Source: Nymphaea colorata (taxonomy: Eukaryota > Streptophyta > Magnoliopsida > Nymphaeales > Nymphaeaceae). Taken from it: a stretch of 64,000 nt of DNA. Positions 1 to 64,000 of the stretch are shown piece after piece. The position numbers and the translations under genes were made by a program. Position 1 is the first letter of the stretch. The number at the start of each line of letters is the position of its first letter. The DNA is taken from assembly GCF_008831285.2 (NCBI RefSeq), contig NC_045145.1:16260040-16324039 (forward strand), written 5' to 3'. The notes beneath the pieces are model-generated. The model was not told where the DNA came from and did no database searches. It saw only the letters and a program-made list of their open reading frames with translations.

Positions 1-2043
1 TCACATGCTTATAATCCCCAGCTCAGTGACCATCATTGATGATGATGCGGTCCATGACCATGTAAGGAGAATGGGAGACCTGCAGGCCTCTTTTCCTGGT
101 GGTAGATTGTTGTGGTTAACCTCATGTTCACCTAGAGTATACCCAAATGAGATCTCCTTCAACAAGGATCAAAGTAAAATGACCAACCAAAAGAGGGTCC
201 CAAGCATGTGTCCCATCTAGTGGACAACCATGAGCAACGCATAGTCACCTGTAGTAGGCGAGATTCTGAAAGGCCACCCACCGGATGACCTGATCCTCAC
301 GCGATTCCGTCACCTAATTACATTCCAATCGAATTAAACACCTAGTTTATCCAAGCCACTGGTAATTGCTTTTCACCAACTTGACAGAAAGCAGCTTGTG
401 GCCACCCACTGTGCGGAATGGTGGCAACCAAACAAGCAACCGTGAGCAACAGCAACAACTGGCCGCCATTTAATGCAGGCATGCTTTGGATGCATCCTAA
501 GTTTGTCTAGAGCGCTTTTCTTGTGGTTTTTTTCACCTTGTATAATAGGAAAAGAAAATTCAGATTTCTGCTCTCAGCAAAGGGCACCGCGTCGATCCCA
601 AGTTTGTCCTTTTGGGTGAAAAATGGAAAGGGCCTGTTGTCCGGGCGATGATCTTAAATTTTACTACGGTGACCCGCAAATTTCCTTCTCATGTCCTTCC
701 CTGCAAAATCGGTGGAAGGTAAGGATGGGAACAAAGTTATTCTACTAAATCGACTGCTTATCCAGAAATAATGGAGCTTTCGTTTGTTGTCTTACCCACG
801 TTGCTTTTTTGGCCACTTCCATCGTAAAAACTTGAACGGTATTTGTCACCGGTCAAGGAGGTTTAACTCTTGAAGGAAAAGGCCAAATTCTGGAATCAGC
901 AACAATGCAATTACTTCCACAATGGCTACATTAGCTATTTTGTCATGGTTTGAACCAGAGAAGATCTGAGGCACTTCCCGGCTTTTTTTGGGGGTTACCA
1001 TTGAAGTGTTGTGCACGTAAGGCCAGTTAACAGGCTGCAGCTGGCCCAGGCCGGCCAGCACGGGCCGGCAGGCATGGTGCACCCGGGCAAGAATAGCAAG
1101 CCAGCAGGTTGGACCAGGCCAAGTGCCAAAGCCCTGGCTCAGAGCCACAGTGTTGATGCTCCAGGCAACTGACAACTCATGGGTTGACACATTTTTCTAA
1201 AGTAGAGGAGAGTGGAAACGCGGATCGATTCGGGAAGAAGGCGTTTGAGGCCAGCCGAGACTAGTGACCTAAAAATAGGTTGGATCCGGCATTAGGATTT
1301 TGTCATTTCTGACATGTATCATCTAACCTGCATTTTATGAATTCGACCCGATTACTAAGGGGATATGAATGTATCAGTGATTCGAACCAGCAACTGGTGG
1401 CTACCAATGTCAGACCACATGTTTTTTCCTGATACCAATAACATATTTTATTATGCTAAAACTGGGTTTTAGCACTCATTTTCCCCTTGTCCTTGCTGCT
1501 ATGTTCCTTCGTCATTGAAAGAAGTGCATACTTTTTAGTCCCACTTTTCTCGACAGATTGAACACCAAATTAACAGTTGCCTTCTATAAGAAATGTCCCC
1601 ACCTCAACTTTTGATCCCATAGTTTCTCACCAGCACCCGAACTTCACAGTGGCACCAAGCAATTGCTCTCATCAGCTAACATCTTTCCCAAATGATAACT
1701 CGGCCATGCCTTTTATTTCCTTTTTTCATCTTGTTATCTCCCCGGCCCCCCCTGGCCGACTTGCATCTCTTTAGATCGGGATAATCAGCTGCATGGGCCG
1801 AGCCACCTGGCCTGTCGGGACTGTGCCCATTGCATATATAGCCGAAAGAGTGGCCTAGATTTGGCAGAAATGTACAGAACGCCTTGTTCCGCTGTCACAA
1901 GAAACATGTGGACGACAAAGACTGTGTCTGAAGTACTGCTTGAAATTGATATGATCTATTTTGTCATTAGGCAAAACAATGTTTGAGTTGTGATTTGTCG
2001 AAGTGAACATTCGTGAGAACAGATGCATGGCAGCAAGGGTAGA

Positions 2044-2225
2044 GTCAGTAATTTTTCATTTAGGAGCCAAATTAAAGTTTTTAAATTTTGATCATAACTG
2101 AAATATCATTTTTCAAAATTTTTTATATTGAACAAGTGAAATTTTCTAATTTACATGTAATTTTTTTTGAAAAAAAAAATAAAGTGAAGCCATGGCTCAT
2201 GCAAACCCTGCCGTGGCTCCAACCC
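2044..2225 (+). repeat. dispersed AT-rich repeat, copy A
   Basis: Shares the segment attaaagtttttaaatttt and following AT-rich sequence with copies at 24009-24155 (same orientation) and 32990-33117 (reverse orientation). It ends in a GC-richer stretch with the words 'ccatggctc' and 'ccgtggctcc'. Copies A and C also share 'ttatattgaacaagt'. No clean target duplication remains, so the class is unknown. It is probably a decayed MITE. Confidence 0.55.
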
Positions 2226-3170
2226 TACTTGACAGTGTCCTGCAGTTGCCTCGAGGGGCACAACGTATAGTTTTGATTTTCATTGACGTCCTGCTCCTGG
2301 GCTGCAAGAGGTGGTAGAGCGTGGGGCGCCAAGCCGACGGTACTCCGCCGGAATATCCGGAAGCCATAGCCGGATTAACTATTGGTAAGAATTTTCAAAT
2401 GTAAATTGACAGGACAATATACCAACGTAGATCTCGAATCAATACATTGCTTAATAGTATATACACATTCAATTCTTTTTTTGCTTTACTCAAAAAGGAA
2501 ATAAAATACCTGTGGGATGTATCAATTAAAGATCAAGTTGAGTAGAAAATATTGGTAAACAGAGTTCAAGAAACGATGTCATTCGAATTAAGATTCACAA
2601 CTTCAGATAATGTCAAGCCCGATCTGTGACATCATTACCTTTGCTTGATACCCACTCAAACACATCGTACTTCCTCTTTTCTTATGGCTAATATGAAGAA
2701 CAAATTGAGACAAATATATCGCTTTCTCTCGTGTCGGTACTCGTTGTACATTTTGTGAGTGACAGTTGTCACTTCTTTTATTTGGCTCTTCTTGGGCGCC
2801 CTCCATTATTGAAGGTTTGACTTGAGAACAACAACGTGACGGTGATCTTTGCTGCTCTGTGCTTCAGAATAATTGCCGGTCTCTTTACTGAAAGTTGGGT
2901 TCCAGATTCTGATTCGTTTGTTCATTTCACACAGCTTCTCTTAATCCCATTTGCTAGTGCAATTTTTTTTTCCGATAACATTGATTCTCTGCTTCCGTTC
3001 GAACATATCACTTCCTGTATTTTTTTCCTTTTACTCTTCTGCTGAATGAAGAGGAAGCCTTGGTGCGCCATCTGCATGTTGGTGATCAGTGAATAAAACT
3101 CTCGACCTTGAAACAAAGGAAGGGAGTTGGTGAGTGAGGTAAACTCTCAACCTTGAGAACCAAAACGATA

Positions 3171-3194
3171 GAGAGGGAGAGAGAGAGAGAGAGA
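3171..3194. repeat. (GA)n microsatellite
   Basis: Nearly perfect run of GA dinucleotides. Confidence 0.9.
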
Positions 3195-4942
3195 TGCCAG
3201 TATGCCTCCTTTGGTGTCAAGCTTTTCCAACCTAACCTGACAAATACCTCGAACGGCTGTATCCCTTTACCAAGTGAGATTCAGATGATATTGCGTCCCT
3301 ATTTTCAAGAGCAAATCCAATTGGACAATAAACTGGTTAGATGTGGTAACGAATACACGCAACCCGAACTTGTAATCGTCCAAGAAAGTCCTTAGGCTTC
3401 ACAGATAAAACGCCATGCATTTCCTGTGCCCTTCAAAGCTCAAACTAAAGACTCGCCTCGAATCCAATGTGGTTTGGATCCAGAGTCTTAAAAAGAAGAA
3501 GCTGAATATGATCGGCATTTGAAGTTCTTTGATGATGAAAGACAAACACGAGTGGAAAATACGTGTTAAAGTGGGCGGACATTCGAGTCCCTTTTTAAGG
3601 CGTAATAATGGGAATGCTCATTGAATGTGTAATTTAATCGCGGATCTCAAATCTATCCAATATTCATATCTTGGGCATCTACTGGCAGAAAGTATTTCTG
3701 CCACGGACAGTAGCATATCATAAAATCTTAACGGCTTTCCCTATCTAATGAATGAAAGGGATTGATTTGAATCATCCTTCTTGCACCTACCTCCAAATAT
3801 ATGCTTCGAGAGGAATCACGGACTGCAGATTGATGCCATAAAAACTTCTGATAAAGTACCTGCTGGTATAAAACTGCTGAACAAATTTAGGCTACGGAAA
3901 TAACACAATCGAACACTTCTTTTTTTTTCCAAAAAAGTGGTACCACAAATGTTTCTTACACACCTATAAGCTCTTAATTCATGTCATATTTCCTGTTTTC
4001 CAATTGATATGGGTCATATTGTGGTCGTGAATCTTCACGAGAAGAGATTTTTTTGCTGTTCCAGGGTCATGAGGGCTCCCCTCTATCCGGGAGAATATAT
4101 CCTGGTACATGCGCTCATATGCGTGAAATGAACTTCAAATTACGTATATATCCTGCATTTACCTATTGCAACCAAATAAGAGACAAGGTGAATCTGCCAA
4201 TGTACCAACTGAGTGGATACAATAAGCGCAGTCTGTACCATCTTTTTCAGATATTGGATAGATAATCGTACCAGCGACAACTTGCTTAGCTTACACCTTT
4301 GAATTGGCAACCAAAGGTAAATATTTGGGGAAAAACGACTTGCTAACTTGGTGGATAGTGTTGCCGGCGGTCGCTTTCTCGGGAACCAACGTGCTTATAC
4401 ACTACAACTGTCACTGGATCTCTCGTAACAACCAAAGGAACCAGCGACAGGTTCAACGCCCCTTCTGTTGAAGAGGCAGGCTCCTTTCGGCCAATGTTGG
4501 CAATACATTTAAGTTTAGCATATAAAGTATAGGCCGGGCCAAGACCACTATGTAACGACAAGACAAATGTCAACAAGTACAAAACCTGTAACATGCATTG
4601 ACATTTGCTAATATACAGCAAAAAACTGATTGTACACCATCAATGCACCCGCATGAGTGATGCTGCAGTTTGTATCTCAACCTCTACACTCGACGAACGA
4701 GAAAGGCAAACCGAATAAATGAATAAAACAAAATTTACAAAGCCGCTCCTCCCACTTTTCTACCAAACCGAAGAGCCGAGATATGTGCATGAAATGACCT
4801 TCAATGGCAGATGAAAGCAAAGGAGAAATTACTAGCTGCATTAGAACATCCGCAACCTGCTTCAAGGGGAGAAGACGAAATACAGGAATCTGCCAAATGT
4901 GCACCCTGACACGAGGGGAGGTCGACCTTATGTACTTAAGAA

Positions 4943-7900
4943 CTATCCAAATGGTGAAGGCACCGGCCCAGCTTGTGAATCGGATCTCTTGATGCTGCCC
5001 ATGCCACATATACTGCAACCATGACCAGTAAGAGCTGCAAATTTAGCACCGCAAAGGTCACATGCATCATGTCCAATGGTGGACAATCGACTAAGGGTAG
5101 CAGCACAAAACTGAGAAGCATCCTCCAAGGGGTCGATTGACTTGTTGGTTAGCCCTCTTTGCACACATATGTCGATCAAACTTCTAAGCTCATCCTGCTT
5201 ACCAGGGGGCGCTTTCGAAAGAAGAAGATCCAACATTGACTTTGCATAACCGTAATTTTGAACCTCCATGTTTCGCTTAATTGAAGTCCTTATGCAGTTT
5301 ATCCGGTGCTTTGCAAGAAGAGGCAAAGAACCAAGATGACGTGAAAGCCTTGCCATCTCTTCTTTTGCACTAATTGCACTTGGACCTTGCACCTTCTGCA
5401 GACGACCAATTTCCTGCAGCAAGAAACAGATTAACGCATTAAAAAAGAAGCTTCCACTACCACGGCATCAACTATTGTCACCAATATCGTTCTCAGGTTT
5501 TGTACGAAGAAGACCGTTTTTCTTTCTGCAGAAAATATCGGGAAAATCTAGGCATTTTCTTTAAAGAAAAAACATAAAAAGTAGGTAAAAAATGAGAAAC
5601 TAAATAAGACAAAAAAAAATTAAATAAGACCATAAAAATGATGTTTCAATTATGATAAATAATTTAGTTTACGTTTAAAATTTAATCCATGATGATATTA
5701 ATGACAAGAGAGGGAAAATTTGAAAAAATTGGAAGGAAAATACAAAAAAAAAAAACAAAAATAATGCAATGAAACACATTAAATGGATTTTTGTTCTTTT
5801 TTCCTTTTTAGCATTAATATCATTTTGTTGGGAAAATGTGTCATTTGCGACAATGATATCAACAGAGTTAATTAAATAATCATTACAATCAGAAACAAAA
5901 ATTATTGGCAGCATTAGTACAAGAAATTGATTATGGGCTGACCGCGAGCATGCAATAAGCCCCTGTGATACCTGAAGGAGTGCAACAGCAACCTTGTACT
6001 GGGCACAAATGCTGGCTTGGGCTTTAACATCTGCTCCCTGAGACAAGTCTTTAGCCAACGCTAGAAAAGCCTCATCCAAGCACGATAGAGCATCGGTAAG
6101 TTGATTTTGTTCAAGGTGTGCAAGAGCAGTCTTGAAACATACTGGAGCAGCTGCTCCACGAGGAACCTGAAAAAAAAAAGAACAAAATAAGCAAGAGAGC
6201 ATCAGAATATACTATTTAATTATGTAACAGCATTGGTCCATACTTGTCCAAGGCGCACAGCTATTGGTGCAGCAGGAGTGGATTTTCCTCCATTAGTTCC
6301 AACATTGGCTTCTTGAGACACAAGGACACCAAGATCAATTGGTTGGGCAGCGACCGGAGCTGGAGCAGCAGCTGCTGATGGTTGAGGGGCCACTGACTGA
6401 GGAACGACAGACTGTGGTGGAATGCCACCATCTGGAAGCCCAATGGACTCGAGGGAAATTGCAGACGGTTGAGAAGCAACCTGAGGAGGCACTCCACCAT
6501 CAGGAAGACCAATGTTGATGGGAGTATTAATTTGGTTAGAAGACACTGAGCTGCTTTCAGGAACCCTTGGCTGATCCAGACCCCCAAAGTATTTTGCTGG
6601 CGGTGCCAAGGATGCTGCCACTTCCAAGGATGATATGGTGTTCTGAAAGAAATCTTCTGGTATTGGTCCAGCAGATACACCCATTCCCATCACCATAGCA
6701 GTAGGTTCTGCAGTTGGAGCAGCAACCAATGTAGGAGAGAAAGCCGCAGTGGGAGGAACAGTTGCCATAGGAGGAAGAGTGGCTGTGGTTGAAACAGGAA
6801 ATGGCTGGGAAAATGCTGCTGTAAAATCTTGGGAGCCTCCAGGTGAGGACCTAGCCCTTATGGGAGGGCCCAATCCATCACCAAGTTTGAATTGTTTGGT
6901 TGCTTCTTTGATCTTATTGACATCAACTGTCGCCCCAGCAGTTGGTTTCTCTTTAATTTTTATAACTATTTTCTTTTTGGAAGTACCTTCTTCTTCATCA
7001 CTGCTGCTGCCATCAACACCATAAGGTTTCTTAAATTCTTCTTCAGCTTTCGCTTGCTCATCTGCAGTGGGACCTGCAGTTGGTTTCATTAAGTTTGCTA
7101 AGCTGTTCAAAGAATCTGCCTTTGTCTCTCCATCAGCTGATGCCTTATTCTTCTTAGAAGGGAACTTGATCAAAGCCGTTCCCATCCCATTTGATTTGTT
7201 TTCTCCGTTCAACGCTGTAATTGTTTTTACCAGACTGTCTTCCCTTACTTCAATCACATTTCCTCTTCCTTTCATTACACCCAAATAAACCCCGATATGA
7301 TCTGCAATGATGGATGGGATTGTTCCATCAAAGGTTTTCATGTAGGGCATCACTTCACCTGCTAGCTCCCATTGAGGTATAGATTTCAGGTCAGTTGGTG
7401 TCTTTATTTCCCAGTTTCCTCCACCCCATTCAGGGCCCTTTGGGACCATACTTTCAGCTGCAAAGTTGGCAAAAATGCCTTGTGTCCAACCTGTTGATCG
7501 TATCCTCAAAATTCTCTCACAGTATCGCCTTAGTTCTGAATCAGTTCCCACATCTTCTAATTTTTGAGCAAGGTTCCGCATAGCGCTTGGGTTCAAATGA
7601 CAGATGAACAGATCAAGCATGCTTTGAAAATCAGTAATAGCCTCAAAGGTTTCTTTGGCACTATCAAATTGACCATGCCTGCAGTTGCAATACCATATGA
7701 TATAAGTACAGGAATGCTAGGAAAAATCAAACAGGAAAAATCAAACACCAGAAATTAAGAGTAGAAGCATTTGTTCTCTTCCACTATAACATATGAGTTA
7801 GCTGGTAGCACATTGAAGTTGTGCTCTCTACAAGTAGCTTCATTGTGTTGTTTGAGGATATCACGTTGTCTGTCACATCACATTATTTGGGTGGCAACAA

Positions 7901-10900
7901 TTTCAACTAATTCAAGGAAAAAGGAAAACTGAAAATATGTATTCATTTAGTATGTTATAAACAATGACACTACATTAACAGTCACCTTTCACATCACAAA
8001 TATGGTCCCCTATGGCCTATACTCCAGAGTTCCTGTACATTTACCAGATACAAACCACAGCCATCACCATCCTCAATGGAATATCAAGACATGTAAAATC
8101 TATCATCCGTTTCCAGGTATCATTGATCGACCTGGGCGTTTGCACTTTGCAGATTGTCTTCTGTGCTAGTGAATCAAGTTTCAAAACCATTAATATTCTT
8201 GCCAAGGGAGAAAAAGCTGCAAATGCAAATTGGGTAAGCAAAAACTGTTTTTCAAAATATGGATCAACATGAAGGCAACCATCACTAAGCTGTCACTGAC
8301 TCACTGGTCAATAAGCAGAGCAGCACTGTAGTAGCTGCAATGCATAATTACGACATCGCATTTGAGAACAAAATGGACATTTTAAAAAAAGCTCCCATTC
8401 AATAAATCAGACTTAGCAATTGATGGACCAGCAGATAATTCTTCTGAAATCAGAAACAAATGGCAGCACAAACAGAATTACATTTTCCACATCCATTAGC
8501 CCTCAAAAGTGATGTGCAAGAACACTACGTACTTGATGCATGAATATCCCAGGTGGCGGAAGCGATAAAATAACTGGGAAGTGGGAGGACATTGTGGATA
8601 GTCCCTTGACCGTAGAAACTCATCCTTCAAAACAGAAAGAGCTGTAGAAAATCGGAGAGCTTTGATTGCATACATACAGCGCAAAACCTGTGTGAATTCT
8701 GCACATCATTACAACCACCGCAGGCAGAAAAAATAAACGCACAATGAGGTTACCTGAGTAAACTGTGGACCAGCTTGAGCTAATGCCACAGCAAGGTCAC
8801 CACAAGCTGGAGGGCCTTTTGCTAGAATGTCAAGGGACCTTGAAGATATTCTCAAGCTATCAAACCTTCATCAGACAGTAATTTAGAAATAATCAGCATT
8901 CAGTATTACAATAATAAAATTATCAAAATCATGTTCCCACTTTGGTCCGAACTCAAACACTTAGGCAAAAAGGTCTGTGGTTAGAAATTTGAAGACTATT
9001 CAAAATACAATTACAGCAGAAGCTGCTTTCAAGAGAAAAAGAACACCTTGAGGTCAACTGGTATAGAATCTCTGGCACGTTGATCTTCTGCTCAAAACTT
9101 TGTTGCATAGTAGCAAACCCAATGAGAAGAGGCTCAAGCAATCCAACTAGACAACTTCTGATCTCTACCCCTTTCTTTTGCCTTGGGTTTATGTCAGTTG
9201 GAGATGCAAGCAGTATTCGATCATTCAGAGCACCAACCAGCACTAAATGTGAAAAATTATCTTGATTATTCGGAAGAAATGAATGGAAGAACTATTAAAA
9301 AGAATAAAGTTATCATCATATGTCATTAGAGCCAGTGCATTGGCACTTACAATCATATATTTCAGCCACCGTTAAGAAAGTTCACAGTTCAACAACCCAG
9401 AAGAGATATGAATCTGAAGTCAACCTAAGTTACGGGAACCTTTACAACCTCATAAACCAAGTACAATGTGATAAGCCTAACTGTAAAGCTTAAAGTGACA
9501 ACAATATCATCAGAAACATTAGTTTAAAATTGAAATCTTTAACAACTCAAACCACAAAGACATGTGGAGAATCATTTTAAACTTCACGACTGAGTCCTCC
9601 CAACAGCCTAGCACTTCAGTGATGCATGATGCATCGTACAAAAAATCATCAATATGGACACCAAAACTATTCAACACAATGAATTCATGGACTGATGAGA
9701 TTTTCAGTTTCTTCCATGGATGATTAGCAAATCAAGCTGCTTGTGCACAACTTTGGTTCTACCAGTTTAAAGATCAGAACATGCAAGATAGAGCACAGAT
9801 GCAAAATTATCAAACGGAGACCAGTTTTACACACACACTAGAAAACTAAATGGTGGTTCAGAAGTTTGGTGTGCCCATGTCTGCCCTAAGGTCAATGACA
9901 GCATTTTTAGTTAATCTAATGTTCTTGGTAGATTATCTCAGTGTTATCCGTATCATGCGATACCAAAAACCTATACGATACACTATACACTTGTGTACCG
10001 TAGGCATATCGGCCATATCGTGCAATACGGGGCTGTATTGTACGATACGGCCGATACACCCCTATATCATATGATACGGGATAAAATGAATTTTTTGTAT
10101 TTTTTTACAAAAGAACCTCTCGCTTCTTTCCAAACATGTCTAAAAGTTGTAAGAGGGGGAAGTTTTACTAGTTTCTTTTACAAAATTTGCCCACTTATGT
10201 GAAAAATCATTGATTTAGAGGAGAACTTGCTGGTGGAGAAGAAGGTTTACTCATGACCCCATGGAGATGATGAGACCTTGAGTGATGATAATCATAATAT
10301 ATTATATGTCTTGAACTTGTAATGTAATCTAAAACACTTTAAAGTTTAAACATTAAAGTTGTGATAGACACTTATTATGTTATTATGAATTTCTTATTTC
10401 TCATTTCTAAAAGTAATGTTAATATATTATGACATATGAATGATGTGACGAGTCTTTTTATATATAACACATTTTTTTCCAAAACTTTATTTGTTTTTCC
10501 TAAGTTTAACATTTTTTTCTAATTTGTTCTCTTTTTTCTATTTTTAAAATTTTTTTTATGAATTAAAATTTTAATTTATGATACCCTATGCTACGTTTAT
10601 GATACGCTACGATACAATGTATAGGTCGGCCCAACCGATACACGTTACGATACGCCTTTTACAACATTGGATTATCTTGTTACAAGCCATACTTTGGATC
10701 ATATGTTTAGGAAATAAACTCATGACCTTTTGAGCATCAAAATATTCCGATGCTTTGTGAAACCTTAATTTTTTCATGCTCTTGATTTTTCTTTTCACAG
10801 ACTAATAATGTGCTCCAAAGGTTCTTATTTGTTAAATAAACTGTCAGATCACATCCATCAAATTATTATGACCACTCACTCACTTGAACAAATGGCTTTA

Positions 10901-10960
10901 GGATATGAAACACAGGGCACCCAAATTTGAAGGCGCACTGCATACATACCACACAGAGAT

Positions 10961-11001
<41 letters not shown>

Positions 11002-14000
11002 ATTATAATCTGACCGAGGCCGGGTAGGTAAAAATAAAAAATTTGTAACAGAAAGCATCATAAACAACTGTTAAAAGCACCACAAACCATTGCTGCACCA
11101 AAAGATGCTCCTGTAGCATTTTTTTAGAATTTCAGTGACAAGTTTTTAATTCTTATGTCCAAGTATGTACATTTCCAAAAAAGAGCCTTGAAATCCAATT
11201 AAAAACAAATTTTATGCCCTAGAGAAGAGTCTGACTGTTGTTTTTTGAACTGTTAAAAGACAATTCACAGACCGGATTACAGTGAATTTTCTTTTAATAT
11301 ATATTTTTCGACATTTTAAACATATATGCACACTTAAAATTTCCAAACATGGCCATTTTCCTGCCAAAACAACTGCACAGCATCAAATGGCTAGATTTCT
11401 TTAAGCAGGAATCGCTTCAGAAATGCCTGCTCTCTCTCTTAAGTCTTAACGTCAATTGAGGATGGGGTTACTTAATAGCTGATGTTCTCATTTTGCATCT
11501 TTCTTTTATATAATTGTCTTCCTAGCACTCTTTGATATTATTACACCTGTTGGATGGATAGGAACATGCCAGAATTACCTGTTTACAGTTGCACGACTGA
11601 GTACCTGCTTAGGTCCTTGTGGTCAAGCCACCAACTTCTATGACCTTCCAAAATATGGCTAATGTCATTTTTAAATATTTCTCGCATAAATTCACACTTT
11701 GTCTTTTGTTTTTTATAACCTTTTATTCTTTCTTAGTGATTCACGATTTCCTTTAAATCAACAATGAGATAGTAACTGGCTTTATTAACATGGCTGAAAG
11801 GTCATTTTTCCCCAAAATGGGCTAAGCCTGTGATCATCATCATCCATCTGGTCCATTATTGGTCTCTTGGACACAAAGAGGTCAAGTGTTGTGCAGAATA
11901 CTAACTTTAGCTTATTAATTTTGTGACTATATAGTTGCACAAGCTTGAGTCAGAAGGTAACTAAGATTATGGAAGAAATAGCACCAGACTCATTTTCACT
12001 TTTAAAACTCAATTTTGCAGATACTGGCACTTATCCATCCAGTAATTGGAAATGATAGAAAAAAAGAAAAAAACCCACTTTTTGGCTTTTGCTTCTAGTT
12101 TGTATAGTCTGTCTTATAACAAGACCAAAACCACATATTTCCTCAAAGGTATCCTGAGATCTCTATTTGCTTGCAAGCCCACCACGTCATGGTCTATTGT
12201 ATTCAAAGGTCTAAATCTGTCTGGAGAGAATGCCCTAACGAGGTAAGAAAAATTGATGAGCATTGGCAGGGCAACTATCTCCCATGGTTTGAGTGTGCTA
12301 GTTTTCTCCCAATAAAGTATCATGAAACTAGTGAGACCCAGGTCTTTGGCTCAAACCGTAACTCCACAGCCACATGCAATGCAATTCACTGCTCTAGAAA
12401 CCATAGATAAATCAAGCTGGAATAAGTGGAATGGATAGGAATGTGCTTAGAAAACAAAGGGCAACTATCTCCCATGGTTTGAGTGTGCTAGTTTTCTCCC
12501 AATAAAGTATCATGAAACTAGTGAGACCCAGGTCTTTGGCTCAAACCGTAACTCCACAGCCACATGCAATGAAATTCACTGTTCTAGAAACCATAGATAA
12601 ATCAAGCTGGAATAAGTGGAATGGATAGGAATGTGCTTAGAAAATAAAAAGGCTCGGATGGTAGAGCAATATTGGATTGGTTCACTTGAAACTTGAAAGA
12701 CAGACAAAGTTCACTGAAAACAATTAAGTAACCTTGAACTGCAAAACCTACTAGATAGCAGGACCAAAAACTTCAGACTTGCCAGAAGTGTTCATAGATA
12801 TTTGTTGGCTTAAAAACCTAGAAGATCCTGCGCCATTTTGGAGATAATTCAACAATTGAAGAAAATGAAAACAGATAGAAACCAACTTGAAGACCTACCA
12901 GCATTGGGCATGCTGATTGATAGAATTGTCCGCACCATGCCATCCCATCCAAGGATTCCTATAACTGCAGAAGTTGAAAATAGAAGAGCAGGTCCAAGCC
13001 ACAAAAGCGATCTGAAGTGCTATGATGTTAAGGGAGTTGAAATAGCCACATGATGGATGGATAACAGAACACTAAATGGATCAGAAGGGCCATATTAAAG
13101 CAACAATGCAACAATAATGTCATTAATCACTTTCAGGATATTGAGGGGAAGCCTTTGTCAAAGGTAGAAGAACTACTTGCTAAGATCACAAGGTCCTTGG
13201 TAACAATCATAACACGATGAGTAGTCAATATTCCTGCAACATGACCTCTCAGGGTTTCCTGCCATTGAACCTTCAGAGGACAACAACATAGCATCTCGAT
13301 TAAAATTTAATTTGCAAACAACATTGAAACTTCAAAGTAATTAGGATCAATTTAGTATTCTCAATACATGAAAGAGAGAAATAATCTTTAAATGAAGCCA
13401 GGAAAATATTCCTATAGTGCATATACAAACATGTCTTATACTTTAGTTATTTGACCTCGTAATCAGAATACGGCCATTAGCTAACCCAGTTGCCAAAGAC
13501 ATTTATCAACACATTGAATAACTTTGGTTTTAGTATATAGATGTAGACGACGTCTAAGTGCAACATTGAGAACTTGATTTATTCAGTCCAGAGTCCAGAA
13601 ATATGAATAAGCAAGTGAAAGAATCAAGACAATTAAGGTAGCCACATAAACATTGATTACATGCTCCCCAATGGTGTAAAATCTATAGCCCTGCATAGCA
13701 AATCTTTTATGGTGCATTAAAGACCAGGAAGAATTCCTATTACAAAACAGCCACCATTACTCACATAATTGAAAACTGAAAAGTGAAAGCATCACCAAGT
13801 AAATTCGAAGGGGAAATCTCTAGACACAACTACAAATAGCATGTTTTTAAAGTGCACAATAATGCATACAGTAAGACCCGAAATGGTTGATATCCTAAAA
13901 AACCAGGTCGTAGTGGTGGTAAATATAAAAAAAAAAGATAAATTTGAAACTATATTGGCAAATCACGGTACCCCATACAGGCAGATACCTATTATTGGGC

Positions 14001-17000
14001 AATGGAAAACTCTATTGGCAAATCACAGTACCCTATTCCCCATGTTTAGGGTAGAATACTGCCCCACGGATCTAAAACTGAGAGAGGTAAAGGTTGAACA
14101 ACACCAGAAGGAATTTGCTCACATCATTGCTGTATTCTCAGTGTATCCTAATCTGTTTCATAGTGAACTGCTTCAGCAGGGATACCTAGGCAAAAATCTC
14201 ATATCACTGTCACATAACCATATCATTGCTGTAACCAGAGCGTATCCAAGTCTGTATACATACTGAACCCCTTCAGTAAGGGTACAAGAGAAAAAATCTC
14301 ATATTTAGTGACCATGTTCAATCACGGCATAACATAGATTCTACATCCCATAACCAAGCAACTTCAAACACATTTTTTATATTAGAAACAGCAAGAATCG
14401 CTGGTCAAAAATAATCAAATTGTTCCAGTATTTTAATGCTTATCTTTTTGTGCCCTACTTTATCCCCTGATGTTCTTCCCGTGTTTCTTGACACCATTTT
14501 GATATTGACTGCTTGTCAAGCCTAAGGATCTAGAAGTATGTGTTTTGTATCTAAGTCATATGGATGCTCAATTTTAACTCTTGCATCATGTTCCTTATTT
14601 AATAAAGTCATGCTGTGAGATCGAGAAAATTTGCCAAATCCCACACCCATGTGAAATAATCCTGCTTTCAGCATCCATCAGAGGAAGTAAACTGGCATTC
14701 TCAATAGTCAGCCAAATACAGTGGACTAACCAAAGATTAAAATGGAACAAAAGCTTCTTTAAGTTTGTTTATCAATCCAAAGTTCCTTAGGTGTAAACAG
14801 TAACAAAGACTTTACTCTCATTCAAGAAATATGGAAAAAGAAAGGCAAATGGAACAGACTTATTCATGGCCAAAGTAAAGCTGAAATAAGTACCTGGATC
14901 ACAATTTCATCCATTTTCAATCTGATGGCTTGCTTTCCCTCTTTTTTGGTTGATGAGTTTTGGCCGTGGTCAGTTGAAAGTGTGTATCCTTGAACAAGCT
15001 TGGTGAGCCCAATATGGCTCCCATGAGAAGCATACATCACCATTGACTCTGCAAGAATAAAGAACCGCAATCACACTAAAAGATAGTAAACATTATCATG
15101 GTGTTAAATGAGATAGATATACATACCCATTGGTGTAGAAAATATACGATCAACCTCAGATTCAAACGTAAACTGCATAGCACCTCGATCAGGAACCACA
15201 GTATTCTCGGTAAAGGATTCAGGATCAAGTGATCCATTACTCATCTTATCCTGTGGAGCAGAACTGGTAGCTTGTAGAAAGTACAATGTCAGTCCAGTCT
15301 TATCATCATCAAGAATAGCATATTGGTTTTCATTAACCCCAACGAAAGCAGCATCTCGTCCTACACACACATACAAGAAGAGAGGTGAGAAAAAATCAAA
15401 ATTAAGAAGAATTCAGAAACCACCTTGCAACACATTTGACTAAACAAAATTGTAAGAACCTTTAATTATGCCTCCTTTGCTATGGATAGACTGTGCATCA
15501 GTCTGCTCCCAGTGCACCACAACTTCAGAACCATTTCCATTTGTTTCGAAAACAATAAGAAATAGGTGCTGCTTTGAACTGTACACAAGACTCTTCGGGT
15601 AGCATTCACCATTTACAGGAATCTGAACTTAGACAATGGATTATCAATTGAATGAATAGGTCTTGAAGCTTTTCAAGTTCCAAAATGCAAGTGTCCGAAA
15701 GAAAAAACAAAAAACCAAAAAAAAGGATGACGGAGTGGAATCTTTGTACCGTTGAGTATAGCTTTTTGTATATGTTGTCCACTCCAGAGCAAATATTATA
15801 TGCCATAAGGTTGACACTATCGAGGTAAAATGCCCTGACAGGATAATGTAAGATTCGGTTCTCTCCATTGAAGAAATTGAGCTCCAAATGATAAGGCTAG
15901 AGACAAAAGTACAGCTATTAGCAGAGGAAAAAAATTATCCAACCTTGAGAATACAGAGAAAGATCTTGAATTAAAGGAACCAACCTGGCAGACGGGAACA
16001 TCTCTCAGATGGTGCTTTGAATCAACAATAGTGATCAGAGGCAGCCGAGAGATTGGCCCGTTCTTTGCATGGCCCTCCATGAAGTGCTGTACAAAGAATT
16101 AGAAAAAAAATAATGCGTGGAATTTAACAGCTAAAGCACATAATGCTTGAGTAGCTCCAACAGAATGAAAGAAAAACTGCACTTTAAGATAAGAATGTCA
16201 TACACTGTGAAGAAAAGCCTTGCGAGCTATATCCGTAATTGAAAGCTGGCTTTGGCTGGCAGGCAATAAAAAAGTCAATAAATAGCTTTCACAATAGGTA
16301 CAAATGAACCAAGATCTTAAAATGCCCCAAACTCCAAAACATCATATGGCAAATGAGAAACTAGCTATTCGTTTGGCACTTGTAGCAAAAACACACACAC
16401 AAAAAATGACCAAAAGTCTGGCATTGGAATTGAAAAACGGCTTCCAGAATATTGGAAATAGACTCGGGTTTTTTCCTTTCCCTTCACACTTTCCCTAGTA
16501 ACGCTGCAAGACATCTCACCTTGCTTTTTTGTGTCGGCTACTGACTTTAACATCAGCATCTACTGATACTAATAGCATGCACTAATACAAAGCAGAATAA
16601 ATAACCCAACCAAGTCAGCTACACAGAAAGATGGAACTTGACAAACACTGTCATTGGTGACAATACAGCTAATGTCCAATAGTGGTGGCTTGCTTGAAAT
16701 CAATTACCCCTTTGTGTGCTGCTCTTGGAGCTGAGTCTGAAGCTGATGTTCAGCCAAAACCCCTGACGAACCTAATGAGAACAGCTTTTCTTTCAAATCA
16801 GCGGCTGCAGAATAGTAGATATAGTTAGAGTTCTAGGCAACGAAGCACCAAATCATGAAGGGCGCAACTTAGACACAAGGTGAGAAAACGTTATATAGAA
16901 AATGGATAGCCACTTAAAATCTGAACCAAGCAAGGCCAGATTCAGATTTTGTCAACCTTTTAGTATCATGGATCAGCGAAAGAAGTTCCTCCACAACTTT

Positions 17001-20000
17001 TAAGGAAGCAATTATTGGAAATCAAACAAAACAACTTTAAATTTAACATGTGAGTTTGTCAAACATAGTTGCGCAATCTATATATGTGATCCATCATCAC
17101 TATGAGTATGAATTAATAAGAAGATGCAAGAAAAAGATACTAAAATTTTAACATATGAAAAACAGGAATTTAGAACCAACCACCTTGTAAACAGCAGATA
17201 AAGAAGACAACATTCACCTGTTGAACCTCTTGCACTTTGTAGAACAGCGAAAAGTTGTTTTCTCCCCTCCCTTGTGAATGATGCTGCCTTGCTTTTTGAA
17301 TTACCACCAGTGGATAGGCCCTGCAAATATGGGTTCAGAGTCAGCACCTAGACAAAAAAACAGGATAATGGAGACATAGTGAATAATTTAGACTGCTGCT
17401 ACTCACAGACAAAAAAACAGGATAATGGAGACAGTGAATAATTTAGACTGCTGCTACTCACGTAACTGCAAAAAGTATGGTTGCTAAATTTAGCTTAGGA
17501 TGCACTATTATAGATTTAATGCGTGGAAGAGGATAGACTGCCTCTCCTCCTCTCTGTGATAATATTCCAGTTATATCAATGGGTTCAATTCCTGCAAAAG
17601 AAGAGAAAACAAAGAATAAACATACTGCTACGGCATACAAAAAGAATTACAAGAAAAGCCAGGCAGCTGACATCAGATAAAATGCTAAAATCAAAAGGAT
17701 ATTCGATGGAAATACTTTCTTCAATGACTTGCTAGTTGTCACTGGCATGAATAATCATCTATTCTTTGAATTGTTCAGCCAACCGAGAAACCAATTCTAT
17801 CAAAACATAGGAAACTGAAGGAGAAAGATAACGTGGAAATGTCTATATGAATTGAAAAAATAAATGATACAGCAGTGTTCAATATTCTTTATTCACGAAA
17901 GGCATTAGATAAAACAAGAAAAGGTCTCAAGAGACATACACCAAAGAACATAGAAACAACAGTTGACAAATAAGATGCAGAAGTGTTTCTCAGGTCATTC
18001 CAATGGCCCACGAGCTGAAACTCAAAAATTCTGCTTTATTTGTGCAGATGTGTTGAAAGAAGCTTGTAAGGAAGGGAAGCCTAAAATGAGAAGCAATGTG
18101 ACCTTGACAATTATGCAGCAACTGTAAAGCAAGCTAGGATACATGGAAGACAAAAATTATGAAAATACTCATAGGATGAATGTCGAAAGGTTTGAGTCTG
18201 GTGTACAGCAAGACCACTAGAGTCGCAAGTTAGTACCACTTAGATGACCCAATGACCATATACACTATACAGGAAGAAGACAAAAGAACTACCAACAAAA
18301 GCAGACGCTAATAATCTAGACCCCTGGACAAAGTACCACTAAATTCCATGAAATTCTTGCTCCTTTTACCACAAAATACTTGCAAAAACATCATCAAATA
18401 TGCAACAATCTAGACCCCTGAATAAAGTACCACTAAATTCCATGAAATTCTTACTCCTTTTACCACAAAATACTTGCAAAAACATCATCAAATATGCAAC
18501 AATCGCAATCAGAAGGAACAATAAGAGGTAAAAAATTGTTCATTCACTAGTACCATGATAAGCTGTAAGTCATCCCTAACAGAAGAAGATGATGTACACT
18601 TCGAATAATATGCATTCAAACACAAAACGGTATCAACCTAAAAAGACATGAAAAAAGACATACTATTATACATATGAGATAGGATTATGCCAACCACATT
18701 CTCTAGGTTAGAATAGCTAGCCAAGTCAAAAAACGGTCAATCAGAGATGAGAGCATAGCAAACTGACCAGCACGTTCAAAAAAGTTTGCCTGCATAGGCT
18801 GTCTGTTAGGATTAGTTATGACACGTGTTCTCCACACTTGAAGATTTCCATCCTTGGAAAGAGTGATAAGAAGACGCAACATGGGGTGCCATGCTATGGA
18901 TATTATAGGTTGTGAACCAATCTGCTTTCTGCATTTGTAAATAATATGTTAGAAATAGGAATCTAAAGCCATTCATAATTTAAAAATGAAAAAAGACAAA
19001 TAAAAGATAGAGAAGCATAATAGACATAAAAATATATACAAAATGCAAAAATAACCTCTCCATATGCAAATGGTGATCAGTATTCAACAGCACAAAACAT
19101 ATAGGACATGTGAACAAGTTGTTCACTCATCTCCAACTCGAAAGACAACTTTTTAAGGGTACTGCATAGAATCCCAAGGATACACATCTATATTTTGTTT
19201 ACAAAAATGAAAAGTGAAGGTTATCAAGTTCCATGATAGCCTCTCGTTGTCTCTCCACCTCCTCCTTTTTCTTAGTCTGCCTCTTAGCATGATCTATTTT
19301 GTCTTTATACACACTGAAGCGAGAAAATGGAACACAGATCAAGGTGCAACACCTGCCCATTGAGAACATGTACAAGCTGCAGACTTGCATGCTACTTACC
19401 ATATGTATCCTGAAGATTATACATTCTTACATGTTGACTATTGTCCTAGGGCTTCAAGTGATGACCATGCTGAATTATGGATAACTAACTAAACCATTGT
19501 CTGCATACTTTCCAATATTAAATCCATTAACTACTAAGCATGGTTCCAGATCTAATATGATGTCCAGTAGTGCAGTTTTTTCTTTTGTACACCTCAAATA
19601 TACAGTTTATGAGAAAAAAAAAAAGATATTCTCATAACATCAGAAATATTGATGACTATGATAACTACAAAGGATTGATAAAAATTAAAAATCACAACAA
19701 AAGTGACAATATCAACAACAGGAAGATAACAAAAAATCATATGTCTATTGTGCTGAATTCCAGTAAAAGGGAGAAGGTAACATGATCACTTCGGTCAAAA
19801 ACTCACATCCCAATCATGTTTGGTCTTTCTGTTGACACATCCCATGCCAAAAGTGAACCTCGACGGTCACCAATAAATATCCACTCGAGTGTTGGATGAA
19901 ATGCAAATGCACCAGCACCAATTAGCTTTATGGTATTATCAACTAAAATCAGAGCCACAAAAGAAAACATGTTAACCAACAATAATTTAAATATTGACCT

Positions 20001-23000
20001 AATAAAAAGGACTGTAAATGTAATAAATTTGACTACAAATATAATTTTAAATAAACTGATATCTTACTTTGTAGTGTATAATGAACAGCATAAGTGTGTA
20101 TGTTATATGCTCTTATCAAGCCTTCCGCATATGCTACATACTTGAGTAAAGTGAAAAGGCCATCAATACATATATAGAGACCTGATTGCTGAAAAAGCAT
20201 TGAAAAATTTTTAAACTGGAAAGAACATGTAATGAGATATGAAAATAATACCAGTAGAGGAAGACGTGGATGACATGCAAGGTTAACAATAGGCTTCTTG
20301 AGGTCTGTCTTTATCTTGGTGGGGGCCCTTCCACCTTCCACTGTGCCAACAACTTTACACAAACCACACAAATCTCAGAAAACCAAAGCATTTGGGAAAG
20401 ACAAGCGGAGAGACAGAAACATTAATTACCCGTTACACTCATCCTTCGATGGAACCCAAAAAAAACAATGGGTTGAAGAGGAGTCAATGCAATATGGACC
20501 TCAGTATCAGGAGCAATTTGTTCATTCCTCTTCTCAGGAGAATGCAGGACAGCTGTCTGCTCATTGTCGAAATCACAAGAACGGATGGTGCAATCCTATA
20601 AGCAACACATGCAACTGTACAATTAGATCAAGAGGAACCAATAGCAAGTCAAGCTATGAACCAAGAAAAGGCCGAAGGATGGCAAAAAAAAAAAAGAATA
20701 TTTTTGAGACATTGAGAACAAAGAAAACACAAGAAGAGAATTTGACATAAAGGTAAAAGAGAAGGATTAAGAGTTGATGGAGTGCAATATGCAAATCAAG
20801 AACCATTGTTGTAGAGTGTAGCAAAATGTTTCCACTATGAAAAAAAGGGATTAAGAATGAAAAAGAGAAATTCAAAAGAGTTGTTGGATTGAAATCTGCA
20901 AATCCTGAACCACTGTTTATATAGAGCAGCGAAATGTTTCCACCAGGAAAAGGAAGTAAGAACCAAAATAGAGCAGCTTACTGTAAATGTAAAAAGTAAA
21001 AACCTAAAAGTCCACATTTACCATATCAAAATAACCAAATACACCTTATTTCTAAAATAATCAGTTAACTTCAGAGGAGAGAACCAAGGGCTTGTACAGC
21101 ACCATGGCAAAACCATTTTATCTCTGAGTCTACAAGCAAAAACAACAGCTACAAAATATGCAGGTGAATTCTCCAAAAAGGAAAGTTGAGTCAGCCATTA
21201 TGCTGGTTCTACATTCATCCTTTCCTTTTACAGGGATAATATTACATAATCAACATTTGCTGTGAAGATCTATAATTTGGGGGAAGTTGTAAAACTAGGC
21301 TAACCTCAGACACTCAAAGTAACTTTTCATCTTCCTAACTTTGTATATGGGTTATAGAAATCTCTGAAGACAACTCAAGTTACCAATTTTGGTTTCACAT
21401 GAACCAAATGTGCATTATTAGACAAGAACCATCAACAGATTCTACACAATCCTAAGTCGGTCAAATTCACATGTACATTGAGCTTCTATAGTAGATCTGG
21501 AACTGAAACTAGCTTTATGGGATGACTGCAAGTGAAGCCTATCTCAAATAAGTTGCACTTGATTTATCACCATTTTGAGATTGAAGATAGTCTCCACATT
21601 TTGAGGGACTATTCTTCCCAATTTCGAGGGCAATGGGATAAGGCAAACAGGTTTTGAGAACAAAGACCACCAAAAGTAGGGCGAAAAATGAAAATTTATC
21701 TGGAAAGGCTTTCTCTCCCTTCAAAATGCTCCTTTAAATGTGAAATAGCAACTACCCGACTATCTCGTACATCTATCACCCAAAAGTAAACATAATTAAG
21801 AGACAAATTGCACATTTCATATGAAAGTTAACACTAGAAAAGGTTTTCTAAAGTACAAACCTCAAGAACAGCAATCACCGTATGTCCACTAGTGGGACTA
21901 TACAGCATCCTAACAACAGGTGCACCAATATCAATGGACGAGATCTTGGATCCAGTAAGTGCATCAAATTCTAAACACCAAAAAGAAACTTTGTAAGCGA
22001 AAAGTAGGAAAGGAAAGACAGTGGATCATATGCTACGTTGGGCCTTTCAGTCACATAACTCCATGCACCTCAATTTGTTACACAAGCATATGATTTGAAT
22101 AAAAGTTTGAAGATCAAACATACTAGAAGATATTTCAACAACTATATATAACTTAAGATTAAAGTGGTAAGCAGAAGCAAAAAAATTGAGAGTCATCACA
22201 CCACGAGTACTTCTGAGGGAACAGAAACTAATGACCTGAAAGAACAACGCTAAAGAGTGTAACCAACACTTGTCAGAAGATGTAACAACAGATGGTTAAA
22301 TGAAACCGCAACTACAAACAGAAGTTGGTATTTATCAAACAAGAACTTAGCAAGAATAAAGTGTCAGTACTAAACTTTACAAAGCATCTCACGAATTAGT
22401 TAAAAGATCCTTGTGCAGGTGCATGACAATCCCTACAACACAATCTCCCACCAGCCTTGACATCTTCATTGCAACATCACTATATTGCTGCTTCGCAGAA
22501 TCACCATGCAATTCACATGGGCGAAACTAAGGATCTTATCTGCCACCTCTTGTTCCACTAATATTCCTCCTTCCTCTATCTTCAAGTAAATTTTGATCAA
22601 GTGAAATCAAACCTTTTCTTGAAGCAGCAAGTCCAAGGTGAGCTTGGCTGTCAATAAGGGCGAGCACTCTAGAGTCTCAGCCACGTGTATCTATCCTCTA
22701 CCCCAAACCAAGATCTAGGTCCACCCAAGGAAATGTCACTACATGGGAGTAAATGATAATCTAACGGGTGCGCGCCAAACAAATCACATAACAATTTCTA
22801 CTGACAGCAGCAACATAAGAATTGTCGCGACAATAGTAAAATCACACTTTATTCATGCGGGAAAATTGCTTTTCACGATAGGCTTCCCGAATGCAATGGG
22901 ACACTTAACGTCCACCGACGCAACTGTCCGTGAAAGCTAAGAAAGGAAATAGTAAGCAATTGGAAATCCAAAAGGCCAACTGGAACGCAAAATCAGAAGA

Positions 23001-23187
23001 GTAATACGGTGAACGGCAGGGGGATACAGGATCTCAAAAGAAAAACGAACTCACCGACGATGAAACTCCCAACGGCTACAGCCATGATGGCCTGATTTGG
23101 ATGGAACGCCGCGGCGTGGGGCTGCAACGCCTTGTGCCCGCGGTCGACATGGCGGAGATCCAAATGCTGCAGCGTGGTCCACTCCAT
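4943..23187 (-). CDS. TWD40-2: TWD40-2, WD40 subunit of the TPLATE endocytic adaptor complex (24 exons)
   Basis: The joined exons give about 1,622 residues that track Arabidopsis TWD40-2 (At5g24710), as I remember it, from start to end. Exons run from high to low coordinate: 23187-23055, 21970-21861, 20595-20430, 20352-20252, 20140-20068, 19942-19807, 18928-18768, 17591-17467, 17320-17218, 16804-16708, 16255-16204, 16086-15985, 15896-15750, 15622-15460, 15360-15127, 15048-14894, 13270-13142, 13016-12899, 9242-9047, 8865-8754, 8687-8533, 7678-6244, 6166-5972, 5413-4943. Phases agree throughout, but the 17467/17320 junction is uncertain (see findings). The N-terminal ~350 residues hold the WD40 repeats. 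The large exon encodes a low-complexity Pro/Ala/Thr segment with an acidic SSSDEEEG patch (from about residue 1147) and two IGLPDGG motifs (about 1312 and 1335). The C-terminus has a CxxC...CxxC zinc-ribbon-like motif (Cys 1584, 1587, 1599, 1602). The complex works at the plasma membrane in clathrin-mediated endocytosis (established for the family). The start is the only Met preceding the conserved N-terminus. Confidence 0.93.
9939..10669. mobile_element. 731-bp non-autonomous hAT-type element in TWD40-2 intron 18
   Basis: The element starts CAGTGTT and ends AACATTG, giving short inverted ends (CAGTGTT/CAATGTT). A perfect 8-bp target duplication, gattatct, flanks it at 9931-9938 and 10670-10677. 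Both subterminal regions are rich in scattered gatacg/cgtatc words in either orientation, as is common for hAT transposase-binding ends. The middle is AT-rich with no transposase frame. The hAT assignment rests on the 8-bp duplication and terminal sequence. Insertion is recent enough to leave the duplication intact. Confidence 0.85.
10967..10997. repeat. (TA)n microsatellite
   Basis: Uninterrupted TA run inside TWD40-2 intron 18. Confidence 0.9.
12269..12648. repeat. 190-bp tandem duplication in TWD40-2 intron 18
   Basis: Two head-to-tail copies, 12269-12458 and 12459-12648, beginning gggcaactatctcccatgg. They differ by only a few substitutions (for example gcaatgc/gcaatga and actgct/actgtt), so the duplication is recent. 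No exon lies inside it. Confidence 0.9.
13017..13141 (-). other. U12-type AT-AC intron of TWD40-2
   Basis: Reading the minus strand, exon 17 ends CCC TCA (Pro-Ser) and the intron opens with ATATCCT, the core of the U12-type AT-AC 5' splice site. It closes with AC, and exon 18 starts TTC AGA TCG. A TCCCTTAAC branch-site match (13035-13027) puts the branch adenosine at about 13028, 11 nt from the intron end. The join gives FPS-FRSLLW, which matches the family. Any GT-AG alternative hits an in-frame TGA immediately after the donor region. Length is 125 nt. This is seen in sequence. U12 splicing itself is inferred from the motifs. Confidence 0.88.
17351..17461. repeat. 56/54-bp tandem duplication at a TWD40-2 splice donor
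   Basis: Copy 1 is 17351-17406 and copy 2 is 17408-17461. They differ by a 2-bp indel (gacatagtg versus gacagtg). On the minus strand each copy begins with a GTGAGT donor-like hexamer or its continuation, so the intron-proximal end of exon 8 and its donor context have been duplicated into the intron. This lies directly at the splice junction whose phase is uncertain. Confidence 0.9.
18313..18500. repeat. 94-bp tandem duplication in TWD40-2 intron 7
   Basis: Copies at 18313-18406 and 18407-18500, each beginning aatctagacccctg. They differ at about three positions (ggacaaag/gaataaag, cttgctcc/cttactcc). Intronic, with no coding consequence. Confidence 0.9.
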
Positions 23188-24008
23188 CGTCGACTAGGAC
23201 GATGGAGAAGTAGATTTCCTCTCGGCTCCCTCGCAGCTCCGATCGATCTAAACGGGAAATGCGATCGGCATCCCTCCCTAAAACCCTATCGCCCAGAGAA
23301 TTCTACGTCGAGCAAAGCAAGGAGCGAAGAGCGAGATGCGATTTCTCGGCATCACCGGGAGAACGGAGAACAAGAACAAGATTTCCGACGCCAAGAGATC
23401 GCGAGATTTGCAGAGAGATCTGGCCTAAGAAAAGAAGGGGGAGGAGGAGCGAAAAAAACATAAAGTGGATGCCGGGAGCGTGCCGATGATGACAAGGCGC
23501 GGGGATGTAGTCGGCATTTTGGAGAAAAGTTATCTCCCAGATTAATCGGGTCGGGCCTATGATGTCCCGTTCTCTTCAAAATTTTGTAACAAATAACACT
23601 TTCTTTTATTTGAACTATTGTTCATACCAATGAGCGTGCGCTTATTAAGATTCGGTTTATTTTGCAATCTGAAACGTTTTGTATGTCATTCTAGCATCTT
23701 GTTGTTTCTCTGAAAGTAAAGAAAGTAATTTTAATTGATGATTTTAATTTCAGACATTTATATAACATTTAAATAGAAAACAAGGATGGAACCCGAAATA
23801 ACAAAAAAGTAAATTTCGAATTTGTCAAATATGTATCGTCGAGAGTATGAAATCATTAATTATTTTGAGTTCTCGTGCAAGCCTAACAGAGAAAACAAAA
23901 AATACAAAAAAAAAAAAAAAAAAACTCTGCTGAAACAAAGGAGGTCAGCAGTAAAGAAATCAAAAAATTAGAATAAGCCAAGCAAAATGCTCATCATGAG
24001 CAAGGCAT

Positions 24009-24155
24009 AATTAAAGTTTTTAAATTTTGATTATAACTAAAATATCATTTTTTAAAATTTTAGTATAAAACTGGTGATTTTTTTCAAAAATTATATGTAA
24101 ATTTAAAAAAAATTAAGGTGGGACCATAGCTCAAGCGGGCCCTACCTTGGCTTTG
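24009..24155 (+). repeat. dispersed AT-rich repeat, copy B
   Basis: Shares attaaagtttttaaatttt, then 'aaatatcattttt', with copy A at 2044-2225. It ends in a GC-richer stretch 'gggccctaccttggct'. No target duplication could be recognised. Confidence 0.55.
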
Positions 24156-24589
24156 CGCTTAGTTATTCTTTTCAACTCATAGTATATGAAAGTAGTGCTT
24201 ATGAAAATCAAACTAATGACTAGGTTCCTACCATGCAATCCCATCTATGGTTATTGAGAAAATATAAATAGTTGAAACATGTTTATTTATGTAATTAACA
24301 ATGCAAGTAACACTTTGTTACTATCTGCTTTTACAAATGGAACAACTTCACAAAACACCACAACAACTATTCTATGAATTTGGTATATTTTTTTATTGCA
24401 GATTTTGAGGAAAATACCAATGATTTATTAATTCCAAACCACCACTAAGGAGATGTTTGGTATGCACCTACTTCAAAAATGGGCAGATTCATGAAACACT
24501 TTTTAAAAATATTTAATGAATTTTAACAATTATTGGATTAAATGCATGAGACAATAACATAATGTTTGTATTCCCAAACGACACCTAAT

Positions 24590-24760
24590 GGATCGTTTGA
24601 CATTATAAACAAGGGTGAAGGTGTTTTGTGAATCTACCCCAAAAGTTGAGGCAAATTCATTGAATGTTCCGACAAATGTTCTATGAATTTATCCTAATTT
24701 AGAAGTAAATTCATGGATACTCATTTGTTATTTATAGTGTCAAACAAAGACACTTTGAGA
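24590..24760. repeat. MITE-like inverted-repeat element
   Basis: The left part reads gtttgacattataaacaa and the right part contains ttatttatagtgtcaaac, its near-complement, so the segment can fold into a long hairpin. Similar 'cgtttgg...' sequence occurs at about 42604. Ends and target duplication are not defined, so the class is unknown. Confidence 0.4.
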
Positions 24761-26317
24761 GTGTCCTAAGAATCTACCCAAAAAAGTGTGAGGTGTTCAT
24801 AAGATACTAAAACTACTATTTCATGAATCTGTCTCAATATTCAAGAGAGATTTACCAGACACTCACAAAATATTTCGACTATCAAACTACCCCGAGATAC
24901 TCTTCTTCATCATATAATGTGTTTACTGATTTCCTTGTTCTTCACATACGTCACCCAAGTCCAGTGTTTTTAATAAGTTCAATTGCAGAAATTGAAAATT
25001 GAATCTAATCTTCCAACCAATCACCCATAACAAAATCAATAGTGAGTTAGCAATAATTATTGCCATACATGTGTATAAAAATAAATCAAAATGTGATTCT
25101 TAATGAATAAACAGTAACAAAAAAAATATGCATGAGCTGAGAGAGCAATAATAGATAAAATCTACCCAACCGAATCGCTTCAAAAAATTCAGACATGAAA
25201 ACAAAAAAAATCCTCAAATTAGGAAATCGGATCAGAATGTCATCCAGTTATGTTCATATTCAGTTTAAAGTAAATATCCAGCCAGATTTGGATACAGATT
25301 GAAATTGAGTTTCAAACGAATATCCTATACACAATATCCATGCATTTTGAACATTGGTTCTCAAGGTATAATGTTATTGTAGTTTGAATTCGGTTGAGCA
25401 TTTAGAAATTAGATTCAGATTCAAACAGGAAAACAAAATTTACATCCAGATAAGATTTAGTTGCTAACTTTAAGTTAAGAATGATATATATTTTTCTCCA
25501 TTCATAAATCCGAATTCGAACTCCGATATAAATTCAACCGGTTCGCATCCTAATTACTGTGGACATCAAATCGACACCGAAAGTCAAGGAGATACGGTGA
25601 GGATTGGGTGGAAGTTATACCCAGAAGACTAATGGGTGCCGCAGAATGAGGTTTGGTGATTATTCCTTATTAAAAATGGAAAAAAATTGAACGGGAAAAT
25701 GGTTCTTTTTCTAGAGGAAATAGATCACAGATACGGATCCGAACCGAATCACAATTCGTAACCACAAATAAATCCGAACTTAATGGGGCTTTAGCTCAAA
25801 TGCATGAAATTGTGGATCCAGGATCCATACGAAACTCATACCCAATTTGATCCGTGGAAATTTTCTTATTTGAAGGGCCGCCCTCCTTGGGATGCGATGC
25901 CTTTTTCAGACTCAGACCTTAAATGATATCATCAAATGGGCTTCATGCGTCGCCTCGCTGGCTGAAGGCAATTTTTTTTAGTTGACTGGTCGGCAGAGGT
26001 GAGGAGTTCGAAACCCACCATGTGCACCTCCTAGTTAGGTGTTTTTAAGGGTGGATTTTGAGTGTTTCAGATTTTAGATCAATATATATTGATTAGACTA
26101 AAACATAGGGCCGACTCATTTAATACCCAGCAAGCCGGAGCCAAGGTCCGAGCTAGGTTCGGCTCGCCGGTTCAAACCCAATGACTCCCACCTACCAAGC
26201 CCATCCCATGGACCCCACAAGGACGTCGCCTTGGACCTTGCAAGGCGGCACACCAGTCAAGCTCGGTGCTTTCTTGCCTCCTTCCTCTCTTCCCCTCTCG
26301 CTCTCTCCATAATTATT

Positions 26318-26324
26318 TATAAAA
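26318..26324 (+). promoter_or_regulatory. TATA box of the DUF1645 gene
   Basis: TATAAAA lies about 100 bases upstream of the ATG at 26423, at the junction between pyrimidine-rich CT sequence and GC-rich leader. This is a normal distance for a plant core promoter with a short 5' UTR. Confidence 0.6.
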
Positions 26325-26422
26325 GCCCCAGCAAGCCGCCTCCTCCCTTGCATCCTATCCCGACAGCCTAGGCCCAGAAGAAAGGCCGCCGGCGAGCCAC
26401 CAAACTCCGGCGAAGCAAGAGG

Positions 26423-27307
26423 ATGGAGGTCGTCCATCCCATGCATCCAGCCATGGGCTCCTCCCATTTCGACTCCAGCGCATGCTCTTCCCCTTTCACC
26501 ACCGCGCCCTCGAGCCCCGCCCGCCGGAGTGGCGTCGGCCACTTCTACTTCAGCGCGCCTACGAGCCCGAGCCGAGTTCACTCGGCCGTGGTTCCCTACC
26601 TCTGGGATGACTTCCCCGGCAAGCCCAAGACCTCCGTCTCCGTCGTCCACGACGAGGACGACGACTTCGAATTTCAGTTCAGCGGCCCACTCACCAAGGA
26701 ACTTCCGATCTCGACGGCCGACCAGCTCTTCCACGAAGGGAAGATCCGCCCGCTGCTGCAGCTGTCGGAGAGCTCCATCCCGCCGTCGCCGCGGTCACCC
26801 CGAAGGACGTCGATGGACCAGGGGAAGCGAATCCAGAGAGGAGACAATTCCGGCCGGTTCTCTGCGGCGAACGATGAGAGCCGGAAGCCGGCCGGCCGGA
26901 AGGAGCGTGGTAGGAGGACGCGTTCCCTGTCGCCGCTGAGGAACGAGTTTTTCGGCGACAGCTGCGTCGGGGAGGACCAGGAGGGGCTGAAGCCTTCTCC
27001 GTCGAAGGGGAGCAAGAGGTGGAGCATCAGGGACCTGCTGTTCAGGAGCGCGTCGGAGGGGCGAGCGAAGAAGTCGTCGGACTCGAAGAACTCGAGCTTC
27101 CGGTCGACGGAGGTGGCCAGCAGGGGAGGTAGCGGGAGGAGGTCGTCGGCGCACGAGCTGCACTACGCGGCCAACCGGGCGCTGTCGGAGGAGCTGAAGA
27201 AGCGGACCTTCCTGCCATACCGGAGGGGCGTGCTGGGCTGCCTCGGGTTCGGGACCGGCTCGTTTGGAATTGGTGGGCTTTTTACTCCATTCAGCCGTCA
27301 GGGGTGA
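26423..27307 (+). CDS. DUF1645-family protein, single exon, 294 residues
   Basis: Intronless, strongly GC-rich frame. It has the layout of plant DUF1645 proteins: an N-terminal Ser/Pro-rich stretch (TTAPSSPARR; FYFSAPTSPSR), a central FEFQFSGPL motif (about residues 75-83), an 'F-E-G-K-I-R-P-L' segment followed by a proline/serine-rich tract, an Arg/Ser stretch RRTRSLSPLR (about 164-173), then KRWSIRDLLFRSASEG (about 198-213). The C-terminus is basic and glycine-rich (FLPYRRGVLGCLGF). No signal peptide, membrane segment or catalytic domain is visible. The biochemical role of the family is not established in anything I can cite. Many Ser/Arg-rich sites suggest a phosphorylated nuclear or cytosolic protein (inference). 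The start is the first in-frame Met after the TATA box. The GC content contrasts sharply with the flanking DNA. Open frames on the opposite strand are shadows of this codon bias. Confidence 0.85.
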   Translation: MEVVHPMHPAMGSSHFDSSACSSPFTTAPSSPARRSGVGHFYFSAPTSPSRVHSAVVPYLWDDFPGKPKTSVSVVHDEDDDFEFQFSGPLTKELPISTADQLFHEGKIRPLLQLSESSIPPSPRSPRRTSMDQGKRIQRGDNSGRFSAANDESRKPAGRKERGRRTRSLSPLRNEFFGDSCVGEDQEGLKPSPSKGSKRWSIRDLLFRSASEGRAKKSSDSKNSSFRSTEVASRGGSGRRSSAHELHYAANRALSEELKKRTFLPYRRGVLGCLGFGTGSFGIGGLFTPFSRQG

Positions 27308-30300
27308 GATGAGCCATTCACCTCTCTGTCTCTCTGTGTCTCCCTCCCCAAAAAGAAAAACAGGAAAGGGAGCTTCTTTGCTTTTAAGGGAGGGAGATTT
27401 GTTCCGTAAGCTCAAAAACTGAAATGTAAAAAACACGATAGTTTCATGTGTAGAGAAAGTAGCACAATTCATTTTCTTACATGGGGTGGAAGATGTTGGT
27501 TTTGGTTATTTTTGTTGGTAAAGTTCGTTTACGTAGGCTTACGAGCTCAGTAAATTTTAGAGCTCCAAATTTTTTTGATGTAAATGATCGTCGGACGACA
27601 ATTTGTTGAATTTGTTTGTAATAATGTTTGAACGTTCAACCCTTTGCTCTCTCTTTCCCTCTCTCTATGGGCTCCATGACTTGTACAGGTTCATAACTCT
27701 GTCAACGTAAAATTAATCATCGACGATAAACTGTATTGGCTTCCCATAGTTTTTGAATATTCAACTCCTCCATCTCTCTCTTCAGTCTTCTCGACAGAGA
27801 ACGAGAACGAAGAAGAATTAGGAAAGAGCGACCATTTTGGACCCGGAAGTGAACATGTGGAGAGAGCTTTTTCCACGTATCTTAAGAAGGTGCGGTCGAT
27901 CATCTCTGACACGATTCAAGACTTTGGAATCCTCGACATATCCACGGATCTAAACTATTTCTAACAACTATATATGTTTGGCACATGCAAGGATTACAAT
28001 TTACAGATAGAGTTTGTAAATGTTGTCCCTTAATTTCTATCGACCTCAAAATATGATTTTACTGTCAAGCTCAACAAATATGCATCTTTCAGGGCGGCAA
28101 CAGCAAGAAGAAGGTCACATAAACACCAAGGGGATCACTTTCACTTGTCGTGGAACGAAGAAACGATGGAAACTCTCAATGGCCAAACACAGACATCGAG
28201 GGTTGTACACTCATACAAAAGCATATTGTCAAATGACATGAGATGAAATTTTGACTGCATGCTCGGATTTTAGGAAGAAAGGAAATCGATGCACGTAAAA
28301 CTTTAGGGTTTCTCTTGTCGCCGGAAACGGCGGTGAATGATGGGATTACTTCCATGGTCCCATCTTGATAAAGGACGAACCAGAAGCTTTGCAAGAAACG
28401 CTACTAGAGGACAAGACAAGAAGCCATCAAGGTTGGAAAAAAAGGGGAGAAGGGGTCCCAATTACAAAGCAATCGGCGTTGCTTCCTTTTCTTCCACAGC
28501 CCTCTCTCATAATTAATATCACTCCTGTGAGCCGCCTTAAGCCGCTTCTTGGCAGCCGCTCAGTGATAATATCGAACGAATGGCACGCACTTGCTACGTA
28601 CATCAAAGAGGCGTCAGCATATGACGCGGTCAGAATTGGTAGGCAAAAACATGATTTCAGGAAAAACAGCTAGCTTCGGACAGGGACGTCCTTCAAGATA
28701 TTGACGGCTACCTTGTAGCAGAGTCGAGTCGGTCTACATGTGGATCACATGATTGGGTTCTAGCCAACATCGAATCTGGGTGCCGCAAACGAGCCAACAG
28801 AATGGAACGTATGGTGCGTGATGCTCCGCCTCCGCCTAAGAACAGAAGTTATTCCAATTCTTTTGAACTGCAAATGATAATGGTAACATGCATGATGCTG
28901 GATGATGCTGGAGTTAATATACTATAAGATCGACAAGAATACGAAGCAGTCTTAAATTGGCTCATATGATAATGACACATGCGTGCATAACATGCAATGC
29001 AATAAAATATAGCATGACATGTATGTTAAGTAAACAACGAAATATGAAATTGAATCGTTTGGGGTTCAGCGGAATGCGGGCTGCCGTTTTTGTTAGCAGC
29101 AGACCAGTCATCTACCGGTAGGTCCAAGTTAAACTCACCTAGTTGTGTCTGTTCCTATCAGTCCGAAAGGAACGCACGACTTAATTTTCAATAACTTTGA
29201 TAGATCCATTTTGTATCAGTCATCCTATTATTATATGAAAAAGAATTGAGCAATTCAATCAAGAAGTCGGGTCAAGATCATTTAGATTTAGTTTTAAATA
29301 TATATTATATGTATATAACAATCCGACTGATTCTTGGACTTAGGCTCTTGGTTTTGCGGATTTCAATTCAACAATTTCTCGTTTTAAAAGAGATATGAAC
29401 TAAGACAATCATTTCATTAATAATCTTCGTTATAATTTCTTAAAGATCTCACATTTGAAAGTTGGCTCTTAAGATATTATAATGAGAGCCATATAAATTG
29501 AATTATGAATTTAAAATTTGAATTTGGATTCAGTTTTGAAGTTTAAAGTTGCCCAACAGATCTGTTGGTGGCTATACTTTTTTCCATGCAGATCTGAATC
29601 CTAACGTACGTTTCACCATCCATATGGCAAAAAGTACATCCCATTCAATTTCTGATCCATGAGGTGTTTCCTAAAATTAGGCAACCTCGATTATCGCTCT
29701 AATTTTGAATTCATTTCTATCAATCACACACACTAACAAATTTGAATCTAATTATCGGCTGATCTGAAATTCGGTATGCAGCTTTCTAATCGGATATCTG
29801 ATTCAGATTCGATACACTTGAACGTGTCAGTGCCAAATCTCATGCTAACTGGATTCAAACTCGATTTTTGTAGAAATAAAGTCTCAATTGTGATTCAATC
29901 GGAAACGAGTCTGAAAAAGAATGGATCCAACGGGAACAGGAAGCCCTTGCATTCCTAGCCAATCACTTGTTATACGCATAGTTATCCAACATTCAGATGC
30001 AAGTTGCATTAAACTAAACCCTGAATTAAGATGATGCATGCAACTAAACCCTGAAATTTTTTTTAATAAAATGTGGCCGTGCAGGTGCATTAATTATAGA
30101 AGTTGTCTCACTTCATCGATCGTTCAAGGCGCCCCTAAAAAAGCACGGCCATCACATCCACTAGATCTGCCGTATCCTGGCTCCGATTTGCTTTCCCTTC
30201 CAAGTTGAGGTAGGCCGGCGGCTACCTCACCTCACCTCCGCTTGCCAGAGCCACAGTGAATGGTGGCGTGGCTCTCCGGTCAGGGTCCGACGGGCGGCGC

Positions 30301-31174
30301 TTCTTCATGTCCCGTCGCCTTCTGCGATGAAAGACGTCACAATCAATCCAAAGACTTAAAGCTATTAAAGAGCGAGGACTATATGAGAAGTTAATTTCAT
30401 ATGGCTTCATATATCAGTTTACAACTTTGTTCTATCTGCAAAATAACTTTATACATGGAATAATTTTATATGAATTTGAGTATTTCATCATTATGAGCGA
30501 TGAAAGGAGTGCCGACCACGAGCGCTGCGAGATCTGCGCTGCGCAATTAGTGGGCAAATCCGGCCGACAGTCCGCACGGAAAGATGTTCAAAAGCAATGG
30601 GTAGATGATCCGATCTATCCTGCGCATGGGGCCGGACCGTGGTCGAAAATTCGACTCTCGAGCTTCTTGGAACCCTGACCTCGCATCGACTTAAACCGGG
30701 TCTGATTACATATGAGCCTCCAATCGAAGCTCGATTTACGGGTGAAGTGTAAAAAAACCCATAAGTTATATATATGAACATTGAAACTAGACTCACCCAA
30801 CTAACTTATGAATCCATTTTCATAAATGGTTGAGAAAAAATCAAGAACAAGAAAATGTGTCAGTTAATAGTAATTGATAAAACAAAGAGAAAAATAATAA
30901 ACATATTCATCATACATACAATATATGGTAGATGGAATTCCCTTATAATTTAGTTCAATAGACAATTAAAAAAAACAACGAGAAACAAATGGCACTTTTT
31001 TTTTATGTTGATCGTTCATTTTTTTGAATCTCAACCGTTGCTTTGCTATGGAAAAAAAATCTACGGCTAGCGTATGTGTGCGTGCCCCCATAGCATATAC
31101 AAGTTAGCTTTGAATTCATTTCTTCAAATTGCAATCGCCGGGCTTCGGCTTGTATGCCCATATGAGCCCATGTG

Positions 31175-31384
31175 CTCATGAGCAGGGGCGGAGGGAGGGG
31201 GGTCGCTTAGGTCATGGCCCTATCCTAACTAACTTAAAAAAAAAAATTATATTAGAAAAATAAAAAATTATTAGTTGTGCAATGTATTTTTTTGATTTGG
31301 GTTCGGTTTGACCATACCCAAATTCGAGGTTAAACTATTTGGCTTGCCCGAAAACAAAATCCTAGCTCCGCCCCTGCTCATGAG
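31175..31384. mobile_element. 194-bp hAT MITE with perfect TSD
   Basis: The element itself is 31183-31376, flanked by the 8-bp duplication ctcatgag at 31175-31182 and 31377-31384. It has perfect 11-bp terminal inverted repeats, CAGGGGCGGAG / CTCCGCCCCTG, and an AT-rich core including 'gatttgggttcggtttgacc'. No coding capacity. It belongs to the same family as the element at 36255-36478. Confidence 0.9.
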
Positions 31385-32159
31385 CCTTTACAAGTAAGAG
31401 AACTTAACCCTTGCCAGTCCAGTGCAGGTCAAATCTCTCATATATGGAAATAGAACAACCCTCATTTTATTGACAAACTACAAACTACAAGCTAAATACA
31501 GATCGTATCTAAAAGGATTAACTCATGGATTTTATGGTCCGCTAGCATCACCGGGCCGACAAATGGTTTCACATGGAATGACACATGATAAACGCAGCAG
31601 CATAAGTCGGTGGTAAGAAAATGAGAAAATCTTTTCTCTATAAATATGTATTACATTTTCTTCAAACACATGGTTCTTACTCTAAGAAATCTAAGTTTTT
31701 TTTTTAAGAAACGAAGTACGTCGGCTACATATTTGCTTGCTGGATGTAAAATATGGTTCATAATCACACTGTTTTCTGAAATGAAAACGTGTGTATTCCA
31801 ACAACACTATTTTTGGTCAAATGCCTTTTACAGGTGCTCGTTTGAAAACTGTATAATCATTCATGTTCATGATATTAATCAAGCAATCCATATAAAAAGA
31901 GTGTTTATATGTAAGGATTTATATAAACTTCACTCCACCACACAGAATAATTGGTTGGTAAACAATTAATGATTTTATTCTTTAAATGAACACGATTGCT
32001 AATAAACTTTACCCTGCTAAAGCCATCTTTAAAACCACATAATCTAATCTTAACCGAATCATTCTCAAAGGAGAGAAAGCAGATGTTTGAACTTCTGAGA
32101 ATGCCAGAAAACATTACTGTCATAAGTTCCCATATTTGCCGCAAGGCCTCATCCCGTAG

Positions 32160-32396
32160 TCCACAATCACGCCTCTCAATTCTCATGCTTGTTTGCTTGT
32201 TCTTGAGAAATCTTTGTTGAAAACAACGGGCTCATCTGATTTCAACAAAGGAGATTCTTTCAGACTGCACAGCCTGAGATCCTCCCTACCGATGTCGAGA
32301 CAGTCTATAGTTGAGACAGAACAGTTTGTTCCACCATTCAAAGGCATCTCTGGAAGGCTGACGGCGGAAAGCAGTTCTGACTACGCCCGTTCCTAA
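32160..32396 (+). pseudogene. possible coding remnant, unidentified
   Basis: An open frame ends in a stop at 32394-32396. Its composition looks more protein-like than the flanks, with peptide pieces SSDFNKGDSFRLHSLRSS and FVPPFKGISGRLTAESSS. It has no credible ATG. A second open stretch just upstream (about 32050-32220, containing MFELLRMPENITVISSH) is in a different frame, as expected for a frameshifted or spliced fragment. I recognise no family. It could equally be chance. Confidence 0.22.
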
Positions 32397-32989
32397 TTTT
32401 AAATGGAATGTGACACTGCAGGGATCTATCTGTATCGATTTACACACGTTTCAATGTATTCCGGTGTGGATTGGTATGGAATGAACATGTAATCGCGTAG
32501 CCATTGGCATTCACGAACAAGATAATGCTATCTGGCGGGTTTATCAACTGTGCCTGGATGCTTATAACCATGGAAGCTGCATTGCATTGAAGAGTCCATC
32601 CTTTTCCTCATGCTACAGAACGCTTCGTTGCACTATCAGTCCAGCGTCTTGAAACGATGGACAGCACACTCTCTTCTTGGGCCAGGCTTAAATATGCAGC
32701 TCCGCTCACATGGTCTCTACATGGCGACATCTACACTGTTCAGCAGATTCTATGACATGAAAAAGCAATTTCTGAAAGACTTCTTTCACTTCTCCCATCG
32801 ATTCCGTTATAGCTTATAAGCATTAAGGTTCATCTGCAATCCAAATATGGTAGGGATGAGACACAGCGATTGTATGAGGATTATAGATCGCAGCAGTGCA
32901 GCTATCGATTGTACGAAGAGAGTGGAGCAACCATGCGACTGGTGTGGGCCACTACCCATGTTAGTTCATGTGATCTGCTGTCAGTTAAT

Positions 32990-33117
32990 TTTTTCTTGTT
33001 AAATTTATATGTAAATTATAATTTACTTGTTCAATATAAAAATTTACAAAAATAATAATTTTGATTCATGTCAAAATTTAAAAACTTTAATTTCACCCCT
33101 TTTGTGGCTTCACCCCT
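32990..33117 (-). repeat. dispersed AT-rich repeat, copy C (reverse)
   Basis: On the minus strand it starts CAGGGGTGAAGCCAC and carries attaaagtttttaaatttt and 'ttatattgaacaagt', shared with copy A at 2044-2225. The CAGGGG terminus resembles the hAT MITEs in this window, but no matching target duplication was found. Confidence 0.5.
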
Positions 33118-33519
33118 GCTGATCAATCAATGTTTTGCATAGCTCTTCCACTGATAAAAACTTTAAAGATGAATCTACCCTTTCTCCAACCACTGGGCCA
33201 AACCATTAAATGTCGTGACAGGATCTAACACTCCAACAAGTACTTTTTCCCCTCAAAACACTCGGCATCGTAAAACTCCAGCGGACAACATGTACAGTTT
33301 TTTGGTTGGATTAAAGGCAACCTACTGTACTGTTATTGGAGGGAAAGAAGCATGAACTAGTACTACACTGTACTTCTGTGGGTGAAGAAGAAGAGAGAGA
33401 GAGAGAATTTTACCTCATAAATGTGAACATATATGTCGATTGCTAATTGAACCATTAAGGGGACCCTGCAGGGGGTTTTTAGACACGCATTGAGTTAGTA
33501 GGTATCGGGATGTCAACTA

Positions 33520-33950
33520 ATAAGATTTAGATCGGATATAACCTTAATCATATATAATTTTTTCTGATATTTGTATATTTGGATTCAAATTCAGATTTAA
33601 ATATAAATAAAGAAAAGTTATATCTGAATCTGAATTTGAAATCCAATTTACAATCCAAATCCAATCTGAATCTGATTTTTGTATTCATATCCAAATCAGA
33701 ATCTAAATTTCTGGCGGAATTTTGCCAATTGTCAAAATGTAGTAGCATTATATATAGGATATTTGTTTAAAAATGAACTCGATTTGAATTTATATCCAAA
33801 TCTAATAAGATATTTATGTATATCCGAATCCAAACTTGATGGAATGCCATTTATTAAATCCAAATCCGATCCAATTTCTTAATCAAATAGTAATTTTTTT
33901 CATATCCGATTTTTCATATTGGTTCGGTCGAATATCCGATTCAAATCAGA
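33520..33950. repeat. degenerate short-period AT-rich repeat
   Basis: Dense array of imperfect words such as 'gaatctgaat', 'ccaaatccaa', 'tatccgaatcc', with no fixed period. Similar sequence occurs at about 25240-25560 and 29700-29960. It creates spurious open frames rich in Asn, Leu, Ser and Lys on both strands. Origin unknown, probably an old decayed repeat. Confidence 0.5.
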
Positions 33951-36246
33951 GATCTCAACTTGATAGAGTTTCACCACAAAAATACTTGCCCGATCTCGTG
34001 CTGGTTCAATTTGAAAATCTGAAGCTAAAAATGCGTTAAAGTAAAAAGTGATAAGCGGTCACCCAGCAAAAAAATGGGCAAAAGCAAAACGAAAGGAAGA
34101 TAACAGAAAAGAGAAAAGCTTGAAAGGGAAAAGGGAAATGGGCAAACCTGAACGGCGGACTTGTTGGCATCCTGGACTGCTTGTTAGTAAGAGGAGTACT
34201 CACCATGATTTCAAAGGGCGTCTTCTTGTCAATGGAAAATCTTTGCTAAATTGAAGGTGTACCACTGCCATCACTTGAAAACAATCAAGGAGAATTTGTT
34301 TTTTGGGGACAGCCTCTTTCTGTGATTAAAATCACAAACCCACACAGTCACGTACATAACCCAAATCGGATTCTTGTGGGGAAATTTTCGCTTTCTGGCT
34401 GTATCATGTCCCATCAAACGCAACAGTTTTCTTCTTTTTTCCCGTAGGAGCCAATCTATCCCCTCTTCTACCAGCAAAGAATGAAGCAACTTCATTTGCA
34501 CTAACCCATGCCTATTTCTCTCCTGGATTGTCCAGGAAGTACTGGGCCTCAACATATGAACTCCTAACATGGTGTTAAAATTTAATTTTCTAGCTTGCGA
34601 GGATGATGGAGATCTTCTTGGTGAAAAGCATTAAAGCAGAGAAGAAAACAAGATTTACTTCGTTCAGTTCTAGCAAGAACCTACGTCCACGAGAAGCAAA
34701 GCAAATGCTATTTTATTATCACCGATGTACAGAATATTTGTAGATGCTGGAATTTACAAACATATTTTCCCATGTTCTTATCGCCAATGACCAAGAATCA
34801 TGAGATGCGAAAATTGTTATTCTGGTTTTGTTTTGATTTTCCTTCAATGACGCTGCTTCTTTCAATGCGGTAATCAGCCTTACCTGTAGCAGAGTTATCC
34901 CGTTCTGCTGTAGCCGTATCTGATCATTCCTTAGCTGATTCCATACTGTCAATACTTGGCTACTTAAGAACTAAGATTAATGTTACTAATTAATCATCAA
35001 TAGAAGAGTATCAATCAAGCATGCATGCAAATGTAGCCGAAAGACGTTATCTTAGACGTAGACAGATGCCTGACAATCTTAATATCTTTCTGCATGGTAG
35101 ATAAAGAAAGCAAATGACCATTTCCCTGGAATCAATGAGAAAAGTAGTGAATATTGGTAGCGCAGCGTATAGTTTTTTCAAGTGATACGACGTTTTGGCT
35201 CATATGATCCTATGTATCGGGGCCTGCATCGGGGAAATATAAAAACAAAATGAAAAGTTTAATAATATATTGGCTGATGTTATGGGACAATGATAATATG
35301 ATTGTGAACGCTGTTTCGGGACCCTTGTTGTTTCGTTTCGCTGTCCATATGATGGGCATCTGATAATGAGAACATCATCTTCCAATGATGGATTATGATT
35401 AGCTGATTGCCGACCCTATAAATGTATAAAGCAAAACCCTTAGGTGGCATTTAATTATACCATAGATCTTTGATAGTTAGAGATCTACTTTTTGTTGTGG
35501 ATTTGAGAACCATGAACTGAACATCCTCCATATCTGCTAGTTTTAAGATGCAAGAAACAGATCCATACGTTAATGCAATCCATCTTCAATCAAATGATTT
35601 TAAATCTATTACGAATCAAGGAATTAAACTATTGCATCTTGAGATCCCTGTGTGGGAAATTGCCCACACAAACTGATTGCTTATTTGTATTCTGTAAAAC
35701 TAATAACATATATGAACGTCCATACATATGCACTACCAGTGTTTGAATTCACACCCCTGCAGAAATTTTGGATTTCCATGAATTTTTGTGACAAACTGTT
35801 GGGACACTTAGCCACCATTTCCTTGTTATCTTTGTGAGGACCATCAATCATGGACCGATAATGATAAGCCTCGAGTGCTTTTTAAAAAGTAGTGAATCGG
35901 CCTTCCTTGGGTGAATGTAAAGGGAAATTAGATCCTCGTGGTCGAAGAAAGTCCTCACAGGCTTCCACATTTCAACATGAGCTGACAATGCTTGTCCCCT
36001 TTGCTTTTTAACTTGATGCTACTTGTCTCGGCTGTGGGATTCACCTCATTATTGTGAAGCCACTGAATTTGAGGACCAAAGGTCCAAAATACAGTGAGTC
36101 CACTCATGGCAACCCCACCCTATGGAATAACGTTAAGGTTAGCATGGTACTGAGTGTCTTGGTCCGCAGTGCCACCAAAAGGACCAGCATAGAGATCAAT
36201 GGAGATGTGAAAGGCTCGTATTCGGGTCAGGTCAAGCGGCATCCGA

Positions 36247-36486
36247 ATCTTGATCAGGGCGGAGGGGGTGGAGCTGCTTTGGCCCCACCCCAACTAATTG
36301 AAAAAAAGAAAGAAAGAAAAATTACATTGAAAAGTTTTTGTTGTATCCATCCATGTATTGTTTAGATTTGGATTCAGTTTAGCCATACCTGAATCCAACC
36401 CACAAAATCTAACCCATTTGGTTGCAGTTCATTGAACCGTTTAGCTCGTTCCTAAAAAAAATCCTAGTTTCACCCCTGATCTTGAT
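36247..36486. mobile_element. 224-bp hAT MITE with perfect TSD
   Basis: The element is 36255-36478, flanked by atcttgat at 36247-36254 and 36479-36486. It starts CAGGGCGGAGG and ends TTTCACCCCTG, a diverged form of the terminal repeats of the 31183-31376 element. The two share internal sequence around 'gatttggattcagtttagcc'. No coding capacity. Confidence 0.85.
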
Positions 36487-38571
36487 AGTCTTGGCAGGCT
36501 CAGTTTCATAGCTTGGTGTTCGACTCAAAAGTCCGAGCCTAGAAGTGAGAGTAGTTATACCTCTACGCAAGCACGTAGAAGTTGGATCTATGATCCAATT
36601 GGATTTAGTTCATCTCCACCTTCCCCTACGGATTGGATTAGGTAAGAAATCAGCACTACCTTATTACCTAGTTTTTTTTTAAAGAAAAAAAAATATTTTA
36701 TCATCTCTCTCTCTCTCGCACCTCCAATTATTTATCTTTCACCACAAGAAAAATCTTCTCTGGAGAAAGATTCATTTGCAGGAGAGATGTACCTTCGGTT
36801 TCGAGATGAGATTTTTATTCTCGATCGTAAATTTCAGCAAACTCTCCAGGCAGCAGACAAAGTCGTCCAGAGTGTCCACCTCGATCCATTGAACCATTAC
36901 ACCCAAAAAGGGGCGTACGGCCTGGAGCCTCCTTCCCAAAGGCCAAAACTCAAACCATGAGCCAGACGGACAAGCTGTCACGGTCACCACGTCGTCCCAA
37001 CGGGATGCGGATCCAATCCCCCTTCTCCTTTTCTCTTGTGGACAGCAGCCAATCACATGGCACCGTTCTGGCCGGGCCCCCCGCCACCGCCGCCTCGTGG
37101 GCCCCACAGAGCCCGGCCTTGTGATCGACTGTGCATACATAGGAACTCGACTCAGATCAGAATTTGGATGAACCTCTTTTTCTGTGTTGTCAATGTCATG
37201 TTGTCTACGAAGAAGAAGAAGAGGAGGAAGAAGAAGAAGGCAAGCCTGTGATGTAATGTAAGTTGGGCAATGGAGATGAATGATCAACTTGTGGAAGCTT
37301 TCCATCATGTGATGACATTTAAGGGGCACCAGCAACCTGCCCATCTCAAAAATTTTAAATTGGGACCATTTGTATATGCAGCACAATCATTTGCAATAAT
37401 GAAATTATCACCATCTACATCACTCTCACCAAAATGCCCAAATACGCGCTTCAACTCAACAGTATTTTTCTTTTTGGGGCCTGAAAAAAACTCTAGTCCT
37501 TGCTAGCATGTTGGATTTTTTCATGATCTAAAACTGAATAACATACTCTCAAACTGAACAACATACATTATGCATATTCGTGTATGCTTCAGAAAGTTTG
37601 GGATCTTTCATAATTGGAAAAATAATGAACTTTAATATCTAAGCACAGAGAAGAACAAGTAATTAGTTCATGATCCGAACTGATTTAACAAACTCTGATT
37701 CATATACACCAATAAATTCGACTAGCAACTCTGATCGACAAGTTTGCCAGTTAGCAAGCCAGTTTCATCCTTGTGGGCACCCATGTCTCAAGCCTCCATT
37801 CATGCCACCACATGTATACATTTATCCTTTCTCAAAACAAATCCAAGGCATGGTTTACTTGGTGGTGGAGATTGAGGTGTTCGGATGACACCATCGTTTA
37901 ACATGGTTTTATGGAAACTATTTTTTTTTTTAAATCGGTTTAGAAACCTTAGTTTATGTATTTGAGTGAGATGCCCAAAACCTGGAATTTTTTATAAATA
38001 AAATTGGGAGTCAAGGTCAAGTTCTTTCAAGATTGAGCTTTTTCTCAAGCCAACACACAAACACTCAAAGAAACCAGATTTTAGGATCAAAACCCGGTTT
38101 TGAGGTGCCATCCACACGATCCTCTGTAGCAATCTCAGCAAGTGAAAAATATCTCCATTGACATTCATCAAAACACGACTTTCCCTTACTGAATCTCCAC
38201 GAAGAAAGGGTGTCACATATGAATGTTACAGCCCAGGTGTACAGAGAAGCATGTAGAGGGAAGATTATATATACATTATGATTTCATGGTTGTTAACACA
38301 GGGTAGGAAGAGCAAGAAAGAAAGATACGTCAAGAAAATGAGAGACAGAACTTTAGGAAATAATTGAGAGAGAGATGACAATGGCCGTACACACCATCGC
38401 CATCATTTGCTTTATGACCACTGGCTTCCAAAGGCCAAACCTTTGACAAAGTCCCTCATCATCATCGTCCACACCCCAATAGATAGATGAATAAAATGAA
38501 CGACCAAAAGTGACAGACATGGACAGCATAAAAATCCCATTTCCAAGCTAGCCAATTCCATTAGGAGAGAG

Positions 38572-39965
38572 TTAGAAGCTGTGTCTCGAGCTTCTGAGGT
38601 CAATCTCCTGGCTCCAAGCGGCTCTGTCCTGTGTATGGATGTGCCAGTAGGCATTGGCCACGGCGTCTGGGTCCATCATCCACCCATCCAACCCTTCATC
38701 CATCGGGTCCCCGAATGCCTTCTGAGAAGACCTAATGGCAGAAGACGACCGCCATTAAAACAACAAAAAAAAAAAACTCGGGTAATTAATTCACATCACC
38801 ATGCATGCATGCACCGCCATTCACCATCATAAATGGCGATCGGCCATACCTCGGTGGCCCGATGGCCCCATCGATGACAACATGAGCGACATGGATTCCC
38901 CGGCACTGGAACTCCTTGGACAAACACTGCGACAGCGCTCTCAGAGCAAACTTCCCGCAACCTGCATTTCACCACGGCCAACCATTAAAACAAGACCAAC
39001 AGCCAAGGGATGCCATGGTGACTTAATGATCCACCTTCTTCTTCCTCTTCTTTTCTCTTTTCTTAATTGTTTTGGTAAGGAATTGGGGAGGGGGGCCGTT
39101 GTAATTCATGAAAATAATACTAGTAAATGGCCGCCAAGAAAGGGACCACTAGTTTCAGTCTGGGAATGGAAAGGGCAGAAGGACGACTGTGAAATTGCAG
39201 CCCGTGTCCACCGTAGAAAAAGAGCTAAAAGAGGAAGAAGAGGAGCTTACTTAGCTCGTAAGAACCAGGCATGCCGTTGAGAGACATGGAAGAGCCGGTG
39301 AAGATAATGGTGCCTTTCCTTCTCTCTACCATTCTAGGGATAACCTGCACTCGAGAAGAAGGGAGAGAACGCCGCAGAGGACGTGGGCTAGAGAATCCAT
39401 ACACGGTTTAAAGATAGAGAGAGAAAGAGTGAGAGAAAGAGACCTGCTGGGCGCAGTGGAAGGCGCCGACGGTGGTGACGGCGAGGGCCTTTTCGAAGGA
39501 CTCGACGCGGATGTCGGTGAAGCGAGTGGAGGGGGAGGTGGAAGGGGCGGAGGCGTTGTAGACGAGGACCTCGATGAAGCCGAGGGAGAGGAGGCCCTCG
39601 AAGGCCTCCCTCACGCTCTTGGCGTCGGAGCAGTCGATCCTAATGGCGAACACCTGCGACTTCTCCTCCCTCGCTATCTCGTCCGCGAATATCGACAACC
39701 TCCCTGCTCTCACCCACCAGAACAGATCCACAGAAAACCATTTTCAGCAGAAAAAAAAAGAGTAACACACACATAGAACGAGAGAGAGAGAGAGCGAGAG
39801 AAGGGGGAGGGGGGTTTCCATGCCTAGATCTCGGGCGAGGATGGCAACCGTATAACCTTCGTGGGCGAACTTCCGGGCGATGGAACGGCCGAGTTTTGGG
39901 CCGACGCCGACGACGGCAACGATGCCCTTGTTGTTGTTGCTCCCGCCGCCGCTGCCGCCGCTCAT
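38572..39965 (-). CDS. short-chain dehydrogenase/reductase-like protein, 255 residues, 5 exons
   Basis: Exons: 39965-39824, 39703-39444, 39344-39251, 38961-38850, 38731-38572, which join in phase to 255 residues. The N-terminal glycine motif GVGPKLG (20-26) marks a Rossmann NAD(P)-binding fold. Next come the NAS motif (97-99, at the usual NAG position), IIFTGSS (147-153), and ELSCGKFALR with Lys169. In a classical SDR, Tyr sits four residues before this Lys. Here that position is Leu165, and the nearest Tyr is 163. Ser152 is in place. I recall plant homologues with a similar ELSCGK segment, so the change appears characteristic of a subgroup. Substrate is unknown. There is no signal peptide, so it is probably cytosolic. 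Intron 1 has a GC donor. The Met at 39963-39965 is chosen because upstream in-frame sequence has no ATG. Confidence 0.88.
39704..39823 (-). other. GC-AG intron of the SDR gene
   Basis: Exon 1 ends GAT CTA G and the intron begins GCATGG. No GT lies close enough to serve. The acceptor is AGAGCAG, and exon 2 resumes GG AGG TTG, giving D-L-G-R-L-S, the expected family sequence. Intron length is 120 nt. The pre-donor AG fits the stronger exon match usually needed by GC donors. Confidence 0.75.
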
Positions 39966-40247
39966 CTTCTGAATCAGAATCAAGACAGTGACAGAGCACA
40001 AGAGGGGAGAGAAGAGGGAGGTGGGGAGAAGAAGAAGAAGAAGAAGGAAACGTTGAACCAAAGATCGTGGACACTCGTCGCCTTTGTAAAAGGCCAAAAG
40101 GCGAAGCAAAGGAGAGACGGAATCTCTCTCTCTCTTTCTCTACACCTACGTGAGAAAGGAGGGGAAGAAAAAGGAAAGGATTCTCAGTCGCCAGAAAAGT
40201 GAGAGAGGTCGGCCATTGATTTCAAAGGATGCAGCGTCGCTTTTAGC

Positions 40248-40254
40248 TTAAATA
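40248..40254 (-). promoter_or_regulatory. candidate TATA box of the SDR gene
   Basis: On the minus strand it reads TATTTAA, about 285 bases upstream of the chosen ATG. It is the only TATA-like word in the immediate leader region. It would imply a leader of about 250 nt. Confidence 0.35.
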
Positions 40255-40861
40255 GTGCAATCCCTCTCGCTCCTCTCCTCCAAGGCCGAACCTTCTAGCT
40301 TCCGATTGAGTGGGTCCGCCCCCAAATAAAAATCTATTCCTGCCTTCTTCTTTTTCTTGCTCTTTTCAGTCCTTCATTCCTATGCCTATGAAAACAACGT
40401 CCAATCATGCCTTACTTTTACTTTCATTTTAAATGTGAGATTCATTTCTCACAAACCCAATCATTTAACTGAACATAAAATAATTAAATTTATATAACAA
40501 CACTGTAAGTAACAGAGATGCCTTAATTTAAGTTTTATAAATTTGTTAAACAAATAAATATGTAATTTTGATGCATGAGAACTTGATGATGCAATGAGTC
40601 AAAATCTCAAAGAGCCAATGTTGGAATAAAAAAAAGATGACTAGCCGTGCAACTTGATGATCCAAATATGTTATGAATCTTCTACTACTTCTTGTGTTTC
40701 ATTTTTTGTGCGAGTCAACTTCTTGTACAAGTCGAAGCAAGGATAAGCTTTGGAAGCATAAAGATACTAAACTCAAATGATTTTATTGCTGCCAAGCGAG
40801 CAACAAAGTCGCGACAAAGTCTCTTGGCTTGGATGCAGTTTCCTCGATCAAAAACACTAAC

Positions 40862-40910
40862 AAAAAAAAAAGAAAAGAAAAGAAAAGAAAAGAAAAAGAA
40901 AAAGAAAAAG
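40862..40910. repeat. (AAAAG)n microsatellite
   Basis: Run of AAAAG/AAAAAG units after a short A-tract. Confidence 0.85.
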
Positions 40911-41742
40911 CGCGGTCCAGAACATTCTATTATGGCAATTATTTGGGTAATCATCGAGCCATGTTGGCCACTAGATCATGTTGGTCCACTTGATCACTTC
41001 CCAACTCAAGTTGCAGCAGCAGCATCTTGATCAATCAATTCATGGAGCTCAAATTGAATGTTCCCACAACCAGTTGCTCACATTTCAGATCTTATTCAAG
41101 ATGAAGGAATTAAATGTCTGGCAGTTTTTCTACTAAATACAGGAAAATGGAAACATTCTACCACACATGTAAGGGTTGTTGTAGTAACCACATTGTTGGT
41201 CAAAGACTAGTGCTTGTTCGTTTCCTTATTTCGAACTAGTAAATAAAATTCATACAGCTCTCAGTTGAGGGCAAAGCTGGTTATGTTTATACTCCTGTGC
41301 ACAAAAAAATTGTACACTTGAGTGTGTATAATGATCATCATCCCTCTCTTAAAAATGAAAGGTTGCTGTCAAAAGTAAATTCCAGCCTCATGGTCCTACA
41401 GTAATTACTTTTACCGTTTCATGCTTGGCCTAACAACTAGGAGTCTGAAGTAACCAAGAGTAATTTCGAGAACAGCAGAAAGGGCTAACAAGCTAGACAG
41501 GCCATTCAACAAGTTAATCAATATAAATTTAAACCAAACTAGAGGTTATTTATGAACAGTAAATTTCCTAGTTACGTACTGTTATCTCTTCATGTACAGA
41601 GACATAAATTGACGGCAGTATCATCACCTGGCTGTCTCAGTGTGGCTCGATCCATTTTATAAAATGATCTCGATCGGTGAATTTGAATGTTCCTGACGGG
41701 CATGGAATTGTGTTGTGACATTTATCCTAATTGATATCAACA

Positions 41743-41815
41743 GGGGATGTAGCTCAGATGGTAGAGCGCTCGCTTAGCATGCGAGAGGTACGGGGATCGA
41801 TACCCCGCATCTCCA
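41743..41815 (+). tRNA. tRNA-Ala (anticodon AGC)
   Basis: The acceptor arm GGGGATG pairs with CATCTCC, with one G-U pair. The A box TAGCTCAGATGG and the B box GGATCGATACC are in place. The anticodon stem CTCGC/GCGAG closes a loop with AGC at 41776-41778. The discriminator base is A at 41815, and no CCA is encoded. It is 73 nt and has no intron. A CAA motif sits just upstream (within 'atcaacag'), a feature of plant Pol III tRNA promoters, and a T run follows at 41827-41830. It looks intact and functional. Confidence 0.95.
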
Positions 41816-41826
41816 TTATGCAGCCC

Positions 41827-41830
41827 TTTT
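41827..41830 (+). terminator. Pol III T-run terminator of tRNA-Ala
   Basis: TTTT begins 12 bases after the tRNA 3' end, the usual position and form for RNA polymerase III termination. Confidence 0.7.
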
Positions 41831-42603
41831 ATTTCGGAACTGTCTCGTTTTTACGTGCTATCTGCTTTTCTGCTAAGGACGTCTTGTTATGACTCTGCAA
41901 TTTCCTGTTTTCTTTTTTGTTTCAAAGGCTTGCCTTCCCCCCCTCTTCTTGACTTATTTTTTTTCTGTTACCATTTTTTTGCTATTAAATGTGATTGTTA
42001 TACTTAACACTTTCAGACGCATTTAAGGAAGCGTTCTCTTGTTTCTCCCTTTATTTTCTGCCCATTGTCAAAGGTCGATCGATGACACATTTCTTTCTGA
42101 ATGGGAACAAACTTATGATGCATATCATCTTTTTTCCCCGGCCAGAAGATGGTCAGATCCTTTTCTCAGGTGCCGTTTATTATTATCGATATCACAAGCT
42201 GCATCAGGTGAGAGCATGCAGTAAACTCCGACGCTATATTATGTGTAGGACTTGAGTATCCATAATGCAGGGTGTAACATTGTAGATTATACATTCATGT
42301 TCTCGATGCTCAACTCATGTTACAAGTAATGTTCATGACTCTGCTTCATGTGGTGTGGTGGTGCTGTTGAGAAGCGCCACAATTCATGGCTGGCAGGGAC
42401 GGATGATGACAAACAATATATACATATAAGAGCAATCAATTAGACAGGATGTTAACTCTGAATAATCAATCCGACCAGTCCTCAATTAGTCAGATTTTAG
42501 CAATAGTCACAAGTTTTTTTGGTCAACAAAATGGGTACCAATTAAAACCAACCCATTTAGTCTCAAATCCTTTTCAAGCACGAATTGGCCAAAGGGTACA
42601 CTC

Positions 42604-42770
42604 AGGGCTCGTTTGGCAAACGGAACAATTTGTAATTGTTTCATGAATCTGCATAAAAAATTGAAGTAGATGTTCATATTACATTTTTTAAAGTGTTCCA
42701 TGAATCTTTAGGTCATATTCATGGAACGGTTTCATACTACTCTGTTTGGATTCAACTCCCCTCTGTTTAA
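42604..42770. repeat. MITE-like 'gggctcgtttgg' segment
   Basis: Starts gggctcgtttggcaaacgg, a terminal sequence style common in plant MITEs, and has 'catgaatct' and 'tccatgaatc' words internally. It resembles the element at about 24590. Ends and target duplication could not be fixed. Confidence 0.35.
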
Positions 42771-44088
42771 TTGTTGGTCGTTCGGACCTTGGGAGCACGC
42801 CCTTCACAAGAAATTAATGATGGCAACTCAATTTGCATGTAAAAGTTGAGCAGAAAACAAAAAATGTATTCCATTTAGGATCAGTACCTCAGCAGTTCAG
42901 ATCCAAATTGTAAGACATCCAATAAGGACAGCAAGTTCTTGTTCTTGCTCTACACAGTTTATGTTGTTTTTATGCAAATTAACAGCTGAAGTCTCGTTTA
43001 CCTTCTTATCGATCGGTGTTCTGACTCGGCTCACTTCTCCGCCCACCGGGATCGGAGATTACATCCTACAATTGCCGATATCGGCAACCCTAACCACACT
43101 GTATTTTCTCGTATCAGATTTAACAAGAAGAGAGGAGATGAGGGAGATATAATTGAAAAGAAAGGTTCTTAGAGTTGTGGGAGGTCAGGACTCGAGTATC
43201 CTTAGCTGAAATCAACAAAATTTGGACTTACAGCAACTGCAAATTTAAACTGAGAACATCAATTCTAGAATTGAAATACATCTCTTTGGCTGTAAGTTCT
43301 CGTCAAACTCCTGGCTGCACATAAGAAGGAAATTTCATAGGACGAGATCTCCTCAAGCGAATGTGATCCAAGGCTAAGCAGATGTTACAATGTCTCTTTT
43401 CCAATAGTTTTATGGAAAATATGGGCCTTGACAAATGAGGCTCTACACCAGGATACTTCCATCTCCATCACCAAAATCAAATGAATTCTCTGGCAAACCT
43501 GTGTGGACTCCTCTCAAATCTTCGATGGAAAGATGAGATGAGAGAGCTATGTATGGACTTCTTGTGTACCCTATCGCTTTTCTCTCCCTTTGGCTTCATA
43601 AAGACCTCAAAATAGGGTATGCTTTGGCAGAGGTGACCACTATACGTATCATAAACTGGGGAGTCTACTGTAGATGTGGTGACTATTTCTTGCCTGAGCC
43701 AAGAACCCTCAACTTTATTGCCGAGTCTAAAGAGTTGTCTGAATTTCATATGGTCGTGGTCCGCCTCAACGATAGAAGAGTTTGATGTATCCTTCGCAGA
43801 GCTCCTGAAGGCAGGAACAGAATTACAAACCGATTTCAGGACTTACTGCAAATTTCTTCGCAGGTCCTAACCTTCCATGGAGAAGTCGTTTTTCAGTAGA
43901 GCTGTAACTCCTTTGTCTACTCTGGAATGGCATGCCCATGTTACGTTGGCCACTCCTTGATCTTTGCTCCTTGTTGTCTTGGCCCCTAGGCGTTGCTGCT
44001 GTTTCTCTATGGAATTGTGCAGCAGATGTTCTATCAATTTTTTTGTATGCCTGCTTTGTACAGCTCTGACTTCTGCTTAATAAAAGGT

Positions 44089-44117
44089 TGGGAGACCTCT
44101 CTCCCGCAGGATTGCAT
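44089..44117 (+). repeat. 5S-like palindromic repeat, copy 1
   Basis: Contains GGGAGA-CCTC-TCTCCC, a 6-bp hairpin stem, followed by gcaggattgcat. Nearly identical sequence lies at 50653-50682. The word order resembles the box C end of plant 5S rRNA, but the rest of 5S is absent. Confidence 0.4.
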
Positions 44118-45171
44118 CGGATGCATAAAGTACATTGCTTATCAGCCGGTGAATCTATGCTGGTTGAAACGATCGAGCAAAGTATCGCTGTTCATATATG
44201 GTGCCTAACTGCGTGAGTCTAAACGAGCTCCTCATTCACCAAGAACAATGTGCCTCGATTTTGGGTGCTGCTGCCAAGACCAATTAAAGTTTTTGTTATA
44301 TTTAGGAGATTTAGCGGTGGATTAATTTTTTCGTAAGCAAAAGCATTGGAATGTTAGAACAGCGCAGGAGATTTCCTTCTTTCTGCCAAATTTGATGGAC
44401 TCCAAATTTTTGATTATCTTGAGATAACGTTTTCTTCCCAGTACCGAATTCGTCCGATCGAACCTATGAGATTATCCGAATTTTAATCCTTTTGCTGAAG
44501 TCGAACAGGTCGTTTGCTGAAGCCGTGGTATATATATAGTAGGAATCTGATTAATGATTCTGGGCTTTCGTTTTATGCATGGCCAGATCAATCTTTTCAC
44601 ATGTCATGGCTATATCATGAATCTAGATTTGGGTGTTAAGAAAATTGCATTAATATTACATACTGTTATAGTTGAGATCAAGGATTGTAGCTCGTGTGAA
44701 GTTCAATGCGTCCATCTAGCTATATGTTACTTAAGCTGTCTTGCCTTGAGCAATCCAAGCATAAAAAAAAGTGATACAATTTAAAACAAGGCATGCCCAA
44801 AAAGAAAAGGTTCCTTCGAGTGGATGGTGCGCCCACTTTTTATTCCTTCGCAGTTACTTAACTTCTGATATGGATCGATCCATCATTATTGGACAATAGA
44901 TTAATCGGTGGGTAGGACGTTTCATATGACATTCTATCTCAAGTTTTAGAGAAAAATTATCTCTCTGCTGGGTGATAGGCTCCCGTCTTATATGGCAGTG
45001 AAACTTTATTAGTTAATCCAATGTTAGAAGCTTGCTGCGCTTGTATATTGGTGGTAAAATGGCTCTAAGGCCGTTTATGTTATTTCCTCAAAGAAATAGC
45101 TTCCTCAGCACGTTAATAAAAAAAAAATGTGTTTTTAAATCGAGCAAAACTGTACATACATGAGACTTCAA

Positions 45172-45630
45172 TCACTGTTCATGAGCGAGTTCGAGCCGAG
45201 TTGAGCCAGTTCAAACTCAGCTCGAGTATCTTGAAAAAACTCAAACTCCGCTCGAGCTCGAGTCGAGTTCAATTGCATTAGCTCGAGCTCGACTCGGCTC
45301 GAGTTCTTAAAACTAGAACTTGGCTCGATTCGGTTCAAGCCGAGTCAAAAATTTCATTAAAAATTTATTTTTACAGAAACAGAAGTGCATACCCATTTGT
45401 GCAATCTACCTTTTTTGATAATTTTATGAAACATATTTTATATATTTTCTTTCTCAAGCTTAACCGAGTTCAGCCATCAGCTTACTTAACTCGAGCTCGA
45501 CTCGTTTAGGTTGTCGAGTTCATTTCTTAACTCAAACTCGACTTGTTTAATAAACGAGTCGAGTTCGAGTCAAGTTTATCGAGCGAGTTCAAGTCGAGCT
45601 CCAGTTAACTCGACCCATTAAACAGCCCTA
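45172..45630. mobile_element. degenerate hAT-like element rich in CTCGAG
   Basis: Both arms are packed with gctcgagct/actcgagt words in both orientations around an AT-rich centre. The left end (ACTGTTCATGAGCGAG) and the reverse complement of the right end (GCTGTTTAATGGGTCGAG, preceded by TAGG) are related. Flanks gacttcaa (45164-45171) and gacatcac (45631-45638) match at six of eight positions, suggesting a decayed 8-bp target duplication. No coding capacity. Confidence 0.5.
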
Positions 45631-48600
45631 GACATCACGAGACTATATATCCTTGCTCGGCGTACAACAGATTCGTAATCTAAAACAAAATCTCCTAACC
45701 ATGCCGCTGCACCAACCTCACCTCCTTGAGCTGCAGACCAATATTTTGAAATAGCTATTTGAAAGGTTGTGATGAATTTGCGTGTTTGATTCATAAGATA
45801 GGGTTGGACACGAAAACTGCTTATAAGTCATAAGCTGGTAAACCAAGCCGAAGCAACTGTCCTAAGCTACCAAGAACAAAAAACTGAGTGCATTGTGGAG
45901 ATGAATCAAACTCATTTCCAAGACCACCCAGCCTGTTCTTTGGGGATCACGGACTGCACATGAGGGACGTTCTCAGTTTCAAGTGTCCAAAAAGAGAGAG
46001 GAACCAGGGAAACGCCTCCATTCATATTGGCCCCAAAAGAGGGAGAAACCCCCACAATCGAATCTCCCCTTTTATTACGGATGCTGTCTCTTTAGGTTAG
46101 GTGAGTTATTATGAGCAAGGCGCAAGCTCCTCTCTCTCGATCTCTCTTCTTAATTAATGTTATTTGCTTTGCTGCACAACCCGGAAGAGCATCTATCCCT
46201 TGCTTCTAATGTACTCCTCCACAATAATAAGAGCGAGCTTTCAGGGTCAGAGCAAGTTTTTAATTTGCTTCTACGCTCGAAGCAAAGTTGATTCCCATTT
46301 ATGATCCTGCTACACATTTTCAAATAAAATTTCGCGTACCCGATGCACCTTTGGCTCTTCCATTTTAAATTTTGCCTTCTCTTTCTCTCTCCACCTAAGC
46401 TGCATTTTTTTAAGTACATTTCTGCGAAGTTTCTTTCTTCAAAATCTTCTCGGCAATCCTCTTCCAATTATGTACTTGTAAGATTACCATTGTAATTTTT
46501 CATTGTCATACTCGTCTATCATTTTTTTTCTTTGTTTTCTTTTATGACAGAGGATCTACCTCCAATTCCCAGGGACACAGTGTTGTTTGTCGGGCTGATG
46601 GCATGAAAACAATGCATTCCTCATTCGATTCTTGTGGGTGCTATGTTCTTATGCTACATGGGTGATGCATGACAGGGAGGACTCTCCGCTCTTTTCCATG
46701 CATTGGGTAATAATCTCCTTGTTCTCTTGAAAAGAATAGTAGCGGATCTATCTTTCTCTCTGTCACCATCGAACAAGCAGATAGCTTAAGTTGGTTAAAG
46801 ATGCAACAAGCAATGAATTTGTTCCTTTTTTTTCATGCAAGCGCTTTTATGCAATCATAGCACATTGGTTGTGCATGATAAAAACTATAATCTTGCAAGA
46901 ACTGCTGCCGTTCAATTTTTTTTTTTTTTATCTGGAATAAGGTTAAGGTTGCTTGGTCAATCAAAGATTCAAAGTCGACAAGCTTCTCTGCTTACATGAT
47001 AACATGAAGCATAGACTTTTCAGGGTCAAAGAGAAGGAGACCATCAAAAATGAAGATCCAATACAGAGAGCGCATGAGTTGGAAATGTTTTAGTGAGAAG
47101 CGGACTATTAAAGAAAGCTTTTTTTTTTTGTTTTAAAAAATCGAATTTAGATAAGGAGATTACAAGTTCGTGGCGACGTCGGTCCAAAACAAATTTATTG
47201 TTTTTTAAATTTCAACAGCTAAGCATTAAATAAATTGTAAAGCAATTAAAGGGCGTGGTCCAGCTCCAGCTGTGGCATCCTAACTAATGCAATCGAGTTA
47301 TTTGAAGCTCCAAGTTGTTCTAATAAAGTTTGGGAAATATATTTCTAGGGTTACCCTTTATACAATCGATGTAATATCTTTAATTATTGGCATAAGGAAG
47401 GTAGTTGCTGATGATGTTCCCTTGTCTCTTGGTGTCTCCCGTCACTTTGTTGGAAGAAATATTTTTCTAAGTCTCATGCACGAATGCGTCTCCGCAAAAT
47501 GGTATTCTTCGGGTTTCGGACTTCTTTTGCAAGCGGACTTACTTAAAAAGTAAATGAGTAATTAAGATTTGAACCCTCTTAAGAACAATAATAAAACTTT
47601 TTAAACCAAGCCCTTTCATATAGCCTAGATGACTCAATTAAGAGTGAGCATAGAGCCTGGTCGAAATTCTTAGTCAAGCCAATTTGAGTTTAGGCCGGGT
47701 GTAACTCCCCAAATGTTTAGTCTTTTATAGAAGATTGTGAGAAATTTTCAAGGGTTTATAAAGAGGATCATTACCATAAATGGTTGTCCTAGTTCATAAC
47801 CTTTTTGAAGTTAGAGTCAAAACTACTAGGGGGCGGGTTGAGATCCGCCAAACCAAGGACCTGAGCTCAGAAGTAGGTCGAGTTGTATAACAAAGTCCAG
47901 GTCAGAAACTACTGATACGAGGCTTGGATCTTTTTTTTTTTTGTTAAACTCAATGTTTTTGCTTTTCCCTTTCATGTAATTTGGGTTCATCTTGGATAGA
48001 TCAATCTCATTTTTATTTATTTATTTAGGTAGTTGGATTGTACCAATCCAGCGTGTATCTGCGGTTAGATCTCAATAATTGTGTACCTTATAATCTTTAG
48101 AACCAGTATAACTAAAACCACATGAATCGAAAACGCAAGATCAGCAGTTCTGAAGAGAGTGCATGAACGGAGACAACCTCATACAATAAGAGTCCTTCTG
48201 AATGTACTTTTTGAGGTTAAAAAAATATGTAAATAAATAAAGGCTCGTGCATGCGGTAGATAAGTTCTTGAATAATGGACAGGGCAAAACTTATAGGTGC
48301 TGTGGGCTTAATTTGGTCTGATACGGTTGATGTTTAATGGTCAGAGAATGTTGACCGGGCACGGGATATCAGGTTTTGGACTTTCCATAAGATCCAACTT
48401 TGTTGCTTTCAGTAAAAGGGGTCATCGAATACAAACATTTTTCTTTTCTTTTCTTTTTTTTTCCTTTCTTGGTTGAGGTAAACTTTTTAATGTATTTTCA
48501 CTCCTTATTTAGCTGAAAAATTAGTTTGGCTAATATAGTTTAGTCACAAGCATTAATTTTTGATTGGATTTTGATAGATGGGCAGCTGAAGTTGTTTTAT

Positions 48601-48713
48601 TAACAGTCAACCTAGCCCAACTCGGCCACCATGCAGTGTTGGAGCTAGAAATTTGTGGTTGAACGACATTATTATAAGAACTCTTACATTTATGAGGCAC
48701 AGATCAACTAAAC

Positions 48714-48716
48714 TCT

Positions 48717-48768
<52 letters not shown>
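48714..48768. repeat. compound (CT)n(TA)n microsatellite
   Basis: CT run followed directly by a TA run of about 15 units. Confidence 0.9.
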
Positions 48769-48770
<2 letters not shown>

Positions 48771-50652
48771 AAAAGATGGTTATGTAGGGGCCAGTGTAGG
48801 CAACTGCCAGCATGAGCCCACACTCTGTCACGTGTTTGTTACTGCATGAAGCCACACCCCACCTGGTCTATGCCATGCAGAGCCGATCTAAGAATGCGGG
48901 AATCGTATCTCCATTTATCTGGCAGTTTAGAAGACAAACCGGCAAGCTCTGTCAATAAAAAACAGATGATAAAGGAAGATTTCTAGGTTTAATGAGAGGA
49001 GCATTTCATCCGATCACTGTCTCAGAGTAAAAGTTTCTACCTTCTGCACAAGGTAGCAAATCCTGTTTTTGGTGCTTTCTTAATATACTTCAACTTGCAT
49101 TACATTACAGTGTCCCACCTCTAATCGAACAAGTGATAGAAGTAAAAAGCACAGAGACAGAGAGGTAACTTTCTTTATTGCCGTTGGTTTAAGTATAAGA
49201 GGGTGGGCGAATAACATAAATATTTAGTAAACGTAGCTTATTGATTTATACGTTCGGTTTTGAACTAGGGACGTTTAATGACTCGTGTGTGTTTTTTTAA
49301 TGAAAAAAAAAAAATCTTAAGCCTTTGATTTATGATAGTTAAGAACTTTCGATTTTCTTAAGCGTTGATTCCGAAAATGCATGATTCAAAGGATTGTCTA
49401 TTAACAAAATCTAACACACGGATCACATCTTTTCAATTAATATTTTGGAGAAAAAGATTTTAAAAAATGTTGCAATAAAAGCTGCTCGTGATTCCTCTTC
49501 CTGCACATTTATCAAGGCCCGAAAATTTGAAACCCGTCTTCTGGGTTGTTGAAAGCACTGCCTATCATTATGAACCACAAGTCAAAATAACTTAGTAGCT
49601 CCAATCGAGGTTTATTTATGTTTGTTGGACCTGTAAATCAACCAAATTTTATAAACAGTAAAAAGTTTTTGAAAAGTTTTTACTGTTCATTTCTGAATCT
49701 CTGGAGAATCCCAATCAGTCGTCGAGCTAAGTACGATCATTCATCATCAGTAGTTCTTGGGCTTCTAATACGGTGATCAACTTGATATATGCTTACTCAA
49801 TAATAAACTAAAACATGTATATTTTTTATTGGAGCCAAGCTGATCAACTATTAATTGCGTTTAATATGGTTCATATTCCATGCCTAAGAGGACTTATAAA
49901 AATTAATATTCAGCTTTTATAAAGCTCTTACATGACACATAATCAATTAATTAATGTAAGTATGCGAAGATCGATCATCCATCACTTTTCTCGAGATCAC
50001 ATGGAAGATGAAGGCGGTGGAGGAGTGGATGGAAGCTTCTTTGCCTCGAGAGCTGAGAGAATTGGTGTTAAGCCAAACTTGCACCATTTTTTCTGGTCTC
50101 GTTTCTCGATTTTGTTGCCTGGGCAGCCGACCGAACACGCTCCCGTTCAGTCAGAAACCACGGACGCTTTTGGGGGCTCGCGTGCTTTGGCTAACGTGCT
50201 CGCCCCTATAAAATTGGGCTTATTTGAATTCACTTTAGTTAAAAAAAAAATACAAAACGTTATATACATTAACTATCGATTACACGAAAACATTTAATCA
50301 AGAGATTAGGATGCATTGTGTGTAAAGCCGATTTTATCAATTTTTATTGGCAAATTGTAATGGGCTTAATTAGTTATTTAATTTATATATGTTGTTACAT
50401 GTGTGTGTGTAAATCCATCACGTAAAATTTAATGGACGACATCCTAATAATGACATAGACAAAAAAAATTAAGGGTTGTAGCAATATCCAGATGCTTTTA
50501 CATTGAAAGTGAGAGATGAAAAAATATGAGAAGTTTTTGGGTGATCAGCAATTCTTAAAAAATGGCTCGAAAGTTCTTAATTTCTCCTGTTTTAGGGTCT
50601 TGAACTGCGTAAGGGTCTTAGTAAGGTATGATATACCATAATAAAATTGGGA

Positions 50653-50682
50653 TGGGAGACCTCTCTCCCGGCAGTATTGCAT
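50653..50682 (+). repeat. 5S-like palindromic repeat, copy 2
   Basis: Same GGGAGA-CCTC-TCTCCC hairpin and following 'attgcat' as the copy at 44089-44117. Here it is preceded by 'gggat', giving 'gggatgggagacc', close to the 3' internal control region of plant 5S rRNA genes. Only about 30 nt are shared. Confidence 0.4.
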
Positions 50683-51601
50683 GAATATTCTTTTTCATCT
50701 TCTGCTTTTGAAATTTCATCCGAGAATGGACCATGAACGGTGGTACTCATGTGGTTCATAACTTTCGTCTTTGATAAATAAATATATGTATGTGTGTGTT
50801 GAAGTTGTATTTTATTTTTTTGTCAAAAGATCTTTGCACTTAACTTGTAAATCGTTGCATAAGTTGATTGAATGACTCGTTCTTAATTCATATAACACAT
50901 ATTTTTACTCTGTTTACCTGCAAAGAGTGTACCATGTGACCACCTAAATCCTTAAGTAGCTCTCTACTCTTGGGTAGGAGAAGGTTGGGTGTTGGGGGAG
51001 ATTGAGGCTTCAGTCTCTCACAGGAGATGAGATTCATACCTTCTCTTTCCTTCTGCATTTCTATAACCAAATAAAAGAAAGCGCGGTAGGTGAATTCTGA
51101 GAAATACCCAAAAAAATTTTAACTTTAAAATTTCCTTCAATTTCAACTGGGAGCAAGATGAGTTTCCTCTCACATTTCTTCCTTGCAGTCATGGCAATGT
51201 GCTGGTAACCTTGCATCAACAAGAGAGGGAGAGAGGGAGAAGGAGGAGAGAGCATGGGACATAAGTTACCGCTTCAGCCATAGAGAAACTTCAACAATCC
51301 CTTCAAAGGTAGCTCACCTCCAAAAGGACGCTACGTAGAAGATGTTCAACCAAAAGCAGTGCGCGTTGCTCCAAAAGACGGGCATACAGTGGTTGGACGG
51401 TCCTTGTTGGTGGGATCTTGTTGATGTACTAAGTTTCTAAATCGATCTCCTCTTCATAATGGTTATCGAGTAGTTGCTTTTCATGTGTTCAAGAGCAGAT
51501 AGAATTTACAGGTTTCCACTCCACCCTCTCAAAGTATAACATTCCATGCAGTGTGTTTAATTATACCCGTCCAATGCATTTCAGGATGGCGGTAACATAC
51601 T

Positions 51602-51604
<3 letters not shown>

Positions 51605-51635
<31 letters not shown>

Positions 51636-51661
51636 GAGAGAGAGAGAGAGAGAGAGAGAGA
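51605..51661. repeat. compound (AT)n(GA)n microsatellite
   Basis: AT run to about 51632, then a GA run to 51661. Confidence 0.9.
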
Positions 51662-52463
51662 TTGAAGTGGATGGAGCAATGTGACCTCAAGAGGTCGACA
51701 GACAGCTATTCCCACATGCCAGTGAGTGGTGGGGACTGTTTTGAAGCACTGAGGCAGCTAGGCTGGTTGGTGGCTTCTCATCCTCTTCTTTCTACTCTTC
51801 CTTTTTCATGTTTCTTCCCAAGCGTGGACAGCTTTTGGAGGTGTGAGCATAAAAACAAGAGCTCCTGGGCAGCAGCCAAGCGTGGGGAGTCGCCTCTCCA
51901 GTCAACTGCAAGAATGATTAGTTGCCTTCATACACTATTCATGTGTGTGTGTGTGGGGGGGGAGGGGGGAGAGCGACCGAGAGAGAGGAAGGAAAAGGAA
52001 GGGACCCAACTAAATACATAACTATGCATCGCTACTCCAATTAGATATCAGCATGCCAAACTTGACCTAATGCGATACGGGCATAAGTCTTAGCCACTAA
52101 TTTGTTGGAGACTAAGTCCATATCACTCTATTTCAAATCAAAGCATTTACATGTAACTGCATTAGTTAGTAAGACGTGTTAAGATCTTGATTTCTCGAGA
52201 CTTGGGGATGGATTTAGCTGTCAACTTTCATTCTTAATTAGTGACCAAACCCCATTTAACAAATTCACATTCAAATTTAAGTCGCTAGAGAAAAAGCCGC
52301 ATCAAACAGCTTAGCATAGCTAATTGGGCTAGCAGAATACTATTGTTGGTTCGTTTTCCCTTAGGGTCAAGGTCATTGAGAGGCAGTAGTAGCCTAAGAT
52401 TTTAAGCTGGGAAAGCAAGCGGTGAAAGTGATCACGACTCAACCCTAAAGCAGTTTCTTGAAC

Positions 52464-52486
52464 ATATATATATATATATATATATA
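52464..52486. repeat. (AT)n microsatellite
   Basis: Short AT run followed by imperfect 'atatta' repeats to about 52507. Confidence 0.85.
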
Positions 52487-53425
52487 ATATTATTATATTA
52501 TATTATTTGCGTAGTGGGGTTTGCATTAGCCACCATCCCATACGAAGGAAGGTTCCCAATAACTTCCTATCGCCATCCTCGCATATGTGTGACCCCTTTA
52601 TTTGCTACCAATATTTCTATTTGGATGGCCCAAGTAGCTGTCTCAAAAGCCAGAAGAGAATAATAAAGCCAATGTGTTCACTTTACCACGGCAAATATGC
52701 CCTTTTTGGCTCAGATTCTCATCCACTCTGTGCCCTCCTGGGCCCCGCCCCAACTAAGAAATCATCTTTTTCCAACAACCCCCAATCTTTTGGCTATATT
52801 CTGCATCAAGCACCTTAAATAGTTGTTAAATGTCCGTCAATACATAGCTGTTTGAATATTGAATTTGGGACCGTTTTTTGATTGAGGGCCGTATTTACTA
52901 GAGGTAAAAAAAAACATTTTTTGCTGGAGTTAGTAAAGGATCCCAGCTACCCTGCCTAAATTTGTGGCAAACGTGTCGCCGAGATGCTCCGTTTTTACTA
53001 CTACTTTTTTGAAAAGGTGAAACCTTTTTCTACCCCTTGTAAGTTACGGTGAGCTTGGTCAATCGCATCTTTTGATCTTCATCAGTCTTTTCCCTTGGAA
53101 AGAAATCTGCCAACTCGAAGTTAAGGCGACGCCATTGAATGTTATTGATTTCAAACGAGGGAGACGTCAATCCATTTACCGAGTTACCCGGAGATATCTT
53201 TTAACAAAACAAAATCTACTCCCTCATTTTTTTCCGCTTTAATTTTTTTCAAAGCCAATGAATTAAAAAAAAAAAGAAAAGGCAAAGCCGTTAAATAGAA
53301 ATTTTCTGTTTAAAGAATAATTTCTAACGACGGAGCCCACCTCGCAGGTCAGGAAAAAAAAAAAAGAAGCTCAAATAATGGCACCGTGGGCTCATGAGTG
53401 AGACAAAATTGGAGATTATGCCCCA

Positions 53426-53431
<6 letters not shown>

Positions 53432-53458
<27 letters not shown>
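53432..53458. repeat. (TA)n microsatellite
   Basis: Uninterrupted TA run. Confidence 0.9.
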
Positions 53459-54282
53459 CGCTGCTCTTTTAGCCTCTCGAGATAATTCCCGGGGCGAGGC
53501 TAATTTCGGTATTTCACCGAGCCCAAGCCTCGAACCAGTAACGTTCCCCAGGGTGGGCTCGGGGTGGTCGACCTCATTAAATGCCGGAATTGCCCTTCCT
53601 GTGACTGCAGTTATTAGGCCAGCGCCCCCTTTTTCTCGCCTCAATCAATACGTCTTCGGCACGTTTCCTGGGCTCCACCACCCGGCGAGTCTGTTCCCAA
53701 CTCAACCGAGACGTTATTAGCTTTTCCGAGTCTTTCGCTTCCAAAATCCTTTCCCTCACGACGGCTTGCCTTTGGCTCACCCGATACGGTACTAGCTTTT
53801 CCGAGTCTTCCGCTGCCAAAAGTTACCGGTTCCTCTACATGACTCATGGTTAAAAACTTTGGGCGCGAGCAACGAGCACGGGTGGACTGGATTCCCGAAT
53901 ACCGGGAAGACTTTTTAAAGATAACCAGTTTTTGCTTTTTAACGAGCCGATATTTTCGTTGCCTGGAAAAATAAAAGTGGGGAAAAAACATATCGTGAAA
54001 CAATTTTTTACGTATATCACATGTTTCTTGTGGAGCTCCCAAGCTTTTGGTGTTTCTAAATTCTTGTTATTTTGTGGGAAAGAATAGGTTATTTAACGAA
54101 AAGTATCTGGGGTATTTTGCGTCGGCGATATTTTCTGAGGAAAGAGGTTGGCGACGTCTCCCCCGAGTGGCCGTTGACGCCGTTATTTAATTGTTGCTGA
54201 TTAGTTTCACAATTTCCTTTTTTGTGAATTATTAATTTTTGCCTATTTACGGTGAGAGGGACGCAAAGAGAGAGAAAAGAGC

Positions 54283-54286
<4 letters not shown>

Positions 54287-54313
<27 letters not shown>
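54287..54313 (+). repeat. (CT)n tract in the CRK leader region
   Basis: About 13 CT units, 155 bases upstream of the CRK ATG. Pyrimidine tracts are frequent in plant core promoters and 5' UTRs. Whether it lies in the transcript cannot be told from sequence. Confidence 0.8.
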
Positions 54314-54467
54314 CCCCTCCCTCTCCATCTGCTGTCTCTGAATCTTTTCCTCCGCGAGAAGCTAGGGTTTGTAGGATCAATGGAGTTCTCCGTGAGCTCA
54401 TAATAGGAGTAAATTAGGGTTTCTGGTTCGTGTTTGAAGAGATTCCGAGTAGGCAGCGAGGTAGGAG

Positions 54468-57400
54468 ATGGGACTCTGCCATGGCAAACCTCGGCCGACG
54501 ATCGACGGTGATCTCAATGGAGGAGGTTCAGCAGAAGAAGTAGTAGTAGTAGTAGGAGCGGGAGGAGTTGGAGGAGGTGGTGGTGTGGGGAAAGGGGTTG
54601 CGTTGCCGTCTCCGGCGAGGAACGGCGAGAGACGGGCGGAGGAGATCAGCAAGCCCTCGCCCTTCCCCTTCTACACCCCGAGCCCCGCCCGTCTCTTCAA
54701 CAAGAACTCATCCTCCGCGAATTCAACCCCCCGCAGGTTCTTCAAGCGCCCGTTCCCGCCGCCATCGCCAGCTAAGCACATCCGAGCGGCGCTCGCCAGG
54801 CGTCATGGCTCGGTGAAGCCGAACGAGGTGGCGATCCCCGAGGGGAGCGAGGCGGAATACGGGCTAGACAAGAGCTTCGCGTTTTCTAAGCACTTCGCAT
54901 CCAAGTACGAGTTGGGGGACGAGATAGGGCGAGGTCACTTCGGGTATACGTGCACGGCGAGGTTCAAGAAGGGGGAGCTCAGGGGGCAGCAGGTGGCTGT
55001 GAAGATCATTCCCAAAGCGAAGGTTCGTGGTTTGAGACTTTGATGCCTTGTTTTCCGTTTGTCTTTTTTTTTTTCTTTCCCCTCTTGTGGGTTCTGTTTC
55101 CTTTTTCGTTGGTTAATTTTATGGTGGTTGCAATGGATGGGAAGTAATTTGTTCGTGAGGTTGTTTAATTCATGGAAATGGAAGAGCAATTGGTTCACTT
55201 TTACGAAGAATTGGAAAATTTGAACCGATTGGACTTTAGTCCCGACATTAGACCGCTTTTGAGAATTTGGTTCGCCTCTTCAGTGATGGCAAAAACGCTG
55301 CGTGTTGACGGAAAATGGTAATGGATTCCTTAGTGAAGCGGATAACTGCCTAACTTTGTGCTGAGAGTCCTTTTTGCTGTGGTAGTATATTTCCATTTTT
55401 AGCAAGTAGTAAATACAAATGTTGTTGATATGTACATTTTTTGTTCAGATATGAATACACGAATTTATTGCATACAGTGGCGATCCTATGTAGTAAATAT
55501 AGCTCGCTTCTCCTTATTTTTCCTCTATGACTGGCGTATGTATTTTTTTTTAAAAAACAAATTTGATATGATAACTTTTCCGCTGTTTGTATCATAGTCA
55601 ACTGGCTGCCTTTGCTTATGAGATTCAGGTTCTTCCCTTTTCCTTTCAAAATTTCCAATTCTGGCCAACTTAGTAGGACTGTACTGTTGCTGAATCCTGC
55701 ATGCCTTCTTAGGCTGTTCAGGCGCAAAAAAATGTATTCTAATTTCTCTTGTCACCAGGCAATGAATGTTTTATCTTTCAGGCGTACTACAAACAACATA
55801 TGAATTGGGGATTTTGAGTTGGACTTTGTGGTCGTCCGAATTGTTGGTTCAATTTCATGCTTTCATATAGCTGATTTCTTTTGCAGAAAATGTTTTCTGA
55901 CTTATTAGTTGTTAATTCTCCTATGCCATCGTCAAAAAAATAAACTTGTTGCTGCACTAAACTTGTTGCTGCACTAAGATTGTCGTTTTAGTTTTCCATA
56001 AGGAAGTTTCCCACTCTTCTTCTTTACTTCGGTTTAGTTATTTCTGGAGGCTGTCGGTGTCACCACATTTTCTCTACCAAGTTACAGAAACTGCCCTTGG
56101 TCTTGTCTAAAATGTGCAAGTTGAATAACTCCCTATCTTTATTCCTAAAGTTTGATCTTATGATACACTGTCCAAATTTATTTTGGAAGACTGGATTCCT
56201 GGTGTTTGTTCTGATGAACCTGTCTCCCTGCAGTCATAGGAAATGACATTTGCGTTAATATAATTTTTGACCTCAACCAAAACAGATCCAGCACCTCTGA
56301 CTTTTCTGCTTGTGACCTTCATAAATCTGATGCATACTTTTTCACTTTTCTAAATGTATATCTCATTTTTACCTAATGATCTTCATAAACCTGGTCAAGA
56401 AAAACCTGGACCTGGTCAATTTGAAGCTGTAGATGGAATAAAGATGCCCAAAAAGCAGAGAGTCGGTGCGATGCCTATTCAATAGATCTACTTAAACTGA
56501 TTTGTTGTATATGTGACTCTAGCATTATCATGATGCATAATTTCCTCTGTGATCCTGTGCGAGCATTTTTGGAAGCTTAGGTTTTTCATTGCTGTATGAA
56601 TATGAGATGATGCTTCTTTTCATCATAGTAGTTGTTAATGGTGGGCTTGATTGCTTCCTTTGCGCTTTTTCCCATCCAGTGAAAGTTTGTGATTGAAATA
56701 TTGCAGATGACCACAGCCATTGCTATTGAGGATGTCCGTAGGGAGGTGAAGATTTTGAGAGCATTGACAGGACACAGCAATCTAGTACAATTTTATGATG
56801 CTTATGAAGATCATGACAACGTTTACATAGTAATGGAGTAAGTTCTGGACATACCTGAACTTGGAGTTTTTGGGTAAAACCGTTTTTAACTATTTGACTA
56901 CATGTGATAAAGCAAAGACGTTTGTCTTGGTTCATTTGCTTCAGATCATATTCTTAAAAAGTATCTGTACATCTGATAAAACTTAATAGGTTAGATTGCA
57001 TTAAAAGTGAAGTGTAATAAAGGCAGCATTTTGACTTCTATTAATAAAATTGGTTCCTCATTAGTAGCAAATGGTTGTTGTTCAAGCTCTTACAAGTTAC
57101 AACTGAATACTCTTCAAAGGAGTTTGTTTTTCCTTTTCTGCCACAGTTGGGGATCCTTTCATCTGGAATTAGATCATGTTTTCGTCTCTCCCCTTTATAG
57201 AGGGTGGAGAGACGAATCAGTTGATCATTGGATTGTAGGTTTTTAGGTGACAGCTGCACTTCCAAATCTCTAGCTGCATATCTTTTCAGAAGAACTTAAA
57301 TTCTCTAAAATACGTTTTGAGAAAAATGCATTTCATGTTTGTGCACAATGTGTATTTTTGAGACTACAAAATATGGTGCAGCTTCAAATATGATCACTGG

Positions 57401-60400
57401 CATTTGTAGTGTCCAACTTATGTCTTTTGGCTTAACATTTTCCTTTTCTTGTTCAGATTATGTGAAGGAGGGGAACTTCTTGATAGGATACTTGCCAGGT
57501 ACTGACTTTACTATTATATTAAAATAAGAAATTATCAAATAATTTGCAGCTTTTCTCGTTGTTTTGAAATGTGCTATTCTTTGGTTGAGTTGAAATGAGG
57601 GTTGTTCTATTTTCTTTTTCTAAATTCTGATGTGGGATAGCTTATCCTGTGTGATCCGAGATCCTTTGGTACAGTAGCGTTTTATGATGCCCACTGTCAT
57701 ATGTGAGTCGGTGGTTGTTTTTTAGGCAGACTCCAGCAATTTGTATGCAGACCTTTATGGGTGTCCTCCTTATGAACCTTAGGTTTTTAATCATTCGTCA
57801 TTATAAGGAGACGAATAATTTAAATAGATCAGTGCTTAAGTTCTTATTTCTTATGCACAAAAGTTACATTATTTCTATTCTTTATTTTTGACTCTGGTTT
57901 ATTCAAGCAGGATTGCTATTCCTTGTCTATATATTTGTAATAGTACTTTTTTTAAAACAAAGAAGGTCTTGAGTCTCTTGGCACTCAAAAAATATAATAG
58001 GAAATTTCTTTATACCTTTTGAACTATATTAGCCTAACACTATCAAATACTTGTGCTTGATAGGGGTGGGAAATACTCTGAGGATGATGCCAAGGCTGTT
58101 ATGGTGCAGATTCTAAATGTGGTGGCATTTTGCCATCTCCAAGGTGTTGTTCATCGTGACCTCAAGCCAGAGGTAAAATCAGAGTGAAAGTTCTGCCATA
58201 TCAACTCTCTCTCCCTCCCAATCGAGTTCAGCATAAGTAAAGATGGTTGAATCATGATCTATTTGCCCAGTTTTATGTTGCCTCCACCATTCGTATCACA
58301 GATGGAGAATCCTTGTCTTCAATGTTGGACATCTGAATTTCTCATTCCGTTCATATTTACTGAACACTAAACATCTCGTATGTTTCCGTTCTAACAGTGG
58401 TTTCTTTTTGATGCAGAATTTTCTTTTCACTACAAAGGATGAAAACTCTCAGTTGAAGGCCATAGATTTTGGATTATCAGATTTTGTAAAGCCAGGTTAA
58501 CTTAACTTACTAGCATTGCTGGGTACCTGACTCCACTTCAATTGCCATTTTAATTTCTTTTATTGGAATGGTAAACAAATTGTGAAACTTGTTTTGCAGA
58601 GGAAAGGCTGAATGACATAGTAGGAAGTGCATACTATGTTGCACCTGAAGTTTTACATAGGTCTTATAGTACAGAGGCTGATGTCTGGAGCATTGGTGTA
58701 ATTGCTTATATTCTCCTCTGTGGGAGCCGTCCTTTTTGGGCACGAACTGAATCTGGTATTTTTCGGGCTGTCCTAAAAGCTGATCCTAGTTTTGATGAAC
58801 CACCATGGCCATCATTATCTTCTGAAGCGAAAGACTTTGTGAGGCGGTTATTGAATAAGGATTTGCGGAAGCGAATGTCAGCTGCTCAAGCTTTGAGTGA
58901 GTGTTCTGTAGCTACGAGCTGCATAATAGCTCTGTCATGCATATCGCTGAGTTTTTCTTTCCGCAGGCCATCCCTGGATCAGAAATTACAACAATGCAAA
59001 GGTACCATTGGATGTCCTAGTATTCAAACTGATTAAGGCCTATTTACGCTCATCATCACTACGCAAGGCAGCTTTGAGGGTATGTCTACTCTATAGTGTT
59101 GTCAGAGGATATTTGTTTATTTACGATATACAAACTGTCATGGCATGCAATCTGATGATACGTTCAATGCCCTGCATAGTCCTCATTTGGTCCCTTCCTC
59201 GTTGCTTGTTTAGTGGAAAGTATAGTCAAAATTTGTCAGCTGGATATGCCTGCTATGTTGGTGATGACAACAGTGCTTCTTTGCATATGAGAGGGGATTT
59301 TGATAGCCAACTCTGAGGCATGGAACCAAGATCTTAGGGGTGCATTTAAGGCTGAAGAAGGTCTCCCAGATACTTGTGTCCTGCTGCAAAATGGAGTCTC
59401 ATCCTGTATTGGATTGTCTTGATCAGAGGAAAAATCGAGTTCAGTTCCAGTGCAAGACCAGCATAAAAGGAAGGCTATCTGTTGCAATGTGTGCTTGATA
59501 TACAGAAGTCCTTTCTTATATGAATATGCTATATGTGCATAGGAATGTATTTGTTTGACTTTCTGTTAGATCACAGATGTGCTGACCCTTTTCGTTATTT
59601 GTGGTAGGCTCTGTCAAAGACCCTGACGGTTGATGAGGTTTATTACTTGAGAGAACAGTTTACGCTACTGGAGCCAAACAAAAATGGATGCATTTCCCTG
59701 GATAATATCCGGATGGTTTGTCCTCTTTTCTCATCATAGGCTTTACGAAAAGATTTTGGGTAATGCTGTTATATTTATTTTGAGGATTCATATTTCTCGC
59801 TGCTTTTTTTGAACAGGCTTTGTCGAAGCATGCAACAGAAGCAATGAAGGAGTCCCGTGTCCTTGAATTTGTAAATTCAGTATGTTGATTATCTAGAATG
59901 TGATTGTGCTTGGATTTATCACTTGATTCACATGAATACCTTAGCGAATAATATTGGCTGACTGAACTCCCACATCGTTACTACAGATGAGTGCTCTTCA
60001 GTATAGAAAAATGGATTTTGAAGAGTTCTGTGCTGCTGCAATAAGCGTGCATCAGCTTGAAGGACTTGATAGATGGGAGCAACATGCTCGCAGTGCGTAC
60101 GAGCTCTTTGAGAAGGACGGGAACAGAGCGCTTGTTATTGAGGAGCTTGCAACGGTATTTATTAAATTACAGATATCTGATGCTGAATCCTTGATTGACT
60201 GTTCTCCTTTTAGCAACTGATGCATCAATTTCATTTTATATTATTTGGAATTGGAAAATGAGTTTTGATCTTTTTTTAAAACCTTCAAGGGTGTCTTTGC
60301 AATGAATATCGTAGCACACAAGTCTTTGCTTGCGAGGGAATATACATGGACATCAATGAACTCTTTTTTGGTTTCACGGTAAAATTTAATATGGTGGAAG

Positions 60401-60563
60401 CTAATGCTGTTTTTCTTTTCTTTAGGAACTTGGTCTTGCTCCTGCTGCACCAGTGCACACGGTTCTCCATGATTGGATCAGACAGGCAGATGGGAAACTT
60501 AGTTTCCTGGGTTTTGTTAAACTGTTGCATGGTGTGTCATCACGGTCTTTTGCCAAAGCGTAG
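54468..60563 (+). CDS. CRK: CDPK-related protein kinase (CRK), 600 residues, 11 exons
   Basis: Exons: 54468-55022, 56707-56837, 57457-57498, 58064-58172, 58417-58495, 58600-58896, 58967-59079, 59608-59715, 59817-59879, 59987-60154, 60426-60563. All junctions are GT-AG and in phase, 1,803 nt in total. The N-terminus MGLC gives an N-myristoylation Gly2 and a palmitoylatable Cys4, which anchor family members at membranes. A variable Gly/Val-rich linker follows, then [20 protein letters not shown], typical of CRKs. The kinase domain starts at about 148: glycine loop GRGHFG, VAVK Lys179, HRDLKPEN with Asp275, DFG 296-298, APE 320-322. After the autoinhibitory junction (about 405-450) the C-terminus has degenerate EF-hand regions ([25 protein letters not shown]) lacking full calcium ligands, as is usual for CRKs, which are thought to respond to calmodulin. 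The ending ([19 protein letters not shown]) and the SVKPNEV motif place it near Arabidopsis CRK1 as I remember it. Confidence 0.95.
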
Positions 60564-62224
60564 CAGTTTGGCATGTCAAGACATTGTCAGTTATCTGTGT
60601 ACCCAACCAGGGCTTTCCGTCTAAGCAAGGTGTCACCACACAGCAGCTATGGGCCAACCATGTTCTCAAATTTCCTGAGTTCCAAGAAGCAGGGGGTTCA
60701 GAACTTCAAGCCTGGCACCATGTAACAGCTAGCTTGGTCTACCATCCTTCTGCTGCACGACAAATTGGAATAGGTTAATGTGAAATCTTCTTTGATTGTG
60801 ATGAGAAAATATGTCGTCATTCTGTGGGTAATTCCTTTTTTCTTTTCCTTTTTCAGCGTGAGCAGTTCAAAATCCAGCATATTGACTGGATTTACACTGT
60901 AAAATTGGGGTTGGTGTTGGGAACGGTTTTGGTGTTCCAGGGGTGAGATCAGCACCCGTTCAACCGTTGTTTTGGCTTTCAGTAATGGTGTATATGTTCA
61001 CCACTTTCCAGTGGTTCCGTTCTATTTTAATTTTTGCTAATCATCAATATTCACTTGCGTTGTTGTGTAGGCAGTAATGACGCACAAACTGGCAACAGGT
61101 ATATATTGAATTCTAAATGTGCCTTCTGTTGCGGAACATGGTGAAACCATTCGCAAATGAATAAGCTAAAATATGGTATTTCATTTGTGCATGATAAAAA
61201 TGCTTAAAGTTTCGGATCGCCAAACCGAAGCCTGAAAAATGCTTAAAACACTTGGTACCACATATTGCGCCAGAGATGTTTATAAAAAGTGTTATTTTGT
61301 AGACGGTTCTACATGCAACATGCTGGTGGAATTTCTTGTCCTTTTATTGGGAAAAAACGGGTTAAAGGAACCTGTACAGGACGATTTGTGGTTAAAACAA
61401 TTTGTAGATAAAGACACTATCAAGAGATTGCAGTGGTACAATCTCTAGGAAAATGGTTTCAGGATGTAGGCCGAAAAGAGAAATAATTTGAGAATTCAAC
61501 ATGAATGTCCACACAAACTCAACAACTGCAAATGAAGGCCCAACATATTGCCTTTGGCACCATAACATCCCCACTATAGCAGCCTATCTTGAAAACGAAC
61601 TGCAGCGAAGCGTTCGGACTCTAAACGCGAAATACAGGAACGAGGCAAAGATACATGCTACCTCCAAAATCTATCAAGGCAGACTGTTGATTTGTTTTCA
61701 GCCCTCGCAGTCAGTCTTTCAGCTCACCAGAACAACTTTCACGGTCTAGATCATCTATCAGTTACCAACTTTAACATGAACAAAAACTATTACGAACTAC
61801 CGAGTTATAAACCAAAGAAACTATGTTAGAAAGAAGAAAGGTGGCTAAAGTTGCCCATCCATTAAAAATGGTTTCACTAGGACGGTTACTTTAAATCTCA
61901 TCAAGGAAAGAAAAGAGATGACTCGACTCCAGGTATGTATGTGCAATAAATCTGTGACGCAGGCGTTCGTTCTTAATGATCCAATGGTCCGCATGTGTAT
62001 GTTGTCAGTTTACAGATAGGCTCACCCACAAGGTTACTAAAACTAGTATGTATAGAAAAATTGCGAGTCACATGAACTACGCATCTTCCCTGCTTATACA
62101 AACAAAGATAATCCATCATGAAGAATATGTTGAGTGTGATAGCACAATCTTTCTTAACGGTGCATATCACTGAGAATTTATTACGCTGTTATTAGGTAGC
62201 AGCACAGTATCTCCCTTTCTAAGA
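60564..62224. other. convergent intergenic region between CRK and the phosphatase gene
   Basis: Holds the 3' ends of both convergent genes. No further exon of either gene and no other coding sequence was recognised. Open frames at 61239-61448 and 61501-61749 are short and match nothing I know. Confidence 0.6.
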
Positions 62225-63504
62225 CTACCCAGACGTCCTGTCACCGCCAAAAGCATTTCCAAGATATCCAACGCCATCCAGGTGGCTAACATCTCCCCAG
62301 CTTTTGATGCTCCACTCCATTTTGTCAGATATGCGAAGGACGTTGACAGACACATTGAGTATCTTCCCTCGCCTGGATCCCCTGGGGGCGGCACGATTGA
62401 AGAATTCTCTTATCACACCACCATGGGTCACAACTACTATCCGCTGCCCTGAAAGATGACAATCGGCACAATTTTGAGGAATTGAGAATGGAGACACAAG
62501 CGCCCTACGAATTTTGAAGAACACATCTAAAAAGGTTTGACAATAATAAAGAACAAACCTAACATTTCGATATTGTAAAAGACACCCCTAATAACCGTCA
62601 AATAAACCTTAGCCTATAAAGTATAAACAACTTACCAGTAAAAGGACTAAAATGCACTTGATATAAACAGATTCCGATGATGATTAGTTTGCGATAGTTT
62701 CTTTAGCTATACCAAATAATATTAAAATTTTATGCTTCATTAATATCCAAATCAGTTGTTTGCAATAATATCAAAGTCAGTTGGTGAATATTGTTCCCAT
62801 GAATGCTGAAGAGTTGTGCGAGAAAATTTAGGTGCATTTGCAAATTTGTATATTTCTCTTGTTTTTTATGGGCAAAACAGTAACTCTTAAACACGATGAT
62901 CTTCAGATCTATGTTGATTTATGTTTTTTCCAACCCATAATATGAATAATATAGAAACAGATCGTCAAGAGGCCAAAATTTACGTTGGACAATGACATCA
63001 TTGAGAAAGCAGAGTCCTGATTGACATGGTTTCGATACATCATTTGTGATATTCCATGAAGCCACTGTGAAAAAGAGAATCAAGGCCACAGAGTAAACTC
63101 CTAGGAATTTTGGTGGTGATGTATTTGACATGCAGGCTCTTCCAAATACAATTGTTATAGCTATTTGCATGGACAAGCTTTCAGAAAGGCAGCACAAAGT
63201 ATAGGGATGAGGGAGAAGCTCAGAAAAAGGATGACCTTGAAAGCATGAAACTAATTTAGATTGACAATGAGATGAATTTTAGGAGCCGTAGGAATTGTCT
63301 TGCAGTGAAAAATACATTATAACTCACATCCACCAAAAAGAAATGTATAATCAGGAAACACTTTTATATACAATACAAGTTATTGAAGGAGATAAATTTT
63401 ACTAGTATGTTTTGTGGGGCATTCTTACCTAAGTGACCACTTGCAATCCTTTCCAGGGCAGATATACATCGGTCATGGAATTGTTCAACACTTTCACCTC
63501 CACC
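62225..63504 (-). CDS. histidine phosphatase (phosphoglycerate-mutase-like), 3' part only
   Basis: Two exons are visible, 63504-63429 and 62448-62225, joined in phase across a 980-nt GT-AG intron. The first gives GGESVEQFHDRCISALERI. The second gives GQRIVVVTHGGVIREFFNR, where THGG carries the second catalytic histidine of the histidine-phosphatase superfamily, then WSIKSWGDVSHL and the conserved terminal FGGDRTSG. I remember closely similar C-termini in plant PGM-like proteins such as At3g50520 and At5g04120. Some of these are cofactor-independent phosphoserine phosphatases rather than true mutases, so the substrate is open. The RHGE motif with the first catalytic histidine lies in upstream exons. 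None was found between 63505 and 64000, so the gene continues beyond the window. Confidence 0.85.
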
Positions 63505-64000
63505 CTAAATAAGAAGAAAGAACCTTTGGATTAAGCCAAATGTTTAAAACCTAGTCGACTTCCTATTCCTGCACAGCATACATATTAAGAAAGCACATAG
63601 ACTTCAATCATAAAATATTATTGAACTTTTTTGGAGAACTTATCCATTCAGAGAACTCATGTGCATTTTAAAGTGTAGATCCCTCTAAATCAGGCGTGCA
63701 TGGGCTCAATCCGTATTCAAATGGCTGACAAGGTCGTCCCCACCTTCTGTGACTGGAAATACACTCTGCACTCAATAGCCACTCCTGCACTCGTGAATGT
63801 TTTTGCTCATATCCTACCTTTCTCAAATAACTAGTTTCAGGATTTGTTTCTGGCAGACTCACCACCATTTAACTCACTGAAGGTGATAACAAGAGGCAGC
63901 ATATTAAACAGGTAAACAGATTTGTACTATATTTTGGTCTTGGAAGAAGGAGGCATTTCATAGTATATGCTCAGCATCGTTAAAGACTTGGTCGTACATG
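63505..64000 (-). other. intron of the phosphatase gene running off the window
   Basis: The acceptor TTAG precedes the exon at 63504. No donor or exon with family similarity was recognised up to the right edge, so this stretch is read as part of a long intron. Confidence 0.55.

Follow-up and report, generated by a model that had tools for sequence, protein, structure and literature searches.

A Probable U12-Type AT-AC Intron in a TWD40-1-like Gene of Nymphaea colorata

Introduction

The stretch of Nymphaea colorata DNA analyzed here, referred to as the window (64,000 nucleotides, C8:16260040-16324039), carries on its minus strand a long gene in which the segment 13141..13017 brings a stop codon into an otherwise open frame. 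The question raised by this locus is whether the segment is an intron of the rare class that begins with AT and ends with AC and is removed by the minor spliceosome, and in which gene such an intron would lie. The original prediction had described it as a U12-type AT-AC intron in TWD40-2. The present analysis indicates that it is very probably a U12-type AT-AC spliceosomal intron, the 17th of 23, and that its host is most likely the TPLATE/TSET scaffold gene TWD40-1. The predicted intron class is thus retained, on the strength of the sequence, the reading frame, the excluded alternatives, the machinery genes, and the CBP20 intron, while the gene name is not.

Gene Model and Identity

The gene model was built by inspecting positions 24000 down to 900 of the minus strand and setting the exon ends by eye, which gives the following coding region.

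4943..23187, minus strand: TWD40-1-like coding region, 24 exons, 1622 aa, GT-AG ends fitted to 22 introns and AT-AC ends to one

The 24 joined exons encode 1622 residues (175.7 kDa) with one terminal stop. GT-AG ends could be fitted to 22 of the 23 introns, intron 17 alone being AT-AC, a count that partly reflects choice because the exon ends were picked to keep the frame. The least certain of these ends is the donor of intron 8 (17467-17461, minus strand), a weak GTTACG that keeps the frame but could be wrong; a better-looking GTGAGT is found 5 nt 3' of it, which breaks the frame with the acceptor used, and a 55-nt tandem duplication lies next to it.

Tandem duplications of approximately two copies occur in four of the introns, namely intron 7 (18313-18504, unit 94 nt, 96% matches), intron 8 (17350-17461, unit 55 nt, 96%), intron 16 (14123-14304, unit 100 nt, 76%), and intron 18 (12268-12648, unit 190 nt, 98%). 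Intron 6 contains, at 19320-19199 of the minus strand, an open stretch of 38 residues, VYKDKIDHAKRQTKKKEEVERQREAIMELDNLHFSFL, followed by a stop. By eye it resembles a coiled coil; it gives no Pfam match and may represent either a fragment of a gene or an alternative exon.

The two TSET scaffold proteins are described as having a beta-propeller/alpha-solenoid architecture (PMC4031984), and TWD40-1 and TWD40-2 are given as At3g50590 and At5g24710, respectively (PMC6853982). The window protein resembles these TPLATE/TSET scaffold subunits (TTRAY) in its Pfam matches: residues 148-284 match weakly to WD40-type families, and residues 913-967 match weakly to COPA/B TPR (E 0.017), all of them under the curated cut-offs. 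For the comparison with the Arabidopsis proteins, the query stretches were putatively assigned to At3g50590 (TWD40-1) and At5g24710 (TWD40-2). Of 148 positions aligned between the putative TWD40-1 stretch and the window protein, 109 (74%) are identical, without gaps across the junction of intron 17. The putative N-terminal 222 residues of TWD40-2 behave differently, giving four matches (76-84% identity) that all fall at C8:3928938-3933502 and none in the window; the gene so matched, at C8:3.93 Mb, is 12 Mb away from the window gene. The name TWD40-2 in the original prediction therefore appears to belong to that other gene, and the window gene is most likely TWD40-1 (At3g50590) rather than TWD40-2 (At5g24710), provided that each query stretch is paired with the right accession.

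When a 148-aa stretch of the gene was searched against the 408 Mb genome, three matches were obtained, all within this gene. A 399-aa stretch found no relatives among PDB sequences, viral contigs, or plasmids, none of which are plant collections, and the same stretch gave 27 pattern matches, with no relative among them, in a likewise non-plant collection of genome contigs.

The Intron and Its Splice Sites

The features of the intron and of the two exons that it separates are as follows.

13142..13270, minus strand: exon 17, VQWQETLRGH...FDKGFPS, placed by the frame
13017..13141, minus strand: candidate U12-type AT-AC intron 17, 125 nt, phase 0, 64% A+T
13135..13141, minus strand: 5' splice site ATATCCT, 7/9 to RTATCCTTT; GA comes next, so that the consensus TT at +8 and +9 is not kept
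13027..13035, minus strand: branch-site match TCCCTTAAC, 8/9 to TTCCTTRAY; its second A precedes the end of the intron by 11 nt
13017..13018, minus strand: 3' splice site AC (GCAC/TTC), placed by sequence and frame
12899..13016, minus strand: exon 18, FRSLLWLGPALLFS...MPNA, placed by the frame

Read on the minus strand, the intron starts with ATATCCTGAA and ends with TCCCTTAACATCATAGCAC, and is flanked by the exon ends TCA and TTC. The predicted coordinates are exact, and the ATATCCT start, the AC end, and the branch-site match 11 nt before that end are as described in the prediction. Removal of 13141..13017 joins the exons in a single open frame, VQWQ...STFDKGFPS-FRSLLWLGPALLFS...MPNA, as anticipated by the prediction that TCA and TTC would meet to give FPS-FRSLLW. 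When the segment is kept, translation instead runs FPS-I-S and stops, and retention was rejected. On the other side, the plain sequence has a TAG in the frame of exon 18, two codons 5' of TTC. Since both frames run into a stop, the two exons are stop-bounded just within the intron.

The consensus sequences used here are those given for the U12-type 5' splice site in PMC2846911 and for the branch site in PMC5932401. Among the 23 introns of the gene, intron 17 has the best branch-site match (8/9, the others having 5-7), while its 5' match of 7/9 is shared, as the best, with introns 4 and 19, neither of which contains TATCCT. U12-type branch sites are usually located close to the 3' end of the intron. 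U12-type introns lack a polypyrimidine tract at the 3' end, but the pyrimidine content there does not set intron 17 apart: the 20 nt preceding its AC contain 12 pyrimidines, the corresponding values for the other 22 introns being 9-18. The intron is in phase 0, a phase that minor introns are reported to have less often, with an average of 22% (PMC10639083), and AT-AC introns amount to 4.8% of U12 introns according to PMC5932401, in line with the description of them as a small minority in the original prediction.

How much the motifs could prove by themselves was estimated by scanning the window for ATATCCT without mismatch, combined with AC and with a branch site that deviates at no more than one position, at a spacing of 60-400 nt. 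One such pair is seen, that of intron 17, against 0.53 expected, and at least one appears in 33 of 100 dinucleotide shuffles. With 0.53 pairs expected by shuffling, the motifs by themselves are weak evidence for an intron. The original prediction took motifs and protein join as agreeing independently. The motif pair, taken alone, is close to what chance would give; in this sequence-based assessment, the case for the AT-AC intron is made by frame and position. At the junction fixed by the frame, the simulated chance of ATATCCT is about 5e-5, and that of an 8/9 branch match in the last 40 nt is 0.019. Pairing with the genome's own snRNAs is predicted to be less stable than that of consensus sites. 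The predicted duplex of the 5' site of intron 17 with the genome's own U11 has an energy of -4.8 kcal/mol (consensus -5.8 kcal/mol), and that of the branch site with the genome's own U12 has -5.3 kcal/mol, compared to -7.4 kcal/mol for the consensus and -3.8 kcal/mol for the reversed branch site.

Alternative Readings of the Junction

For the joining of exons 17 and 18, with both splice sites inside 13270..12899, the donor-acceptor pairs compatible with an open frame and separated by 50 nt or more were listed. There are 36 GT-AG, 14 GC-AG, 37 AT-AC, and 41 AT-AG pairs, and none of the 36 GT-AG or 14 GC-AG pairs over this range keeps FPS-FRSLLW. The region 13165..13130 contains one GC and two AT as donor-type dinucleotides and no GT, the next GT being at 13130, beyond the in-frame TGA. 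The failure of a GT-AG reading, which had been predicted from the in-frame TGA, is consistent with the absence, over 13270..12899, of a GT-AG pair that preserves the join. An ordinary GT-AG (U2) intron would have to use an upstream donor and discard part of the protein before FRSLLW, or more. The 36 open-frame pairs offer such introns, for example, 13189..13020, which yields TKDL-HFRSLLW, but FPS is lost in all 36. Where FRSLLW is retained, 16 or more residues are missing (VILASSSSTFDKGFPS), the majority of them alignable with the putative TWD40-1 stretch, and the lack of a GT within 13165..13130 also argues against this reading, which we regard as scarcely credible.

The sole close competitor of the AT-AC join, as judged from the sequence, is a U12-type intron with AT-AG ends at 13141..13020 (122 nt), which would give FPS-H-FRSLLW, whether as a minor variant or as the principal product. 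The AG at 13020 is in frame, and the pair should be among the 41 open AT-AG pairs; against it, no more than 8 nt would separate the branch adenosine from the 3' end, the extra histidine is missing from the putative Arabidopsis TWD40-1 stretch, and the CBP20 control in the same genome uses AC, so that we consider this ending improbable. A few AT-AC introns are spliced by the major (U2) spliceosome, and the class of a given intron is provable only by perturbing the minor spliceosome. Removal of 13141..13017 by the major spliceosome is nevertheless very improbable, as both the TATCCT at +2 to +7 and the branch match (8/9, 11 nt before the intron terminus) are characteristic of U12 introns. That the segment reflects a broken gene or an assembly error instead of an intron has nothing direct in its favor beyond the locus having been seen once, in one assembly; the rest of the frame, 1622 codons in all, is uninterrupted and standard ends could be fitted to the other 22 introns, which makes this explanation about as remote as the ordinary GT-AG intron.

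CBP20 Control and Minor-Spliceosome Genes

A U12-type AT-AC intron that separates the core part of CBP20 from its tail is reported in 10 of the 10 plants studied in PMC5932401 and served as a control, being sought downstream of the best CBP20 match as a check at the expected place. A CBP20 query stretch gives 12 matches in this genome, of which the two best, both at C9:1.60 Mb, are 92 and 90% identical and the other ten 28-43%. The intron found there, ATATCCTTTC...TTCCTTAACGAGCATAAC, is 719 nt long and joins YDPG to RGGYGKL; it looks like an AT-AC intron of U12 form at apparently the place reported for plants. Intron 17 shares with the plant CBP20 intron the AT-AC ends, the ATATCC 5' site, and a TTCCTTAAC-like branch site near the end. 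The two differ in that intron 17 belongs to another gene, has GA for TT at +8/+9 and one branch-site mismatch, and is in phase 0, whereas the CBP20 intron follows the first base of a codon.

The genome also contains candidate genes for the machinery that would act on such introns. Rfam matches over the cut-off were found genome-wide for U12 (one match, 88.9 bits), U11 (one match, 75 bits), and U6atac (five matches, the best with 97.6 bits), and the U12, U11, and U6atac sequences contain GAGTAAGGAAAA, AAAAGGGT, and GAAAGGAGAG, respectively. No U4atac was found in this genome, nor in any of 14 control genomes, so its absence is not implied.

An identical upstream stretch, TAGTCCTGTATCGAA, precedes a TATA-like stretch in U11, U12, and one U6atac copy, and another of the U6atac copies carries it in variant form. 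Such an upstream stretch together with a TATA-like stretch is typical of plant snRNA promoters.

The DIM1 family is represented by six matches at three places in the genome. For the gene at C4:18.34 Mb, the closest similarity is to Thioredoxin-like protein 4B (E 5.3e-30), with DIB1 (8.3e-12) and U5-15kD (1.3e-11) far behind, and it is by this similarity TXNL4B/DROL1-like.

Proposed Splicing Pathway and Implications

On the basis of established minor-spliceosome biology, U11 would pair with ATATCCT, and U12 would pair with TCCCTTAAC such that the branch adenosine bulges out. U11 would then be replaced by U6atac, and the use of the AT-AC ends would be supported by a factor of the TXNL4B/DROL1 type. 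We infer that 13141..13017 is actually spliced by these ends.

The junction of intron 17 follows residue 729, and retention would stop the protein after residue 731. An unspliced intron 17 would thus end the protein approximately half-way, with the alpha-solenoid part presumably lost. Given this truncation upon retention, it is reasonable to infer that expression of the gene depends on the minor spliceosome. U12 introns are spliced slowly, and for this reason a rate-limiting or regulatory role of intron 17 is possible as a prediction. Gene finders restricted to GT-AG introns would be expected to misjoin or truncate the protein here.

The locus is a single, clean example of this rare class of introns in a gene for a component of the TPLATE complex, which acts in plant endocytosis, and suggests a testable connection between endocytosis and DROL1, a splicing factor related to AT-AC introns. 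It may be that the AT-AC intron is ancient and conserved in plant TWD40-1, tying production of the endocytosis scaffold to the DROL1/TXNL4B AT-AC branch, but we put this forward only tentatively and consider it rather doubtful. No link of the DROL1/TXNL4B machinery to the TPLATE complex was found in the literature searched, and among the papers retrieved for TWD40-1 and TWD40-2 (At3g50590, At5g24710), none is by its title about U12 introns. It is quite possible that intron 17 already has an entry in a U12 catalogue. The intron is a sound but ordinary instance of a well-known class, otherwise in line with known plant minor introns.

Elsewhere in the window, two further features were observed on the plus strand.

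41743-41815, plus strand: tRNA gene, 60.3 bits
54465-59036, plus strand: open frames that resemble, by eye, exons of a calcium-dependent-type protein kinase
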